DNA of 64,000 nt. Source: Mesorhizobium sp. (lineage in GTDB: Bacteria; Pseudomonadota; Alphaproteobacteria; Rhizobiales; Rhizobiaceae). The notes below the pieces were generated by a model. The model searched no databases, was not told the origin of the DNA, and saw nothing but the letters and a program-made list of their open reading frames with translations. Where the stretch lies: assembly GCF_017306545.1 (NCBI RefSeq), contig NZ_JAFKID010000007.1, positions 124,001 through 188,000 of the forward strand, given 5' to 3'. Positions 1 through 64,000 of this stretch are shown here, piece by piece (the stretch's first letter is position 1; every line of letters begins with the position of its first letter). The position numbers were made by a program, and so were the translations under genes.

Positions 1-58
1 TTTGCCCATGGGATTTTTCTCTCTCTTTTTTCATGCCGCGAAGGCGGGCTATTCCGTT

Positions 59-148
59 TCAGGGCGAAGTTTTGAGGCGCAGCATGAAAAGCACGAACAA
101 TCCTGAAAGCGCGTAGCCGGTCCGTGTCTTCGCGGTCTCGCTCATCAT
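59..148 (-). pseudogene. possible 5' remnant of a DoxX-like membrane protein gene
   Basis: A 29-codon frame begins with two ATG codons and reads MSETAKTRTGYALSGLFVLF before it diverges and stops. The opening resembles the N-terminus and first membrane helix of small DoxX-type proteins as I remember them, which are usually 120-140 residues long. After the helix no reading frame continues the family pattern. It may be a gene that lost its 3' part, or a chance frame. There is no independent support. Confidence 0.22.
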
Positions 149-266
149 GTCTCTCCTGGCCTGCAATCGTCGGCGATGCGGCAAGGACGGCTCACGGCGG
201 ACAGTTCCGACATGGCGTGGAAGTTTTCCTGGGAAATGGAGCGGCGTAGGTCGTGAGCCGTGCGGC

Positions 267-932
267 TTACCGCATCGCGGCGGCCTGCGCGTGCAGCCGC
301 AGAAGCGACATCAGCCGGTCGGCCTCGCGCTCGGCCTGCTCCTCGTCGCGCTCGAGGATAGCGCCGATCAGGGCGACATGGTTGGCGGCGGATTCGGCCA
401 GCCCCGTGCCGCTCTGGAAGCGATACCAGAAACGCCGGCTGTGGGTCTGCAAGGGGGCCGCCACGCGGGCTGCGAACTGGTTGTCGGCCGCGCGCGCCAG
501 CACTTCGTCAAGCGATTTGTCGGCCTCCAGGAAGCCGAGGACGTCGTCGGCGAGCACTGCGTCGTGCATGGCGATCGCCGTCGTCTGGAACTGGGCTGCC
601 GCATCGGCGGTCAGAAACCGGGCGGCCGAGCGGGCGAGCACCGCCTCGACGCCGCGGCGTGCGTCGATGACGCGCAGCCAGTCGGCGGCATAGAGCGGCG
701 CCACGACGATGCCGGCGCGGGGACGGACCTCCAGCAACCCTTCCCAGGTCAGCCGCTGGATCGCCTCGCGCACCGGCGTGCGGCCGAGCGACAGACGCTC
801 GACCAATACGCGCTCCGTGACTACGGCGCCGGGCGCCAGTTCCAGCGTGACAATCATCCTTTCCAGGGCGCGGTAGGCCCTGGCGCTCGCCAGTTCCGCC
901 GACTGGTCGCTTCGTCCCGCCAATGCATCCAC
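267..932 (-). CDS. GntR-family (FCD subgroup) transcriptional regulator
   Basis: This 221-residue protein has an N-terminal winged helix (about residues 15-75, including GRTPVREAIQRLTWEGLLEV, the family recognition-helix region) and an all-helical FCD ligand-binding domain (about 85-215). The start is GTG at 932, preceded by AGGAG with a 7-base gap. FCD regulators bind small carboxylates, amino acids or sugar acids and usually repress a neighbouring catabolic operon. It is divergent from a DadA-like oxidoreductase and a hydroxyproline-epimerase remnant, so hydroxyproline or another D-amino acid is the likely signal; that is inference. Two copies of TGATATATCA lie just upstream and are its probable binding sites. 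Confidence 0.85.
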   Translation of the reverse strand: MDALAGRSDQSAELASARAYRALERMIVTLELAPGAVVTERVLVERLSLGRTPVREAIQRLTWEGLLEVRPRAGIVVAPLYAADWLRVIDARRGVEAVLARSAARFLTADAAAQFQTTAIAMHDAVLADDVLGFLEADKSLDEVLARAADNQFAARVAAPLQTHSRRFWYRFQSGTGLAESAANHVALIGAILERDEEQAEREADRLMSLLRLHAQAAAMR

Positions 933-955
933 GGTGAATCTCCTGTACCGGCTTT

Positions 956-965
956 TGATATATCA
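956..965. promoter_or_regulatory. palindromic operator candidate TGATATATCA (copy 1)
   Basis: A perfect 10-base palindrome 24 bases upstream of the GntR start codon. An identical copy lies 54 bases further away, about five helical turns, so both would face the same side of the DNA. AT-rich palindromes of this kind are typical FCD/GntR operators, and the position suggests autoregulation. Confidence 0.6.
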
Positions 966-1009
966 AGCCGCGCGGGTCGTTGACAAACAAATCCGGCAAG
1001 ATATATACG

Positions 1010-1019
1010 TGATATATCA
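1010..1019. promoter_or_regulatory. palindromic operator candidate TGATATATCA (copy 2)
   Basis: Second exact copy of the palindrome at 956-965, within the divergent promoter region between the GntR regulator and the DadA-like gene. The AT-rich surroundings contrast with the GC-rich neighbourhood. Confidence 0.6.
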
Positions 1020-1251
1020 GACTGTCGTCTCCACGTTCTCATCTGCCCGGTGCACAACATCAAGCTGGCGTGAATGGCTGTCATCGGCGCCTGTGGTCGC
1101 ATGTGCATGACGTGCCGGTCACTTGCCGGTGAAATCCGGCCCCAGGCGGTGCGAAGGGGATGGCTCCCAGCCTGCCGGGAGGGGATGCCGATCGCTTTCC
1201 GCTGCGGCCGCGCCGTGGCGCCGGAGGACGGGCAGGGCCGGAGTATCGGAA

Positions 1252-2574
1252 GTGTCGGAAATCCAGGAAGGGGAGAGCGGCCCCTCATCCGCCCTTCGGA
1301 GGCCGTCTCCTCGCGAACGGGGAGACGGCAATACCGTTGCGATCGTCGGTGCCGGCATCGTCGGCATCTGCGCGGCAACCAATCTGGCCGAAGCGGGATA
1401 TGCCGTCACCGTCTACGATCGCAGCGGCATCTGCGAGGAAACCTCGTCCGGCAATGCGGCGGCTCTCGCCTTTCCCGATCCGCTGCCGCTGGCACACAAG
1501 GGCATGCTGAAGAAGCTGCCGGGCTGGATGATGGACCCGCTCGGCCCGCTTTCCATTCCGCCCGCCTATCTTCCCAAATTGGCGCCCTGGCTGATCCGCT
1601 TCCTGCGTGCCGGCGACCCCCGCAAGTTCGACGCCAGCCTGACGGCACAGGCGGCGATGATGCGGCTGGCCGAAAGCGAGTGGGCCGGGCTTGCCGAACG
1701 GGCCGGCGCGGCCGGCATGGTCAGCCACGAAGGCGCGATCGATCTTTACGAAGGCGAGGCGGAGTTCAAGACGTCGCTGCCCGGCTGGGCGGCGCGCGAC
1801 CGTTTCGGCATTCCTTACGAGCATGTCTCGGGGGCGCGGCTGGCGGAGTTGCAGCCGGGCCTGTCGCCGCGTTTCACCCACGGCACGTTCATGCCGAGCT
1901 GGAAGACGGTTGCCGATCCGAAGCTCTTCGGCAAGGCGATCTGGACCTATGCAGAGACGCTCGGTGCAAAATTCGAAAAGCGGACGGTGGCCGATACGAG
2001 AACGGTTCCGGGAGAGCGCGGGGCTGAGATCGAGTTCGCCTTCGCCGACGGGACGAAGGCGCGCGCCGGCACCTTGGTCGTCTGCGCCGGTGCCTGGTCG
2101 CATCTCCACGCCGCGCGTTTCGGCGATCGTATCCCGCTGGAGACGGAGCGCGGCTACAACACGACGCTGCCGGTGGGCGCCTTCGATCTCAAGCGGCAGA
2201 TCACCTTTGCCGGCCACGGCTTCGTCGTCAGCCCGCTCGTCACCGGCGTGCGCATCGGCGGCGCGGTCGAACTTGCGGGCCTCAAACGGCCGCCGAACTA
2301 TGCGCGCTCGAAGGCGATGCTCGAGAAGGCGAAGCTGTTCCTGCCGGGTTTGAAGGCCGAGGGCGGACGCGAGTGGATGGGCTACCGTCCGTCGCTGCCG
2401 GATTCGCTGCCGGTGATCGGCCGGGCGCGCCAGGCCCGCAACGTCGTCTATGCTTTCGGCCACGGTCATCTCGGCCTGACGCAGTCGGCCGCTGCCGGCC
2501 GGCTCGTGCGCGACCTGATTTGTGAAAAAACGTCGCCGATCGATCTTGCGCCGTTCAGTCCGCAGCGCTTTTAG
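1252..2574 (+). CDS. FAD-dependent D-amino-acid dehydrogenase (DadA-like; D-hydroxyproline dehydrogenase candidate)
   Basis: The protein has a DadA/DAO FAD-binding fold. The dinucleotide motif VAIVGAGIVG opens the homologous part, ETSSGNAAA is the usual second motif, and a C-terminal GHGHLGLTQSAAAG segment closes the FAD site. It would oxidise a D-amino or imino acid and feed electrons to the respiratory chain. The start is unusual. No ATG, GTG or TTG lies between the palindromic repeat at 1280-1330 and the FAD motif, so translation must begin upstream of the repeat. GTG at 1252 has GGAG eight bases before it and gives 440 residues, about 27 of them from repeat and leader DNA. Next to the epimerase remnant the natural substrate would be cis-4-hydroxy-D-proline. 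The gene may be impaired by the repeat. Confidence 0.72.
   Translation: MSEIQEGESGPSSALRRPSPRERGDGNTVAIVGAGIVGICAATNLAEAGYAVTVYDRSGICEETSSGNAAALAFPDPLPLAHKGMLKKLPGWMMDPLGPLSIPPAYLPKLAPWLIRFLRAGDPRKFDASLTAQAAMMRLAESEWAGLAERAGAAGMVSHEGAIDLYEGEAEFKTSLPGWAARDRFGIPYEHVSGARLAELQPGLSPRFTHGTFMPSWKTVADPKLFGKAIWTYAETLGAKFEKRTVADTRTVPGERGAEIEFAFADGTKARAGTLVVCAGAWSHLHAARFGDRIPLETERGYNTTLPVGAFDLKRQITFAGHGFVVSPLVTGVRIGGAVELAGLKRPPNYARSKAMLEKAKLFLPGLKAEGGREWMGYRPSLPDSLPVIGRARQARNVVYAFGHGHLGLTQSAAAGRLVRDLICEKTSPIDLAPFSPQRF
1280..1330. repeat. RIME-like palindromic intergenic repeat
   Basis: The segment resembles the dispersed rhizobial repeat that starts CCCCTCATCCGCCCTTCGG and ends in a hairpin with GGGGAG. 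Here the hairpin has perfect 8-base arms, CCGTCTCC at 1303-1310 and GGAGACGG at 1321-1328, around a 10-base loop. It lies inside the apparent reading frame of the DadA-like gene, in frame and without stop codons. Recognition is from memory of such elements, not from alignment. Confidence 0.6.
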
Positions 2575-2601
2575 TTTCTCCGCACAAACCAACAGGGTCA
2601 C

Positions 2602-2883
2602 ATGTCCCGCCACACCTTCACCTGCATCGACGGCCACACCTGCGGCACCGGCACGTCGGCCCGCATGGCGCAGTTTCACGCCAACGGGCGGCTGAAGGGC
2701 GACGATTTCGTCCACGAGTCCGTCATCGGCTCGCTGTTCAAGGGCCTGGCCGAAAAGCAGGTCGGCGTCGGCAACAAGCCGGCCATCATCCCCTCCATCG
2801 GAGGCTGGGCGAGGCAGACCGGCTTCACCACAATCTTCATCGACGAACGCGATCCGTTCGCCCATGGCTTCGTCGCCAAATAG
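2602..2883 (+). pseudogene. 4-hydroxyproline 2-epimerase (proline racemase family), internally deleted remnant
   Basis: The frame encodes 93 residues where the family has about 330. Residues 1-14 (MSRHTFTCIDGHTCG region) match the N-terminus of rhizobial hydroxyproline epimerases. From CGTGTSARMAQF onward it matches only the last 80 or so residues, ending with the conserved IFIDERDPFAHGF. The C-terminal catalytic cysteine (CGTGTS) survives, but the whole middle, including the first catalytic cysteine, is gone. The join falls where HTCG and PCGTGTS share the sequence TGCGGC, so a deletion of roughly 700 bases between short direct repeats is the simplest explanation. It lies 27 bases after the DadA-like gene, as an operon partner would. 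No epimerase activity is expected. Confidence 0.82.
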
Positions 2884-3219
2884 GAGGGATTTCACGGCTC
2901 CGTGAGCTGGAAGAGGGTAAATCGAAGGGCTGAAATCCGCGCAATTTTCTGCTCCATCAAATTCTTTTGACGGGGGATTCTTCGAAAAGTGATGCAAACT
3001 CTCCAAGAATCATCAAAGACATTGCGTTATGCCAATGATACGGTCCGCCGTGGTCTATGGGGACGGATGCAACGCACGGGGGTGCCGGACAGCGTGCCGC
3101 AAGGATACGCTGCCGGGTGAAAATTTCACGTTGCAATCCGGTCCCGAACCCTTAGGACTAGGGGAAATACGAAAGAGGGCGCGTCCCGCAGGGCGACGCC
3201 TCAGGGGAGCCTTCTGAAT
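2884..3219. other. intergenic region upstream of the liv operon
   Basis: A 336-base gap. A 62-codon frame at 3029-3217 has no recognisable features and is probably chance. The region presumably carries the liv promoter; AGGGGAG at about 3203-3209 is the likely ribosome-binding site of livH. I see no clear promoter boxes, operator or RNA element. Confidence 0.5.
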
Positions 3220-4122
<903 letters not shown>

Positions 4123-4126
4123 TCCC

Positions 4127-5518
4127 ATGACCGTCACCGTTTCCACCTCGCGCGACACGGTCGCCAACCCTGTCGCGCGCGCCGTGCGCGAGGCGCTGTT
4201 CGCCGGCGTTATCTCGTTCGGCATGTTCGTGCTGCTGATCGGGCTCAAGACCGACCAGAACATCCGCAACGAACTCGTCCTGGTGCCGCGCTGGGGCCTG
4301 CTGGCCGCCGTGGTGGCGCTGGTCATGCTCGGCCGCTTTCTCTATGTCGGCTTCATCGCGCCGGCTATGGAGCGGGCCAAGGCCGAGCAGGCCAAGGCGC
4401 CTGTCGTCGTCAAGGAGCCGGGCTTCATCCGCCGCAACTCCAACAGGATCGGCATCGCCATCCTGTTCGTGTTCCCGATCGTGGCGGTGTCGCTGGTCGG
4501 CCTCCAGGGCTCGCTCAAATGGGTCGACAATTTCGGCATCCAGATCCTCATCTACGTGATGCTGGCCTGGGGCCTGAACATCGTCGTCGGCCTCGCCGGC
4601 CTGCTCGATCTGGGCTATGTCGCCTTCTATGCCGTCGGCGCCTATTCCTACGCGCTGCTCGCCTCGCATTACGGGCTGTCGTTCTGGATTCTCCTGCCCT
4701 GCGCCGGCATCATGGCGGCGATGTGGGGCGTCATCCTCGGTTTCCCGGTGCTCAGGCTGCGCGGCGACTATCTGGCCATCGTGACGCTCGCCTTCGGCGA
4801 GATCATCCGCATGGTGCTGATCAACTGGCGCGAAGTCACCAACGGCTCGGCCGGCATCTCCAGCATTCCCAAGGTGTCCTTCTTCGGGCTGATGTCGTTC
4901 AACGTCAGCGACCCGAACTACATCGCCAAGGTGCTGGGCATCGCCACGTCGGGTGTCTACTACAAGATTTTCCTCTACTACCTCATCCTGCTGCTTTGCC
5001 TGCTCACCGCCTTCGTCACCATCCGGCTGCGCCGGCTGCCGGTGGGGCGGGCGTGGGAAGCGCTGCGCGAGGACGAGATCGCCTGCCGCTCGCTCGGCAT
5101 CAACACCACCACGACGAAGCTGACGGCCTTTGCCACGGGCGCCATGTTCGGCGGTTTCGCCGGCTCCTTCTTCGCCGCCCGCCAGGGCTTCGTGTCGCCT
5201 GAATCCTTCGTCTTCCTCGAATCGGCGATCATCCTCGCCATCGTGGTGCTGGGCGGCATGGGTTCGCTCGGCGGCATCGCGGTGGCGGCGGTGGTGATGA
5301 TCGGCGGCACCGAAATCCTGCGCGAATTGCAGTTCCTGAAGGCGGTCTTCGGGCCGAACTTCACGCCTGAACTCTACCGCATGCTTTTGTTCGGCATGGC
5401 CATGGTCATCGTCATGCTGTGGAAGCCGCGCGGCTTCGTCGGCTCTCGAGAACCGACGGCCTTCCTGAAGGAACGAAAAGCCGTGTCCACCTCCTTCACC
5501 AAGGAAGGCCACGGCTGA
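4127..5518 (+). CDS. livM: branched-chain amino-acid ABC transporter permease LivM
   Basis: A 463-residue permease. The first 120 residues hold extra membrane helices of the DUF3382 type found on long LivM proteins. The core permease follows, with GLLDLGYVAFYAVGAYSYAL, LRGDYLAIVTLAFGEIIR, the cytoplasmic coupling segment GRAWEALREDEIACRSLGIN, and GGMGSLGG. It pairs with LivH in the membrane. Its TGA stop overlaps the livG ATG as ATGA, so translation of the two is probably coupled. Confidence 0.95.
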   Translation: MTVTVSTSRDTVANPVARAVREALFAGVISFGMFVLLIGLKTDQNIRNELVLVPRWGLLAAVVALVMLGRFLYVGFIAPAMERAKAEQAKAPVVVKEPGFIRRNSNRIGIAILFVFPIVAVSLVGLQGSLKWVDNFGIQILIYVMLAWGLNIVVGLAGLLDLGYVAFYAVGAYSYALLASHYGLSFWILLPCAGIMAAMWGVILGFPVLRLRGDYLAIVTLAFGEIIRMVLINWREVTNGSAGISSIPKVSFFGLMSFNVSDPNYIAKVLGIATSGVYYKIFLYYLILLLCLLTAFVTIRLRRLPVGRAWEALREDEIACRSLGINTTTTKLTAFATGAMFGGFAGSFFAARQGFVSPESFVFLESAIILAIVVLGGMGSLGGIAVAAVVMIGGTEILRELQFLKAVFGPNFTPELYRMLLFGMAMVIVMLWKPRGFVGSREPTAFLKERKAVSTSFTKEGHG

Positions 5519-6984
5519 TGAACGCGAGCGCGAATACGCCCATGACCGACACCATCCTCAACGTCGAACACCTGTCGATGAAGTTCGGCGGCCTGGTCGC
5601 CATCGGCGACCTGTCGTTCCAGGTCCGGCGCGGCGAGATCACCGCGCTGATCGGCCCCAACGGCGCCGGCAAGACGACCGTGTTCAACTGCATCACCGGC
5701 TTCTACAAGCCGACCGAGGGCATGATCACGCTCGCCCGCCGCGACGGTTCGACCTATCTGCTGGAACGGCTGCCGAACCATGAGATCCCGGCGCGCGCCA
5801 AGGTGGCGCGCACCTTCCAGAACATTCGCCTGTTCTCCGGCATGACGGCGCTGGAGAACCTCCTGGTGGCGCAGCACAACAAGCTGATGAAGGCCTCCGG
5901 CTACACGTTCCTCGGCCTGTTCGGCTTTTCCAGCTACCGCGCCGCCTCGGCCGAATCCATCGAGCTTGCCAAGCACTGGCTGGAGAAGGCCGATCTCATC
6001 GACCGCGCCGACGATCCGGCCGGCGACCTGCCTTACGGCGCTCAGCGGCGCCTCGAGATCGCGCGGGCCATGTGCACGGGCCCCGAGCTTCTGTGCCTCG
6101 ACGAGCCGGCCGCCGGCCTCAACCCGAAAGAGTCGCTGGCCCTCAACACGCTGCTGATGGACATCAAGAACAACACCGGCACCTCCATCCTGCTGATCGA
6201 GCACGATATGTCGGTGGTCATGCAGATTTCCGATCACGTCGTGGTGCTCGAATACGGCCGCAAGATCTCCGACGGCGATCCGCAGGCCGTGCGCACCGAC
6301 CCGAAGGTCATCGCCGCCTATCTCGGCGTCGACGACGAGGAGGTCGAGACAGTACTGACGGAAGTCGGCGACGAGGAGGTGATCGAGCAGCTCGACACCG
6401 GTCCCGATCCGGACCAGGGGCCGCAGAGTTCCGCTTCGATGATGGCCGGCCCGCTTTCCGACACGGTCGAGCACGGCGACGCGGGTGAGCGGGTGACGGT
6501 GTCGAAGGGCGCCTCCAAGGCCGCCCAGGTCGAGGCGCGCGCCAAGGCGTCTGCCGCCAGGCCGCAAGCCGCGGCCGCGGCGAAGACGGCTGGCAAGGCC
6601 GCGGGCGGAACCAAGGCGAAGACGGCCGCCGCCAAGCCCGCTGCGAAGGCGGCGGCTGCCAAGCCATCGGCTGCGCCGGCGAAGAAAGCCGCGGGTGTCT
6701 CCAACAGGTTGGCGGCGCCGCGCGGCGGCCGCGAGGACGACCTCCTGGTCATCAAGGGCATCGGCCCGGTTAACAAGAAGAAGCTCAACGAGCACGGCAT
6801 CTTCCATTTCGATCAAGTCGCCGCCTGGAAAAAGGCCGACATCGAAGCGGTCGAGGCCTATCTCGCCTTCGACGGGCGCATCGCCCGCGAGGACTGGATC
6901 GGCCAGGCCAAGGTTCTGGCAAGAGAGGCCGCCAAGGCCGGCACGGCGAAAAGTACCCCCAGCAAGCGTGGAGGGCGTAAATAA
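5518..6984 (+). CDS. livG: LivG ABC ATPase with C-terminal Ala/Lys-rich linker and helix-hairpin-helix-like domain
   Basis: Residues 1 to about 265 form a LivG ATPase: Walker A GPNGAGKT (46-53), signature region LPYGAQRRLEIARA, Walker B LLCLDEPAAGLNP and switch LIEHD. A normal LivG stops near 260 residues, but this frame continues to 488. The extra part has an acidic stretch (about 275-320), an Ala/Lys/Pro-rich linker (about 330-400), and a compact domain starting EDDLLVIKGIGPVNKKKLNEHGIFHFD. That domain resembles the helix-hairpin-helix-like tail seen on some alphaproteobacterial NADH dehydrogenase subunit E and L21-type proteins. The frame is unbroken and ends on the livF ATG (TAATG overlap), which argues against a sequencing error. 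The tail's role is unknown. Confidence 0.9.
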   Translation: MNASANTPMTDTILNVEHLSMKFGGLVAIGDLSFQVRRGEITALIGPNGAGKTTVFNCITGFYKPTEGMITLARRDGSTYLLERLPNHEIPARAKVARTFQNIRLFSGMTALENLLVAQHNKLMKASGYTFLGLFGFSSYRAASAESIELAKHWLEKADLIDRADDPAGDLPYGAQRRLEIARAMCTGPELLCLDEPAAGLNPKESLALNTLLMDIKNNTGTSILLIEHDMSVVMQISDHVVVLEYGRKISDGDPQAVRTDPKVIAAYLGVDDEEVETVLTEVGDEEVIEQLDTGPDPDQGPQSSASMMAGPLSDTVEHGDAGERVTVSKGASKAAQVEARAKASAARPQAAAAAKTAGKAAGGTKAKTAAAKPAAKAAAAKPSAAPAKKAAGVSNRLAAPRGGREDDLLVIKGIGPVNKKKLNEHGIFHFDQVAAWKKADIEAVEAYLAFDGRIAREDWIGQAKVLAREAAKAGTAKSTPSKRGGRK

Positions 6985-7712
6985 TGGCCGGCGCACCGCT
7001 GCTCGACGTCAGGGGCGTCGAGACTTACTACGGCAACATCAGGGCGCTGAACGGCGTCAACGTCTCCGTCAACGAGGGCGAAGTGGTGGCACTGATCGGC
7101 GCCAACGGCGCCGGCAAGTCGACGCTGATGATGACCATTTTCGGTGCGCCGAGGGCGCGCCGGGGCACCATCACCTTCGCCGGCACCGACATCACCACGC
7201 TGCCGACGCACGAGATCGCCCGCCTGCGCATCGCGCAGTCGCCGGAAGGGCGGCGCATCTTCCCGCGCATGACGGTGATGGAAAACCTTCAGATGGGCGC
7301 CAGCCTCGACAACCTCAAATATTTCGACGAGGACGTCGAGAAGGTGTTTACGCTGTTCCCGCGGCTCAAGGAGCGCATCAGCCAGCGCGGCGGCACGCTG
7401 TCGGGCGGCGAGCAGCAGATGCTGTCGATCGGCCGCGCGCTGATGGCGAGGCCGAAGCTCCTGCTGCTGGACGAGCCGTCGCTGGGGCTTGCGCCGCTGA
7501 TCGTCAAGCAGATCTTCGACGCCATCCGCGAGTTGAACCGCAGCCAGGGGCTCACCGTCTTCCTGGTCGAGCAGAACGCTTTCGGCGCGCTGAAGCTCGC
7601 CACCCGCGGCTACGTCCTGGTGAACGGCAACGTCACCATGAGCGGCACCGGCAAGGAGCTTCTCGCCAATCCCGAAGTGCGAGCGGCCTATCTTGAAGGC
7701 GGCCATCACTGA
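6984..7712 (+). CDS. livF: branched-chain amino-acid ABC transporter ATPase LivF
   Basis: A 242-residue ATPase with Walker A GANGAGKST, a Q-loop near AQSPEGRRIFPRMTV that carries the LivF-specific EGRRIF motif, signature LSGGEQQMLSIGRALM, Walker B LLLLDEPSLGLAP and switch LVEQN. It pairs with LivG to power LivHM. It is of normal family length, so the C-terminal extension is confined to LivG. The start codon overlaps the livG stop. Confidence 0.95.
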   Translation: MAGAPLLDVRGVETYYGNIRALNGVNVSVNEGEVVALIGANGAGKSTLMMTIFGAPRARRGTITFAGTDITTLPTHEIARLRIAQSPEGRRIFPRMTVMENLQMGASLDNLKYFDEDVEKVFTLFPRLKERISQRGGTLSGGEQQMLSIGRALMARPKLLLLDEPSLGLAPLIVKQIFDAIRELNRSQGLTVFLVEQNAFGALKLATRGYVLVNGNVTMSGTGKELLANPEVRAAYLEGGHH

Positions 7713-7729
7713 ACCTTGGAGACTTCGAC

Positions 7730-8077
7730 ATGCAGGGCATTCTCCACGAGGAAGGCTCGATCTGGCAGTTCCTGTTCATCACGGTGCTCCTCGGCGGCTG
7801 GGCCGCCTGGATGACCGGCAAGGCGGCGGCGCAGACCTGGCGTCCGCTGACGGTGCTGTTCTTCTACACGCTGGGCCTCGGGCTCGCCGTGCGCTTCATC
7901 CATCATGCGCTGTTCGACGGCACGATGTTTTCGCTGCACTACTATGTCATCGACACAGTCGTGCTGATGATCTTCAGCTTCCTCGGCTATCGATACACAA
8001 GAACCAACCAGATGGTGACGCAGTACAACTGGCTTTACGAACGGGCCTCTCCGCTGAGCTGGAAACCGAAAGGTTGA
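7730..8077 (+). CDS. DUF6867 family small membrane protein
   Basis: A 115-residue protein with about three hydrophobic helices (residues 12-30, 40-60 and 68-88). Family members of this kind sit between livF and livK in rhizobial liv operons; their function is not known. The start lies 17 bases after livF, with a weak TTGGAG ribosome-binding site, so it is co-transcribed with the transporter. An accessory role in the LivHMGF complex is a guess from position. Confidence 0.8.
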   Translation: MQGILHEEGSIWQFLFITVLLGGWAAWMTGKAAAQTWRPLTVLFFYTLGLGLAVRFIHHALFDGTMFSLHYYVIDTVVLMIFSFLGYRYTRTNQMVTQYNWLYERASPLSWKPKG

Positions 8078-8156
8078 GGTTTATCATTAACGCCGCTTTG
8101 GGACGAAACGGCGTGACAACCGCCCTGAAATGGGCAAAGTACGCCTTCTGCGATAA

Positions 8157-8194
8157 GGGTGGGCATCGCATGAAGGCATCATCCACGCCCACCC
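8157..8194. repeat. intercistronic hairpin before livK
   Basis: GGGTGGGC at 8157-8164 pairs perfectly with GCCCACCC at 8187-8194 across a 22-base loop. No T-run follows, so it is not a classic terminator. Structures here often protect or separately terminate the abundant binding-protein message; livK starts 20 bases downstream. Confidence 0.5.
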
Positions 8195-8213
8195 CGTAAA
8201 TGGGAGCGTATCT

Positions 8214-9329
8214 ATGAAGAAAGCACTCTTGTCCGCTGTTGCCCTGACCGCGCTCGTCGCGTTCGGCGGCAGCGCGTGGGCTGACGTCCTCATCGGCGTC
8301 GGCGGACCGGTCACTGGCCCGAACGCCGCTTACGGCGCGCAGTTGCAGAAGGGCGCCGAGCAGGCCGTGGCCGACATCAACGCCGCCGGCGGCATGAACG
8401 GCGAGAAGATCAAGCTCGAGATCGGCGACGACCAGTCCGATCCGAAGCAGGGCATTTCGGTTGCCAACAAATTCGTTGCCGATGGCGTCAAGTTCGTCGA
8501 CGGCCACTTCAATTCCGGCGTGACCATCCCGGCCTCCGAAGTCTATGCCGAGAACGGCATGGTTGTCGTGTCGCCGGCCGCGACCAATCCGCAGCTGACC
8601 GAGCGCGGCCTGTGGAACACGTTCCGCGTCTGCGGCCGTGACGACCAGCAGGGCGGTATCGCCGGCAAGTACATCGCCGACAACTTCAAGGACGCCAAGG
8701 TCGCCGTCATCCACGACAAGACGCCGTACGGCCAGGGCCTTGCCGACGAAACCAAGAAGGCGATGAACGCCAACGGCATCAAGGAAGTGATGTACGAAGG
8801 CGTCAACGTCGGCGACAAGGACTTCTCGGCCCTCATCGCCAAGATGAAGGAAGCCGGCGTGACCCTGATCTACTGGGGCGGCCTGCACACCGAAGCCGGC
8901 CTGATCATTCGCCAGGCGGCCGACCAGGGCCTGAAGGCCAAGCTGATGTCGGGCGACGGCATCGTCACCAACGAGCTGGCTGCCATCGCCGGCGACGCGG
9001 TGATCGGCACGCTCAACACGTTCGGCCCCGATCCGCGCCTGAACCCGGCCAACAAGGAAATCGTCGAGAAGTTCCGCGCAGCGGGCTTCGAGCCGGAAGC
9101 CTACACGCTTTACTCTTATGCCACCATGCAGGTCATCGCAGCCGCCGCGAACGCGGCCAAGTCGAACGATCCGCAGGAAGTGGCCAAGGCGTTGCATGAA
9201 AAGGGTCCGTTCAAGACGGTGCTGGGCGACCTCGCCTTCGACGCGAAGGGCGACCCGAAGCTGCCGGGCTACGTCATGTACGAATGGCGCAAGGGCGACG
9301 ACGGCAAGATCTCGTGGTTCCCGAAATAA
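8214..9329 (+). CDS. livK: branched-chain amino-acid ABC transporter substrate-binding protein
   Basis: A 371-residue periplasmic binding protein. Residues 1-23 are a signal peptide ending in SAWA before [12 protein letters not shown]. The type I fold has the LivJ/LivK pattern: [26 protein letters not shown], the ligand-loop region [13 protein letters not shown], and [17 protein letters not shown] lies seven bases before the ATG. It delivers leucine, isoleucine, valine or a similar amino acid to LivHM. It is followed at once by a strong terminator, so it closes the operon. Confidence 0.93.
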
Positions 9330-9351
9330 CGGATCGTCCTCGATCCTTCGG

Positions 9352-9380
9352 AGGCCCGGCGCATGCGCCGGGCCTTTTTG
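9352..9380 (+). terminator. rho-independent terminator after livK
   Basis: Perfect inverted repeat AGGCCCGGCGC / GCGCCGGGCCT (9352-9362 and 9365-9375) followed by a T-run at 9375-9379. It ends the liv operon. Confidence 0.92.
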
Positions 9381-9518
9381 TTTGTCGGCCGGTCGGTCCC
9401 CGATGTTGGTTCCGGCTCGTTCAACCGGTTTAAAATTCCATCTGCGATTTTGTTTGCACCGCAACATTTTCCCGTTATTCATGAGCCGCCTCAAACTTTC
9501 CCCAACGGGAGCGCGCTC

Positions 9519-12500
9519 TTGGCCATCAGCAAGATCCTCGTCGCCAACCGGTCCGAAATCGCCATCCGCGTCTTTCGCGCGGCGAACGAACTGGGCATCA
9601 AGACCGTCGCGATCTGGGCCGAGGAGGACAAATATTCGCTGCACCGCTTCAAGGCGGACGAGAGCTACCAGGTCGGGCGCGGGCCGTGGCTGGCCAAGGA
9701 TATGGGGCCGATCGAGAGCTATCTCTCCATCGACGAGATCATGCGGGTGGCCAAGCTCTCCGGCGCCGACGCCGTCCATCCCGGCTACGGGCTGCTGTCG
9801 GAAAGCCCGGAGTTCGCGGAGGCCTGCGCGGAGGCCGGCATCACCTTCATCGGCCCGAAGCCGGAGACGATGCGCCGGCTCGGCAACAAGGTGGCGGCGC
9901 GCAATCTCGCTGTCGAGGTCGGGGTGCCGGTGGTGCCGGCGACCGACCCGCTGCCCGACGACATGGAGGCGGTCAAGAAACTCGCCGCCGGTATCGGCTA
10001 TCCGCTGATGCTGAAGGCGTCGTGGGGCGGCGGCGGCCGCGGCATGCGCGCCATCCGCTCGGAGGCCGATCTCGCCCGCGAGGTCAACGAAGGCAAGCGC
10101 GAGGCGAAGGCCGCCTTCGGCAAGGACGAAGTCTATCTCGAAAAGCTGGTCGAGCGCGCGCGCCATGTCGAAGTGCAGGTGCTGGGCGACCGCCAAGGCA
10201 ACGTCGTGCATCTTTTCGAGCGCGACTGTTCGATCCAGCGCCGCAACCAGAAGGTCGTCGAGCGCGCGCCGGCGCCTTATCTCGGCGACGCGCAACGGCA
10301 GGAACTGTGTTCCTACGCGCTCAAGATCGCCCGCGAAACCAGCTACATCGGCGCCGGCACGGTCGAGTTCCTGATGGACGCCGACAGCGGCAAATTCTAT
10401 TTCATCGAGGTCAATCCGCGCATCCAGGTCGAGCACACCGTGACGGAACAAGTCACCGGCATCGATATCGTCAAGGCGCAGATCCATATCCTCGACGGCT
10501 TCGCCATCGGCTCTCCTGAATCGGGTGTGCCGGCGCAAAAGGACATCCGGCTCAACGGCCATGCCCTGCAATGCCGTATCACCACGGAAGACCCGGAACA
10601 GAATTTCATCCCGGATTACGGCCGCATCACCGCCTATCGCGGCGCCACCGGTTTCGGCATCCGGCTCGACGGCGGCACGGCCTATTCGGGCGCCGTCATC
10701 ACCCGCTACTACGATCCGCTGCTGGAGAAGGTGACGGCGTGGGCACCGACGCCGCATGAAGCCATCTCGCGCATGACGCGGGCGCTGCGCGAATTCCGCA
10801 TCCGTGGCGTGGCGACGAACCTCACCTTCCTCGAGGCGATCATCAACCACCCGGCCTTCGCCGACAATTCCTACACGACGAAGTTCATCGACACGACGCC
10901 GGAACTGTTCCAGCAGGTGAAGCGGCAGGACCGCGCCACCAAGCTGCTCAACTACCTGGCCGACGTGTCGGTCAACGGCCATCCCGAGACGCGCGGCCGG
11001 CCGCGGCCGAACCCGGATGCCGCGGCGCCGGTCATTCCCTGGTACACCGCGCCGGTACCGGAAGGCACCAAGACCCGGCTCGATGCGCTGGGGCCGGAAA
11101 AGTTCGGCCAGTGGATGCGCGCCGAAAAGCGCGTGCTCGTCACCGACACGACCATGCGCGACGGCCATCAGTCGCTGCTCGCCACACGGGTGCGCACGCA
11201 CGATATCGCCCGCATCGCCGGCACTTACGCGCGAGCGCTGCCGCAACTTCTGTCGCTGGAATGCTGGGGCGGCGCGACCTTCGACGTCGCCATGCGCTTC
11301 CTCACCGAAGACCCGTGGGAACGGCTTTCGCTGATCCGCGAGAAGGCGCCCAACATCCTGTTGCAGATGCTCCTGCGCGGCGCCAACGGTGTCGGCTACA
11401 CCAATTACCCCGACAACGTCGTGCAGCATTTCGTGCGTGAGGCGGCGCGCGGCGGCATCGACCTGTTCCGCGTCTTCGACTGCCTGAACTGGGTCGAGAA
11501 CATGCGCGTCGCCATGGACGCGGTCGGCGCCGAGGGTAAGCTGATCGAGGCGGCGATGTGCTATACCGGCGATATCCTCGATCCGGCCCGCGCCAAGTAT
11601 GACCTGAAATACTATGTCGGGCTGGCCGGCGAACTGGAAGCTGCGGGCGCCCATATCATCGCCGTCAAGGACATGGCCGGCCTGCTCAAGCCGGGTGCGG
11701 CGCGCGTCCTGTTCAAGGCGCTGCGCGAGGCGACCGACCTGCCGATCCATTTCCATACGCACGACACATCGGGCCTGTCGGCGGCGACCGTGCTGGCCGC
11801 CGTGGAAGCGGGGGCCGATGCGATCGACGCGGCGATGGATTCGTTCTCGGGCAACACCTCGCAGCCCTGTCTCGGCTCCATCGTCGAGGCGCTGAAGGGC
11901 GGCGAGCGCGCGCCCGACCTCGATCCCGCCTGGATTCGCAAGATTTCGTTCTACTGGGAAGCGGTGCGCAACCAGTACGCCGCCTTTGAAACGGACCTGA
12001 AAGGGCCGGCCTCGGAGGTCTACCTGCACGAGATGCCGGGCGGCCAGTTCACCAACCTGAAAGAGCAGGCCCGCTCGCTCGGGCTGGAGACGCGCTGGCA
12101 CGAGGTGGCGCAGGCCTATCACGACGTCAACCTGATGTTCGGCGATATCGTCAAGGTGACGCCGTCGTCCAAGGTGGTGGGCGACATGGCGCTGATGATG
12201 GTTTCGCAGGACCTCACCGTCGCCGACGTCGAGAACCCGGCCAGAGACATCGCCTTCCCGGATTCGGTCGTGTCCATGCTGCGCGGCGATCTCGGCCAGT
12301 CGCCGGGCGGCTGGCCCGCCGCCTTGCAGAAGAAGGCGCTCAAGGGCGACAAGCCCTATACGGTGCGGCCCGGCTCGCTGCTCAAGCCCGCCGACCTGGA
12401 GAAAAGCCGCAAGGCGGTCGAGGAGAAGATCGGCCGGCCGCTGTCGGAGCAGGAATTCGCTTCCTGGCTGATGTATCCGAAAGTGTTTGCCGACTTCGCC

Positions 12501-12977
12501 GCCGCGCACGAAACCTACGGTCCGGTCAGCGTGCTGCCGACGCCGACCTATTTCTACGGCATGAAGCCGGAGGACGAGATCTTCGTCGACATCGAGAAGG
12601 GCAAGACGCTGGTGATCCGCTGCCTTGCCATGGGCGATACCGACGAGAAGGGGATGATGACGGTCTTCTTCGAGTTGAACGGCCAGCCGCGCCGCATCAA
12701 GGTGCCGGACCGTATCCATGGCGCTGCGGCCGGCAAGGTACGAGCGAAGGCCGACGCCGGCAACGAGGCGCATCTCGGCGCGCCGATGCCGGGCGTCGTC
12801 TCCGGCGTTTCGGTGTCGGCCGGGCAGGCGGTGAAGGCCGGCGACGTGCTGCTTTCCATCGAGGCGATGAAGATGGAGACGGCGCTGCACGCCGAGCGCG
12901 ACGGCACGATCGCCGAGGTGCTGGTGCGCGCCGGCGACCAGATCGACGCCAAGGACCTCTTGCTCGTCTACGCCTGA
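9519..12977 (+). CDS. pyc: pyruvate carboxylase
   Basis: A 1152-residue single-chain enzyme that makes oxaloacetate from pyruvate, bicarbonate and ATP. The start is TTG at 9519 with GGGAG seven bases upstream; the frame is open further upstream but that part is not family-like. The biotin carboxylase domain (about 1-460) has the ATP-grasp loop SWGGGGRGMRA and FIEVNPRIQVEH. The carboxyltransferase domain (about 530-810) begins DTTMRDGHQSLLATR, with CWGGATFDVAMRFL. The conserved PYC linker follows, and the C-terminal biotinyl domain carries the acceptor lysine in EAMKME at about residue 1118. Length and order match the alpha4 tetramer type. It stands alone downstream of the liv terminator. Confidence 0.96.
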   Translation: MAISKILVANRSEIAIRVFRAANELGIKTVAIWAEEDKYSLHRFKADESYQVGRGPWLAKDMGPIESYLSIDEIMRVAKLSGADAVHPGYGLLSESPEFAEACAEAGITFIGPKPETMRRLGNKVAARNLAVEVGVPVVPATDPLPDDMEAVKKLAAGIGYPLMLKASWGGGGRGMRAIRSEADLAREVNEGKREAKAAFGKDEVYLEKLVERARHVEVQVLGDRQGNVVHLFERDCSIQRRNQKVVERAPAPYLGDAQRQELCSYALKIARETSYIGAGTVEFLMDADSGKFYFIEVNPRIQVEHTVTEQVTGIDIVKAQIHILDGFAIGSPESGVPAQKDIRLNGHALQCRITTEDPEQNFIPDYGRITAYRGATGFGIRLDGGTAYSGAVITRYYDPLLEKVTAWAPTPHEAISRMTRALREFRIRGVATNLTFLEAIINHPAFADNSYTTKFIDTTPELFQQVKRQDRATKLLNYLADVSVNGHPETRGRPRPNPDAAAPVIPWYTAPVPEGTKTRLDALGPEKFGQWMRAEKRVLVTDTTMRDGHQSLLATRVRTHDIARIAGTYARALPQLLSLECWGGATFDVAMRFLTEDPWERLSLIREKAPNILLQMLLRGANGVGYTNYPDNVVQHFVREAARGGIDLFRVFDCLNWVENMRVAMDAVGAEGKLIEAAMCYTGDILDPARAKYDLKYYVGLAGELEAAGAHIIAVKDMAGLLKPGAARVLFKALREATDLPIHFHTHDTSGLSAATVLAAVEAGADAIDAAMDSFSGNTSQPCLGSIVEALKGGERAPDLDPAWIRKISFYWEAVRNQYAAFETDLKGPASEVYLHEMPGGQFTNLKEQARSLGLETRWHEVAQAYHDVNLMFGDIVKVTPSSKVVGDMALMMVSQDLTVADVENPARDIAFPDSVVSMLRGDLGQSPGGWPAALQKKALKGDKPYTVRPGSLLKPADLEKSRKAVEEKIGRPLSEQEFASWLMYPKVFADFAAAHETYGPVSVLPTPTYFYGMKPEDEIFVDIEKGKTLVIRCLAMGDTDEKGMMTVFFELNGQPRRIKVPDRIHGAAAGKVRAKADAGNEAHLGAPMPGVVSGVSVSAGQAVKAGDVLLSIEAMKMETALHAERDGTIAEVLVRAGDQIDAKDLLLVYA

Positions 12978-13130
12978 CCGGCGGGGCGAGCGCGCCCTTT
13001 CGATGGCGGAGCGGGGTCGGCCGCCATCGTTTCAAGGGCCGTTACACCGGCCTTTTTGTCCACCACGCGCCGGTTACGTCCCGGATCTACCTTCGGACCA
13101 TTCCAGACACGGAAAGATCCGAGGGCAGCG

Positions 13131-13493
13131 ATGATGCGCACACCCGCTTTTTCAAACTGTTTGCCGCCGTCGCGGCGCGATGAATTTTCCCGGCGATCAG
13201 GCCGCCGGCTGGGTTGGCGTTTGCGCGCCGGCGCGCAGCCGCTGGGCCTGATCGGCGCCGTCACCGCCGGCGCGCTTGCCGGCATGATGCTTGCGCCGGC
13301 GAGCGGCTCGGCCCTTGCCTCCCTCGATCTGCCGGCCCAGACCGTCGAGAGGCCGCATACCACACCGAAGACGGGCCGCCTGCGGAGGGCGGTCGTCGCT
13401 TCGCCGGCGCGGATCGCCGCCCCGCCGGTACCGGGCGCCTGCACGCCGTCTCCGGCAGAGCCGGCCCGTTCCGGGCTGATCGCCTATGTGTGA
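13131..13493 (+). CDS. small hypothetical protein with one membrane or signal-anchor segment
   Basis: A 120-residue basic protein. The ATG at 13131 has GAGGG five bases before it. It has an Arg-rich N-terminus, a hydrophobic Gly/Ala segment (GLIGAVTAGALAGMMLAP, about residues 45-62) and an Ala/Pro-rich tail with one cysteine near the end. I do not recognise a family. A strong terminator 50 bases downstream suggests it is a real single-gene unit. It could be exported or membrane-anchored. Confidence 0.5.
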   Translation: MMRTPAFSNCLPPSRRDEFSRRSGRRLGWRLRAGAQPLGLIGAVTAGALAGMMLAPASGSALASLDLPAQTVERPHTTPKTGRLRRAVVASPARIAAPPVPGACTPSPAEPARSGLIAYV

Positions 13494-13542
13494 TCGCCCG
13501 GCTTGTTTTGTCTGATCCTCCCCGCCGTCTCAGGCGCAACTG

Positions 13543-13575
13543 CTCCCGCAGCCTCCGGCTTGCGGGAGTTTTTTT
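13543..13575 (+). terminator. rho-independent terminator
   Basis: CTCCCGCA (13543-13550) pairs with TGCGGGAG (13561-13568), extended by an inner GCC/GGC stem with one bulge, and is followed by seven T residues. Confidence 0.88.
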
Positions 13576-13599
13576 GCCTTTGTCGAAGGAAACGGCCTG

Positions 13600-15696
13600 T
13601 TATCCGGCCGCTTCCGCGACGGCGGCCAGCACGCCGCGGACGTCGAGCGTCGAGAATGGCTTTTCCAGGATCAGCGGCCGCTCGGCTGCCGGCAGGGCTT
13701 CGATCTCGGCCTTGGCGCCGACGAGATCGCCGGTGACGATGACGAAGCGCCGCGCCAGCGCCGGTCTTTCGGCCTGTAGCCGGCGATAGATTTCCAGGCC
13801 GCCGGTTCCAGGCATGCGCAGGTCCGAGAACACGATGTCCGGCTCGGGAACCGGCAGCGTCTCGGCAAGCGACAGCCAGCTTCGCGCAATGCGCGACTTG
13901 ACGCCCATCAGTTCGAGAATGTCCGACAGCGAGGCGGCGACATCGGGCTCGTCGTCGATGATCAGGGCATGGCGCAGGCCGGTGGATTTGTTGCGCCCCT
14001 CGGCAGTCACCGCCGTGCCTGCTGCGATGCCGGGGAGTTCCACGACGAAGCGCGCGCCGTGCGGTTCGGCCTCCTCGAACCAGACATGCCCTTCGTGGCG
14101 TTCGACGATGGATTTCGAGATCGACAGGCCGATGCCGGTGCCGACGCCGACGGGCTTGGTGGTGAAGTAGGATTCGAAGATGCGGTGGCGGATCGCCTGC
14201 GGCACCCCCGGCCCGTTGTCCTCGACGGAAAAGCGGGGATTGCCGTTGTCGGCGCGCCAGGTGCGCACGACGATCCGGCGCTCGTCCTGCACGCCGGCCA
14301 GCGCGTGCTGGCTGTTGATGAGGAAGTTCGCCGCGACCTGGGTGATGTGGTCGGCGTCGGCCATCGCCAGCAGCGGCCCGTCGGCGAAATCGCTGTCGAT
14401 GAGAATGCCGTTGGAACGCGCGCCGTAGGCGGTCAGTTCCAGTGCGGCGCGCACCACCTGGTTGAGATCCGTTTCCGCCTGGCTGGACGGATGCAGCCGG
14501 ACCATCGACAGGAAGCTCTTGACGATACGGCCGCAGCGCTCGGCGGCGGCTCGCACCTTCTCGGCGCGCAGCTTGGTCGGCGCGTCGGCGGCGAATTCAT
14601 GCAGCAGCGTCGATTGCGCCACCACGACGGCAAGCGGGTTGTTCAACTCGTGCGAGACGCCGGCCAGCAGCGAGCCCATCGCCGCCATCTTCTCGTTCTG
14701 GTGCAGCCTTTCGCGCTGGCGGTGGATTTCTTCCTCGGCGCGCAGTTTTTCGCGCAGGTCGCGGATCGAGCCGAAGATCAGCCGCCGGTCGGCCACCTTG
14801 ATCTCGGTCGCCGTCAGTTCGATCGGGAAGACTTCGCCGGCGGCGTTCTGCGTCACCGTCTCCAGCCGCTGGCCGATCATCGGCGCGCCGCGTCCCGCCA
14901 TGTATTCGGCCCCGGTCGCGTAGCCCCGGCGATAATAGTGGGGTACGATCATGTACAGCAGGTCGCGGCCGAGGATGTCGGCGCGCCGGTAGCCGAACAT
15001 CTTCTCGGCCGCCGGATTGAACTCGATGACGGCGCCTGTCTCGTCGATGACGATGATGGCGTCGAGCGATGCCTGGATCATGGTGCGGCGCACCACCTCG
15101 CTGACATGCTGGTCGGATTGCAGGCGCTCGATCGCGTCGCCCACGGCCAGCGCCACGATCTCAAGCGCGGCCTTGATCTCGTCGCTCCAGATGCGTTCCT
15201 CGACGCAGTCGTTGACGGCCAGAGAGCCCCAGGGCGTGCCGTTGGCCCACACCGGCACCGACAGGAAGGAAACGATGCGCTGGTTCTCGAAATCCCGGCG
15301 CAGAAAACCTTCGATATCGCGCGTGAGGCCGGCGAACATCTTGCCTTGCCGGCCCTCCTGGGCGACCTTGCCGAGCAGCGGGTCCATGTGGACGACGGCC
15401 TGCGGGATGATGGACGGCGGCGCCGCGATCTCGGCGATGGACCCGTCGACCCAGTAGGAGACGACCGACTGGGTGAGGCCCTGGCCGGCCATGTCCTCGA
15501 GCCGGAACAGGATGGCCCGGTGGCCGGTGCAGGAGCGCCCCAGCAGTTCGAGCAGTTCGACGATCTCGCCGCGCCAGTCGACGGCTTCGCGCAGGCGCCG
15601 GGCGATGCGCGCGGCGGCGACGGCGGGGCTGTCTTCCTTGGGCGCGGTGCTGCTCGAAGGCAGCCTCGCTTCCGTCCTGTGCAGCGGCCGGTCCAT
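13600..15696 (-). CDS. hybrid sensor histidine kinase (GAF-PAS-HisKA-HATPase-REC)
   Basis: A 698-residue soluble sensor without membrane helices. It has a GAF-like domain (about 35-215), a PAS domain (about 225-335, with IDETGAVIEFNPAAEKMFGY), HisKA with the phospho-acceptor histidine in GVSHELNNPLAV (about 365), a HATPase domain with N box NFLINSQHAL, VEDNGPGVP and GTGIGLSISKSIVE, and a C-terminal receiver (about 570-695) with DIVFSDLRMP and the conserved lysine in LILEKPF. It lies 12 bases downstream of an OmpR-type regulator on the same strand, so the two form a two-component unit. The intramolecular receiver suggests a phosphorelay or phosphate sink. The signal is unknown; GAF and PAS point to a small cytosolic ligand or redox state. 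Confidence 0.88.
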   Translation of the reverse strand: MDRPLHRTEARLPSSSTAPKEDSPAVAAARIARRLREAVDWRGEIVELLELLGRSCTGHRAILFRLEDMAGQGLTQSVVSYWVDGSIAEIAAPPSIIPQAVVHMDPLLGKVAQEGRQGKMFAGLTRDIEGFLRRDFENQRIVSFLSVPVWANGTPWGSLAVNDCVEERIWSDEIKAALEIVALAVGDAIERLQSDQHVSEVVRRTMIQASLDAIIVIDETGAVIEFNPAAEKMFGYRRADILGRDLLYMIVPHYYRRGYATGAEYMAGRGAPMIGQRLETVTQNAAGEVFPIELTATEIKVADRRLIFGSIRDLREKLRAEEEIHRQRERLHQNEKMAAMGSLLAGVSHELNNPLAVVVAQSTLLHEFAADAPTKLRAEKVRAAAERCGRIVKSFLSMVRLHPSSQAETDLNQVVRAALELTAYGARSNGILIDSDFADGPLLAMADADHITQVAANFLINSQHALAGVQDERRIVVRTWRADNGNPRFSVEDNGPGVPQAIRHRIFESYFTTKPVGVGTGIGLSISKSIVERHEGHVWFEEAEPHGARFVVELPGIAAGTAVTAEGRNKSTGLRHALIIDDEPDVAASLSDILELMGVKSRIARSWLSLAETLPVPEPDIVFSDLRMPGTGGLEIYRRLQAERPALARRFVIVTGDLVGAKAEIEALPAAERPLILEKPFSTLDVRGVLAAVAEAAG

Positions 15697-15708
15697 CGCC
15701 TGCTTTTC

Positions 15709-16500
15709 CTAGCGGCCGCGTTCGTCGCCGGCCGGCAGCGAAAAGAGATAGCCTTCGCCGCGCACCGTGCGCAGGAACTTCGGATCGGCGGGGTCCGCCT
15801 CGATCTTCTTGCGCAGGCGCATGATGCGGATATCCACGGCGCGCGAGGCTTCTACGTCTTCGGCGAGGCCGATGGCTTCCGAAATCGCCGTGCGCGTCAG
15901 CACCCGGTTGGCGCGGGTCAGGAAAACCTCCAGCACGTCGAATTCGCTTCTGGCGAGATCGACCACGGTTCCGCCCGGCCCCGTCACCAGCCTGCCGTCG
16001 AGATCGACCGAGAACGGACCGAAGCGCATGGCGCCGCGGCCGGGCCCGGCGGCCGTTTTCGCGCCCGCCGGCTGCGGCGGCGAGGGCTGCGGCACGCGGC
16101 GCAGCACCGAGCGAACCCTGGCCAGCACTTCGCGCAGCTCGTAGGGTTTGACGATATAGTCGTCGGCGCCGATCTCCAGCCCGACGATGCGGTCGAGCGG
16201 GGTGCCGGCGGCGGTGGCGTAGATGATGCCGGTCGGCATTTTCGAGCGCAGCCAGCGGCCGAGCGACAGGCCGTCCTCGCCGGGCATGGCGATATCGAGC
16301 AAGGCTAGGTGGAAGGCGCCGCTTTCCAGCATCGGCCGGGCTTCCGCGGCATTCCCGGCGGTCGCGACGTCATAGCCGTTGGCGGCGAGATATTCGGCCA
16401 CCGCGTCCCGAAGATCGGGCTCGTCCTCAACAATGATGATTTTGGCACGCACGGCCGTTTCGTCCCCGCTTTCGGCGGAAAGTAGATTGGGTATAAACAT
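15709..16500 (-). CDS. OmpR/PhoB-family response regulator
   Basis: The receiver domain has the acidic pair in IIIVEDEPDL, the phospho-acceptor aspartate in ALLDIAMPGEDG and the lysine in YIVKPYELREVLARV. A Pro/Ala-rich linker and a winged-helix trans_reg_C domain (last 100 residues or so, ending LRTVRGEGYLFSLP) follow. ATG at 16500 gives 263 residues. GTG at 16452 (giving 247), directly before RAKIIIVEDE, fits the usual family start better and has GGGGA upstream, so either may be used. It is upstream of the hybrid kinase in the same unit and divergent from a second OmpR-like gene. Confidence 0.88.
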   Translation of the reverse strand: MFIPNLLSAESGDETAVRAKIIIVEDEPDLRDAVAEYLAANGYDVATAGNAAEARPMLESGAFHLALLDIAMPGEDGLSLGRWLRSKMPTGIIYATAAGTPLDRIVGLEIGADDYIVKPYELREVLARVRSVLRRVPQPSPPQPAGAKTAAGPGRGAMRFGPFSVDLDGRLVTGPGGTVVDLARSEFDVLEVFLTRANRVLTRTAISEAIGLAEDVEASRAVDIRIMRLRKKIEADPADPKFLRTVRGEGYLFSLPAGDERGR

Positions 16501-16535
16501 GTTGTCTAGGGGCTCACATCGGGCGGGGGGCTTGG

Positions 16536-17237
16536 ATGGCAGCACGGGCGGTTGTGGCGCTGGTGTGCGTGGCGGAAGTGGTGGCCGACGATCTGGCCGG
16601 CCATCTGGAGCGGCGCGGCCACGACGTGCGCAAGGTCGCGCAGGCGTGGCAGGCGGATTCGCTGCTCGGCGGGCGCGGCATCGACGTGGCGGTGATCGGC
16701 GACGATCTCAGCCAGGCGGACGGACGCGACCTCTTGAAGCGGCACGGCGGCGAAGGCGGACCGGACTTCGTGCTGATCTGCCGGCCGAAAGATCTGGTGG
16801 ACAAGGTGCTGGCGCTGGAACTGGGCGCGGCCGACGTCGTCGAAAGCCCGCTGGTGGTGCGCGAACTGGCGGCGCGTATCGGCGGCCTGCTGGCGCGGCG
16901 CGGGCGCGGCGCGGCCGAACTGGTGGTGCTGGAGAACGCGACGGTGGACCTGCGCTCGGCCATGGTCATGCACCGTTCCGGCACGGAAGAGCAGCTTTCG
17001 CCCGGCCAGGTGGCGCTGCTGCGCCTGTTCGTCGCCAGCCCGCGCAAGGTGCTGACGCGCGACGACATCATCGCCGCCGCGCCGGCCGAAAACGCGGAGG
17101 CCTTCGACCGCTCGATCGATTCGCGCATCGTGCGGTTGAGGCGCAAGCTCGACACCGAAACCATCACCACCATTCGCGGTGCCGGCTACCGGTTCGACCC
17201 GCCCGTCACCGTCGGCGCGGACACGGCCGACGGCTGA
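16536..17237 (+). CDS. OmpR-like winged-helix regulator with degenerate receiver domain
   Basis: A 233-residue protein. The C-terminal 100 residues form a clear OmpR-type winged helix (SPGQVALLRLFVASPRKVLT, SIDSRIVRLRRKLD, IRGAGYRF). The first 120 residues follow a receiver fold, but key residues are missing. The phospho-acceptor position reads DVAVIGDD instead of LLD, and the conserved lysine region reads VVESPLVVREL instead of VKP. It is probably an atypical regulator that works without phosphorylation. It is divergent from the kinase/regulator pair, with a 35-base shared gap, so it may act on or with that system. Confidence 0.8.
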   Translation: MAARAVVALVCVAEVVADDLAGHLERRGHDVRKVAQAWQADSLLGGRGIDVAVIGDDLSQADGRDLLKRHGGEGGPDFVLICRPKDLVDKVLALELGAADVVESPLVVRELAARIGGLLARRGRGAAELVVLENATVDLRSAMVMHRSGTEEQLSPGQVALLRLFVASPRKVLTRDDIIAAAPAENAEAFDRSIDSRIVRLRRKLDTETITTIRGAGYRFDPPVTVGADTADG

Positions 17238-17257
17238 AGCGGGGCGGCGGTCCGCCG

Positions 17258-17419
17258 TCAGCACGGCAAGGCCGGCATATCCGCCGCGGCAACGGCGGCG
17301 ACGATCGGCGTGTCGACGGCGTGCGCCTTCATCAGCAGGGCGGCGAGGCCGGCGAAGCCGAGCAGGCCCTGCGCATAAAGCAGGGCCGACAGCACGGCGG
17401 CGGCACGTTTCCTGTTCAT
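17258..17419 (-). CDS. small hydrophobic protein (53 aa)
   Basis: The frame reads MNRKRAAAVLSALLYAQGLL and continues with one long hydrophobic helix (about residues 6-30) and a short Ala/Val-rich tail. It starts six bases after the stop of the upstream membrane-protein gene on the same strand, which supports co-translation. I recognise no family. Confidence 0.4.
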   Translation of the reverse strand: MNRKRAAAVLSALLYAQGLLGFAGLAALLMKAHAVDTPIVAAVAAADMPALPC

Positions 17420-17424
17420 GGCCT

Positions 17425-17895
17425 TCAGCCCCTGAAATTGTCGATCAACTGGCGGGTGTCGCCGTTGTCGTTCGCGTTTGCCTGCCGTCGGCGTCCGGGT
17501 TTCCCCGAAGCGCCCGCGCCGCCGACGGAGCCCCCCGTGACGGCGCGGGCCTTCGGTCCTCTCGGCTGCAAGCCGCCGGAGGCGCCGCGCATCGCTCTCA
17601 GCCCGAAGCCAACCCGCCAGAGGGCCAGGAGCCGGTGGATGCGCAGGCTGGAGACGATCCAGACCGTGGCGAAGAACAGCGCGGCATGCAGCGTCGAGAC
17701 TTCCGCCTGCGACATGCCGGCCTGTACCGCCACGACGTCGCCATGGCTGGCCAGGACTTCAACGCCGGCGGCCGCGGCAATCGCGGCACCTATGCCAAGA
17801 AACGTGGAAGCGACCTTGCTGGTGATGCTCATCGACGGTTTCGGACCTGCTGTTTCCGTTGCCGCCAGATTGTGCGCCGCGTGTATCGGCTTCAT
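17425..17895 (-). CDS. hypothetical membrane protein
   Basis: With the ATG at 17895 it is 156 residues. It has two hydrophobic segments (STFLGIGAAIAAAAGVEVLA and LHAALFFATVWIVSSL) and a long basic, Pro/Gly-rich C-terminal tail ending near LIDNFRG. Other starts are possible: TTG at 17910 and ATG at 17832, none with a good ribosome-binding site. It is followed closely by a 53-residue hydrophobic gene. No family is recognised. Confidence 0.4.
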   Translation of the reverse strand: MKPIHAAHNLAATETAGPKPSMSITSKVASTFLGIGAAIAAAAGVEVLASHGDVVAVQAGMSQAEVSTLHAALFFATVWIVSSLRIHRLLALWRVGFGLRAMRGASGGLQPRGPKARAVTGGSVGGAGASGKPGRRRQANANDNGDTRQLIDNFRG

Positions 17896-18183
17896 GCCGC
17901 GCGGTGTCAATTCTGTTGCAGATCGGTTTCGGATTCTTTCGCTTCAGAAAGCCATTGATCTGGCGATTTGGCCTGACATTGGCAATTTCAGGCAAAAATA
18001 CGCAGGCTACACAGGTCTTCAGGAAAAGCGTGCCTCTCTTATTCTGTTGGCAGCCGGTTTTCGCTTCCATCAGAAACAATATCGAAACCAAAACGACCAT
18101 TTTGCGAAATTCAATCGAAACACGATCCCGCAATAAGTCCGCCATCGAATCTGACGCCGGCCATCCGGCCCATGGAGGACATC

Positions 18184-18642
18184 ATGATCACCACCGTTTC
18201 CGCGAAGCTCATCAACGTCGCCGCCGTCGCTCTCGCCGGCGCGGCCATCCTGTTCGGTGCGGGAGGGGGTACGGCGCATGCCGGCAGGCTGGTCGCGCGG
18301 GTTTCCATCTCGCAGCAGCGCATGCAGGTGCTGGTCGACGGCCGCCCGGCCTTCGAATGGAAAGTTTCGACCGGGCGCAAGGGCCATGGAACGCCCACCG
18401 GCTCCTACAAGCCGACCCGGTTGGAAGAGACGTGGTATTCGCGCAAATACGACAACGCGCCGATGCCGCATTCGGTCTTCTTTCACGGCGGCTATGCCGT
18501 GCATGCGACGACCTACATCAAGCGTCTCGGGCAACCGGCCTCGCATGGCTGCGTGCGCCTGCATCCGGCGGCGGCCGCGGACTTTTACCAGCTCGTCGAG
18601 ACGTTCGGTCCGGCCAATACCAGCATCGTCATCACCGAGTGA
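18184..18642 (+). CDS. L,D-transpeptidase (YkuD domain), exported
   Basis: A 152-residue protein. GGAGG five bases before the ATG at 18184 fixes the start. An N-terminal signal peptide ends near GGGTAHA, and the YkuD catalytic domain fills the rest. The active-site motif is HATTYIKRLG followed by SHGCVRL, with the nucleophilic cysteine in SHGC. Such enzymes form 3-3 peptidoglycan cross-links or attach proteins to the wall in the periplasm; this minimal version has no peptidoglycan-binding domain. It stands alone. About 270 bases upstream of it are AT-rich relative to the window and probably hold its promoter. Confidence 0.9.
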   Translation: MITTVSAKLINVAAVALAGAAILFGAGGGTAHAGRLVARVSISQQRMQVLVDGRPAFEWKVSTGRKGHGTPTGSYKPTRLEETWYSRKYDNAPMPHSVFFHGGYAVHATTYIKRLGQPASHGCVRLHPAAAADFYQLVETFGPANTSIVITE

Positions 18643-18687
18643 GGGCTGGGCGGCCGCACGAAGATACAGGGCAGCCGCCCGCCGCCA

Positions 18688-18990
18688 TCAGGCCTTGGCC
18701 TTGCGCGGTGCGCGGGCAACCTTTCCGGCGGCGGGCTTGGCCGCTGCCTTGGCCGGCGTTGCCGCCCCGGCGCCGTTTGCGCGCGCCGCGTCGGCTTTTA
18801 CCGGTCCGGTCGCCGCCTTGCGTGGTTTAGCCGGCTTGCGGGCGGGCCTGGCGGCCGGCGCGGCGTCCTCGGCGTCGATCTCGCCGGTCGCCTGGAGCCA
18901 GTGCCGTTCGTGGTCGCCGTCCTTGCGCCCTTCGCGTTCCCAGATCGCATAGGCGCGCTGGCTGATACGTTCATGTCTGTCGTCTGCCAT
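18688..18990 (-). CDS. DUF2934 protein with histone-H1-like Ala/Lys/Pro tail
   Basis: A 100-residue protein. The start at 18990 has GGGAG seven bases upstream. Residues 1-40 match DUF2934 (RISQRAYAIWEREGRKDGDHERHWLQA). The remaining 60 are Ala/Lys/Pro-rich (PARKPAKPRKAATG, AKAAAKPAAGK), like bacterial H1-type DNA-binding tails. The function is unknown. Nucleoid association through the basic tail is a reasonable inference. Confidence 0.75.
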   Translation of the reverse strand: MADDRHERISQRAYAIWEREGRKDGDHERHWLQATGEIDAEDAAPAARPARKPAKPRKAATGPVKADAARANGAGAATPAKAAAKPAAGKVARAPRKAKA

Positions 18991-19144
18991 GGACTGTCTC
19001 CCGCTTCGACCGGACCCGCGGCAGGGGCGAAGGCCCGGCCGCCGCGCCAGTATTCCGCCAAAAGCGGCGGCAACGCCAGCACAATCGTGGCGCCGGCGAC
19101 GTGCGGGACTGCTGTCGGAAGGATGGCCGGGACGGTCGAGGACG

Positions 19145-20164
19145 TCAGCCCGGCCGGACCGTGGCGCGCCACACCATCGGTGCATGGCAGACGGCGTCGC
19201 GGTCCGCCGGGTCGGCGCCGGGCTCGGTCACGGCCATTTCGACGGCACGGGTGGCGATCTCCTCGACCGGCGGTGCAAAGGTGGTCAGCCGGTAGGAGGC
19301 CCAGCCCGCCTGTTCAATATCGTCGAAGCCGATGACGCACAGGTCGCGCGGCACGGCAAGGCCGAATTCGTGGCGGGCGGCGTCGAGGAAGCCGCAGGCG
19401 ATCAGGTCGGTGACGCAGAAGGCTGCGTCCGGGCGCTGCCGGGCGGCGAATAGCCGCCGTGCGCCTTCCGCCCCCGTCTCGTAACCGGTGCGGCCCTCGC
19501 GCCAGACCAGCACCTCCAGCCCCTCGCGGCCGGCGGCGGCGATGAAAGCGCGTTCGCGCGCCAGCAGGCTCGGCGTGCCGGCGGCGGACGTCACCAGCGC
19601 CGGGTGCCGGCAGCCGGCGCGCAGGAAGGCATGCAGGGCTGCCTCGGCCGCCGTTTCGTTGTCGACACCGATGTTGTGGGCGCCGCCAAGCCGGTCGTCG
19701 CGGTTGATGAGCACCATGCGCTGGCCGCTGTCCATGCAGGTGCGGATGAGGGTCGGCGACGGCGTGCCGGACAGCACGATGGTGGCGTCGGCACGGTAGT
19801 TCAGCGTGTTGCGCAGCGCCTCTCCGACGTCGACGGCGGGGCCTGCGGTGTTGAAGACCATGCAGACCTTGCCGGCGTCGCGCAGGTGCTGGATCAGTGC
19901 GCGCAGCATGCGCCCCTGATAGGGGGTGTCGCTGTCGGTGGCGATCACGCAGACGATGCCGGTGGTGGTGCGCATCAGCCCGCGCGCCAGATGGTTGACG
20001 TGATAGCCGAGCCTGTCGGCGGCATCGAGGACGCGCTCGCGCGTCTCTTCCGAGACGCTGGCGCCCGGCGTGAAGGTGCGCGAGACGGCCGAGCGCGACA
20101 CGCCGGCGAGTTCCGCGACCTGCCTCGCGCTGGAAAATCCGGCCCTGGCCTTCGGCTGCTTCAC
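19145..20164 (-). CDS. LacI-family transcriptional regulator
   Basis: A 340-residue repressor. The helix-turn-helix (ARQVAELAGVSRSAVSRTFT, about residues 13-32) and hinge helix (YHVNHLARGL) precede a periplasmic-binding-protein-like effector domain (about 65-335). GTG at 20164 is chosen because the family homology begins just after it and because an upstream alternative at 20212 would lie inside an operator palindrome. It is divergent from a phosphatase plus ABC importer. Two TTTGCAC-N4-GTGCA sites in the gap are its likely targets, giving both autoregulation and control of the operon. The effector is probably the imported sugar or its phosphate. Confidence 0.88.
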   Translation of the reverse strand: MKQPKARAGFSSARQVAELAGVSRSAVSRTFTPGASVSEETRERVLDAADRLGYHVNHLARGLMRTTTGIVCVIATDSDTPYQGRMLRALIQHLRDAGKVCMVFNTAGPAVDVGEALRNTLNYRADATIVLSGTPSPTLIRTCMDSGQRMVLINRDDRLGGAHNIGVDNETAAEAALHAFLRAGCRHPALVTSAAGTPSLLARERAFIAAAGREGLEVLVWREGRTGYETGAEGARRLFAARQRPDAAFCVTDLIACGFLDAARHEFGLAVPRDLCVIGFDDIEQAGWASYRLTTFAPPVEEIATRAVEMAVTEPGADPADRDAVCHAPMVWRATVRPG

Positions 20165-20195
20165 GACCTGCCCCGGTGGGTATGCCTGTCGTCTT

Positions 20196-20213
20196 TTTGC
20201 ACACAAGTGCATA
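20196..20213. promoter_or_regulatory. LacI-type operator candidate 1
   Basis: TTTGCACACAAGTGCATA is an imperfect palindrome of the form TTTGCAC-N4-GTGCAwA. It lies 32 bases upstream of the LacI-family start codon and matches a second site at 20331-20348. Confidence 0.68.
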
Positions 20214-20330
20214 GATCTTCAAGTCGGATGACCGATCAGGCCACGGCCGATCTGCTCATGGGCGATGCCTGGTGTGTCCGGCGCGGCAAGGGCGATCCCG
20301 GCCTTGACTCGCGGCGGCGATTGCAACAGG

Positions 20331-20348
20331 TTTGCACAGCCGTGCAAA
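20331..20348. promoter_or_regulatory. LacI-type operator candidate 2
   Basis: TTTGCACAGCCGTGCAAA has the same half-sites and spacing as the site at 20196-20213, with 8 of 9 positions symmetric. It lies 60 bases before the phosphatase start, near the expected operon promoter. The two centres are 135 bases apart, which would allow looping by a tetramer or bidentate binding. Confidence 0.72.
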
Positions 20349-20407
20349 TGCGATTGGGAGGATCGCCCGAAGATGGCTGAGAAGCCGGCATCATATCTGG
20401 CAGGCCG

Positions 20408-21280
20408 ATGCGGAAGGGCGAGATCTTGGCGCCGCTGACGGTCGAGGATTTAGATCGCCGCGAGGCTGTCTGCCGCGAACTGCTGGCTTCCGCCGGCGTC
20501 ATGGCCATGGACGGCTATGCCCGTCTCGGCGGCGCTGCTGCGGGCGGCGCATCGGCGGGCACTTCGATGAAGGGGCCGCAGGATTTTTTGACCGAGACGG
20601 ACGGCAAGGTTGAGGCGCATATCCGCGCGCGGCTGGCGCAGGCGTTTCCGGAGGACGGCTTCGTCGGAGAGGAGAGCGGCGCCAGCGGCGGGGCGTCGCA
20701 CGTCTGGGTCGTCGACCCGATCGACGGAACGGCCAATTTCGCGCGCGGCATCCCGCATTTCTGCATCTCCATCGCTTTCGTCGAGGCGGGCGTCACCGAA
20801 ATCGGCGGCATCGCCAATCCGGTTCTCGGCGAGACCTATTTCGCCCGGCGGGGCCGTGGCGCCAGCCGCAACGGCGCGCCGATCCGCGTCGCCGGCACGC
20901 AAGGGTTCGACCGCGCCAGCGTGGAGATCGGCTGGTCGCCGCGCGTGCCCAACCAGGCCTATCTCGACAAGGTTTCGCTGGTGCTGGCGCTGGGCGCCAA
21001 CGTGCGCCGCTCGGGTTCCGGCGCGCTGGGCCTGGCCTATGTGGCGGACGGCCGCTCGGATGCCTATGCCGAGCTGCACATCAACGCCTGGGACTGCCTG
21101 GCCGGCCTGCTTCTGGTGGACGAGGCGGGAGGCCTCACCAACCGTTTTCTCGACGGCGGCGGCCTGGCGAGCGGCAACCCGGTGCTGGCGGCGGCGCCTG
21201 GCGTGGCGGCGGCGTTGTCGCAGACGATCGGCATTCCGCTGGCGGGCCTGCCGGCGCCTCGTGCGGCCGGCGAAGGATGA
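20408..21280 (+). CDS. inositol-monophosphatase-family sugar phosphatase
   Basis: A 290-residue member of the IMPase/SuhB/FBPase fold, with the metal sites EES (in FVGEESGAS), the signature WVVDPIDGTANFARG and the C-terminal WDCLAGLLLVDEAGG. It is a Mg2+-dependent phosphomonoesterase acting on inositol phosphate or sugar phosphates in the cytoplasm. It opens an operon with a binding protein, a fused permease and an ATPase, 22 bases ahead of the binding-protein start. A phosphatase coupled to an importer suggests the substrate enters phosphorylated and is dephosphorylated on arrival. Confidence 0.88.
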   Translation: MRKGEILAPLTVEDLDRREAVCRELLASAGVMAMDGYARLGGAAAGGASAGTSMKGPQDFLTETDGKVEAHIRARLAQAFPEDGFVGEESGASGGASHVWVVDPIDGTANFARGIPHFCISIAFVEAGVTEIGGIANPVLGETYFARRGRGASRNGAPIRVAGTQGFDRASVEIGWSPRVPNQAYLDKVSLVLALGANVRRSGSGALGLAYVADGRSDAYAELHINAWDCLAGLLLVDEAGGLTNRFLDGGGLASGNPVLAAAPGVAAALSQTIGIPLAGLPAPRAAGEG

Positions 21281-21302
21281 CAACGACAAGGGAGGAAGAA
21301 CG

Positions 21303-22361
21303 ATGACGGACACGGGAAAACGAAGCCGCGGCAGGCAATCGGCCTGGGTGGCGGCCGGCGCGTTGGCGCTGGGGCTGGCAGGGTTGGCCGGCGGCGCGAA
21401 GGCGGCCGACCGCAACCTCGTCATGTATTGCGGCGTCGACGAGGCCTGGTGCCGGGCGATGGCGACGACCTACCAGAAACAGACCGGCGTCAACGTCGAC
21501 ATGACGCGCATGAGCGCCGGCGAAATCTACGCCCGGTTGCGTGCCGAAAAGGCCAACCCGCAGGCGGACATCTGGTGGGGCGGCACCGGCGACCCGCACT
21601 TGCAGGCAGCCGAGGAGGGGCTGACCGAGGAGTACAAGTCCGCCGTGCTGCCGAACCTGCGCGACTGGGCGCAGAAGCAGGCGGAGCGCTCGAAGTACCG
21701 CACCGTCGGCATCTATCTTGGCGCACTGGGCTACGGCTACAACGAAGAGGACCTGAAGCAGCGCAACCTCAAGGCGCCCGAATGCTGGGCCGACCTCATC
21801 AAGCCGGAGTTCGAGGGCGAGGTCGAGATGGCCGATCCGAATTCGTCCGGCACCGCCTGGACGGCGCTGGCCACCATGGTGCAACTGATGGGCGAGGACA
21901 AGGCGATCGACTATTTCAAGCAGCTCAACAAGAACATCGCCGAATACACCAAGGCGGGCGCCGCACCGGCGCTGGCCGTCGGCAAGGGCGAAACGCTGGT
22001 CGGCATCGCCTTCCAGCACGACGTCATCAACGCCGCCAAGCAGAACACGGCGGTCAAGGTGGTGTCGCCTTGCGAGGGCACCGGCTACGAGATCGGTTCG
22101 ATGAGCATCGTCAAGGGCGCCAAACATCTCGACGAAGCGCAGAAATATTACGACTGGGCTCTTTCGGTCGATGCCCAGAAACTGGCGGCGCCGAACGGCA
22201 GCTACCAGATCCCGTCGAACAAGGACACGCCGGTGCCGCCGGAAGCGCCGGACCTCTCCAAGATCAAGCTGATCGACTACGACTTTGCCAAATACGGCTC
22301 GTCCGAAGTGCGCAAGAAACTGCTGAAGCGCTTCAGCGACGAAGTCCGCAACGGCGGCTGA
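21303..22361 (+). CDS. ABC transporter substrate-binding protein (AfuA/FbpA-like)
   Basis: A 352-residue periplasmic protein with a signal peptide (hydrophobic 15-32, cleavage near AKA-ADRN). GGAGG precedes the ATG at 21303. The fold is the type II iron/phosphate-sugar class, with VMYCGVDEAWCRAMATTY, ADIWWGGTGDPH, DPNSSGTAWTAL and YEIGSMSIVKGAKH. Proteins of this cluster include ferric-iron binders and the hexose-phosphate binder AfuA. The tyrosine pair of classical FbpA is not obvious. With an IMPase next door and a LacI regulator, a phosphorylated sugar or polyol is the best guess for the ligand. Confidence 0.85.
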   Translation: MTDTGKRSRGRQSAWVAAGALALGLAGLAGGAKAADRNLVMYCGVDEAWCRAMATTYQKQTGVNVDMTRMSAGEIYARLRAEKANPQADIWWGGTGDPHLQAAEEGLTEEYKSAVLPNLRDWAQKQAERSKYRTVGIYLGALGYGYNEEDLKQRNLKAPECWADLIKPEFEGEVEMADPNSSGTAWTALATMVQLMGEDKAIDYFKQLNKNIAEYTKAGAAPALAVGKGETLVGIAFQHDVINAAKQNTAVKVVSPCEGTGYEIGSMSIVKGAKHLDEAQKYYDWALSVDAQKLAAPNGSYQIPSNKDTPVPPEAPDLSKIKLIDYDFAKYGSSEVRKKLLKRFSDEVRNGG

Positions 22362-22385
22362 GCGCTTGACCTGGGCTCTTCCGGT

Positions 22386-22413
22386 GCCGGCCGCCGCGGC
22401 GTGCGGGGCCGGC
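22386..22413. repeat. GC-rich intercistronic hairpin
   Basis: GCCGGCC (22386-22392) pairs with GGCCGGC (22407-22413) in the 100-base gap between the binding-protein and permease genes. There is no T-run. It could set the usual excess of binding-protein message over permease message. Confidence 0.45.
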
Positions 22414-22463
22414 CGGTGTCCGCGCTCATGCGGTGACGGCCTCGGACGGCCGGACGGGCCGGC

Positions 22464-24677
22464 ATGACACGGCCGGCAACCTCCCAGCGCATGTCCGGCG
22501 GGGCTGCGGGCGACCGCGCGGCCCTTGCCTGGCTGCTGCTCGGCTGCGCCGGTTTTGTCCTGCTGCCCTGGTACAAGGTCGAAGGCGGCTTTTTCTCCTT
22601 CGACTGGTTTTCCCGTCCGGCGGAGGCGGCGCCGGCCATGCTGTTGAGCGGCCAGCGGCCTTGGCTCCTGCCGCTGGCTCTGCCGCTCCTGCTCGCCGGC
22701 TGGCGGCTGTGGCAAGGGCGCCTGCGCGGCCTTGGCGTGGCCGGCGGGCTCGGCCTTGCCTGGCTGGTCGCCGAGGGGTTTTCCATCATTCATTCCGGCT
22801 GGGGCTTTTCCTGGCTGGCCGCGCTTGCCGGCACGCCCGGCCCCACTCAGCCCGGCCTAGGCTGGGGTGCGGTGGCCTATGCCGCCGCCATGCTGATGCT
22901 GGTCGCGCTGGATATGGCGGCGCGCGGCTGGTGCAAGGGCGACCGCTTCGTCGTCGGCGCGCTGCTTCTGGTCATCGCCTCGCTGATCCTGTTCGTCGCC
23001 TATCCGCTGTTTTCCATCCTCGCTTCGGCGGTGAAGGACAATGACGGCAACGTCGTACCGGGGCTGTTCGCCGAAAAGCTGTTCAGCGCCAACATATGGA
23101 GCCTCGGCTGCCTGCGCGGCGCCGGCAGCTGCGGCGTCGCCTGGAACACGGTCGCGGTGGCGGTGCTGGTCGGGGTGCTGTGCACCGTGCTCGGGCTCGC
23201 GCTGGCGCTGATTGCGCTGCGAACCCGGCTCAGGGCGAAATGGCTGCTGCGCAGCCTCTCCATCCTGCCCATCATCACGCCGCCCTTCGTCATCGGCCTG
23301 GCGCTGATCCTGCTGTTCGGCCGCGCCGGCATCGTCACCACCTTCCTTTCGGCTCACCTCGGCATTCCGCGCAGCCGCTGGATTTACGGCATGGCCGGCA
23401 TCACCATGGCGCAGGTGCTGGCCTTCACGCCGATCGCCTTCCTAGTGCTGGTCGGCGTGCTGCAAGGCGTCAGCCCCTCGATGGAGGAGGCCTCGCAGAC
23501 CTTGCGCGCCAGCCGCTGGCGTACCTTCCGCACGGTGACGTGGCCGCTGATTCGGCCGGGGCTGGCCAGCGCCTTCCTCATCTCCTTCATCGAGAGCATG
23601 GCCGACTTCGCCAATCCGCTGGTGCTGGGCGGCAACTTCAACGTGCTGTCCACCGACATCTTCTTTGCCGTGGTGGGCGCCGCGCACGACCAGGGACGCG
23701 CGGCGGTGCTGGCGATCGTGCTGCTCGCCTTCACCATCGCCGCCTTCCTGGCGCAGCGGCGCTGGGTCGGCGGCCGCAGCTACGTCACTGTTTCGGGCAA
23801 GGGCGACGGCGGCGTGCCGGCGCCGCTGCCTGGCCCGCTGCGCTTCGGCTGCTACGCCGCCGCGCTGCCGTGGCTGCTGCTGACGGTCGTCGTCTACGCC
23901 ATCATCCTGTCCGGGGGCTTCGTCGAGCAGATCGGCCGCGACAACACGCCGACGCTGCACTATTTCCTCACCGCCTTTTCCGTCGAGAAGGGCGTCGACG
24001 GCTGGTTCCTCAGCGGCTCGGCCTGGCCCTCGCTGCTGATGACGATCGGGCTGGCGCTGGTGGCGATGCCGTTCACGGCGGCGCTCGGCATCCTCACCGC
24101 CTGGCTGCTGGAGCGCCAGTATTTCGCCGGGCGCACGCTGTTCGAATTCCTGGCGATGATGAGCTTCGCCATTCCCGGCACGGTGGTCGGCATCAGCTAT
24201 ATCCTGGCCTTCAACGTGCCGCCGGTGCAGTTGACCGGCACCGGGCTCATCATCGTCATCTCCTTCGTCTTCCGCAACATGCCGGTGGCGATCCGCGCCG
24301 GCGTGGCCAACCTCAACCAGATCGACCGGAGCCTCGACGAAGCCTCGCTGACGCTCGGCGCCCGGTCGCTGGCGACGCTGCGGCGCGTCCTCCTGCCGAT
24401 CCTCAAGCCGGCGGTCGTCACGGCGATGATCTATTCCTTCGTGCGCGCGGTGACGGCGGTGAGCGCGGTGATCTTCCTCGCCACCGGCCGCTTCAATCTC
24501 GCCACCGTCTACATCGTCGGCCGTGCCGACGTCGGCGAATACGGCATCGCCATCGTCTATGCGGCGGTGCTGATCGTCGTCATGATGGTGATCCTGGTCG
24601 GCATTCAGCTTCTCATCGGCGAACGGCGGCTCGGCCGGCGCCGGGCCGGGGCGGAGGCGGCGGTGGCGCAGCTATGA
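22464..24677 (+). CDS. ABC transporter permease, fused two-domain (FbpB/AfuB type)
   Basis: A 737-residue inner-membrane protein in which two BinPD_transp_1 domains are joined. The first has its EAA coupling loop in SPSMEEASQTLRASRWRTFRTVTWPLIRPGL, and the second in IDRSLDEASLTLGARSLATLRRVLLPILKPAV. Several extra N-terminal helices precede domain one. This duplicated layout is typical of FbpB/AfuB importers. The stop overlaps the start of the ATPase gene as ATGA, so expression is coupled. ATG at 22464 is used; ATG at 22491 is an alternative, neither with a strong ribosome-binding site. Confidence 0.88.
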   Translation: MTRPATSQRMSGGAAGDRAALAWLLLGCAGFVLLPWYKVEGGFFSFDWFSRPAEAAPAMLLSGQRPWLLPLALPLLLAGWRLWQGRLRGLGVAGGLGLAWLVAEGFSIIHSGWGFSWLAALAGTPGPTQPGLGWGAVAYAAAMLMLVALDMAARGWCKGDRFVVGALLLVIASLILFVAYPLFSILASAVKDNDGNVVPGLFAEKLFSANIWSLGCLRGAGSCGVAWNTVAVAVLVGVLCTVLGLALALIALRTRLRAKWLLRSLSILPIITPPFVIGLALILLFGRAGIVTTFLSAHLGIPRSRWIYGMAGITMAQVLAFTPIAFLVLVGVLQGVSPSMEEASQTLRASRWRTFRTVTWPLIRPGLASAFLISFIESMADFANPLVLGGNFNVLSTDIFFAVVGAAHDQGRAAVLAIVLLAFTIAAFLAQRRWVGGRSYVTVSGKGDGGVPAPLPGPLRFGCYAAALPWLLLTVVVYAIILSGGFVEQIGRDNTPTLHYFLTAFSVEKGVDGWFLSGSAWPSLLMTIGLALVAMPFTAALGILTAWLLERQYFAGRTLFEFLAMMSFAIPGTVVGISYILAFNVPPVQLTGTGLIIVISFVFRNMPVAIRAGVANLNQIDRSLDEASLTLGARSLATLRRVLLPILKPAVVTAMIYSFVRAVTAVSAVIFLATGRFNLATVYIVGRADVGEYGIAIVYAAVLIVVMMVILVGIQLLIGERRLGRRRAGAEAAVAQL

Positions 24678-25792
24678 GCGGAGACGGCATGAACGCGATG
24701 GCCGCAACGGCGGATACAGAGCGCGCGCAACGGCCCGCCGTGCGCTTCGAGGCGGTGACGAAACGCTACGGAGCGGTGGTGGCGGTCGACGCCGTTTCCT
24801 TCGATATCGCACCCGCCAGCCTGGTGACGCTGCTCGGACCGTCGGGCTGCGGCAAGACGACGACGCTCAGGCTGATCGCCGGGCTGGAACAGGCGAGCCA
24901 AGGCCGCATCCTCATCGACGGCAAGGACGTGACGCTGCTGTCGGCGGCCGAGCGCGACGTCTCGATGGTGTTCCAGTCCTATGCGCTGTTTCCGCACATG
25001 AACGTGATGGAAAACGTCTCCTACGGCCTGCGCGCCATGGGGCTCGGCAAGGCCGAGGCTGCCGAGCGCGCGGCCGAGAAGCTGTCGCTGGTCGGTCTTT
25101 CCGGCTACGAGCGGCGCCAGCCGAGCGAGCTTTCCGGCGGCCAGCAGCAGCGCGTGGCCGTCGCCCGCGCCATCGTGCTGGAGCCGAAGGTGCTGCTCTT
25201 CGACGAACCGCTGTCGAACCTCGACGCCAAGCTCCGGCGGCGCGTGCGCGAGGAAATCCGCGATCTCCAGCAGGAGCTGAAGCTTACCGTCGTCTATGTC
25301 ACGCACGACCAGGAAGAGGCGCTCGCCGTCTCCGACCGCATCGTCGTCATGAATGCCGCGCGCATCGCCCAGGACGGCACGCCGCGCCAGCTCTACAACG
25401 AGCCGAGGAGCAGCTTCATCGCCGATTTCATGGGCGACGCCAACGTGCTCGCCGTCACCGTGGAGTCGTGCGAGGACGGGCAGGCTGCGGTGAAGCTCGG
25501 CCCGGCGCGGCTTGCCGTCGCCGACCGCGGCGTCGGGCCCGGCCCGGCGGTGCTGGCCGTGCGGCCGCACGCGGTGCGGATCGCGGAGGGAGCCGGCCGG
25601 AAGGACGTCCTTTCAGGGCGCGTCCTCAAAAGCTCCTATCTCGGCGACCATATGGAATATCGCATCGCGCTGGCCGACCCGGCGGCGGAACTGTTCGCGT
25701 CCTCGCCGGACGTGGTGCGGCCGGTGGCGGAAGGCGCCATGGTGTCGGTGACGTTCGAGCCGGCGGCGCTTATCCTGATGGCCGACGGATAG
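24674..25792 (+). CDS. ABC transporter ATPase (FbpC/AfuC/PotA-like)
   Basis: A 372-residue ATPase with Walker A GPSGCGKTT, Q-loop VFQSYALFPHMNV, signature LSGGQQQRVAVARA, Walker B LLFDEPLSNLD, and switch VTHDQEEALAVSDR. A C-terminal TOBE-type regulatory domain (about 285-370) follows. It powers the fused permease encoded immediately upstream. Position and architecture fit the hexose-phosphate or iron importer class. It is the last gene of the operon. Confidence 0.9.
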   Translation: MSGDGMNAMAATADTERAQRPAVRFEAVTKRYGAVVAVDAVSFDIAPASLVTLLGPSGCGKTTTLRLIAGLEQASQGRILIDGKDVTLLSAAERDVSMVFQSYALFPHMNVMENVSYGLRAMGLGKAEAAERAAEKLSLVGLSGYERRQPSELSGGQQQRVAVARAIVLEPKVLLFDEPLSNLDAKLRRRVREEIRDLQQELKLTVVYVTHDQEEALAVSDRIVVMNAARIAQDGTPRQLYNEPRSSFIADFMGDANVLAVTVESCEDGQAAVKLGPARLAVADRGVGPGPAVLAVRPHAVRIAEGAGRKDVLSGRVLKSSYLGDHMEYRIALADPAAELFASSPDVVRPVAEGAMVSVTFEPAALILMADG

Positions 25793-25862
25793 GCGCAAAT
25801 CCTGCGGTCAGTGTGGAACCTTTGCCGAGCAGGCGGCTGTTGCCGTCGTTCGGACCGTGGGT

Positions 25863-26792
25863 TCAGCCGGCGCGGGCCAGATGGCCGAGGACGTGGCAGA
25901 CCAGCCTGCCGACGACCGTCGCGGTGATGTCGTTGACATCGGCCTTCGGCTGGAATTCGACGATGGAAAAACCAGCCAGCTTGCGGCCCTGCATGGCGGC
26001 GGCGATGAGCGCCGTCATCTCCGGGAACGTGAAGCCACCCGGCGACAGCGCGTTGACGCCGGGCGCCGTGCCGGGGTCCATGGCGTCGCAGTCGATGTGG
26101 ATCAGCAGCGGCCGGTCGCGCGGCAGCGCTTCCGCCACCGCCGCCATGCCGATGCGGCGCGCCTCGGCGACGGTGACGAGTTTCGAGCCCCAGGCCAGCG
26201 CCGCCTCGACCTCCTGCCGCCGTGCGCTGCCCACCGCGCGGATGCCGCATTGGGTGATGGATTGGACGCCCGCCAGCTCGGAAGCCCGGCGGATGGTGCT
26301 GGAATAGCCGAGCCGCTCGCCGCCGATGTCGTCGCGCCAGTCGATATGGGCGTCGATCTGCAACAGGTGCAGCGGCTCGCCGTCGCCCAAAGCGCGCATG
26401 AAGGGGATGGCGACCGAATCGTCGCCGCCGATCAGCATCGGCACCGCGCCGGCCGCCGACACGGCATGGGTGACGGCCTCGATGGCGTCCCGGTTGCCGG
26501 CGGCATCGTCGGGCGTTGTTACAACGTCGCCGAGGTCGAACGCCTGGAACCGGCCGTCGGCGAGCAGCGGGCCGCCGAAGTCGAAATCCCAGTGGTCGAT
26601 GTGGACAGAGGACGCGGTGACGGCGCGGCGCACGGCGTCGGGGCCGGTTTCTCCGTTACCGCCGAGCGTGTCGGACCCGTACGGCGTGCCGTGGACGGCG
26701 CCGAAGATCACCGCCGATCCCGCGACCGGCTGCGTTGCGGCAGGCAGGCCGAGGAAAGTCTGCGGGCGCGGCGCGAGCAACGGATTCGGCAT
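25863..26792 (-). CDS. agmatinase-like ureohydrolase with a variant metal site
   Basis: A 309-residue arginase/agmatinase-fold enzyme. Two metal motifs are normal: DAHIDWRD and DCDAMDP. The first, which in the family is GGDHS, reads GGDDS (residues 122-126), so one manganese-ligand histidine is an aspartate. GAVHGTPYGSD near residue 31 and the C-terminal GFSIVEFQP region are family-like. Members hydrolyse agmatine, guanidinobutyrate or similar guanidino compounds to urea plus an amine. The exact substrate cannot be read from sequence. It ends close to the ABC operon on the other strand and starts next to a tRNA gene. Confidence 0.82.
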   Translation of the reverse strand: MPNPLLAPRPQTFLGLPAATQPVAGSAVIFGAVHGTPYGSDTLGGNGETGPDAVRRAVTASSVHIDHWDFDFGGPLLADGRFQAFDLGDVVTTPDDAAGNRDAIEAVTHAVSAAGAVPMLIGGDDSVAIPFMRALGDGEPLHLLQIDAHIDWRDDIGGERLGYSSTIRRASELAGVQSITQCGIRAVGSARRQEVEAALAWGSKLVTVAEARRIGMAAVAEALPRDRPLLIHIDCDAMDPGTAPGVNALSPGGFTFPEMTALIAAAMQGRKLAGFSIVEFQPKADVNDITATVVGRLVCHVLGHLARAG

Positions 26793-26841
26793 GGCTTCCG
26801 GGTTCCTGAAAAGACGATCGGGACGGACGCCCGATCTTGCG

Positions 26842-26918
26842 TGGTGATCCCGACAGGAATCGAACCTGTGACCTACAGATTAGGAATCTGCCGCTCTATC
26901 CTACTGAGCTACGGGACC
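26842..26918 (-). tRNA. tRNA-Arg (anticodon CCU)
   Basis: A 77-base cloverleaf. The acceptor arm GGTCCCG pairs with CGGGATC (one G-T pair), the 3' ACCA is encoded, the T-arm contains GGTTCGATTCC, and the anticodon loop TTCCTAA gives CCU, which reads AGG. AGG is a rare codon in such GC-rich genomes. No integrase or duplicated 3' end is visible nearby, so there is no sign that it serves here as an attachment site. Confidence 0.95.
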
Positions 26919-27003
26919 ACTCGGGGCGACACATAACCGCTTCTCGGCCTTTCGCCAAGGCCGAAGCTGCGATCGCGCGGCGCCGTGCCAGCAGGCAAGC
27001 CTC

Positions 27004-28167
27004 CTACGCGGCCAGCGCCGTTTCCGCCAGCTTGACCCAGTAGCTGACGCCGTGCGGAATGACCTCGTCGTTGAAGTCGTAGGCGGGATGGTGCAGGCCG
27101 GCGCTGTCGCCGTTGCCGATGAAGATGAAGGCGCCGGGGCGGGCTTCCAGCATGTAGGAAAAATCCTCGCCGCCCATCAGCGGCTGGATGGCGCGATGCA
27201 CCTGCGCCTCGCCGGCGATGCCGGAGGCGACGTCGCCGGCAAAGACGGTTTCCTCCGGATGGTTGAAGGTGACGGGATAGTTGGCGTCGTAGTCGAGCAC
27301 GATCTCGGCGCCGAAGGTCGCGGCGATGCCGGCACACACGTCGCGCAGGCGTTGCTCGGCGCTCTTGGCCACCTCCTTCTTCAACGTGCGCACGGTGCCT
27401 GCCAGCTCCGCCGTCTCGGGGATGACGTTGTAGGCATCGCCGGCATGGAACTTGGTCACGGACACGACCAGCGATTCGACCGGATCGGTGTTGCGCGAAG
27501 CGATCGTCTGCAAGGCGCCGACGAGCTGGCTGCCGATGACGACAGGGTCGATCGTGCCGTGCGGCATGGCGGCATGGCCGCCGCGCCCCTTGATGCGGAT
27601 GGTGAATTCGGCGGTGGCGGCCATGATCGCGCCGGGCTTCAGCGCGAACTGGCCGACGGGCAGGCCGGGCATGTTGTGCATGCCGAACACCTTGGCGATG
27701 GAAAAGCGGTCCATCATGCCGTCCTTGACCATCTCATTGCCGCCGCCGCCGCCTTCCTCGGCCGGCTGGAAGATGACGGCCACGGAGCCGGCGAAATTGC
27801 GCGTCTCGGCGAGGTATTTGGCGGCGCCGAGCAACATGGCGGTGTGGCCGTCATGGCCGCAGGCGTGCATCTTGCCGGGCGTGCCCGAGGCATAGGGCTT
27901 GCCGGTGATCTCGGTGATCGGCAGGGCGTCCATGTCGGCGCGCATGCCGATCGTCGAGCCGTCGCCGCGGCGGCCGCGAATGATGCCGACGACGCCGGTC
28001 TTGCCCAGCCCCGTCACCACCTCGTCGCAGCCGAAGGCCTTCAATTTCTCGGTGACGAAGGCGGCAGTCTCGAACACGTCGAAGTTCAGCTCGGGATTCT
28101 GGTGCAGGCGGCGGCGCCAGCCGGCGACCTCCTCCTGCATCTCGGCGGCGCGGTTCAGGATCGGCAT
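27004..28167 (-). CDS. M20-family amidohydrolase (hippurate hydrolase-like)
   Basis: A 387-residue zinc peptidase/amidohydrolase of the M20D group. It has RADMDALPI, the metal histidine in ACGHDGHTAMLLGA, the catalytic glutamate pair in FQPAEEGGGG and PLMGGEDFSYM near the C-terminus; the lid domain is about residues 185-300. The group cleaves N-acyl amino acids such as hippurate, indole-acetyl or N-acetyl amino acids in the cytosol. It is divergent from a D,D-carboxypeptidase and downstream of no obvious operon partner. Confidence 0.88.
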   Translation of the reverse strand: MPILNRAAEMQEEVAGWRRRLHQNPELNFDVFETAAFVTEKLKAFGCDEVVTGLGKTGVVGIIRGRRGDGSTIGMRADMDALPITEITGKPYASGTPGKMHACGHDGHTAMLLGAAKYLAETRNFAGSVAVIFQPAEEGGGGGNEMVKDGMMDRFSIAKVFGMHNMPGLPVGQFALKPGAIMAATAEFTIRIKGRGGHAAMPHGTIDPVVIGSQLVGALQTIASRNTDPVESLVVSVTKFHAGDAYNVIPETAELAGTVRTLKKEVAKSAEQRLRDVCAGIAATFGAEIVLDYDANYPVTFNHPEETVFAGDVASGIAGEAQVHRAIQPLMGGEDFSYMLEARPGAFIFIGNGDSAGLHHPAYDFNDEVIPHGVSYWVKLAETALAA

Positions 28168-28342
28168 GGCGTTTCAACTCGCTTTCGGCGGACGCGCGCG
28201 CCCGGCAGTTTCAATCGTGGACGGACGGCGCTTTGCCATCGTGAGGTCACATAGGCTAAATAGCACCGGTCGCGCATCCGCGTGAGGGGGCGGACCGCGT
28301 TTTGGCGGCCCTGTAGGGAAAAACCTTACGGAGGCCGGGGCG

Positions 28343-29524
28343 ATGACGGCAAGAGCGATTTCGGATTTCATGATGAGCCAAGGCATTTCCCTCGCATTTT
28401 CCCGACTGGCGGTCGGCGCGGCCCTCGTGCTGGCTGCGGCCGCGCGGCCGGCATTGGCGAACCCGACCATCCTGTTCGATCTGTCGAGCGGCCAGGTGAT
28501 CGAGCACGAGGACGCCTTCAAGCGCTGGTATCCGGCCTCGTTGTCGAAGCTGATGACCGCCTATGTCGCCTTCCGGGCGGTTCAGGCGGGCGAGGCGGCG
28601 CTCGATTCGCCGATCAGGATCACCAAACATGCGGCCGCCGAGCCGCCGTCGAAAATGGGGCTGAAGCCGGGCACCGTGCTTCGGCTCGATACGGCGCTGA
28701 AGATGATGCTGGTGAAATCGGCCAACGACATCGCCATGGCGGTGGCCGAAAACATCGGCGGCTCGCAGGCCGCCTTCGCCGAGCGCATGAACGCGGAAGC
28801 CGCGCGGCTGGGCATGGTCGGCTCGCATTTCGTCAATCCCAACGGCCTGTTTTCGCCCGAGCAGTACACCACCGCGCGCGATATCGCCGTTCTGGTGACG
28901 GCGCTCAGGCGCGATTTCCCGCAATATGCGCCGTGGTTTTCCATCGAGGGGCTGGCCTTCGGCAAGAGGACGATCCCCAACTACAATCTTTTGATCGGCC
29001 GCTACGACGGCGCCGACGGCATGAAGACCGGCTTCGTGTGCCCGTCCGGCTTCAACCAGGTCGGCTCGGCGACGCGCGACGGCCGTACGCTGGTGGCCGT
29101 TGTGCTGGGCGAGCAGACGGCGATCAGCCGCGCGGAAGCCGCCGCCCGCCTGCTCGATGCCGGTTTCGCGGTTCCGTCCAAGGGATCGACCACACTGGCG
29201 ACGCTGCAACCCTATGGCGACACTGAGACGGCCAACGACCTGCGCGACGTCGTCTGCCACAAGAAGACGCCCGAAGAGCAGTCCGAGGCACCGCCGGCCA
29301 AGGCCGCCGCCGACAAGCCGAAATCGCCCTATCAGGAAAAGCTGGTGCATCCGACGCTGGTGGCTGTCAATGTCGGCGGCGCCACCGGACCGGTGCCGAA
29401 GGCGATGCTGGACGCGGCCGGCAACCAATATGCCGACGTGCCGATCCCCAGCTGGCGGCCCGACCTGCCGCCGCCGGCCGGCTTCGAGATGTCCGCGGAA
29501 GGCGACCAGGCGGCGAAGAACTGA
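28343..29524 (+). CDS. D-alanyl-D-alanine carboxypeptidase (penicillin-binding protein, DacA/S11 type)
   Basis: A 393-residue periplasmic enzyme that trims the terminal D-Ala of peptidoglycan stem peptides. A long N-terminal signal (cleavage near PALA-NPT) precedes the S11 domain. The catalytic motif is SLSK at residues 66-69, followed by SAN (in VKSANDIAM) and KTG (in GMKTGFVC). The C-terminal 100 residues are Pro/Lys-rich and do not show a clear membrane-anchoring helix. GGAGG lies eight bases before the ATG. It precedes a CobW-type gene by one base pair, so they share an operon. Confidence 0.93.
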   Translation: MTARAISDFMMSQGISLAFSRLAVGAALVLAAAARPALANPTILFDLSSGQVIEHEDAFKRWYPASLSKLMTAYVAFRAVQAGEAALDSPIRITKHAAAEPPSKMGLKPGTVLRLDTALKMMLVKSANDIAMAVAENIGGSQAAFAERMNAEAARLGMVGSHFVNPNGLFSPEQYTTARDIAVLVTALRRDFPQYAPWFSIEGLAFGKRTIPNYNLLIGRYDGADGMKTGFVCPSGFNQVGSATRDGRTLVAVVLGEQTAISRAEAAARLLDAGFAVPSKGSTTLATLQPYGDTETANDLRDVVCHKKTPEEQSEAPPAKAAADKPKSPYQEKLVHPTLVAVNVGGATGPVPKAMLDAAGNQYADVPIPSWRPDLPPPAGFEMSAEGDQAAKN

Positions 29525-29525
29525 C

Positions 29526-30641
29526 ATGGCCATCTTCCCCATTCCAGTCACCGTGCTCACCGGCTTTCTCGGCGCCGGCAAGACGACGCTGCTCAACCGG
29601 CTGCTGAAGGACCCGGCGCTCGCCGACACCGCCGTCATCATCAACGAATACGGCGAGGTCGCCATCGATCACCTGCTGGTCGAGCAGGCGTCCGACGGCA
29701 TCATCCAGCTTTCCGACGGCTGCCTGTGCTGCACGGTGCGCGGCGAACTGGTCGACACGCTGGCCGATCTCGTCGACCGCTTGCAGACCGGCCGCATCGA
29801 GAAGCTGGCACGCATCGTCATCGAAACCACCGGGCTCGCCGATCCGGCGCCGGTGCTGCAATCGATCATGGGCCATCCGGCGCTGGTGCAGGCCTTTCGG
29901 CTGGACGGCGTCGTCACGCTGGTGGATGCGGTCAACGGCGCCGCCTCGCTCGATGCCCATCTCGAGGCGTTGAAGCAGGCGGCGGTGGCCGACCGGCTGG
30001 TGCTGACCAAGACAGATCTCGCCGGTGCGGATGCCATCGGGGATCTGAAAGCGCGGTTGAAGGCGATCAATGCCGGTGCCCGCATCCTCGACGCCGGCAA
30101 GGCCGCTGCCGCCGACCTGCTCGATAGCGGTCTCTACGATCCGACGACCAAGAGCGCCGATGTGCGCCGCTGGCTGGGCGAGGCGGCGGAGGACGACCAC
30201 GGGCACGCGCATGGCCACGATCACCATCATGAGCGCGGCCATGAAGGACACGGGCATCACCATCGCCACGACAGCCGCGTGAAAACGCATGCGCTTGTGC
30301 ATGAGGGCGCCATCCCGTTTTCGGCGATCGAGATGTTCCTCGACCTGTTGCGGTCGCAGCAGGGAGACAGGCTGCTGCGCATGAAGGGTGTCATCGAGCT
30401 GGCGGAAGACCCATCGCGGCCGCTGGTCATCCATGGCGTGCAACGGCTCCTGCATCCACCGGCGCGGTTGCCGGCCTGGCCCGACGAGCGGCGCGGCACG
30501 CGGCTTGTGCTGATCACGCTCGATATGCCGGCCGACTATGTCGAGCGGCTGTTTTCGGCGCTGACCAACAGACCGGCGGTGGACACGCCCGACCGCGCCG
30601 CGCTGGAGCACAATCCGCTGGCGATCGCGGGGCGCGGTTAG
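29526..30641 (+). CDS. CobW/COG0523-family metallochaperone GTPase
   Basis: A 371-residue P-loop GTPase with Walker A GFLGAGKTT, the metal motif CLCC in SDGCLCCTVRGEL, ETTGLADPAP, and the nucleotide motif TKTDLA. A His/Asp-rich linker (HDHHHERGHEGHGHHH, about residues 235-255) precedes the CobW C-terminal domain. Members insert or deliver Zn2+, Co2+ or other metals to client enzymes, and the His stretch suggests metal buffering. It follows the D,D-carboxypeptidase directly. In several COG0523 systems a zinc-dependent amidase or hydrolase is the client, but S11 carboxypeptidases are serine enzymes, so the link is unexplained. Confidence 0.9.
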   Translation: MAIFPIPVTVLTGFLGAGKTTLLNRLLKDPALADTAVIINEYGEVAIDHLLVEQASDGIIQLSDGCLCCTVRGELVDTLADLVDRLQTGRIEKLARIVIETTGLADPAPVLQSIMGHPALVQAFRLDGVVTLVDAVNGAASLDAHLEALKQAAVADRLVLTKTDLAGADAIGDLKARLKAINAGARILDAGKAAAADLLDSGLYDPTTKSADVRRWLGEAAEDDHGHAHGHDHHHERGHEGHGHHHRHDSRVKTHALVHEGAIPFSAIEMFLDLLRSQQGDRLLRMKGVIELAEDPSRPLVIHGVQRLLHPPARLPAWPDERRGTRLVLITLDMPADYVERLFSALTNRPAVDTPDRAALEHNPLAIAGRG

Positions 30642-31363
30642 CTACCGGCGGGCCAATCAAAAAACTTATCCCCGTCTCCCGTACCCACGTCATACTCGCC
30701 GTCAGTCCCTTCCATGGGAACACCGGTCGCGACGGTGATTGCGTGGGAAGGGAGCGGCGCCTCCGCTTTGTCGCTAACGTGGCGACGGGGCCGGGAAGGG
30801 TGAGAAGCCGGTTTCGAGCGCAGCGAGAAAATCATGATGCCGGTGGCATCATGATAGGCGCCGAACGCCCTGAGCCGTAGCGAAGGGCCGTCCGAGGGCC
30901 CTGCCGGGCGTTCATTGCTCGAAAAGCCAAGCAATTGGCTCTTCGTCCGCTGCGCGGACCGCTCTTCACCCCCTGGGGGGTAATACGGCCCCCGCGCGCT
31001 GGACGAGCGTTGCAAGCCATCGGCCGGTGTCGGCGCAAACGCTGCCATCGTGAGCTGCGGTGAAGCGGAACGGACGGGAACGGAAATCGCCGGGCGGCGG
31101 TCTTCGGATCGCAGTTTTATGAAATTCGGCAGCGTTCCGACGACCGCCGTCTTCCCGACCTCAACTCACCGAGGTCCGCTCTTTGACAATGGCCAGACGG
31201 ACGAAAATCCGGGCGTGGCGGGGATGAAGCGTGCCGGACTTCGAGGGTGCCAAACACGCGTTTCGGCCGGCGCGGCGGCCAGCCGCTTGCGGGCCTTCGG
31301 CACGAGAAAGGACAGCCCGGTCTTGAGGTCGCGGCGGGGCAGGGGGTGCCGAGGACGGCGGCG
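30642..31363. other. 720-base non-coding gap with clustered inverted repeats
   Basis: No convincing gene lies here; the frames on both strands lack family features. The left part (30706-30981) is packed with hairpins, annotated separately as a structured region. The right part (30982-31363) shows nothing I can name, though a 3' processing or terminator signal for the YafK-type gene must lie there. Confidence 0.6.
30706..30981. repeat. hairpin-dense structured region (mosaic palindromic element or ncRNA candidate)
   Basis: Successive inverted repeats are readable directly. TCCCTTCC/GGAAGGGA (30706-30713, 30746-30753) encloses CACCG/CGGTG (30721-30725, 30733-30737). Then come ATCATGATGCC/GGCATCATGAT (30831-30841, 30845-30855), GAACGCCC/GGGCGTTC (30863-30870, 30906-30913), AGCCAA/TTGGCT (30925-30930, 30935-30940), GTCCGC/GCGGAC (30945-30950, 30954-30959) and ACCCCC/GGGGGT (30968-30981). 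Most arms are perfect. The density suggests a mosaic of rhizobial palindromic repeats, or a structured transcript. Confidence 0.6.
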
Positions 31364-32680
31364 TCAGCCGCCGAACATGCCAAACAGGCGCTTCTTCATC
31401 TTGGAGACCATGGTGTCGTCTCCCGATGCCGTCTGGGTGGCGGCTTCCTGCGGCGCGGCCTGGTCCGGCGGCACGACGGCGATGGCGTTCGCATCGTCGG
31501 GCTGGACTGTCTTGCCGGCTTTCTTGGCCGCCTTCGCCTCGGCGATGCGCTGCTTCTCGGCTTCCTTGGCGGCTTTCGCCGCGGCGACAGCGGCCGCTTT
31601 TTCCTCGGCGACCTTCTGCTTGGCGGCGTTCTCGGCGTCGAGGGCTGCCATCTTGCGGCCGAGCGGCGAATCGATGCGGCCCATGCGGGTCGTCGTCTGC
31701 ATCACGGTGCCGTCGGGCTCCAGGACGGGCGGGTCCATCGTCACGCGCTCGCCGCGAGCCCGGCGCTTCGACCAGTCGGCGACCAGAGCGGCCTCCTTGG
31801 TGCCGAGAATGGTCGGCCTGGGCGCGGGTTTCGAGCTGTTGAGCGCGCTGGCGAAGGCGGCGTCGTATTTGCTTTGGTATTCCGTGTAGGCGACCTTCAG
31901 CGCGTCGGATTGCGTCGAGGCCGGGCAGGCGCCGGCCGGATTGAAGGTGGTGCCAGCCGGAGCCGTCTGGTTGAAAACGTAGCGCTTTTCGCACACGTCC
32001 ACCTTCGGCGGCACCTTGGTGATCTCGAAATTGTCGTAGCCGACCTTCAGCATCTTCCAGAAGTCGTAGTTCGGGTCGTTGCGATAGCGCGCCATGTTGG
32101 CGGCCGTCATGCGGAAGGGGAAGGCCTCGATCTGGAACTCGGTCTGGCCACCTTGGAAAGCGTCGCGGCCGAAGGCATAGATTTCCTCGATTTGCGGATC
32201 GGTCATCGAATAACAGCCGGACGAGGAGCAGGCGCCGTGCACCATCAGGTTGGCGCCGGTGCGGCCGTTGACGCGGTCGTAGGCGTTGGGGAAGCCGATG
32301 TTGAAGGAGAGGTGATAGCCCGATTTCGGGTTCATCTGCGAAGGCCGCACGGTGTAGAAGCCTTCCGGCGCCTGGCGGTCGCCCTCGGTGTATTTCGGCC
32401 CGAGCTTGCCCGACCATTTGCAGATCGGATAGGTCGCGACGATGTCGTAACGGCCGTTGCGCTTCTGCTTCCAGATCTCGACGGTGTTTTCTTCCTTGAA
32501 GATGCGCGCCATGATCGGCGCGTTCTTGTCCATGTCCTTGGCGCGGAAGGTCGCCAGGATCTTCTCGGGCAACTGCCGGCTGGCATATTGCGGCGCGAAG
32601 TCCTGCACGGAGGAATTGGTGCAGCCGGCGATGCCGAGGGCTGCGATCAGGAAACCGGAACGGGCAAATTTGGCGAACAT
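31364..32680 (-). CDS. YafK-type L,D-transpeptidase-family lipoprotein
   Basis: A 438-residue secreted protein. The lipobox LIAALGIAGC puts a lipidated cysteine near residue 20. The YkuD-like domain (about 40-200) ends in HGACSSSGCYSMTDPQIEEIY, where the second Cys is the catalytic residue of the YafK/DpaA group. That group can cut the peptidoglycan-Braun lipoprotein link or act as an L,D-transpeptidase. The C-terminal third is Ala/Lys/Glu-rich with coiled-coil character (about 340-395, EKAAAVAAAKAAKEAEKQRI) and a Lys/Phe-rich tip. The tail is unusual and may bind the wall or a partner. Confidence 0.86.
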   Translation of the reverse strand: MFAKFARSGFLIAALGIAGCTNSSVQDFAPQYASRQLPEKILATFRAKDMDKNAPIMARIFKEENTVEIWKQKRNGRYDIVATYPICKWSGKLGPKYTEGDRQAPEGFYTVRPSQMNPKSGYHLSFNIGFPNAYDRVNGRTGANLMVHGACSSSGCYSMTDPQIEEIYAFGRDAFQGGQTEFQIEAFPFRMTAANMARYRNDPNYDFWKMLKVGYDNFEITKVPPKVDVCEKRYVFNQTAPAGTTFNPAGACPASTQSDALKVAYTEYQSKYDAAFASALNSSKPAPRPTILGTKEAALVADWSKRRARGERVTMDPPVLEPDGTVMQTTTRMGRIDSPLGRKMAALDAENAAKQKVAEEKAAAVAAAKAAKEAEKQRIAEAKAAKKAGKTVQPDDANAIAVVPPDQAAPQEAATQTASGDDTMVSKMKKRLFGMFGG

Positions 32681-32898
32681 CGTGCGCTGATCGTCTTCAT
32701 CGTCTTGTGCAAGGGTCCGGGCCTTCGCGCGGGACTTCGCAAGACCGTACGCCCGTTAACCTTGAGATTTCCTTACCGCAGGTACGGCGTCCCCGTCCAC
32801 GGTTCACCCCATAGAGCCGAAAGCGGCGGCAATTTTGTGGCATTATTGCGCCGGGCGGCCACAATCTTCGCTCGGTATGGGCGAAGGGCAGCCAGTCG

Positions 32899-33849
32899 CT
32901 AAAGGCTACGGCCCATGGCGAGGTATTTTTCCCGGCGCTGTTCGCGGAAATCGGCGTTGGACGCCGAAAATTCCTTCAGCGTCTTGGCGACGAGATCGCC
33001 GGTCGCCTTGATCACCGTGTCAGGTGCGCGATGGGCGCCGCCCATCGGCTCGGGCACGATGGCGTCGATCACCTTGAGTTCCAGCAGGTCCTGGGCGGTG
33101 ATGCGCATGTTGTTGGCGGCGTCCTTCGAGCGAGTCGAATCGCGCCACAGAATGGAGGCGGCGGCTTCAGGGGAAGCGACGCAGTACATGGCGTGCTCGA
33201 GCATATAGACGCGGTTGGCGGTGGCGATGGCGATGGCGCCGCCGGAGCCGCCCTCGCCGATCACCACCGAGATCGACGGCACCTTGATGGCGAGGCAGGC
33301 GGAGATGGAGCGGGCGATGGCCTCGGCCTGGCCGCGCTCTTCGGCCTCGACGCCGGGATAGGCGCCGGCGGTGTCGACCAGCGTGACGAGGGGAATGCCG
33401 AAACGGTCGGCCAATTCCATGATGCGCACGGCCTTGCGGTAGCCGTCGGGCATGGCCATGCCGAAATTGTGCTTGAGCCGGCTTGCCGTGTCGGAGCCCT
33501 TCTCCTGGCCGATGACGGCGACGGGCTCGCCGCGGAAACGGGCGAAGCCGCCGATGATCGCGTGGTCCTCGCCGAAGGTGCGGTCGCCGGCGAGCGGGGC
33601 GAAGTCGGTGAACAGGCCCTTGACGTAGTCGAGGCAATGCGGCCGGTCGGGGTGGCGCGCCACCTGCACCTTCTGCCACGGCGTCAGCGCCTTGTAGACG
33701 TCGCGCAGCGCGTCCTTGGACCGCTTCTCCAGCCGGGCGATCTCGTCGGCGACGTCGACCGCCTCGCCGCTTTCGGCCAGTTTCTTCAACTCGATGATCT
33801 TACCATCGAGGTCCTGGACCGGTTTTTCGAAGTCGAGATAATTATACAT
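32899..33849 (-). CDS. accA: acetyl-CoA carboxylase carboxyltransferase subunit alpha
   Basis: A 316-residue protein starting at ATG 33849 (MYNYLDFEKPVQDLDGKIIE). It has the family features DRPHCLDYVKGLF, RLKHNFGMAMPDGYRKA, LVDTAGAYPGVEAEERGQAEAIA and GEGGSGGAIAI. With AccD it transfers the carboxyl group from biotin to acetyl-CoA, the first step of fatty-acid synthesis. The frame could begin two codons earlier at a TTG, but the ATG is standard. It lies downstream of xerD on the same strand, with a 94-base gap. Confidence 0.96.
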   Translation of the reverse strand: MYNYLDFEKPVQDLDGKIIELKKLAESGEAVDVADEIARLEKRSKDALRDVYKALTPWQKVQVARHPDRPHCLDYVKGLFTDFAPLAGDRTFGEDHAIIGGFARFRGEPVAVIGQEKGSDTASRLKHNFGMAMPDGYRKAVRIMELADRFGIPLVTLVDTAGAYPGVEAEERGQAEAIARSISACLAIKVPSISVVIGEGGSGGAIAIATANRVYMLEHAMYCVASPEAAASILWRDSTRSKDAANNMRITAQDLLELKVIDAIVPEPMGGAHRAPDTVIKATGDLVAKTLKEFSASNADFREQRREKYLAMGRSL

Positions 33850-33943
33850 TGGCAAACGGGACCGATGCGCCGGAGGTGGCGGGACAATGGCTGCGGAAAG
33901 CTGAAAAAGCCGTTTCCGAGGGCCTCACATAGCGGCAGCAGGC

Positions 33944-34855
33944 CTAGTCGGCAAGCGGATGGTGCTCCGTCACCAGTTTGACCAGCCTTTCCTCCAGCAC
34001 ATGGGTGTAGATCTGCGTGGTCGAGATGTCGGCATGGCCGAGCAGTTGCTGGACGGCGCGCAGGTCGGCGCCGTTCTGCAAGAGATGGCTGGCGAAGGCG
34101 TGGCGCAGCACATGCGGCGACAGCTTGGCGGAGGCGATGCCGGCGCGCGCCGCAAGCCCTTTCAGGTCGCGCGCGAAGACCTGGCGGGCGAGATGGCCGC
34201 TGTCGGAACCGGCAGGGAAAAGGAACGGGCTTTCGGCGAAAGCGGGCATCGCCGTCCTTGCGCCGAGCCAGGCCTGCATGGCGGCGCGCGCCTTGGCCGA
34301 CAGCGGCACCATGCGCTCCTTGCCGCCCTTGCCGCGCACCATGAAGAAGCGGTCGTCGCGCAGCGCCACCGTCGCCGGCAGGCCGACCAGTTCGGAAACG
34401 CGCAGGCCGGTGGCATAAAGCACCTCGACCAGCGCGTGCAGGCGCAGCGCCGAAAACCTGTCGGCCTGCGTCGGGTCGGCCGCCTCTTCGGCCGCGCGGT
34501 CGAGCAGGCGGCCGGTTTCAGCCTCGCTCATCACCTTGGGCAGCGGCCTGCCTTTCTTCGGGCTGTCCAGCGTGCCGGTCGGGTCGTCGCCGCGCAGGCC
34601 CTCGGCATAGAGGAACTTGAAGAATTGCCGGAGCGCCGAGAGTTTGCGCGCCTGCGAGGTCGGCGCGAAGCCGCGCGCGGCAAGGCCGTCGAGATAGGCG
34701 CGCAGCGCGTCGGGAGATGCGGCGGCGAGATTGCCGGCGATTCCTGCGGCCGCGTCGTCGAGATCGCGGCGGTAGCTGGCCAGCGTGTTCTCCGCCGCCC
34801 CGCGCTCGGCGCTCATCATTTCGAGGAAGGCGTCGATGCGGGCGGCGCCGGTCAT
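33944..34855 (-). CDS. xerD: site-specific tyrosine recombinase XerD
   Basis: A 303-residue recombinase. The N-terminal SAM-like core-binding domain (about 1-90, [26 protein letters not shown]) precedes the catalytic domain, which has Arg in [13 protein letters not shown], the HxxR box [12 protein letters not shown], and [15 protein letters not shown] with the nucleophilic tyrosine. With XerC it resolves chromosome dimers at dif. Its start overlaps the stop of a small membrane-protein gene (ATGA). Context with accA, aroK and aroB indicates the housekeeping XerD rather than a mobile-element integrase. Confidence 0.93.
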
Positions 34856-35007
34856 TGGGACGGCTTCGGCGCGAGCTTTTCCGGCGGAATGCGCACCGAA
34901 AGCTCCGCCTGCTTCGGATTGACGAACATCACCAGCGCGAACATCGTGCCATAGGCGATGCCCGCCAGCACGGCCAGGGTGACGACAAAGCGGAACAGGG
35001 TGGGCAT
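34852..35007 (-). CDS. small conserved single-helix membrane protein
   Basis: A 51-residue protein from the ATG at 35007 ([20 protein letters not shown]). It has one membrane helix (about residues 5-28) and a Pro/Lys-rich tail ([14 protein letters not shown]). The frame is open further upstream to 35079, but that part is not protein-like. It overlaps xerD by four bases and is divergent from aroK. Similar small proteins sit at this locus in other rhizobia; no function is known. Confidence 0.7.
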
Positions 35008-35158
35008 CGGGTCTGGTTCGTCCGCCTTGCTGAAGCGTTCCTTGCGAGCCGTGCCGTTATGGGACGCCTCGCAGGCCATTTCAAGGGCGCGCGGGATCGC
35101 GCCGGCAAGCCGGCTCTGCTTGACGAAGCCGGCCTTTTCATGTCGAAACGCCGGCAGG

Positions 35159-35773
35159 ATGACTGTTCAGGCCGCCCCTTCGCCGATATTGGATCACGCC
35201 ACCTTGCTGGAACGGCTGGGCCCGCGCTCGATCGTCTTCGTCGGGCTGATGGGCGCCGGCAAGACGGCGATCGGGCGCAAGGTCGCAGGCATGCTCGGCC
35301 TCTCCTTCATCGACAGCGACCACGAGATCGAAAGCGTGTCGCGCATGACCATTCCCGAACTGTTCGAGCGTTACGGCGAGGCCGAGTTCCGGGCCCTGGA
35401 GCAGCGTGTCATCCATCGCCTGCTGACCGAAAACAGCCCGCAGGTGCTGTCCACCGGCGGCGGCGCCTTCATGAACGAGCAGACGCGCGAGGCGATTGCG
35501 GACTATGGCGTCTCGGTGTGGCTGAAGGCCGATCTCGACCTTCTCATGGAGCGCGTGTCGAAGAAGCAGAACCGGCCGCTGCTGAAAAACGACAATCCGC
35601 GCGCCGTGCTGCAAACACTGATGGATGTCCGCTATCCGGTCTATGCGAGCGCTGAGATTACCGTCACCACGCGCGACGAGCGCAAGGAGGTGATCGCCGC
35701 CGAGGTGATCGAGGCGCTGGCCGCGTATTTCGGCATGGCCCCTGCGAGCGCGGGCGGCGAGGAGCGGTCATGA
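35159..35773 (+). CDS. aroK: shikimate kinase
   Basis: A 204-residue enzyme that phosphorylates shikimate in aromatic amino-acid synthesis. The P-loop is [20 protein letters not shown], the substrate-binding region [12 protein letters not shown] and GGGAFM complete the fold, and the lid region reads [13 protein letters not shown]. The start is taken at ATG 35159 ([12 protein letters not shown]); a longer N-terminus is possible but not family-like. Its stop overlaps the aroB start (ATGA), so aroK and aroB are translationally coupled. Confidence 0.95.
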
Positions 35774-36885
35774 GCGAACCGGTGAAGGTCGAAGTCGGGC
35801 TCGGCGAACGGGCCTACGACATATTGATCGGGCCTGGCCTGCTTGCCCGCGCCGGCGCGGAAATCGCCGCGCGGCTGCCCGGCGCGCGGGTAGCCGTCGT
35901 CACCGACGAGAACGTCGCGGCCGCGCAGCTTCCCGCATTGCAGGCGGGATTGGAAGCGAGCGGGGTAGCGAGCACAGCCATCACAGTACCGCCCGGCGAG
36001 AAAACCAAAAGTTTCTCGCATCTGGAAACGGTTGTGGACGGCATCCTCGCCGCGAAGCTGGAGCGGCGTGACGTGGTGGTCGCGCTGGGCGGCGGCGTCG
36101 TCGGCGACCTGACCGGGTTCGCAGCCGGCATCGCCCGGCGCGGCATGCCGTTTGTGCAAATTCCCACCTCGCTGTTGGCGCAGGTCGATTCCTCCGTCGG
36201 CGGCAAGACCGGCATCAATTCGCCGCGCGGCAAGAACCTTGTCGGCGTCTTCCACCAGCCGAGGCTGGTGCTGGCCGACACCGAGACGCTCGACACGCTG
36301 CCTGCGCGCGAATTCCGCGCCGGCTATGCCGAAGTCGCCAAATACGGGCTGATCGACCGGCCCGATTTCTTCTATTGGCTGGAGAAGAACTGGCAGGCCG
36401 TGTTTTCCGGCGGGGCGGCGCGCATCGAAGCGATCGCGCAGTCCTGCCGCGCCAAGGCCGATGTGGTGGCGCGCGACGAGTTCGAGACGGGCGACCGGGC
36501 GCTGCTCAATCTCGGCCACACTTTCGGTCATGCGCTTGAGGCGGCGGTGCAGTACGACGGCGCCCGCCTGGTGCATGGCGAGGGCGTCGCCATCGGCATG
36601 GCGCTGGCGCACCGTTTCTCGACCCGCATGAACCTCGCCAGTCCTGACGACGCGGCCCGCGTCGAGGCGCATCTCAAGGCCGTCGGCCTGCCGTGGCGGC
36701 TGAGCGACGTGCCGGGCGGCCTGCCGGATGCTGAGGCGCTGCTCGGCTTCATCGCGCAGGACAAGAAGGTGTCGCGCGGCACGCTCACCTTCATCCTTAC
36801 CCATGGCGTCGGCCGATCCTTCATTGCGAAGGACGTACCGGCCTCCGAGGTGCTTTCTTTCCTCCGGGAGAACCATCCGGGATGA
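35770..36885 (+). CDS. aroB: 3-dehydroquinate synthase
   Basis: A 371-residue NAD+/metal-dependent enzyme making 3-dehydroquinate from DAHP. It shows [17 protein letters not shown], the metal-ligand region with glutamate in [23 protein letters not shown], and HGEGVAIGM with another ligand histidine. It is co-transcribed with aroK and overlaps the next gene by four bases (ATGA), so the unit is aroK-aroB-CBS protein. Confidence 0.96.
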
Positions 36886-37784
36886 GCGCCGCCGGCTGGA
36901 TCGCCGCCGCGTGCCTCGCGGCGCTGATTGGGCTTGCCGTGATTTTCCGCGAGCGGCTGGCGAAGGCGGCGGGCTATGCGCCGTCGGCTGGCCAGTCGGT
37001 TGCTGAGGAGCCGCGCAACGGCAATGGCTCGCCGGATCGAGCCGGCGACGGTGCCAGCGAGCATCGCCGCCGCCTCGATGCGCTGTTTCGGCTGACCGAA
37101 CTCAACGAACTGGAAGTATCGGACGTCATGGTCCACCGCACCGCCATGCGCTCGGTCAATGCCGACGACCCGCCGGAGGCGGTGGCGCGCGAGATCCTGC
37201 AAAGCCCGCACACGCGCATGCCGCTGTGGAAAGGCTCGCTCGACAACATCGTCGGCGTCGTCCACGCCAAGGACCTGCTGCGCGCGCTGAACGAGGTCGG
37301 CAACGACTTTTCGCGGCTCGACCTGATGAAAGTGGCGGCGCGGCCGTGGTTCGTGCCGGACACCACGACCTTGCAGGAGCAGCTCAACGCCTTCCTGCGC
37401 CGCAAGGCGCATTTCGCCGTCGTCGTCGACGAATACGGCGAGGTCGAGGGGCTGGTGACGCTGGAGGACATCATCGAGGAGATCGTCGGCGAGATCGCCG
37501 ACGAGCACGACATCGACATGCAGGGCGTCAAGCAGGAGGCCGACGGCTCGGTGGTGGTCGACGGCACAGTGCCGATCCGCGACCTCAACCGCGCGCTGAA
37601 CTGGTCGCTGCCGGACGAGGAGGCGACGACGATCGCCGGCCTCGTCATCCATGAGACGCAGTCGATCCCGGAGGAGAAGCAGGCCTTCACCTTCCACGGC
37701 AAGCGTTTCGTCGTCATGAAGCGCGACAAGAACCGCATCGCGCGGCTCAGGATCAGGTCTGTGGCCGAGGGACACAGGGAGTAA
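36882..37784 (+). CDS. CBS-domain (CorC/TlyC, hemolysin-like) protein
   Basis: A 300-residue protein. One N-terminal hydrophobic helix (about 5-20) is followed by a tandem CBS pair (about 85-215, [30 protein letters not shown]) and a CorC_HlyC domain (about 220-295, [14 protein letters not shown]). It lacks the multi-helix CNNM domain of the longer homologues, so this is the short form. A role in metal-ion homeostasis or efflux is proposed for the family; the partner is not visible here. A toxin-antitoxin module starts immediately after its stop codon. Confidence 0.88.
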
Positions 37785-37785
37785 A

Positions 37786-37810
37786 TGACCATGGTCATTG
37801 ACCATGGTCA
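37786..37810. promoter_or_regulatory. tandem palindromic operator of the toxin-antitoxin pair
   Basis: Two perfect copies of TGACCATGGTCA (37786-37797 and 37799-37810) lie one base apart. They sit between the CBS gene stop and the antitoxin start, 40 bases from the latter. Doubled palindromes with about 13-base periodicity are typical for Phd/VapB-type autorepression by cooperatively bound dimers. Confidence 0.72.
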
Positions 37811-37850
37811 CGACAGAGCGTACCTTTTGCTTGGCTGAAGGACGACCGTC

Positions 37851-38087
37851 ATGAACACCCATGTCTCGAAATCGAAATTCAAGGCGAAGGCGCTGGAGTA
37901 TTTCCGCCAGGTGGAAGCCACCGGCGAGCCGATCGTGATCACCGACAACGGCAAGCCGACGCTGGAGATTCGCAAGGTCGCGGAAGACAGGCGCGATCCA
38001 CGCGAGATTCTGAAAGGGTCGGTGCTGTGGTATGACGATCCGTTTGGCCCCGCCGTCGATGAGGACGAATGGGACGCGCTTCGGTGA
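37851..38087 (+). CDS. type II antitoxin, Phd/YefM-like
   Basis: A 78-residue protein with the prevent-host-death N-terminus: SKSKFKAKALEYFRQVEATG, then EPIVITDNGKPTLEIRKV, a typical Phd DNA-binding domain. The acidic C-terminus (YDDPFGPAVDEDEWDALR) is the part that would wrap the toxin. It is followed without a gap by a PIN-domain gene (GTGA overlap). The doubled palindrome upstream should be its operator. Confidence 0.88.
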   Translation: MNTHVSKSKFKAKALEYFRQVEATGEPIVITDNGKPTLEIRKVAEDRRDPREILKGSVLWYDDPFGPAVDEDEWDALR

Positions 38088-38482
38088 TCGTCATCGACAC
38101 TCACATACTGTTGTGGTGGTTCTCCGGCGAAGAAGCGCGTCTGAGCCGGCTCGCTTTCAAGACGCTTGAAAGGGAACGGGATGACGGGAGCATATTCATC
38201 TCATCCGCGACCGCCTGGGAGATTGCGGTTCTGGCCTCGAGAAAGAGAATTGGTCTTACCCGCGATGCCTTCGAGTGGTTGGAGACGGCAGGGCGTCTCG
38301 CCGCGATAAAATTCATCCCGATCGATAATGAGATTGCAGTCCGCAGCACGCAGCTCGGAGACGATTTTCACAAGGACCCCGGCGACAGATTCATTGTCGC
38401 CACCGCGCAGAAGCTTTCCGTCCCGCTTGTCACCGCCGACGAAAAAATAAGGCGCTATCGCGGCGTGGAAACCATCTGGTAG
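38084..38482 (+). CDS. type II toxin, VapC-like PIN-domain ribonuclease
   Basis: About 132 residues from GTG at 38084; an ATG at 38069 would add five. The PIN acidic residues are present: D in VIVIDTHILLWWF, E in TAWEIAVL, D in DPGDRFIVATA and D in LVTADEKIRRY. It would cleave RNA when not bound by the upstream antitoxin. Overlap with the antitoxin stop gives the usual coupled expression. The Phd-PIN pairing is common in rhizobia. Confidence 0.88.
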   Translation: MIVIDTHILLWWFSGEEARLSRLAFKTLERERDDGSIFISSATAWEIAVLASRKRIGLTRDAFEWLETAGRLAAIKFIPIDNEIAVRSTQLGDDFHKDPGDRFIVATAQKLSVPLVTADEKIRRYRGVETIW

Positions 38483-38486
38483 CGTC

Positions 38487-38789
38487 CTACCATCTGACCT
38501 TTTCGCCCGGTGCGGCCGGCTCGACGGCCAGAGCGTGCAGGCCGGCCTTCAATTCGTCGGCGAGGGCGGTGTTGACGGCGCGATGGCGCTCGACGCGGCT
38601 CATGCCGGCAAAGGCGGACGAGACGATGCGGACGCGGAAATGCGTCTCGCCGGTGCCGTCGAATTCCGCTTCCTCGCCGTTTTCGATGTGATGATGGCCG
38701 GCGTGCAGATGGCTTTCGTTGATGACGGCGAGCCGCTCGGGAGCAAAGGCCTCGGTGAGCTTGCTTTCCATCGCCGCCTGTCTGGACAT
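38487..38789 (-). CDS. BolA-family protein
   Basis: A 100-residue protein with the BolA fold: KLTEAFAPERLAVINESHLHAGHH, then ETHFRVRIVSSAFAGMSRVERHRAVNTAL. The invariant His for [2Fe-2S] sharing with monothiol glutaredoxins is in SSAFAGMSRVERHR. BolA proteins act in iron-sulfur and stress homeostasis. It is divergent from a J-domain gene, an arrangement usual in Rhizobiales. The toxin gene ends only four bases away on the other strand. Confidence 0.9.
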   Translation of the reverse strand: MSRQAAMESKLTEAFAPERLAVINESHLHAGHHHIENGEEAEFDGTGETHFRVRIVSSAFAGMSRVERHRAVNTALADELKAGLHALAVEPAAPGEKVRW

Positions 38790-38924
38790 CGCCGTGCTCC
38801 TTCACCACATCAACGCTCTCGCCGCCGTCCTGCCCGACGCGCGCCGCGATTCAGCGGTAGGGCGAATGCCGCGAAAATGTCAATTCTTGTTTCGCATCCG
38901 CGAAAAGCCCATAAACGGGATGGA

Positions 38925-39548
38925 ATGAAACCCTATCCGAAATATTTCGAGAAGATTCGCGTGCGGCCCGATCCCGACGCGGAACTGAAGTCGCGCGCGC
39001 CGCTGTGCCAGTGGGACGGCTGCCGTGAGGCCGGTACCCACCGCGCGCCGGTCGGGCGGATGAAGGAAGGCGAGTATTTCCGCTTCTGCTTCGACCATGT
39101 GCGCGAATACAACAAGGGCTTCAACTATTTCTCCGGCCTCGCCGACAGCGAGATCGCCCGCTTCCAGAAGGAGGCGCTGACCGGCCATCGGCCGACCTGG
39201 AAGATGGGCACCAGCGCCGCCAGCGGGACACGGTCCGCTCCCGATTTCGCGCAGCAGCGCTCGGGCCGCGCCGGCTACCACAACCGCATGCGCGATCCCT
39301 TCAACCTGTTCGGCGACGGGCGCGAGCACGCCGCCCCGCGCGAGCGCAAGGCGCGCCCGTTGGAAGCCAAGGCGCTGGAAACGCTCGGCCTCGACGCCCG
39401 CGCCGGCGCCGCCGAGATCAAGGCGCGCTACAAGGAACTGGTCAAGCGCCATCATCCCGACGCCAATGGCGGCGACCGCGGCTCCGAAGAACGCTTCCGC
39501 GAGGTGCTACAGGCCTACCGTCTGCTCAAGCAGGCCGGTTTGTGTTGA
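38925..39548 (+). CDS. J-domain (DnaJ-like) protein
   Basis: A 207-residue protein. The N-terminal 75 residues are a conserved Cys-containing domain (APLCQWDGCREAGTHRAP, FRFCFDHVREYNKGFNYF) of unknown role. The C-terminal 65 residues are a J domain with LEAKALETLGLDARAGAAEIKARY and the HPD motif in KRHHPDANGG, which stimulates a DnaK-type chaperone. It is not a full DnaJ; it has no G/F or zinc-finger region. It is divergent from bolA and upstream of cobS-cobT; this order recurs in rhizobia. Confidence 0.9.
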   Translation: MKPYPKYFEKIRVRPDPDAELKSRAPLCQWDGCREAGTHRAPVGRMKEGEYFRFCFDHVREYNKGFNYFSGLADSEIARFQKEALTGHRPTWKMGTSAASGTRSAPDFAQQRSGRAGYHNRMRDPFNLFGDGREHAAPRERKARPLEAKALETLGLDARAGAAEIKARYKELVKRHHPDANGGDRGSEERFREVLQAYRLLKQAGLC

Positions 39549-39628
39549 GCCAGCGGCGAAGGGGACCTTTTTCCAACTTTCTTCCCGCCGAAAAACACTC
39601 TAAGACCGCCCCGGACGAATTTTTATGC

Positions 39629-39649
39629 GGCGAAATTCAACGTTTCGCC
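39629..39649 (+). repeat. hairpin in the cobS leader
   Basis: GGCGAAA (39629-39635) pairs with TTTCGCC (39643-39649) around a 7-base loop, 20 bases before the cobS start. It resembles no known cobalamin riboswitch, being far too short; it may be a simple leader structure. Confidence 0.35.
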
Positions 39650-39669
39650 CGTGGAGACGTTGAGGCATC

Positions 39670-40656
39670 ATGAACAAGGTCGATCGCGACATCGCCAACC
39701 TGCCGGACACGACGGTGTCGGTGAAGGATACCTTCGGCTTCGAATCCAAGATGGTCGTGCCGGCTTATTCGGCCGCCGACGAACATGTGCCCGACATCGA
39801 TCCCGACTACCTATTCGACCAGGCGACCACCATGGCGATCCTGGCCGGCTTTGCCTACAATCGCCGCGTCATGGTGTCGGGCTACCACGGCACCGGCAAG
39901 TCGACCCATATCGAGCAGGTGGCGGCGCGGCTCAACTGGCCGATGGTGCGCGTCAATCTCGACAGCCATGTCAGCCGTATCGACCTTGTCGGCAAGGACG
40001 CCATCGTCCTCAAGGAAGGCAAGCAGGTGACGGAGTTCCGCGACGGTATCCTGCCCTGGGCCTACCAGCACAATGTCGCGCTCTGCTTCGACGAATACGA
40101 CGCCGGCCGTCCGGACGTGATGTTCGTCATCCAGCGCGTGCTGGAATCGTCGGGCCGGCTGACCCTGCTCGACCAGAGCCGCGTCATCCGCCCGCATCCG
40201 GCCTTCCGCCTGTTCGCCACCGCCAACACCGTCGGCCTCGGCGATACGACCGGCCTCTATCACGGCACGCAGCAGATCAACCAGGCGCAGATGGACCGCT
40301 GGTCGATCGTCACGACGCTGAACTACCTGCCGCACGACAACGAGGTCAACATCGTGCTGGCCAAGGCCAAGCACTACCGCAACGCCAAGGGCAACGACAT
40401 CGTCAACAAGATGGTGCGCGTCGCCGACATGACGCGCTCGGCCTTCGTCAACGGCGACCTTTCCACCGTCATGAGCCCGCGCACGGTCATCACCTGGGCC
40501 GAGAACGCAGAAATCTTCAGCGACGTCGGCATGGCCTTCCGGCTGACCTTCCTCAACAAGTGCGACGAACTGGAGCGGCCGATCGTGGCCGAGTTCTACC
40601 AGCGCGCCTTCGGCGAGGACCTGCCGGAGAGCGCGGCCAACGTGGTGCTTGGATAG
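39670..40656 (+). CDS. cobS: aerobic cobaltochelatase subunit CobS
   Basis: A 328-residue AAA+ protein with Walker [10 protein letters not shown], Walker [13 protein letters not shown] and sensor FATANTVG. CobS and CobT form the ATP-driven ring that, with CobN, inserts Co2+ into hydrogenobyrinic acid a,c-diamide in aerobic B12 synthesis. It is ten bases upstream of cobT. No cobN is in the window. The protein has no paralogous magnesium-chelatase BchI features. Confidence 0.95.
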
Positions 40657-40665
40657 CAGGCGGCG

Positions 40666-42564
40666 ATGGCCGGACCCGGCGACAACACGCGCAACAAGCC
40701 GAAGAACGGCTCGGAAACCGACGCCTTCAAGCGCTCGGTGACGGTGTGCATGCGTGCCATTTCCGGCGACAAGGAACTTGAGGTCGGCTTCGCCAAGGAC
40801 AGGCCGGCACTGGCCGGCAGCCGCGCGCGCCTGCCCGAACTGCCGAAGAAGCCGTCGCCCAACGACGTTGCCGTCACCCGCGGCCTCGGCGATTCCATGG
40901 CGCTCAAGCGCGCCTGCCACGACCAGCGCATTCATCTCAAGCTGGCGCCGGAAGGCAAACAGGCACGCGCCATCTTCGACGCGGTCGAGCAGGCCCGCGT
41001 CGAGGCGATCGGCTCGCGCCGGATGGCGGGCGTCGCCGACAACATCACCTCCATGCTGGAGGACAAATACGCCAAGGCGAATTTCGCCGACGTCAAGGAC
41101 AGGGCCGACGCGCCCATCGAGGAAGCGCTGGCGCTGATGGTGCGCGAGAAGCTGACCGGCCGCGCTGCGCCGAAGAGCGGCGAGCGGCTGGTCGACCTGT
41201 GGAAGCCGTGGGTCGAGGACAAGGCCGGCGCCGATCTCGACGGACTGCTCGACAAGTTGGACGACCAGAACGCCTTCGCCCGCGTCGTGCGCGACATGCT
41301 GGCCTCGATGGACATGGCCGAGGAACTGGGCGACGACCAGGACACCGAAGACAGCGAGGACGAGGCCGAGAACCAGCCGGAAGGCGAGGACAACAGCGAA
41401 GAGGGCGGCGAGGACGATTCCGGCGGCGAGGACACGCAACCGCAGGACGCCGAGGCTTCCGACGACGACGAGCAGTCGAGCGAGGCTGAATCGACCGACT
41501 CCTCCTCCGAGGACCTGTCGGACGAAGAGGACGCCGACGCCGAGACGCCGGGCGAGGCCAAGCGCAACGACAATCCTTTCAATACGCTGTCGAAGGACAT
41601 CGACTACAAGGTCTTCACGACCCAGTTCGACGAGACTGTCGGCGCCGAGGACTTGTGCGACGAGGAGGAACTCGACCGGCTGCGCGCCTTCCTCGACAAG
41701 CAGCTTTCCAGCCTGTCGGGCGTCGTCGGCAGGCTGGCCAACCGCCTGCAACGCCGCCTCATGGCACAGCAGAACCGTTCCTGGGACTTCGACCTCGAGG
41801 AAGGTTATCTCGACCCGGCCCGCCTGGTGCGCGTCGTCATCGACCCGATGCAGCCGCTCTCCTTCAAGCAGGAGCGCGACACCAAGTTCCGCGATACGGT
41901 CGTCACGCTGGTGCTGGACAATTCCGGCTCGATGCGCGGCCGGCCGATCACGGTGGCGGCCACCTGCGCCGACATCCTTGCCCGCACGCTGGAGCGCTGC
42001 GGCGTCTCGGTCGAAATCCTCGGCTTCACGACGCGGGCCTGGAAGGGCGGTCAAGCGCGCGAGAAGTGGCTGAAGGACGGCAAGCCGGTCGCGCCGGGCC
42101 GCCTCAACGACCTGCGCCATATCGTCTACAAGTCGGCGGACGCGCCATGGCGGCGCGCCCGCCGCAACCTCGGCCTGATGATGCGCGAGGGGCTGCTGAA
42201 GGAAAACATCGACGGCGAAGCGCTGTTGTGGGCGCATCAGCGCCTGATCGGCCGGCCGGAGCAGCGCAAGATCCTGATGATGATCTCGGACGGCGCGCCG
42301 GTGGACGATTCCACGCTGTCGGTCAATCCGGGCAACTATCTGGAGCGGCACCTGCGCGCCGTCATCGACCTGATCGAGACGCGCTCGCCGGTCGAGCTGC
42401 TGGCCATCGGCATCGGCCATGACGTGACGCGCTACTATCGCCGCGCCGTCACCATCGTCGATGCCGAGGAACTGGCCGGTGCGATGACCGAGCAGCTTGC
42501 CTCGCTGTTCGGCGAGGAAACGCCGCGCGAAACGCGCCGCAGCGGCTTCCGGCGGGCTTCGTGA
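40666..42564 (+). CDS. cobT: aerobic cobaltochelatase subunit CobT
   Basis: A 632-residue partner of CobS. The N-terminal part (about 1-215) is followed by a highly acidic linker (about 220-295, rich in Asp/Glu/Ser), and the C-terminal von Willebrand A domain (about 400-620) has the MIDAS motif DNSGSMRG and DGAPVDDST. The acidic linker is normal for CobT. The gene ends in GFRRAS, about 40 bases before the next gene. Confidence 0.94.
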
Positions 42565-42604
42565 GGCTTTTCGGGCTGTCGCGGTCGGCGGGCGAGGGGC
42601 GCCG

Positions 42605-43609
42605 ATGAGGCGGTGGACCGCTCCTCTTGCGGCGCTGGCAGTCCTGGCTTTCGCCGCGCCGGCTGCCGCCGGCTCGGCCTCTGTCGAGCCTATCGCCGTA
42701 TCCTCACGCCCGATCACTCAGTTCCGCATCGGCAGCGCCGAAAAAATGTTCGGGCCGCTGGAGTTTGCCGGCGGGCTGGAGATGACGGCGCCGGTGCGCG
42801 ATTTCGGCGCGCTCTCGGCCTTCCGTTTCCTTGAGCCCGGCGCCGCCTTTATCGGCGTCGCAGACACCGGTTTCTGGTTCTTCGGCGCGATCGAGCACGA
42901 TGAGGCGGGCCGTCCGTCGAGCGTTGCCGGCTTTCGCATGCAGCCGATGGTGGATGCGTCCGGCAAGGCGATCGCGAAGAAATGGGAGGTCGACGCCGAA
43001 GGCCTGGCGGTCAAGGACGGCATCGCTACTGTAGGCTTCGAGCGCAACCACCGCATCGCGCAGTTCCGCGTCGATGCCGATGATATGAAAGCGCCCTTTC
43101 GGCAGCTCGATTTCCTGGTGCCGGCAAGGGAACTGCGCCAGAATCGCGGTTTCGAGACGGTCGCGCATGCCAATGCCGACGGGCCTCTCCGGGGTGCGCT
43201 GGTGGCGGTGTCGGAAAAGAGCCTGGACAAGCAGGGCAACGTCTTCGCTGCGGTGCTCGACGGGCCGCGCAAGGGCGTCTTCACTGTCAAGCGTGACGGC
43301 GATTTCGATATCACCGACGGCGCTTTCCTGCCGAACGGCGACCTGCTTTTGCTGGAGCGCAGCTTCTCCATCGCCACCGGAGTCAGGATGCGGCTGAGGC
43401 GCATCGTCGGCGACAGCATCGCGCCCGGCGCGGTGGCGGACGGCCCGGTGCTGATGCAGGCCGACATGAGCTACCAGATCGACAATATGGAAGGCATGGA
43501 TGTGTGGAGGCGGGCCGACGGCGCGCTGATGGTGTCGCTGATCTCCGACGACAACCATTCCATCCTGCAACGCAATCTCTACCTGGAATTCATCCTGCAC
43601 GAGCCATGA
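42605..43609 (+). CDS. secreted phytase-like (esterase-like activity of phytase) domain protein
   Basis: A 334-residue protein with a signal peptide (AALAVLAFAAPAAAG) and a beta-propeller-like domain of the phytase-like family. It contains DAEGLAVKDG, FLPNGDLLLLERSF and NMEGMDVWRRADG. Members are predicted periplasmic or outer-membrane hydrolases of unknown substrate. It follows cobT in the same direction but need not be functionally related. Confidence 0.75.
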   Translation: MRRWTAPLAALAVLAFAAPAAAGSASVEPIAVSSRPITQFRIGSAEKMFGPLEFAGGLEMTAPVRDFGALSAFRFLEPGAAFIGVADTGFWFFGAIEHDEAGRPSSVAGFRMQPMVDASGKAIAKKWEVDAEGLAVKDGIATVGFERNHRIAQFRVDADDMKAPFRQLDFLVPARELRQNRGFETVAHANADGPLRGALVAVSEKSLDKQGNVFAAVLDGPRKGVFTVKRDGDFDITDGAFLPNGDLLLLERSFSIATGVRMRLRRIVGDSIAPGAVADGPVLMQADMSYQIDNMEGMDVWRRADGALMVSLISDDNHSILQRNLYLEFILHEP

Positions 43610-43617
43610 GGGCGCCG

Positions 43618-44292
43618 CTACGCGGGCTGCCTGACGGCCAGCCAGATCGTATGACGCACGCCGCGCTTGCCGTTGGCGCGGATTTTGACCTCTTCGACGG
43701 CGAAGCCCGTGCCGGCCAGCCGTCGGGTGAAGCCGGCGTCGGGAGCCGACGACCAGACCGCCAGCACGCCGCCCGGCTTGAGCGCCGCGCAGGCTTCGGC
43801 GAGGCCGCGATGGCCGTAGAGCGCGTCGTTGCCCTTGTGGACGATGCCTTCGGGGCCGTTGTCGACGTCGAGCAGGATGGCGTCGTAGACGCTTGCTTCC
43901 GAACGGATCAGCTTGCCGACGTCGATCTCGCGGAGGCGGACGCGGGGATCGTCCAGGCAGCCGTCGAAGACGGCGGCCATCGGGCCGCGCGCCCAGGCGA
44001 CGACGGCGGGAACGAGTTCCGCGACGACCACCGTTGCCTCGGCGCCGAGCGCGTTCAGCGCGGCGCGCAGCGTAAAGCCCATGCCCAGCCCGCCGATGAG
44101 GATTTTCGGCGCCTTGCGCTGGTCGATACGCTCGCAGCTCAGCGAGGCCAGCGCCTCCTCAGAGCCGGAGAGCCGGCTGTTCATCAGTTCGTTGGTGCCG
44201 AGCATGATCGAGAATTCGGCGCCGCGCTGTTTCAGGCGCAACTCGCCGCCGTCCGGCAGCGGCGCCCTGTCCAACTGGACCCAGGGAATCAC
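43618..44292 (-). CDS. spermidine-synthase-like methyltransferase-fold protein
   Basis: A 224-residue Rossmann protein. The nucleotide-binding motif ILIGGLGMGFTLRAAL, the acidic VVVAELVPAVVAWA and the segment AILLDVDNGPEGIV match spermidine-synthase homologues. The N-terminal tetramerisation domain of true polyamine synthases is very short here. The start is GTG at 44292 and overlaps the stop of the queuosine-precursor transporter (GTGA), so its translation is coupled to a gene with a preQ1-type leader. A polyamine role is not proven; it may be an unrelated transferase. Confidence 0.78.
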   Translation of the reverse strand: MIPWVQLDRAPLPDGGELRLKQRGAEFSIMLGTNELMNSRLSGSEEALASLSCERIDQRKAPKILIGGLGMGFTLRAALNALGAEATVVVAELVPAVVAWARGPMAAVFDGCLDDPRVRLREIDVGKLIRSEASVYDAILLDVDNGPEGIVHKGNDALYGHRGLAEACAALKPGGVLAVWSSAPDAGFTRRLAGTGFAVEEVKIRANGKRGVRHTIWLAVRQPA

Positions 44293-44969
44293 GCGGCGAC
44301 CGCCGGCTGCATCCAGCGGGCGGCGATCAGCCGGTAGGGGATCAGCGCGAAGACGGCGATCAGGAGCTTCACCGACATGTCGCCGAGCGCCCAGGAGAGC
44401 CAGCGCATCGCCTCGACGGGAAATAGGCCGAGCAGCGGTGCGGGCTCCAGCGCGAAGGCGTCGCTAGGGCCGATAAAGGCGAAGGCGGCAGAGAACGCGA
44501 CCGTGAAGAAGATCGCGGTGTCGAAGACGGAGCCGGCCAGCGTGCCGAAGATCGGCGCCCGCCACCAGCTTTGGCGTCTCAGCCAGTTGAACACCGTCAC
44601 GTCGAGCAGTTGCGCCGTCAGGAAAGCGGCACCGGAAGCGGCGGCGATGCGCACCAGCCGGTCGGCATGCGTCTCGAATTCGATCCAGCCGGCCCTGAAC
44701 AGCAGAGGCGGCGCGACGATTGACGTGACGACCGCCAGCATGAAGCCGACGAAGACGATCCTGCGCGCGACCGTCGGCCCGTAGCGGCGGTTGGCGAGGT
44801 CGGTGACGAGGAAGGCGAAGGGATAGGTGAAGGCGCCCCAGGTCAGGATATCGGCCAGGGCCAGGCCGCCGAGGCTGCCCTGCATGGGGAACTGCACGAG
44901 GATGTTGGAGGCGACGACGACGAGCGCCATGGCCGCCACGAAAGGCAGGTATCGGAACAGGAAATTCAT
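44289..44969 (-). CDS. queuosine-precursor (VUT family, YhhQ-like) transporter
   Basis: A 226-residue inner-membrane protein with about six helices. Family features are NILVQFPM near the N-terminus, LTWGAFTYPFAFLVTDLANRRYG, FLTAQLLDVTVFNWLRR, and GSVFDTAIFFTVAF. The family imports queuosine precursors such as preQ0, preQ1 or the nucleobase for tRNA modification. The ATG at 44969 sits at the end of a short preQ1-I-like leader, which supports this role. It shares a coupled start/stop with a spermidine-synthase-like gene. Confidence 0.88.
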   Translation of the reverse strand: MNFLFRYLPFVAAMALVVVASNILVQFPMQGSLGGLALADILTWGAFTYPFAFLVTDLANRRYGPTVARRIVFVGFMLAVVTSIVAPPLLFRAGWIEFETHADRLVRIAAASGAAFLTAQLLDVTVFNWLRRQSWWRAPIFGTLAGSVFDTAIFFTVAFSAAFAFIGPSDAFALEPAPLLGLFPVEAMRWLSWALGDMSVKLLIAVFALIPYRLIAARWMQPAVAA

Positions 44970-44995
44970 TTTTTTATCCTGGGTTATGGAACCAG
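44967..44995 (-). promoter_or_regulatory. preQ1-I-like riboswitch overlapping the transporter start codon
   Basis: Read 5'-3' on the minus strand: stem CTGG (44995-44992), loop TTC, CAT, AA, the candidate ligand-pairing C, stem CCAG, then GATAAAAAA and the ATG. This matches the preQ1-I order: a short P1, a loop starting UUC, AAC before the 3' strand, and an A-rich tail. CAT in the loop can pair with the start codon ATG to form the P2 pseudoknot, and AGGA seven bases before the ATG overlaps P1. Ligand binding would therefore hide both the ribosome-binding site and the start. Assigned by eye from the family consensus and the downstream gene. Confidence 0.68.
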
Positions 44996-44996
44996 T

Positions 44997-45022
44997 GGGA
45001 GCCTGCCGGTCAGGCCGCTCCC
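44997..45022 (-). terminator. hairpin between rpmB and the riboswitch
   Basis: GGGAG and CTCCC arms (44997-45001 and 45018-45022) with an inner CCTG/CAGG stem. There is no T-run, so termination after rpmB is plausible but not certain. It separates rpmB from the preQ1-type leader. Confidence 0.45.
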
Positions 45023-45051
45023 GCAGAGGCGGTCGTCCCCCGCCTGAATTC

Positions 45052-45345
45052 TTAGGCGGCCTGCTCGGCGGTCTTCTTGGCGATCTGCTTCTTGAGCAGA
45101 CGGGCGCGCTGCGACAGCTCCTTCTCGTCGGCTTTGGCGAGGAAGGCGTCGAGGCCGCCGCGATGCTCGACCGAACGCAGCGCATGGGCCGAAATGCGCA
45201 GGCGCACGTTCTGGTTCAGCGCTTCCGAGATCAGCGTGACGTTGACCAGGTTCGGCAGGAACCGGCGCCGGGTCCTGTTGTTGGCATGGCTCACATTGTT
45301 GCCGGTCAGGACGGCTTTGCCGGTGAGTTCGCAGGCGCGGGACAT
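45052..45345 (-). CDS. rpmB: 50S ribosomal protein L28
   Basis: A 97-residue basic protein starting [20 protein letters not shown] at ATG 45345. Continuation with [15 protein letters not shown] and [21 protein letters not shown] is diagnostic. It is a component of the large ribosomal subunit. The length matches the alphaproteobacterial form. Upstream frame extension to 45414 is not family-like. Confidence 0.97.
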
Positions 45346-45573
45346 GTTTGCTACCTTCAGGTTCTGCTCGGGCCAAATCGTGCGGCCGCGCCGGACGGCG
45401 CGCGGACTGCTCAAGCGGCCTCATGGGAAAAGTTGGCGTTCCATAGTGGCATTTCACCGGGGCGTCAAGCGCAAGCTGGCCTGATGAAAGGCCGGCTGCT
45501 TCACATTGCCGCCGGAATCGGCCCTATATCAAGAGGATTACCGCAACCGCGAGCGTCAGGACCGAGCCGCGCC

Positions 45574-46350
45574 ATGTTCCGCCATTCCCCTTTTCTTGCC
45601 TTGCTGGCCGCCCTTGTCCCGGCGACCGCGGCGCATGCGGGCACGTTCCACGGCGAATACACCGTTTCCTATCTCGGCCTTACCGTGGTGCGGGCGAGCT
45701 TCGCCAGCCAGTACGACGGCGACACTTATCGCATCGACGGTCGTGTGGCGGCGGCCGGGCTTGCCCGCCTCTTCGACGACACGACGGGCACGATGCAAGC
45801 CGTCGGCAAGGTGACGCAAAAGCGCGTGGTGCCGCAAAGTTTTCGCGCCGACTACACGTCCGGAAAGAAGGCGTCGATGCTGGACATCCGCTTTGCGGAC
45901 GGCGTCGTCGCCTCCACCAAGGTCCTGCCGCCACCGAAGCCTCATCCGCAGGATTGGGTTGGGATCGACCTTGCCGATCTCAAGGGCGTGCTCGATCCGA
46001 GCGCTGCCACCATCCTGCCGGCGCCTGACCTGGATTCGGTCTGCAACCGTACCGTCAAGCTCTACGACGGCGAGATGCGTGCCGACATGACACTCTCCCT
46101 CGCCTCCAAGGGCGAGATTTCGGTTCCCGGCTACAAGGGGCCGACGGTGACGTGCCAAATGCAGTTCGAGCCTGTCTCCGGCTATCGCAAGGGGCGAAAG
46201 GGCCTGCAATATCTGAGGACCAAGAGCCGTATCCTCGTGACCTTTGCGCCGCTCGGGCAAACCGGCGTATATGCGCCCATCCACGCCACGGTTGGCACCC
46301 AGATCGGCACGCTCACCGTCACCGCGCGGCGTTTCGAAACGACGCAGTAG
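45574..46350 (+). CDS. DUF3108 secreted protein
   Basis: A 258-residue protein with a signal peptide (residues 1-22, ending AAHAG) and a DUF3108-type beta-rich domain: YTVSYLGLTVVRASFAS, YRIDGRVAAAGLARLFDDTTG, and the C-terminal VFAPLG-like region. Function is unknown; family members are periplasmic and conserved across alphaproteobacteria. It precedes an EamA exporter by 37 bases on the same strand. Confidence 0.82.
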   Translation: MFRHSPFLALLAALVPATAAHAGTFHGEYTVSYLGLTVVRASFASQYDGDTYRIDGRVAAAGLARLFDDTTGTMQAVGKVTQKRVVPQSFRADYTSGKKASMLDIRFADGVVASTKVLPPPKPHPQDWVGIDLADLKGVLDPSAATILPAPDLDSVCNRTVKLYDGEMRADMTLSLASKGEISVPGYKGPTVTCQMQFEPVSGYRKGRKGLQYLRTKSRILVTFAPLGQTGVYAPIHATVGTQIGTLTVTARRFETTQ

Positions 46351-46387
46351 GCGCCGCGCCGCGCGCCCTGCGAAGACCGGAGGGGGT

Positions 46388-47266
46388 ATGGCGCGCGCGA
46401 CACTGATCGGCTTTTCCGCCATTGCCATGTGGGCGCTGCTGGCGCTCTTGACGGACGCTTCGGGATCGATGCCGCCGTTCCAGCTTTCGGCGATCTGCTT
46501 TGCCATCGGCACTTGCGTCGGGCTGGCCGCGCGAGCCTTCGCGCCGCCGGCACGGCGGCAAAAAATCCCGCCGCAGGTCTGGCTGGTCGGCATCGCCGGC
46601 CTGTTCGGCTACCACTTCTTCTACTTCACCGCGCTGCGCAACGCGCCGGCGGTGGAGGCGAGCCTGATCGCCTACCTGTGGCCGCTGCTGATCGTGCTGG
46701 GCTCGGCGCTGATGCCGGGCGAAAAACTCGCCTGGAACCATGTCGCCGGCGCGCTGCTCGGCCTTGCCGGAACGGTGCTGATCGTCACCAAGGGCGGCGG
46801 GTTGGCCTTCGATGCCCGGTACGGCTTCGGCTATGCGATGGCGGCGGTCTGCGCCTTTCTGTGGTCTGGCTATTCGCTGCTGTCGCGGCGCTTTCCCTCG
46901 GTGCCGACGACGATCGTCACCTGGTTCTGCCTTGCCACGTCGGTTCTGTCGCTCGCCTGCCACCTTTTGCTGGAGCAGACGGTCTGGCCGGCCGGCGCCG
47001 GCCAGTGGCTGGCGGTGCTGGGGCTCGGCCTGATGCCGGTGGGGGCGGCTTTCTACGCCTGGGATATCGGCGTCAAGCGCGGCAACATCCAGGTGCTGGG
47101 CGCGGCGAGCTACGCCGCGCCGCTGCTTTCGACGCTGGTGCTGATCGCCGCCGGCTTCGCCGAGCCGAGCTGGCGCATCCTCGCCGCCTGCCTGCTGATC
47201 ACCGGCGGCGCCGTGCTGGCGGCGAAATCGCTGCTGTTCGGGCGCCGCGCGGCCGTCGAGGCCTGA
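46388..47266 (+). CDS. EamA-family (DMT) inner-membrane exporter
   Basis: A 292-residue protein with ten hydrophobic helices in two EamA repeats. The first has ALLALLTDASGSMPPFQLSA and YHFFYFTALRNAPAVEASLI, the second starts at GFGYAMAAVCAFLWSGYSLL. The pattern is nearest to the YddG-type aromatic amino-acid/drug exporters, but substrate cannot be assigned. A perfect hairpin and a mosaic repeat follow its stop. Confidence 0.85.
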   Translation: MARATLIGFSAIAMWALLALLTDASGSMPPFQLSAICFAIGTCVGLAARAFAPPARRQKIPPQVWLVGIAGLFGYHFFYFTALRNAPAVEASLIAYLWPLLIVLGSALMPGEKLAWNHVAGALLGLAGTVLIVTKGGGLAFDARYGFGYAMAAVCAFLWSGYSLLSRRFPSVPTTIVTWFCLATSVLSLACHLLLEQTVWPAGAGQWLAVLGLGLMPVGAAFYAWDIGVKRGNIQVLGAASYAAPLLSTLVLIAAGFAEPSWRILAACLLITGGAVLAAKSLLFGRRAAVEA

Positions 47267-47274
47267 GCGGTTCT

Positions 47275-47313
47275 AGATCGTTTCACCGTTTCACGGAAAC
47301 GGTGAAACGATCT
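47275..47313. repeat. perfect 18-base-arm hairpin
   Basis: AGATCGTTTCACCGTTTC (47275-47292) and its exact complement (47296-47313) are separated by ACG. It lies right after the exporter stop and probably acts as its terminator. The sequence resembles dispersed palindromes known from Mesorhizobium intergenic regions (recollection, not search). Confidence 0.75.
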
Positions 47314-47378
47314 AACTCTTTGTTTTAGCCGCATTTGTGCGACGCCAGACGATTCCGTCTGGCTGCAAAATGCTTTAG
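47314..47378. repeat. rhizobial mosaic repeat (TTTGTTTTAnCCGCATTT type)
   Basis: The segment begins CTTTGTTTTAGCCGCATTTG, contains the hairpin GCCAGACG/CGTCTGGC (47344-47351, 47356-47363) and ends with GCAAAATGC, complementary to the earlier GCATTT. This order resembles a repeat found many times in rhizobial genomes. It ends just before, or overlaps by a few bases, the gloB stop region. Confidence 0.5.
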
Positions 47379-48142
47379 AAATTATCCTTGCGGCGGCGGA
47401 TTTCGGCGAACACGGCGTCGCTGGACGCCTGCTCCATGCCGAGATGCCGGCGGATCGACGGGTCCGACCAGCGCAGGAACGGATTGGTGGCCAGTTCCTC
47501 GCCGATGGTGGTCGGCAGCGTCGGCCTGCTTGCCTGGCGCAACGCCTCGACCGTCTTCGCCCGCGCCTGCAACGCCTTGTTGTCGGGATCGACCGTCAGC
47601 GCGAAGCGGGCGTTGGACAGCGTGTATTCGTGGCCGCAATAGACTTTCGTGTCCGGCGGCAGGTCCGACAGCTTCCTCAGTGATTCGTACATGACCGGCG
47701 GCGGGCATTCGAGCAGCCGTCCGCAGCCGAGCGCGAACAGCGTGTCGGCGGCGAAAACGACGCCCGACTGCGGCATATAATAGGAGACGTGGCCGGCGGT
47801 GTGGCCGGGCGTGTCGATCACCTCGATCTCCTCATTGCCGAAGGCGATGACAGAGCCGCCGCGCACCGTGTCGTCGATGCCGGGAATCTTGTCCTTTTCG
47901 CCTTCGGGGCCGATGATCTTCAGGCCGAAACGCTTCTTCAGCGCCAGATTGGCTTCGACATGATCGCCATGGTGATGGGTGATAAGCAGGAGCTTCGGCA
48001 CCCAGCCGGTCCGCTCGATCGCTTCCAGGATGGGCTTTTCCTCCGGCGCATCGATCAGCGCCGTGTCGCCCGTCTCGGGATCGCGCATCAGCACGCCGAA
48101 ATTGTCCTCGCGGCACATGAACTGTTCGATCTCGACGGCCAT
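47375..48142 (-). CDS. gloB: hydroxyacylglutathione hydrolase (glyoxalase II)
   Basis: A 255-residue binuclear zinc hydrolase that opens S-D-lactoylglutathione to D-lactate and glutathione in methylglyoxal detoxification. The metal motif is THHHGDH, with further ligands in DTPGHTAGHVSYY, VFAADTLFALGCG and CGHEYTLSN. ATG at 48142 gives the normal family length. It is divergent from a methyltransferase gene, an arrangement usual in this group. Confidence 0.95.
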   Translation of the reverse strand: MAVEIEQFMCREDNFGVLMRDPETGDTALIDAPEEKPILEAIERTGWVPKLLLITHHHGDHVEANLALKKRFGLKIIGPEGEKDKIPGIDDTVRGGSVIAFGNEEIEVIDTPGHTAGHVSYYMPQSGVVFAADTLFALGCGRLLECPPPVMYESLRKLSDLPPDTKVYCGHEYTLSNARFALTVDPDNKALQARAKTVEALRQASRPTLPTTIGEELATNPFLRWSDPSIRRHLGMEQASSDAVFAEIRRRKDNF

Positions 48143-48266
48143 AAGCCTTCTCCTCTTGCATTCCTGGGTCAAGGCCACAGATAGGGCGCAAGGCTGCCGC
48201 TGTCACCCGTCTATCGCCGCCTCGCCCTTTGTTGAACTCCTGCCGCTTCGCGGATACCGTCCCGCC

Positions 48267-49043
48267 ATGCATTCCGACATCGTCGACCTGCGCTCCTTTT
48301 ATGCTTCGACGCTCGGCCGGCTGGCGGAGCACTCCATCACCATGGCGCTTTCGTCGGTGTGGGCGAGCGTGCCGAACGAACGTCTCGTCGGGCTGGGCTA
48401 TACGCTGCCCTGGCTGGAACGGTTCGGCACCGACGCGGAGCGCGTCTTCGCCTTCATGCCGGCCGCGCAGGGGGCGGTCGTGTGGCCGGCGACGGGACCG
48501 ACATCCACCGCGCTGGTGTTCGAGGAGGACCTGCCGCTGGTCGACGCCTCGGTGGACCGCATGCTGCTCGTCCATTCGCTCGAGCATACGGAAAATCCGC
48601 GCGAGACACTGAACGAGATCTGGCGCGTGCTGTCGCCCGCCGGCCATGTCGTCATCGTCGTGCCGAATCGGCGCGGCATGTGGGCGCGCTTCGAGCACAC
48701 CCCCTTCGGTACCGGCCGGCCCTATTCGCGCGGCCAGCTTGCCGAACTGCTGCGGGAGGCGAACTTCACGCCGGCGGCATGGTCGGACGGGCTTTACTTC
48801 CCGCCCTCGCCGCGCCGCTCCGTGATGCGCTTCCACAACGTGCTGGAGCGCGGCGGGCGGCGCCTGTGGCCGATCTTCTCGGGCGCGCTGGTGGTGTCGG
48901 CGCAAAAGCGGCTCTATCAGGGCGTGCCGGCGGTCAAGCGCGCCTCGCGCCGGGTGTTCGTGCCGGCGCTGTCGCCGCAGGGCATCACCGGGCTCGGGCG
49001 CCTCGAAGACCGTCCCGGCCGCAGCGGGGCCGGCCCCGCATGA
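48267..49043 (+). CDS. class I SAM-dependent methyltransferase
   Basis: A 258-residue protein with a Methyltransf_11-type core. VDASVDRMLLVHSLEHTENP and LSPAGHVVIVVPNRRG mark the second half of the fold; motif I is weak, in LERFGTDAERVF. ATG at 48267 matches the family start seen upstream of gloB in rhizobia. The stop overlaps the start of an ABC gene (ATGA), so the two are co-expressed. Substrate is unknown. Confidence 0.82.
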   Translation: MHSDIVDLRSFYASTLGRLAEHSITMALSSVWASVPNERLVGLGYTLPWLERFGTDAERVFAFMPAAQGAVVWPATGPTSTALVFEEDLPLVDASVDRMLLVHSLEHTENPRETLNEIWRVLSPAGHVVIVVPNRRGMWARFEHTPFGTGRPYSRGQLAELLREANFTPAAWSDGLYFPPSPRRSVMRFHNVLERGGRRLWPIFSGALVVSAQKRLYQGVPAVKRASRRVFVPALSPQGITGLGRLEDRPGRSGAGPA

Positions 49044-50872
49044 ATGCGCCCGAGACACCCGAAGTCCAGACCAGCAGCCTGTCCGACCAACTCGTCGCGA
49101 TGCGGCAGGCGCTGGCGGGCTCGCCGGTCACGCGCAGGATCGGCTGGGCGTCGGCCGCCATCCTCGTCTTCATCGTCGCCACCGCGTTCGGCCAGGTCCT
49201 GCTCAATCGCTGGAACCAGCCCTTCTATGACGCCATCCAGCGGCGCGACCTGGCCGAATTCCTGCACCAGCTCCTGGTGTTCGCCGCCATCGCCGGCGGG
49301 CTCCTCCTGCTCAACATCGGCCAGCAATGGCTGAACCAGCGCATCAACCTGCGCCTGCGCGAAGTGCTGACGGCCGATCTCATCGAAGAATGGATGCGGC
49401 CGAACCGCGCCTTCCGCCTGACGCATGCCGGCGCCATCGGCGTCAATCCGGATCAGCGCATGCAGCAGGACGCCGGGCACCTTGCCGACCTGACGACGGG
49501 CCTTGCCATCGGCTTCGTCCAGGCGCTGATCCTGCTCGTTTCCTTCGTCGGCGTGCTGTGGACGCTGTCGGCCGGCTTCGTCTTCCATGTCGCCGGCCAT
49601 TCCTTCGCCATTCCCGGCTACATGGTGTGGGCGGCCTTTCTCTATGCCGGCCTGGCGTCGCTGATAAGCTGGCTGGTCGGCCGGCCGCTGATCGAACTGA
49701 ACAGCGACCGCTACACGCGCGAGGCGGAACTCAGGCACTCCATGGTGCGCGTCAACGAGCATATCGACGCCATCGCACTCGCCCATGGCGAGCCGGAAGA
49801 AAAGAAGCGGCTGAACGTCGACCTCGGTGCCGTGCTGACGGCGATGATGCGCATCTATACGGCGCAGATCAACCTCGCCTGGGTGACGGACACCTATGGC
49901 TGGATCTCCAACGTGGCGCCGATCCTGGTCGCCGCGCCCGTCTACTTCGCCGGCGACATTTCCTTCGGCGGGTTGATGATGGCGGTGGGCGCTTTCAATC
50001 AGGTACATTCCTCGCTTCGCTGGTTCGTCAACAACATCGGCGCCATCGCCGATTGGCGCGCGACGCTGATGCGTGTGGCCGATTTCCGGCTGGCGCTCAC
50101 CGAGGTCGAGGCGTTGCACGGCGGCGAGGGTCGCATCGAGGTCGCGCAGAACAGTGACGACACGATGAGCTTCGAGGGCCTGGAGATCAAATCGCCGGAC
50201 GGCTGCACGAGGCTGGAGGGCGGCAAGGCGGTCATCCGCAAGGGCGAGCACGTGCTGGTGAGCGGCGATCCGGGCACCGGCAAGACGCTGTTCTTCCGCG
50301 CGGTGGCGGGCCTGTGGCCCTGGGGCAGCGGCCGCATCGGCCTGCCCAAAGGCGAGGCGCCGGCCTTCGTGCCGCGCACGCCCTATTTCTCGCCCGGCAC
50401 GCTGCGCGAGGTGCTGGCGCGGCCGGACGAAAAACAGCAGAAGGACGATGCCGCGCTGGAGGCGGCGCTGAAGGCCGTCGGGCTCGGCCATCTCGCCGGG
50501 GAGCTCGATCGCGACGCCCGCTGGGAACACGAGCTGAACGACGACGAGCTGCGCCTGCTCGCCTTCGCCCGGCTTGCCGTGCGCAAGCCGGACTGGGTGG
50601 TCGTCGACGAGGCACTCGACGCCTTCGACGGCGCGACGGTGAAGCGGATCTTCGACATGATCGGCAAGGACCTGCCCGATGCGGCGGTCGTCAACATCGG
50701 TCGCGGTCCGCACAAGGAAGACTTCTTTCCGCGCGCGTTGAAGATCATCCGGCACGAGGCGGGGGAACCGCTGAAGCCGCCGCGGGTCCGGGCCGGCGCG
50801 CTCGAACCGCCGCCGAAGACGGACAAACATCGCCGCAAGACCGGCCGGGCGGACCTGGACGGTCCGCGATAG
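49040..50872 (+). CDS. SbmA/YddA-type ABC transporter (fused permease-ATPase)
   Basis: A 610-residue protein. Residues 1 to about 320 form the six-helix ABC_membrane_2 domain (NRWNQPFYDAIQRRDLAEF, FRLTHAGAIGVNPDQRM). The ATPase domain (about 385-560) has Walker A GDPGTGKT and Walker B WVVVDEALD, but the signature reads ELNDDELRLLAFARL where relatives have LSLGEQQR, so the C-loop is degenerate. Family members take up peptides, bleomycin-like antibiotics or, in relatives, export vitamin B12-type compounds. Translation is coupled to the methyltransferase upstream. Confidence 0.84.
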   Translation: MNAPETPEVQTSSLSDQLVAMRQALAGSPVTRRIGWASAAILVFIVATAFGQVLLNRWNQPFYDAIQRRDLAEFLHQLLVFAAIAGGLLLLNIGQQWLNQRINLRLREVLTADLIEEWMRPNRAFRLTHAGAIGVNPDQRMQQDAGHLADLTTGLAIGFVQALILLVSFVGVLWTLSAGFVFHVAGHSFAIPGYMVWAAFLYAGLASLISWLVGRPLIELNSDRYTREAELRHSMVRVNEHIDAIALAHGEPEEKKRLNVDLGAVLTAMMRIYTAQINLAWVTDTYGWISNVAPILVAAPVYFAGDISFGGLMMAVGAFNQVHSSLRWFVNNIGAIADWRATLMRVADFRLALTEVEALHGGEGRIEVAQNSDDTMSFEGLEIKSPDGCTRLEGGKAVIRKGEHVLVSGDPGTGKTLFFRAVAGLWPWGSGRIGLPKGEAPAFVPRTPYFSPGTLREVLARPDEKQQKDDAALEAALKAVGLGHLAGELDRDARWEHELNDDELRLLAFARLAVRKPDWVVVDEALDAFDGATVKRIFDMIGKDLPDAAVVNIGRGPHKEDFFPRALKIIRHEAGEPLKPPRVRAGALEPPPKTDKHRRKTGRADLDGPR

Positions 50873-50890
50873 GGCTTGGCCCGGCTTTTG

Positions 50891-51829
50891 TCAGGCGACG
50901 GCTTTTTCCGCCTGCCGCCCGATCTCGTCCATCTCGTAGGGCGTCGTCTGATAGACCTGGTTGATCCAGTTGCCGAACAGGAGATGGGCGTGCGAGCGCC
51001 AGCGGTTGAGCGGCGGCTTCGACGGATCGTTGCCGGGATAATATTCGTGCGGCACCTCGATGGCGGCGCCGGCGGCCACGTCGCGGTCGTATTCCTCCTT
51101 CAGCGAGGTGGAATCGTATTCGATGTGGTTGAACATATAGAGCCGGTTGCCGGCCTTTTCCGACAACAGGCAGGGACCGGTCTGGTCCGATTCCATCAGC
51201 AATTCCAGGCCGGGGCTGCGTTGAATGTCGGCTCCGCGCACTTCCGTCCAGCGCGAGACGGGGATGGCGAAATCGTCGGAAAAGCCGGACAGATAGGGCG
51301 AGGCGGGCGCATTGTTCCTGTGGCGGAAAACGCCGAAGGCCTTCTTGTCCAGCGTGTATTTCGGCACCTTGTGGAAATGCCACGCAGCCGCCATTGCGCC
51401 CCAGCAGATGAAGAAGGACGAGTGCGCGTTGGTTGCGGTCCAGTCGAGGATATGCGTCAGCTCATTCCAATAATTCACCTCCTCGAACGGTAGCAGTTCG
51501 ATCGGCGCGCCGGTGACGATGAAGCCGTCGAACTTGCGGTGCTTCACCTCCTCCCAGGTCTGGTAGAAGGTGATCAGATGCTCTTGCGAGGTGTTCTTGG
51601 CCTTGTGGTTGCCGACGCGCACCAGCGTCAGTTCCACTTGCAGCGGCGTCGCGCCCATCAGCCGGGCGAACTGCGTTTCGGTGCGGATCTTGTTCGGCAT
51701 CAGGTTGAGCAGGCCGATCTGCAAGGGGCGGATGTCCTGCCGTCGTGCCGTCTTCTCGTCCATGATGGACACGCCTTCGCGGGCCAGCACCTCGCGGGCG
51801 GGAAGCTGATCGGGAATCTTGATTGGCAT
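50891..51829 (-). CDS. metA: homoserine O-succinyltransferase / acetyltransferase (MetA)
   Basis: A 312-residue enzyme of the MetA family ([20 protein letters not shown]). It shows [26 protein letters not shown]-type [17 protein letters not shown], the catalytic cysteine in [10 protein letters not shown], and [15 protein letters not shown]. It acylates homoserine at the start of methionine synthesis; many rhizobial MetA enzymes use acetyl-CoA rather than succinyl-CoA. ATG at 51829 is chosen. A SAM-II riboswitch and a terminator lie in its leader, so it is repressed when SAM is high. Confidence 0.96.
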
Positions 51830-51851
51830 GACACAAACCCCAAACAAAAGA

Positions 51852-51872
51852 CCGGTGGCGAAATCGCGACCG
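51852..51872 (-). terminator. intrinsic terminator in the metA leader
   Basis: On the minus strand CCGGT-n-GCGA pairs with TCGC-n-ACCGG with one mismatch, then TTTTGTTTG follows towards the metA ATG. Between riboswitch and start codon it could cause SAM-dependent premature termination. Confidence 0.6.
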
Positions 51873-51897
51873 GCCCCATGGGGATTGCCCTCACGGT

Positions 51898-51949
51898 CCT
51901 TTAGCGACTTCTTTAACGTGGCTGCAAGCCGACCGGCAAATCACCACGA
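51898..51949 (-). promoter_or_regulatory. SAM-II riboswitch
   Basis: On the minus strand the segment reads TCGTGGTGATTTG, then CCGG..CGG, CTTGCAGCCACGTTAAA and ends GTCGCTAAAGG. These are the conserved blocks of the SAM-II aptamer, in the right order and spacing, directly upstream of metA as in other alphaproteobacteria. It binds S-adenosylmethionine and shuts metA. Confidence 0.93.
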
Positions 51950-52074
51950 CGTTCGAAACCGTATGTATGCCTGCTGCGCGGCGTCGTCAACGGCAAGGCG
52001 CTGGGCCAGCGGCCGGCTCTCGACAGCCGCGGTTCCGGCCTGTATTCCCGCTGGGGCTTTTACGGATTTCCGAC

Positions 52075-53181
52075 ATGACGAAGGCTGAGAATCAGGCACG
52101 TCCGACCCCGCGCGCGGGCATCATGGACATCGAGGCCTATGTGCCGGGCAAGAGCAGCGCGCCCGCCGGCGTCAAGCTCCACAAACTGTCCTCGAACGAA
52201 AACCCGCTCGGTCCTTCGCCCAAGGCGATCGAGGCGGCGCGGGAGGCAGCGGGGCGGCTCGACATCTATCCCGATGGTTCGGCCAGGCGGCTGCGCGAGG
52301 CGATTGGCGAGGTGCATGGGCTGAACCCCGCCAACATCGTCTGCTCCAACGGTTCGGACGAAATCCTCGGCCTGTTGTCGCAAATCTACCTGTCGCCCGG
52401 CGACGAAGCGATTTTCACCGAACACGCCTTCATGGTCTACAAGATCTACGTGCAGGCGGCGGGCGCGAAGCCGGTGATCGTCAAGGAGGTGGACGAGCGG
52501 GCCGACGTTGACGCCATGCTGGCGGCGGTGACAGGGCGCACGAAGATCGTTTTCCTCGCCAATCCGAACAATCCGACCGGTACCTACCTGCCGTTCGACG
52601 AGGTGCGACGACTGCATGCAGGCCTGCCGAAAAACGTGCTGCTGATCCTCGACGCCGCCTATGCGGAATATGTGCGCCGCAACGACTACGAGGCGGGGAT
52701 AGAGCTCGCCGGTTCCAGCGACAACGTGGTGATGACGCGCACCTTTTCCAAGATCGGCCTCGGCGGCGCGCGGCTCGGCTGGCTATACGGGCCGGCGGCA
52801 ATCGTCGACGCCGTGAACCGGGTGCGCGGTCCGTTCAACGTCAACGCCACGGCGATCGAGGCCGGCATCGCCGCGATCCGCGACCGCGAGCATATCGCCC
52901 GCAGCGTCGCGCACAACGAACAGTGGCTGACCTGGCTTACGGGTGAATTCACCAGGCTCGGCCTGCGTGCGACGCCCAGCGTCGGCAATTTTCTCCTCGT
53001 TCATTTCCCGGAAGCCGAAAAACGTTCGGCGGCGAAAGCGGACGACTATCTCACGGCGCGCGGCTATATCCTGCGGCGCGTTGCCGGCTACGGTTTCCCC
53101 AATGCGCTGCGGATGACGGTCGGAACCGAAGAAGCCAATCGCGGCGTCGTCGCCGCATTGTCCGAATTCCTGAAAAGCTAG
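52075..53181 (+). CDS. hisC: histidinol-phosphate aminotransferase
   Basis: A 368-residue PLP enzyme with N-terminal [42 protein letters not shown] and the PLP lysine in [14 protein letters not shown] (about residue 226). It transaminates histidinol phosphate, and in alphaproteobacteria often phenylpyruvate or hydroxyphenylpyruvate too. It precedes tyrC by eight bases, which supports a dual role with aromatic amino acids. Confidence 0.94.
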
Positions 53182-53189
53182 AAAAATAA

Positions 53190-54113
53190 ATGCCCGAACC
53201 CCTGTTTGAAAAGATCGCGCTGGTCGGCATCGGCCTGATCGGCTCGTCGCTGGCGCGCGTCATCCGCCGCGAACACCTTGCCCGTCATATCGCCATCGCT
53301 ACGCGCAGTCCTTCGACGCTGAAGCGGGCCGAGGAACTCGGCCTCGGCGACAGCTACTTGACCGACCTGAAGGCGGCCGTGCGCGACGCCGATCTCGTCA
53401 TCGTCTCGGTGCCGGTCGGCTCCTCTGCCGAAGTCGCCGAAGAAATTGCGCCGGCGCTCAAGAAAGGCGCGATCCTCACCGATGTCGGCTCGACCAAGGC
53501 CTCGGTGATCGCGCAAATGCAGCCCTTCGTGCCGGAGGGCGTGCATTTCATCCCCGGCCATCCCTTGGCCGGCACGGAAAAGTCCGGCCCCGACGCCGGC
53601 TTCGCCGAACTGTTCGAGAACCGCTGGTGCATCTTCACGCCGCTGCCCGGCACCGATCCGGCCGCATTGGAAAAACTCTCGGAATTCTGGCGCCGTTGCG
53701 GCTCCAACATCGACACGATGGACGCCGAACACCATGACATGGTGCTGGCGATCGTCTCGCATCTGCCGCACATCATCGCCTACAACATCGTCGGCACCGC
53801 CGACGACCTGGAATCGGTGGCCAAGGGCGAGGTCATCAAATACGCGGCCTCAGGTTTCCGCGACTTCACCCGCCTCGCCGCATCGGACCCGACGATGTGG
53901 CGCGACGTGTGCCTGCACAACAAGGACGCGATCCTGGAGATGCTGGCGCGCTTCTCGGAGGATCTCGCCTCGCTGCAACGGGCGATCCGCTGGGGCGACG
54001 GCGAAAAACTGTTCGACCTGTTCACCCGCACCCGCGGCATCCGCCGCTCGATCATCGAAGCCGGCCAGGAAACGGCGGCGCCGGACTTCGGGCGGCACAA
54101 GGAAAGGGAATAG
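53190..54113 (+). CDS. tyrC: prephenate/arogenate dehydrogenase (TyrC)
   Basis: A 307-residue enzyme of the TyrA/TyrC family with the NAD-binding motif KIALVGIGLIGSSLARVI, VSVPVGSSAEVAEEI, the active-site region VPEGVHFIPGHPLAGTEKSGP and HHDMVLAIVSHLPH. It oxidatively decarboxylates prephenate or arogenate toward tyrosine. It lacks a chorismate mutase domain. Pairing with hisC gives a tyrosine-branch unit. Confidence 0.93.
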   Translation: MPEPLFEKIALVGIGLIGSSLARVIRREHLARHIAIATRSPSTLKRAEELGLGDSYLTDLKAAVRDADLVIVSVPVGSSAEVAEEIAPALKKGAILTDVGSTKASVIAQMQPFVPEGVHFIPGHPLAGTEKSGPDAGFAELFENRWCIFTPLPGTDPAALEKLSEFWRRCGSNIDTMDAEHHDMVLAIVSHLPHIIAYNIVGTADDLESVAKGEVIKYAASGFRDFTRLAASDPTMWRDVCLHNKDAILEMLARFSEDLASLQRAIRWGDGEKLFDLFTRTRGIRRSIIEAGQETAAPDFGRHKERE

Positions 54114-54182
54114 GGCAGTAGGGCAGTAGGGCAGTAGGTATGGGTACTTCCTGCTGCCTTATTGCCTACTCACCTATTGCCC
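54112..54182. repeat. short tandem and inverted repeat (GGGCAGTA units)
   Basis: Three exact copies of the 8-base unit TAGGGCAG run from 54112, followed by a spacer and CTGCTGCC, TTGCCTACT and ATTGCCC, which are imperfect complements of the units. The transcript would fold into a long hairpin between the convergent tyrC and DUF2125 genes, possibly a bidirectional terminator. Similar strings occur between genes in other rhizobia (recollection). Confidence 0.6.
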
Positions 54183-55167
54183 GAATTTGCCCTAACGGAA
54201 TGAACCCTAGCGACGCCTTGCCCTTGGTGATGACCAGCGGCATGGAAGGCGAGGAGCCCAGCATGGCAAGGGCTGCGAAGCCCTGTTCGATCTGGCGTTT
54301 CTGCTCAGGGACGATGCCGGACAGGATGCCGGCGATGGCCTTGGGGTTGGTGAGCTTGATGTTCAGCCTAGCGTCGATCAGGCCGTCGGCGTCGATTGCG
54401 AGGGGGCCGGAGAGCGACACGCGCGCCTCGCCGGAGGAAAGTTCGAGGTTGGCGATCTCGATCGACTGGCCGCGCAAGCTTTTCGCGCCGGTTTGCAGCT
54501 TTGTGATGCCGTTCTTCAGGGTCGCCTCGCCGGCGGCGTCGAAGGCCGGCACCATGCGCCCGCCGATGGCGTCGGCGTCGATCTCGACGTCGCCGAAGCG
54601 GCCGCTGGCGACGAGGTCTTCGCCGTTCGGCCGCAGTTCCGTCTCGGCCTTGCCGGCGCTGAACAGCGAAACGGGGTCGCCTTCCTCCGGATCGGTCTGG
54701 CCCGAAAGGCCCTCGGCCGTCAGCCGCAGGCTGGACGGCCGCGGCCAAGACAGGCCGGTGTCGGCCGTCAGGCGATCCCAGTCGATCCACAACGGCGCCA
54801 TGCCGGGGGCCGTGGTCCTGAGCGGCCCGCGAAACTCGGCCGACGGCGAGAACGGCCGCAGGATCGTCGCCACCGCGTTGAGTTTGCCGCTGGTGGCCGC
54901 GACGTTGTGGGCATCGTCCTCATAGGCAAGGCCGTCGCAGGCGACGGCGAAGCGCAGCGGATAGCCGCTTACGGTCAGGTTGGCGCATTCGGCGTCGACG
55001 CCCTTTTCGTTGAGCGCGGCGATGGCCCTGGCGGCCTCGCCGCGGACGCGCTCGGCCAGCCAGAACCAGCCGGCGCTGTAGAGGCCGAACGCCACCAGCA
55101 GCGCCAGCACCAGCCACAAGAGGCCGCGGCGGCGAGCCTTCGGCGGGGATTGTTCACTTGACGTCAT
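54166..55167 (-). CDS. DUF2125 family protein
   Basis: A 333-residue protein from ATG 55167. It has one N-terminal membrane helix (GLLWLVLALLVAFGLYSAGWFW) and a long periplasmic beta-rich domain (DUF2125) with ANLTVSGYPLRFAVACDGLAYED. Function is unknown; family members are conserved in Rhizobiales near hisC-tyrC. Its 3' end overlaps the tandem-repeat hairpin after tyrC. Confidence 0.82.
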   Translation of the reverse strand: MTSSEQSPPKARRRGLLWLVLALLVAFGLYSAGWFWLAERVRGEAARAIAALNEKGVDAECANLTVSGYPLRFAVACDGLAYEDDAHNVAATSGKLNAVATILRPFSPSAEFRGPLRTTAPGMAPLWIDWDRLTADTGLSWPRPSSLRLTAEGLSGQTDPEEGDPVSLFSAGKAETELRPNGEDLVASGRFGDVEIDADAIGGRMVPAFDAAGEATLKNGITKLQTGAKSLRGQSIEIANLELSSGEARVSLSGPLAIDADGLIDARLNIKLTNPKAIAGILSGIVPEQKRQIEQGFAALAMLGSSPSMPLVITKGKASLGFIPLGQIRAIGE

Positions 55168-55241
55168 GCTGCCGCTCTCGTTAACGCGGGGAGTGCCGCG
55201 TTCCGCGCGGCGTTCCCTTCCTTGCATACAGGCTTGGCGAT

Positions 55242-55763
55242 ATGGGCGATTTTTGGGTTTTTGGCTATGGCTCGCTGATCTGGCGGCCGGGATTCGAGCA
55301 TGTCGAGGCGCGACGGGCGCGGCTCTACGGCTATCGCCGCTCGCTGTGCATCTATTCCTTCGTCCATCGCGGCACGCGCGAACGGCCGGGCCTGGTGCTG
55401 GGGCTGGACAGAGGCGGTTCCTGCGTCGGCCTCGCCTTTCGCGTGCGCGGCGAACGGCACGACGAGGTGATCGACTATCTGCGGGCGCGCGAGCTTGTCA
55501 CCAACGTCTATCTGGAACGCACTGTGGCGGTGCGGCTGGAGACAGGCGAGGTCGTGCCGGCCGTGACCTACGTCGCCGACCGCGCGCATGAGCAGTATGC
55601 CGGCGCGCTGGACGAGGGCAGGGCGGCGGCGGCGGTGCAGGGCGCGTCCGGCCAGTCCGGCCGCAACGAGGATTATCTTTCCAGCACGCTGGAACACCTG
55701 GCGTCGCTCGGCATCCGCGACCGCTGGCTGGAGGGCGTGGCGCGACGGCTCGCACCATCGTGA
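55242..55763 (+). CDS. gamma-glutamylcyclotransferase (ChaC-like)
   Basis: A 173-residue protein with the substrate-loop motif VFGYGSLIWRPGF at the N-terminus, RRSLCIYSFVHRGTRERPGLVLGL and a catalytic glutamate region in YLRARELVTNVYLE. ChaC-type enzymes split gamma-glutamyl peptides such as glutathione to 5-oxoproline. It is divergent from the DUF2125 gene by 74 bases. Confidence 0.9.
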   Translation: MGDFWVFGYGSLIWRPGFEHVEARRARLYGYRRSLCIYSFVHRGTRERPGLVLGLDRGGSCVGLAFRVRGERHDEVIDYLRARELVTNVYLERTVAVRLETGEVVPAVTYVADRAHEQYAGALDEGRAAAAVQGASGQSGRNEDYLSSTLEHLASLGIRDRWLEGVARRLAPS

Positions 55764-55870
55764 AGCAGCGATCCGGGCAAAACGGAACGTCTTTGCTTGG
55801 ACCGGATGGCGGCAGGCAATAGGGTCGGCGGGCAACCAGTCGATTCGATGGACGAACACGGAGATAGATC

Positions 55871-56818
55871 TTGCAGAAGCGCCGGCTCGGTCGAACAGAC
55901 CTCGAAATCGCCCCTCTCGTCTTCGGCGGCAACGTGTTCGGCTGGACGGCCGACGAGAAGACCTCTTTCGACCTGCTCGATCGCTTCGTCGAGGCCGGCT
56001 TCAACGCCATCGACACGGCCGACGCCTATTCGCGCTGGGTGCCGGGCAACAAGGGCGGCGAATCGGAGACGATTATCGGCAAATGGATGAAGGCGCGCGG
56101 TAACCGCGAGCGCGTCGTCGTCATCACCAAGGTCGGCTCGGACATGGGGCAGGGCAAGAAGGACCTGTCCGCCGCCCATATCGAGAAGGCCGTCGAGGAT
56201 TCGCTGAAGCGTTTGCGGATCGATGCCATCGACCTTTACCTGTCGCACTGGCCGGACCCGGCGACGCCGCACGAGGAGACGCTCGGCGCCTACCAGAAGC
56301 TGATCGAGGCGGGCAAGGTGCGCGCCATCGGTGCCTCGAACCTGGATGCCGGGCAGTTGCGTGCCGCCCTCGACATCGCCCGGCTGCGCGACCTGCCGCG
56401 CTACGAGGTGCTGCAACCGGAATACAATCTCTACGACCGCGCCTCCTTCGAAGGGTCGCTCAGCGATCTGTGCAAGGCCGAAGGGCTCGGCGTCATCACC
56501 TATTACAGCCTGGCCGCCGGCTTCCTGTCGGGCAAGTATCGCTCGATCGCCGATCTCGGCAAAAGCCCGCGCGGCGGCGGCGTGAAGAAATATCTCGACG
56601 GGCGCGGCCAGCGCATCCTCGGCGCGCTCGATGCGGTTTCAGCGCGGCACAAGGCAAAGCCCGCCGAAGTGGCGCTGGCCTGGATCATCGCCCGGCCTGA
56701 CGTGACGGCGCCGATTGCCAGCGCGACCAGCCTGGAGCAGCTCGAAAGCATGATCCGCTCCGCGTCGCTCACGCTGTCGACCGCCGATATAAGGGAACTG
56801 GACGACGCCAGCGCCTGA
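55871..56818 (+). CDS. aldo/keto reductase
   Basis: A 315-residue NADPH-dependent oxidoreductase with an AKR barrel: NVFGW, AIDTADAYSRW with the conserved Asp, the catalytic Tyr in DAYS, Lys in VVITKVGSD, and LYLSHWPDP. The start is TTG at 55871 with GGAG upstream. Substrate is not readable; the group often reduces sugars, aldehydes or steroids. An inverted repeat begins at its stop. Confidence 0.88.
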   Translation: MQKRRLGRTDLEIAPLVFGGNVFGWTADEKTSFDLLDRFVEAGFNAIDTADAYSRWVPGNKGGESETIIGKWMKARGNRERVVVITKVGSDMGQGKKDLSAAHIEKAVEDSLKRLRIDAIDLYLSHWPDPATPHEETLGAYQKLIEAGKVRAIGASNLDAGQLRAALDIARLRDLPRYEVLQPEYNLYDRASFEGSLSDLCKAEGLGVITYYSLAAGFLSGKYRSIADLGKSPRGGGVKKYLDGRGQRILGALDAVSARHKAKPAEVALAWIIARPDVTAPIASATSLEQLESMIRSASLTLSTADIRELDDASA

Positions 56819-56961
56819 GAGTCCTTTTGAAATCCCCGTGAGGCCGAGCTGCAAACGGTGCCCGGCTGCGCTCCGGTGCTCACGTACTTGATGTACGCTC
56901 TGCTCCGCGCTTGCCGGCCATCGTTTTCGCTACGGCCCGACGGTTTTCAAAAGGACTCTAA
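56818..56961. repeat. inverted-repeat-flanked intergenic element
   Basis: AGAGTCCTTTTGA at the left end and TCAAAAGGACTCT at the right end are exact complements about 115 bases apart. Between them lies a GC-rich section with GCTCACGTACTTGATGTACG, itself a hairpin (CGTAC / GTACG). The layout resembles a small non-autonomous element or a mosaic intergenic repeat of rhizobia. Confidence 0.6.
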
Positions 56962-56978
56962 GCTTATCTGAAAAGTGC

Positions 56979-57770
56979 CTACTTCGCCTCGGCCTTCAAT
57001 TCCGCCAGCCGCTTGGCGGCGGTCGGCGGCAGCGGCGGCGGGTTCGGCTGGCGCGAGGCTTCCACGAGCAGGCTATCGCAGGCTTCCTCGGTCGCGGAAA
57101 TCAGCCGCTGCATGAATTCCTCCTTGCCGAGCCCCGGCGGGATGGCGGGCAGGAAGCGGGCGCGGATGGTGCCCGGATAGCGCAGGAACTTGCGGCGCGG
57201 CCAGTAGAGGCCGGCGACATGGGCGACCGGCACCACCGGCAGGCCGAGCTGGGTGTAGATTTCGACGATGCCGTATTTATAGGCAGGCTCGGCACCGGGC
57301 GCCCGGCGCGTGCCCTCTGGATAGATGATGAGTTGGCGCGGATTGCGCGCCATTTCGGCGCGGGTGGCGGCCGTGACCGCCTTCAGGGCCTTGGAGCGGC
57401 TGCCGCGGTTGACCGGGATCATGCGCATCTTCTGGATGTACCAGCCGAAGAAGGGAATCCAGGTCAATTCCCGCTTGAGAATGTAGAGCGGGTCCTTCAG
57501 GTACGGGAAGAAGGCGATGGCGTCCCAGAACGACTGGTGCTTCGGCGCCAGGATGAAGGAGCCTTCGGGCAGGTTCTCTGTGCCGGTGATGTCGCTTTTC
57601 GTGCCGGCGATCACGCGATAGAGCCACAGGCTGGTGCGCGACCAGAATTTCGGTACGAACCAGGCGCGATGGCGCGGCGACAGGAAATAATAGGGTGTCC
57701 AGACGATCATCTGGACGATCAGGCTGACGTAGAAGACAAAATTGAACGCCAGCGAACGAAGATAGAGCAT
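56979..57770 (-). CDS. plsC: 1-acyl-sn-glycerol-3-phosphate acyltransferase
   Basis: A 263-residue inner-membrane enzyme that makes phosphatidic acid from lysophosphatidic acid. It has an N-terminal helix (FNFVFYVSLIVQMIVW), the HX4D motif in KHQSFWDAIAF, and YPEGTRRAPG. The C-terminal tail is Pro/Lys-rich. Several paralogues usually exist in rhizobia (plsC, olsA); distinction from an ornithine-lipid acyltransferase is not possible here. Confidence 0.9.
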   Translation of the reverse strand: MLYLRSLAFNFVFYVSLIVQMIVWTPYYFLSPRHRAWFVPKFWSRTSLWLYRVIAGTKSDITGTENLPEGSFILAPKHQSFWDAIAFFPYLKDPLYILKRELTWIPFFGWYIQKMRMIPVNRGSRSKALKAVTAATRAEMARNPRQLIIYPEGTRRAPGAEPAYKYGIVEIYTQLGLPVVPVAHVAGLYWPRRKFLRYPGTIRARFLPAIPPGLGKEEFMQRLISATEEACDSLLVEASRQPNPPPLPPTAAKRLAELKAEAK

Positions 57771-57831
57771 CGGTAGGGCCGCCCGGTAGGATTTGCCGTT
57801 CGTTACACCAGGCGCGGGAAAAAGGAAAACG

Positions 57832-58545
57832 CTACCGGAGCGAAGGCGAGGCGCCGGCCAGTGTGACGCCGTCCGGCGTCGGTTTCAGCGGCACGACGCC
57901 GCGCGCCAGCGCCAGCAGGTATTTGTTGTATTCGGTAAACAGCACCCGCAGCGCCTCCGGCTTGGTCAGCCAGCCGCCGTTGCCGAGGTCGGAATTGACC
58001 ACCGGATACGGCTCCAGCCGGGCGTTGCGCAGCAGCCGCCCCATCTCCAGGAGGCTGCGCGGCATATGATAGTTGTTGGTGACGAGGATGACGCTGCCGT
58101 AGTCGTGGCTTTCCACCCATTTGGCGCTCTCCTCGGCATTGCCGATGGTGTCGAGCGCGGTGCGGTCGAGGTCGACGCAGCAGGAGAACAATTTCTTGTC
58201 GCCGCCCATCGCCCGCTGCAACTGGAAGCGGCTGGCGGACGGATGGACGCCGCTGACGAGAAGCCGCTGGCCCTTGCCGGACTCCAGCAGTTCCATGGCG
58301 GCGTCCAGCCGCGACTGACCGCCGGTGAGCACGATGATGGCGTCGGCTCTTTCGGGATCGGCCGGCGTTTCCAGATGCGCGACGTGGCTGGCGAACCAGC
58401 CGAAGCCGCCGACGAAGCAGGCCGCCGCCAGGACGAGCAGGCCGAGCGCGGCGTGCAGAAAGGCGCGGCGGGAGATGCCCGCGAAACGGGCCGCCGTCGG
58501 TGAAGCGCTGGCCGTATCGATCGAATCCTGCCCGCTCATGGCCAT
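57832..58545 (-). CDS. YdcF-like (DUF218) membrane-anchored protein
   Basis: A 237-residue protein with one N-terminal membrane helix (HAALGLLVLAAACFVGGFGWF) and a DUF218 domain: DAIIVLTGGQSRLDAAMELLESGKGQRLLVSG, VILVTNNYHMPRS. The family is linked to envelope and vancomycin-type (SanA) phenotypes; its substrate is unknown. It lies downstream of ftsEX on the same strand, which hints at a cell-envelope role. ATG at 58539 is an alternative start. Confidence 0.86.
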   Translation of the reverse strand: MAMSGQDSIDTASASPTAARFAGISRRAFLHAALGLLVLAAACFVGGFGWFASHVAHLETPADPERADAIIVLTGGQSRLDAAMELLESGKGQRLLVSGVHPSASRFQLQRAMGGDKKLFSCCVDLDRTALDTIGNAEESAKWVESHDYGSVILVTNNYHMPRSLLEMGRLLRNARLEPYPVVNSDLGNGGWLTKPEALRVLFTEYNKYLLALARGVVPLKPTPDGVTLAGASPSLR

Positions 58546-58628
58546 ATGGTTAGCTCCGAAATGCGGCCTTTGGTAGATCGCGGTCGGACGCCGGTTTGCG
58601 TCCGGTCAACTTCATTGCGGATTTCTGC

Positions 58629-59615
58629 CTACGTTCCTTCCGTCTGCCGGGCGTCGATGTCGTTCAGGAACGCCACCACGGTGGCGTGCGAGGTTGCGGC
58701 CGTCAGCACGCCGATGACCAGAACCATCAGGACGACGCCGAGATAACCGGCCCAGCCGATGGCGAAATGGCCGAACAGGGCGGTCGCCTGGTCGGCCTGC
58801 GGGGTTGCCATGTTGCGCGACGACCACCAGGAAAAGACGATGAAGACGACGATCGCCGCCACGCCGCCGGCGGCCGCGCCCTTCATGCCGGTGACGAGGA
58901 AGTGGCGGCGGAATTCACGGGCGATGAAGCGCGCCTCGGCGCCGACGAAATGCAGCACCTCGATAATGTGGCCGTTGCCGGCCATGGCGCCGCGGGTGGC
59001 GAAGACCACCGTCAGCACCGTTGCCGCCAGCATCAGCACCAGGACGGCGATGCCGATGGTGACGGTGGTCCGTGCCATGGCGACCAGCCGGTCCACCCAG
59101 GTGCGGTGATCGTCCAGCGAGGCCGTCGGCAGTTTCGCCGCGAGCGCGGTGCGCAGGGCGGCGAAGTCGGGCGGGCTGTTCTCGTTGATGGTGACGACGA
59201 CGAGGCGCGGCACCGGCAGCGCCTCGATGTCCAGGCCAGGCCCCAGCCACGGTTCGAGCAGGCGGGCGGTGGCCTCGCGGTCGACGATGCGGGTGCCGGT
59301 CACGCCGGGCACCTTGCCGGCGATATCGGCGGCGGTGGCGAGGGCGGCCTCCATGTCCAGCCCGTCGGCCGGCTTGATCTGGATCGTCGCCTCGCGCGAA
59401 ATCTGGTTTTCCCACACCGAGGCGGTGTCGCGCACCAGCGTGACGGCGCCGAAGGTGAGACACGACAGGAAGGTCATGATGGCGATGACCAGCACCAGCG
59501 CGCGGCCGGCGATGTTGCCGGCCGGCACGATAGGCGCGCTGCGGCGTTGGGCGCGGTGGCGCGGGGCGACCTCGGCGATGTCGTCTTCCTGACGGTCGGC
59601 GGAAAGCTCAGTCAT
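58629..59615 (-). CDS. ftsX: cell-division ABC transporter permease FtsX
   Basis: A 328-residue inner-membrane protein with four helices. The first follows a basic N-terminal tail (RRSAPIVPAGNIAGRALVLVIAIMTFL), a large periplasmic loop (about 75-200, RIVDREATARLLEPWLG) follows, and three C-terminal helices with IIEVLHFVGAEARFIAREFRRH complete it. With FtsE it controls peptidoglycan hydrolases at the septum. It overlaps ftsE by eight bases. Confidence 0.9.
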   Translation of the reverse strand: MTELSADRQEDDIAEVAPRHRAQRRSAPIVPAGNIAGRALVLVIAIMTFLSCLTFGAVTLVRDTASVWENQISREATIQIKPADGLDMEAALATAADIAGKVPGVTGTRIVDREATARLLEPWLGPGLDIEALPVPRLVVVTINENSPPDFAALRTALAAKLPTASLDDHRTWVDRLVAMARTTVTIGIAVLVLMLAATVLTVVFATRGAMAGNGHIIEVLHFVGAEARFIAREFRRHFLVTGMKGAAAGGVAAIVVFIVFSWWSSRNMATPQADQATALFGHFAIGWAGYLGVVLMVLVIGVLTAATSHATVVAFLNDIDARQTEGT

Positions 59616-60267
59616 AGACGTCCAGCCTCCCGCCCGAGAGGATCAGCCGGCGCGCATCGACCTGGTCCATCAGGCCGAGGTCGTGCGTGGCGATGACGAC
59701 GGCGGTGCCCAGCCGGTTCAGTTCGATGAACAGGCGCAGCAGCCGGCGGGCAAGCTGCGGATCGACATTGCCGGTCGGCTCGTCGGCCAGCAAGATTTCC
59801 GGCTGCTCGATCAGGGCGCGGGCGATGGCGGTTCGCTGCTTTTCGCCACCCGAGAGCACCGGCGGCAGAACGTGCATGCGCTCGCCCAGTCCCACCCATT
59901 TGAGCAGTTCCGTCACGTCGGTGCGGTAGCTCGATTCCTCGCGTCCGCGCACGCGCAGCGGCAGCGCCACGTTCTCGTAGGTGGTCATGTGGTCGAGCAG
60001 GCGGAAATCCTGGAACACCACGCCGATGCGGCGGCGCAGCAGCGGCAGTTCCGAGCGCGGGATGCGGGCGCGGTCCTTGCCGAAGACGGTGATGAGCCCG
60101 CGCGTCGGCTTCAGCGACAGAAACAGCAGGCGCAGCAAGGTCGTCTTGCCGGCGCCCGAAGGGCCGCTGAGGAACTGGAACGAGCGCTCCGGTATCTGCA
60201 AGGTGATGTCGCGGAGGATTTCCGGACCCATGCCGTAACGGAGGCCGACATTTTCGAAGCGGATCAC
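59608..60267 (-). CDS. ftsE: cell-division ABC transporter ATPase FtsE
   Basis: A 219-residue ATPase, Walker A SGPSGAGKTTLLR, signature LSGGEKQRTAIARAL, Walker B ILLADEPTGNVD, and switch VVIATHD. The short opening MIRFENVGLRYG is family-typical. The start is GTG at 60267. It partners FtsX. A CtrA-type box lies in the divergent region upstream. Confidence 0.94.
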   Translation of the reverse strand: MIRFENVGLRYGMGPEILRDITLQIPERSFQFLSGPSGAGKTTLLRLLFLSLKPTRGLITVFGKDRARIPRSELPLLRRRIGVVFQDFRLLDHMTTYENVALPLRVRGREESSYRTDVTELLKWVGLGERMHVLPPVLSGGEKQRTAIARALIEQPEILLADEPTGNVDPQLARRLLRLFIELNRLGTAVVIATHDLGLMDQVDARRLILSGGRLDVYD

Positions 60268-60337
60268 GTTCGACGACCTGAATGACTGCGCGGCGGCGCG
60301 CCGCCCGTTTCTACGATGGGACCATCGGGCGGCATGG

Positions 60338-60352
60338 TTAACGGGCGGTTAA
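60338..60352. promoter_or_regulatory. CtrA-type binding site (TTAA-N7-TTAA)
   Basis: TTAACGGGCGGTTAA is a perfect match to the CtrA consensus, 71 bases upstream of ftsE and 120 bases upstream of the probable start of the divergent gene. A partial second site (TTAAC at about 60400) is nearby. It suggests cell-cycle control of ftsEX or of the divergent gene. Confidence 0.65.
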
Positions 60353-60457
60353 ATTTCAGGTCTTTCGGGTGCGTCAAAGTCTCTCCGGTCGCGAAGCGTT
60401 AACCAATTCCGTTTACGAAAAATGCAGCATGGGACAATCAGGGACGATATCGGCCGC

Positions 60458-61090
60458 ATGACGCACCAGGCAACGGCACGCCCGGTTTCCGGCGAAATCA
60501 TGGCCGCGGCCGCAGGCCAGCGGCGTGACGCGCCGGCATTCGATGTCGTCGATGCCGACTACGAGGAGGTGGCTCCGCCAGCCGGGCCGGCATCCGCCGC
60601 CGCACCGGAGCCGGCCGTTCCGGAGGTTTCGGGGCTCGGCGGCATGGAGATGCTGCGCAAGGCGGCGGCGCGGTCGATGCGGCGGGAACCGGCGCGCGGC
60701 GGCCCGCTGTTCTGGGCCGGCGGGATCGGCATGGCGCTTGCCGCCTTCTGGATATCGGGCGGGCACGCGCTGGTGCGCGATTCCGGTTTGCTGACGGGCG
60801 CGCCGACCACGAAAGCCGCTTTCAGCGTTACCGGCGTCAAGTCGCGCTTCGATATTTCCGGCCCCAAACAGGTGCTGATGGTCGATGGCGAGGCGGCCAA
60901 CGAGGGCAGCGAGGCGGGCGTGTTGCCGCCGCTGGAAATCCGCGTCGCCGCACCCGACGGCAGGGTGACGCGCTATACGCTGGGGACATCGGGCCGCCTG
61001 CTGGAGCCGGGACAGAGTTTCGCCTTTTCCAGCCGCCTCGACGTGCCTAAGAATGGGGTAGGGACCGTGACGGTCGCATTCGCCGAATAG
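60458..61090 (+). CDS. membrane protein with C-terminal conserved periplasmic domain (MJ0042-protein-like)
   Basis: About 210 residues from ATG 60458 (MTHQATARPVSG); ATG 60422 would add 12. A Pro/Ala-rich cytoplasmic part (to about 75) is followed by one membrane helix (GGPLFWAGGIGMALAAFWIS) and a domain of about 105 residues with FSVTGVKSRFDISGPKQVLMVDGEA. In rhizobia the gene divergent from ftsE often has a zinc-ribbon (MJ0042) N-terminus; no Cys pairs are present here. Function is unknown. Confidence 0.7.
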   Translation: MTHQATARPVSGEIMAAAAGQRRDAPAFDVVDADYEEVAPPAGPASAAAPEPAVPEVSGLGGMEMLRKAAARSMRREPARGGPLFWAGGIGMALAAFWISGGHALVRDSGLLTGAPTTKAAFSVTGVKSRFDISGPKQVLMVDGEAANEGSEAGVLPPLEIRVAAPDGRVTRYTLGTSGRLLEPGQSFAFSSRLDVPKNGVGTVTVAFAE

Positions 61091-61117
61091 GCTCTAGGCA
61101 ATCTGGAAAGGCGCATC

Positions 61118-61660
61118 ATGCCCGTTGTTCGCGGCAAGACCATCGAGGTGCTGTTCTCGGCATCGGCGATTGCCCAGCGCAGTCTCGAACTGGCCAAGGA
61201 GATCGCCTCGCGCGACTACCACGACCTTCTGGTCATCTCGGTGCTGAAGGGCTCCTTCATCTTCGCCGCCGACCTCATTCGCGCCATGCACGACGCCGGC
61301 CTTGCGCCGGAGGTCGAGTTCATCTTCATTTCCAGCTACGGCGCCGGCACCGCCAGCGGCGAGGTGAGGGTGCTGCGCGACATCGACAACGAGGTCGCCG
61401 GCCGCGACGTGCTGTTGATCGACGACATCCTCGAATCGGGCAAGACGCTGAAATTCACCCGCGACCTGATGCTGTCGCGTGGCGCCAAGAGCTGTTCCAT
61501 CGCCGTGCTGCTCGACAAGCGCATGCGCCGCCAGACGACGCTGAACGCCGATTACGTCGGCTTCGACTGCCCGGATTTCTTCGTTGTCGGCTACGGCATG
61601 GACGTGGGCCACGCTTTCCGCGAATTGCCTTTCGTCGGTATCGTGCGCGGCGACGCCTGA
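61118..61660 (+). CDS. hpt: hypoxanthine phosphoribosyltransferase
   Basis: A 180-residue enzyme that makes IMP (and GMP) from hypoxanthine (guanine) and PRPP. The PRPP motif is DVLLIDDILESGKTL, with ISVLKGSFIFAADLI near the N-terminus and GFDCPDFFVVGYGMD at the base-binding end. It is 27 bases downstream of the ftsE-divergent membrane gene. Confidence 0.94.
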   Translation: MPVVRGKTIEVLFSASAIAQRSLELAKEIASRDYHDLLVISVLKGSFIFAADLIRAMHDAGLAPEVEFIFISSYGAGTASGEVRVLRDIDNEVAGRDVLLIDDILESGKTLKFTRDLMLSRGAKSCSIAVLLDKRMRRQTTLNADYVGFDCPDFFVVGYGMDVGHAFRELPFVGIVRGDA

Positions 61661-61710
61661 AATCCCGTGAGGGCGGGCCGGAAGCAGCGAAAGTTTAACG
61701 CTTAGCCGCC

Positions 61711-62088
61711 ATGGTGCGCGCCATGGCAAAGCTCCTGATCGTCGAGGACGACGAGTCCGTCCGCACCCTTGCAGCCCGCGCGCTCGAACGCGCCGGCCAC
61801 CAGATCGACGTTGCCGCCGATGGCGCGCAGGGCCTGGCCTCGATCCGCGCAGCCGGGGGCGGCTACGATCTCGTCGTCTCCGATATCCGCATGCCGGAGA
61901 TGGACGGCATCGAGATGGCGAAGGCCGCCGCCGCCGCCTATCCGGCGATGCGCATCATGTTGGTGACGGGCTATGCCGACCAGCGCGAGCGCGCCGAGGA
62001 ACTGGACGGCATCATCCGCGACGTCGTGCAAAAACCCTTCACGCTGGCCGAAATCCGCGAGCGTGTGAGCCGCGCGCTCGCCGCCTGA
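61711..62088 (+). CDS. cpdR: single-domain response regulator, CpdR-like
   Basis: A 125-residue stand-alone receiver with the acidic pair in LLIVEDDESVRTLA, the phospho-acceptor Asp in DLVVSDIRMPEMDG, Thr in MLVTGYADQ and Lys in DVVQKPFTLAEI. The wording ADQRERAEEL..VVQKPF matches rhizobial CpdR, which controls ClpXP localisation and proteolysis of CtrA in the cell cycle. The gene lies near a CtrA box and ftsEX. ATG at 61723 may be the true start. Confidence 0.85.
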   Translation: MVRAMAKLLIVEDDESVRTLAARALERAGHQIDVAADGAQGLASIRAAGGGYDLVVSDIRMPEMDGIEMAKAAAAAYPAMRIMLVTGYADQRERAEELDGIIRDVVQKPFTLAEIRERVSRALAA

Positions 62089-62117
62089 CGGGCGCCCATT
62101 CGACGATATAGCCGAAG

Positions 62118-62516
62118 TCAGGAAACCGGCTCGGCTTCCGTGTCTGGCTGCGCTTCATTTTCCCAGAAGGTCAGCCGGTTGCCGAACGGATCGGTGACGG
62201 TGACTTCCCTGGTCCGCCACGGCGTGTGCTCCAGCCCAGGCCTTGCGAAGCGGTATCTTTTCCCGATCAGGTCCTGGTGGAAGGCGACGATATCCCGCGT
62301 CTCGATTCGCAGGGCCGAACCGGGCGTGCCGTCGCCATGATGCTCGCTCAAATGAAGGATGCAGGCATCGCGTGAGATACCGACGTAGAGCGGCGCATCG
62401 TCGTCGAAGCGGTGCTCCCAGTCGATCCTGAAGCCGAGGAACCCGACGTAGAATTCACGCGCCTTGGCGATGTCGAAGATGCGCAGGATGGGCGTTACGC
62501 CGCCGAGCTTCGTCAT
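62118..62516 (-). CDS. glyoxalase/bleomycin-resistance (VOC) family protein
   Basis: A 132-residue VOC-fold protein: LGGVTPILRIFDIAKAREFYVGFLGFRIDWEHRF, ILHLSEHHGDGTPG and the C-terminal VTVTDPFGNRLTFWE. The layout resembles bleomycin-binding and glyoxalase-superfamily proteins; the ligand is not known. It is convergent with cpdR and precedes a DUF4175 gene. Confidence 0.86.
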   Translation of the reverse strand: MTKLGGVTPILRIFDIAKAREFYVGFLGFRIDWEHRFDDDAPLYVGISRDACILHLSEHHGDGTPGSALRIETRDIVAFHQDLIGKRYRFARPGLEHTPWRTREVTVTDPFGNRLTFWENEAQPDTEAEPVS

Positions 62517-62560
62517 GGTTCATCACCGCCGGACCACGTTCAAAGGATTTCGGATCGCGC

Positions 62561-64000
62561 CTATTTCTGCTCCAGCAGACGCTCCAGGTAGCTGCGTTCG
62601 AGTTCGGGCGATAGCGCATTGCCCAGCCGCTTGCGGATGGCTTCGAGGATCTGGCGGGCGCGCTGGACGTCGATCTCGTCGGGAACCTTCACCGAATCGC
62701 CGAAGTCGGGCCCCTGCGTGGCGCGCGGCCGGCCTAGCGGGTCGCGGTCGGCGTTCTGCCGGCCGCCTTCGCCGGAGCCGCCCTGATCGCCCTGCATGGC
62801 CTGCAACTGCTTCATCATGTCCTGCGCGCCCTTGCGCAGCGCCTCCAGCGCGCGGCCCTGATGGCCGACCGCGCCTTCGCCGTCGGCGTCGCCCAGCGAC
62901 TGCTCGGCGTTGCCCATCTCCTGGCCGGCGTCGCCAAAACCCTTGTTTGGCTGCATTCCCATGCCTTCCAGGCTCTTGCCGAGCTGGTCCAGGTCCTTCT
63001 GAAGCTTACCCTGGCCTTCCTGAAGCTGCTTGAGCGAGTCGGCGAACTCCTGCGGGGTCATCGGCTTGCCGCTGCCCTGGCCGCCCTGCTGGCCATTGCG
63101 CGACCGGCCCTCCTCGCCCTGCTGGCCGGGCATGTCCTGGTTGCCCTGCATGCCCTGGTCGTCGCCGAACTGCTGGTCGTCGCCGTCCTGGCCCGGCTGG
63201 CCGCGCTGCATGCGGAAAGTCTCGTTCATCATTTCCTGCTGGCGGCGCATGATCTCGCCGAGCTTGTCCATCTGCTGGCGCATCTCGCTCTGCCCGCGAC
63301 CCGCCTGCTGGCGGCGGCTGTTTTGCAGGTTGTTCATCATGTCTTCGAGCTGCGACAGCAATTGCTGGGCCTTGTCGCGGTCGCCCGATTTGGCGAGGTT
63401 CTCGATCTGGTCCATCATGCGCTCGAGGTCGCGCTGGCTGAGCTCCTTCGCGCCGTCGGGCGTCTGCGGGGCGTTCTTGTCGTTGGGATGGCGCTGAGCA
63501 TATTCGCGCAGGAAGTCCTGCATCGCCTGGCGCAATTCCTTCATCGCCTTGTCGATCTGTTCGTCGCTGGCGCCGTTCTTCAAAAGGTCCTGGAGGTTCT
63601 GCTGCGCCTGCCGCAGTTTCTTCTCGGCTGCCGAGAGGTTGCCTTCCTCGATGCCGAGCGCGATCTCCCACAGGTAGGAAACCACGCCGCGCAACTGGTC
63701 GTCGTTCTCGGCCAGCTTGAGGCGGCTGCGGGCGCTCATGATGGCGAGGTAATGCGCCATATTGTCGAACGTGTCTTCCGGCCGCAGCGTGATGGCGTCC
63801 ATCAAGTCGAGCACGCGCGGGCGGGCATTGGCATCGAGCGCCAAAAGGCGGCGCTGCTCGATGACGGCGCGCGCCAGCGGGTTGGTGAAGGGCCGCTCCG
63901 GCATGGTGAGCGTCTTCGTCTCGCTGCGGGCGACCTGGCCGGCGTCGTCGGTCGCCTCCAGCGTCAGCCGGACCGTCGAGCCGGCCCAGACATGCTCGGT
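62561..64000 (-). CDS. DUF4175 (TIGR02302) family protein, C-terminal part; 5' end outside window
   Basis: The frame is open to the right edge, so the N-terminus lies beyond 64000; at least 480 residues are visible. The visible part begins in a beta-rich segment (VRLTLEATDDAGQVARSETK), continues with MPERPFTNPLARAVIEQRRLLAL, and then a very long Gln/Gly/Asp/Met-rich low-complexity region (about 170 residues from the middle on, with repeated QQGQ, MQGNQDMPGQQG) that looks disordered. TIGR02302 proteins are large, with N-terminal membrane helices, and are found only in alphaproteobacteria. Function unknown; an envelope role is guessed. Confidence 0.86.
   Translation of the reverse strand, partial: TEHVWAGSTVRLTLEATDDAGQVARSETKTLTMPERPFTNPLARAVIEQRRLLALDANARPRVLDLMDAITLRPEDTFDNMAHYLAIMSARSRLKLAENDDQLRGVVSYLWEIALGIEEGNLSAAEKKLRQAQQNLQDLLKNGASDEQIDKAMKELRQAMQDFLREYAQRHPNDKNAPQTPDGAKELSQRDLERMMDQIENLAKSGDRDKAQQLLSQLEDMMNNLQNSRRQQAGRGQSEMRQQMDKLGEIMRRQQEMMNETFRMQRGQPGQDGDDQQFGDDQGMQGNQDMPGQQGEEGRSRNGQQGGQGSGKPMTPQEFADSLKQLQEGQGKLQKDLDQLGKSLEGMGMQPNKGFGDAGQEMGNAEQSLGDADGEGAVGHQGRALEALRKGAQDMMKQLQAMQGDQGGSGEGGRQNADRDPLGRPRATQGPDFGDSVKVPDEIDVQRARQILEAIRKRLGNALSPELERSYLERLLEQK

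Follow-up and report, generated by a model that had tools for sequence, protein, structure and literature searches.

A conserved 29-nt element before a queuosine-precursor transporter gene of Mesorhizobium, very probably a preQ1 class I riboswitch with the start codon as pseudoknot strand

The queuosine-precursor transporter gene of a Mesorhizobium sp. (NCBI RefSeq assembly GCF_017306545.1) is preceded by a short conserved element that is very probably a preQ1 class I riboswitch, closest to type III, which switches translation off and in which the strand closing the pseudoknot is the start codon itself. The element lies in the window, by which we mean the whole stretch of 64,000 nucleotides analyzed (contig NZ_JAFKID010000007.1, positions 124,001 to 188,000), and runs on the minus strand from 44995 down to 44967 (CTGGTTCCATAACCCAGGATAAAAAAATG), its 3' end being the ATG of the transporter. 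Read 5' to 3' as RNA, its order is CUGG-UUC-CAU-AAC-CCAG-GAUAAAAAA-AUG (Table 1). The preQ1-I order named in the original prediction (CTGG/CCAG stem, UUC loop, AAC before the 3' stem strand, A-rich tail) is present in full on this strand, which the prediction had left unnamed; the AGGA that it placed partly in the first stem lies at 44980-44977, with its AG inside P1. The AUG at 44969 opens a 226-residue protein (44969-44289, minus strand) that matches Pfam PF02592 Vut_1 at 96.1 bits (cut-off 27.2) and the TIGR00697 queuosine precursor transporter profile at 102.1 bits (cut-off 50.95), which bears out the family assignment made earlier.

Table 1. Features of the predicted switch and its surroundings, in window coordinates
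Feature	Positions	Strand	Basis
Whole element (29 nt), with aptamer, ribosome binding site and start codon	44967..44995	-	Sequence, conservation, type III alignment
P1 5' strand CUGG, aptamer positions 2-5	44992..44995	-	Pairing comparison with type III-like leaders
L1 UUC, positions 6-8; UGG or UGC in other genera	44989..44991	-	Leader counts; U6 and U7 are the UU motif of type III (as described in PMC11625349)
P2 5' strand CAU, positions 9-11, complementary to the start codon	44986..44988	-	214/214 element-bearing leaders (fixed by the pattern)
L2 AAC, positions 12-14; C14 (44983), putative ligand-pairing cytosine	44983..44985	-	Alignment; role after PMC10622847
P1 3' strand CCAG, positions 15-18	44979..44982	-	Pairing comparison
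AGGA, putative Shine-Dalgarno sequence, its AG within P1	44977..44980	-	Sequence
L3 GAUAAAAAA; A at 44970, position 27	44970..44978	-	Alignment; A27 touches preQ1 in the E. coli structure (as described in PMC10622847)
P2 3' strand, start codon AUG, positions 28-30	44967..44969	-	Alignment, out-of-frame leaders
First letter of codon 2 (position 31), A in the window; no partner in UUC leaders, complement of position 8 in UGG and UGC leaders	44966	-	8/31 rule
Queuosine-precursor transporter (YhhQ/Vut_1 family), putative regulated gene	44289..44969	-	Pfam and TIGR profile matches
G+C-rich hairpin immediately 5' of the aptamer	44997..45022	-	Folding

Conservation was measured in two sets of leaders, those of the 143 transporter-bearing genomes among the 151 searched from the window's family and those of 80 further loci from named genomes, mostly Mesorhizobium. 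The block stands at the same place before the transporter in 134/143 family leaders and in all 80 further ones. Its pattern matched exactly once in 134 of the 151 family genomes and nowhere in 17, the element being absent from all 8 genomes that lack the transporter gene, and a reversed control pattern matched none; by genus, the element occurs in 98 of the 109 sampled. Mean information is 1.83 bits per position within the block (122 of the 134 leaders, with 29-base blocks), against 0.12 in the 40 bases before it and 0.29 in the 30 bases after it; the first figure is inflated, since the pattern used to select the rows itself dictates much of the block, yet only 9/143 leaders failed that pattern. 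Conservation of the element is far from chance, and comparison at the sequence level shows the element, its pairing scheme and its single-copy tie to the transporter. The nine failing leaders had no clear aptamer on inspection; one of them (L294, from a small genome) carries an apparent decayed copy, CTGGTTCCATTACCAAGATTAAGAATG, before the transporter.

Both pairings hold across the 214 element-bearing leaders, with the reservation that the search pattern contains them: CAT/ATG is kept in 134/134 family and 80/80 further leaders, and CTGG/CCAG in all but one, which has CCGG. Orthologues that break these pairs, which would have spoken against the original prediction, are in this sample limited to that single CCGG. 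The C preceding CCAG, likewise fixed by the pattern, is present in all 134 family leaders. L2 ends in AC before the P1 3' strand in 119 of them (AAC in the window), the others having ACC (8), CTC (5) or CACC (2), and L3 reads GATAAAAAA in 106/134. The AUG of the element is in frame with the transporter in 131/134 family leaders and 80/80 others.

Alphaproteobacteria at large were searched with the same AUG-type pattern, which occurred in 16 of 385 genomes including the window's own, and with the control pattern, which occurred in 4. The other 15 matches never combine CUGG with CCAG and were rejected as chance-like. At 29 transporter loci of other alphaproteobacterial families (L112-L140), visual inspection of the 70 bases preceding the aligned start revealed no AUG-type element. 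The leaders L112, L113 and L114 (alphaproteobacterial family f24) carry CAAG, U(C)GCCG, AC near CUUG, an A run, and CGG before the transporter homologue, and by their letters suggest a preQ1-I switch of a type II-like kind with CCG/CGG pairing; none of the three had an Rfam match at gathering, and L112 had no RF00522 match up to E 10.

Searching 398 Pseudomonadota genomes with a type III pattern gave 47 genomes with the pattern and 30 returned loci, of which 28 were retained; the two others (L241 and L242, in the window's family) were rejected as chance matches with a G+C-rich spacer and AAAAGG instead of AAAAAGG. All 28 lie outside the window's class, have AAAAAGG upstream of the start at a distance of 6-7 bases (3 at one locus), and precede a protein homologous to the window's transporter (28/28, BLASTP E 2e-21 or better). 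The window aptamer aligns to E. coli type III without gaps through the G5-C15 floor, U6, U7, C8, C9, position 10, U11, N12, A13 and C14, and the alignment continues through the A run with A27 to the P2 strand at positions 28-30 (E. coli 30-mer numbering). P2 of the E. coli aptamer is described as U11-A28, C10-G29 and C9-G30 (PMC10622847); the corresponding pairs in the window are U11-A28, A10-U29 and C9-G30, with AUG at 28-30. The sole loop mismatch to the crystallized aptamer is position 10, where C10, paired to the Shine-Dalgarno G29, is replaced by A10, paired to U29.

Class I features as described in PMC11625349, namely an H-type pseudoknot of P1 and P2, a conserved C before the P1 3' strand and an A-rich L3, are all found. 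Among the type III traits, a yhhQ-family transporter lies downstream, and UU follows the P1 5' strand in the window (UUC) and in 69/134 family leaders, not in the 65 with UGG or UGC. Where type III has a pyrimidine-rich loop, positions 6-12 read UUCCAUA, with A10 in all leaders and A12 here. The type III tail AAGG, whose Shine-Dalgarno bases pair in P2, is missing, the tail being AAUG with the start codon; because of this the element is called type III-like and not a member of type III. The label preQ1-I-like that the element had been given thus survives comparison, which places it closest to type III of class I, except at the AAGG tail. The Rfam covariance model went the other way: RF00522 (PreQ1) scored the element at 12.7 bits, below the gathering cut-off of 39, and the same model also missed 20/20 type III-like loci tried. 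Nor did any family of Rfam release 15 at gathering detect these 20 (of the 28) before yhhQ homologues, and across the whole window the only Rfam matches at gathering were one tRNA and SAM_alpha.

Pair changes between the two groups were scored in a gapless alignment of 30 columns (A2), made of 16 of the 26 distinct family cores and 5 of the 22 distinct type III-like cores, picked for equal length; an earlier alignment (A1) was discarded, its tails being misaligned owing to variable L3 lengths. In A2, 147/147 cells are paired and the covariation score was matched by 0/500 shuffles. Double changes occur in 3/7 pairs (2-18, 3-17 and 10-29), a count also reached in 174/500 shuffles, and are mostly one contrast between two groups, hence few events. 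In P1, U3-A17 of the family stands where type III-like leaders from other Pseudomonadota have G3-C17, and C2-G18 where most of them have U2-A18; by its letters, this P1 difference can also be read as the loss of one G-C pair from CUGGG/CCCAG. Together with the coupling of positions 8 and 31 described next, these are the compensatory changes that the original prediction proposed to look for. Within the family, P1 is nearly invariant and covaries nowhere save at a fifth pair in leaders without AGGA. The family-only pair test is weak, with 26 distinct cores and P1 and the other P2 pairs invariant: its score was reached by 10/500 shuffles and exceeded when partners were slid by +3 (0.036 vs 0.027).

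The base after AUG (position 31) follows the type of L1 without exception. Among the 134 family leaders, UGG goes with C in 53/53 and UGC with G in 12/12, and the 69 UUC loops never have G31 (31 A, 24 C, 14 U). The rule also holds with one genome per genus (37 UGG, 9 UGC and 51 UUC of 97) and in the 80 further loci (78 UUC without G31, 2 UGC with G31). On the best transporter tree (227 columns; 81 genomes out of the 134), the loop switches type 11 times, only 2 of these switches being forced by well-supported (starred) branches, and no row departs from the rule at position 31; this tree replaced a poorly resolved N-terminal one (64 columns, 140 rows, 15 loop-type changes). Two independent-pair tests with 2 pairs each on starred branches, too few for significance, had the traits changing together in 2.0 and 1.5, no difference in 0 and 0.5, and opposite changes in none. 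In the UGG and UGC types (65/134 family leaders), these letters indicate that the second helix can extend one base into codon 2, giving a four-pair P2. The window is of the UUC type, where positions 8 and 31 do not pair; C8 is free there, as in E. coli, which fits the C8-A28-U11 triple reported for E. coli type III (PMC10622847). G31 is absent from all UUC-type leaders seen (69 family and 78 further), as if the fourth P2 pair were selected against in this type.

A further set of leaders bears on the role of the AUG. In 11 of 394 family genomes, from four genera, C replaces the G after CCAG, so that AGGA is lost; each of these leaders shows a fifth P1 pair (GCUGG/CCAGC) and the tail AUGGA. The transporter is out of frame with the element AUG in 10/11 of these leaders, with CAU and AUG still present; the search pattern required both, and leaders lacking either would escape it. 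The first in-frame start codon of those 10 lies 4-16 bases downstream of the AUG (13-16 in 8/10). On the 81-genome tree, loss of the G after CCAG amounts to two changes. The start seems to have moved downstream in these lineages, and the GGA after AU may act there as the Shine-Dalgarno sequence, as AAGG does in other Pseudomonadota; this assumes that the start lies downstream, though some upstream frames are open. If that reading is right, pairing by itself is what keeps the AUG in these leaders, and the lineages would be a natural experiment in which the output of the switch was altered and the sensor kept.

An ordinary leader, in which CAU/AUG complementarity reflects coincidence or common descent, is highly improbable. 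In its favor are the near-invariance of any start codon, the kinship of the host genomes and the weak family-only pair test; such a leader is contradicted by the exceptionless 8/31 rule, the retention of out-of-frame AUGs and the unconserved flanks. The earlier proposal that the loop CAT complements the AUG and that P2 covers the initiation codon, fixed by the pattern in 214/214 leaders, gains independent support from the 8/31 coupling and the out-of-frame AUGs. CAU resembles the initiator anticodon. Mimicry of tRNA was considered and rejected, as position 12 varies, and the likeness is treated as a consequence of the pairing with AUG.

As a preQ1 switch, the element would work as follows. CUGG/CCAG would form P1; preQ1 would pair with C14 and stack on P1, the first pair of P2 (U11 and the A of AUG) serving as its cap, while the loop CAU paired with AUG as P2 and the A run of L3 lay in the P1 groove. 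The bound state would hide the start codon as well as the AG of AGGA; initiation would stop and import fall. Without ligand, the ribosome would open the weak four-pair hairpin (-3.4 kcal/mol), leaving AGGA and AUG free for the transporter to be made. The transporter would import preQ0 or preQ1, QueF would convert preQ0 to preQ1, and preQ1 would close the feedback loop. We infer the ligand, its binding and the switch direction of the window element by analogy; OFF and preQ1 are chosen because E. coli type III behaves so, binding preQ1 with a KD of 57.9 nM and repressing 6.1-fold as reported in PMC10622847. We further consider it likely that there is no separate expression platform: the initiation codon would be structural in the aptamer, its A the ceiling over the ligand, and the preceding base would touch the ligand; the UGG/UGC fold would be completed by a base of codon 2 as a distinct subtype with a four-pair P2; and the aptamer would have slid between Shine-Dalgarno and start-codon outputs, apparently back in four genera.

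Against this reading stand the 65/134 family leaders (the UGG and UGC types) that lack U7, and the replacement of the AAGG tail. In the E. coli structure, U7 is described as contacting A27 (PMC10622847). The loss of this contact, together with a genome with no strong QueC and no QueD, so that preQ0 may be the imported form, speaks for a variant in which pseudoknot and start-codon occlusion are unchanged but some other compound of the pathway is sensed (preQ0, queuine or a different deazaguanine), in the UGG/UGC types if not throughout. We regard this as unlikely: the UUC type of the window retains the bases of the E. coli ligand pocket (U6, U7, A13, C14, A27 and the floor G5-C15), and type III is reported to favor preQ1 over preQ0 (PMC10622847). 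Less likely still, and improbable on its own account, is a conserved protein operator or a merely structured ribosome binding site that takes no small-molecule ligand. It would suit an element that is short, single-copy and overlapping AGGA and AUG, and it has a precedent in the small alphaproteobacterial serC element, for which Corbino et al. 2005 found no ligand (in the account of PMC1273637), but it leaves unexplained the base-by-base match to an aptamer solved in complex with preQ1, before a homologous gene outside the window's class.

The preQ1 switch would suit the queuosine physiology of its bacterium. The genome (99.99% complete) contains Tgt and QueF; QueD had no match, and QueC had none at E 1e-20, three marginal matches occurring in longer frames (22.5 bits, and 22.2 and 27.5 bits with neighbors; cut-off 22), so that QueC is probably absent. 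This gene content makes the bacterium a probable queuosine-precursor salvager, one whose only source is probably the import of preQ0 or preQ1. In the related S. meliloti, 300 nM preQ1 added to the medium is reported to rescue queC and queF mutants (PMC3568095), which means that cells of this species take the compound up. In the family, QueC was found at E 1e-20 in 46/151 genomes, 6/8 of those without the transporter and 40/143 of those with it (Fisher p 0.010, kinship ignored). At this threshold QueC was not found in 105/151 family genomes, and salvage may be common in the family.

The element resembles E. coli yhhQ type III (PMC10622847; PDB 8fza per PMC11625349), as described there, in the nine-base loop UUCC-C/A-U-N-AC, GG/CC atop P1, the A run before P2, three Watson-Crick P2 pairs, the gapless 30-mer numbering and the transporter family. 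It differs in that its P2 3' strand is AAUG (start codon) where E. coli has AAGG (Shine-Dalgarno), with A10-U29 replacing C10-G29, and in that P1 lies on the Shine-Dalgarno sequence with zero spacer between aptamer and gene; at 29 nt it would also be smaller than the natural E. coli RNA, given as a 36-mer.

Like the element, the type II aptamer of Thermoanaerobacter tengcongensis (Tte) is an H-type pseudoknot with an A-rich L3 and with AC preceding the 3' strand of P1. A G-C-A run in the loop is common to Tte and the UGG-type relatives. Unlike the window element, Tte is described as hiding just the first two Shine-Dalgarno bases (PMC10622847, PMC11625349). Sequestration of start codons by other riboswitch helices is known, from the accounts in PMC5847336 (add) and PMC10907184; the add adenine riboswitch of Vibrio vulnificus sequesters its start codon in one state, but that AUG is described as held by a separate domain when ligand is absent, whereas the AUG of the window would belong to the ligand-bound aptamer. 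SAM-II (SAM_alpha) is likewise a compact alphaproteobacterial pseudoknot over the ribosome binding site, with another ligand and aptamer, and is described as covering the Shine-Dalgarno sequence, not the AUG (PMC9373788).

We take Brucella abortus to lie near the window's family. No preQ1 mark is given for it in a survey table of 2022 (PMC9495176), and the account of a 2005 screen of alphaproteobacterial leaders gives five other elements (PMC1273637). In different bacteria, yhhQ is described as lying under various preQ1 riboswitches (PMC5372724). PMC10622847 describes Shine-Dalgarno occlusion and does not contain the terms "start codon" or "AUG"; PMC11625349 describes the same occlusion and does not contain "start codon". 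The layout with the start codon was not found in the literature searched and appears, from its sequence, to be new as a type III-like variant of preQ1 class I. The type III model reportedly comes from McCown et al. 2014. The literature searched gave no rhizobial preQ1 switch, and rhizobial leaders could still figure in the lists of that work. The element may have been missed so far because Rfam release 15 misses the type III-like loci tried and because searches seek Shine-Dalgarno occlusion; switches in mRNAs without a Shine-Dalgarno sequence are named as hard to find in PMC11625349. If the reading is true, the start codon itself is a strand of a ligand-sensing fold, the element is among the smallest complete gene switches, and the first base of codon 2 joins the aptamer, a measurable constraint on protein N-termini.

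Folded without the pseudoknot, the single leader of the window is unremarkable (-3.4 kcal/mol, z -0.15, 85/200 shuffles equally good), and scanning for promoters and terminators found nothing. The QueF gene stood beside the transporter in none of the loci compared, most of which had flanks of 1-1.5 kb or less. Upstream of the transporter lies the gene for ribosomal protein L28, in the window and in 109/109 relative loci checked, and the hairpin 5' of the aptamer may serve to terminate L28 or to insulate. Its region has z -0.4 in the window (45 bases, 40 shuffles); relatives often carry a 5' hairpin of different sequence (mean z -1.84, z < -1 in 76/134, with 45 bases folded and 40 shuffles each). 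The SAM_alpha (SAM-II) riboswitch of the window lies at 51881-51957 on the minus strand and scores 69.1 bits.
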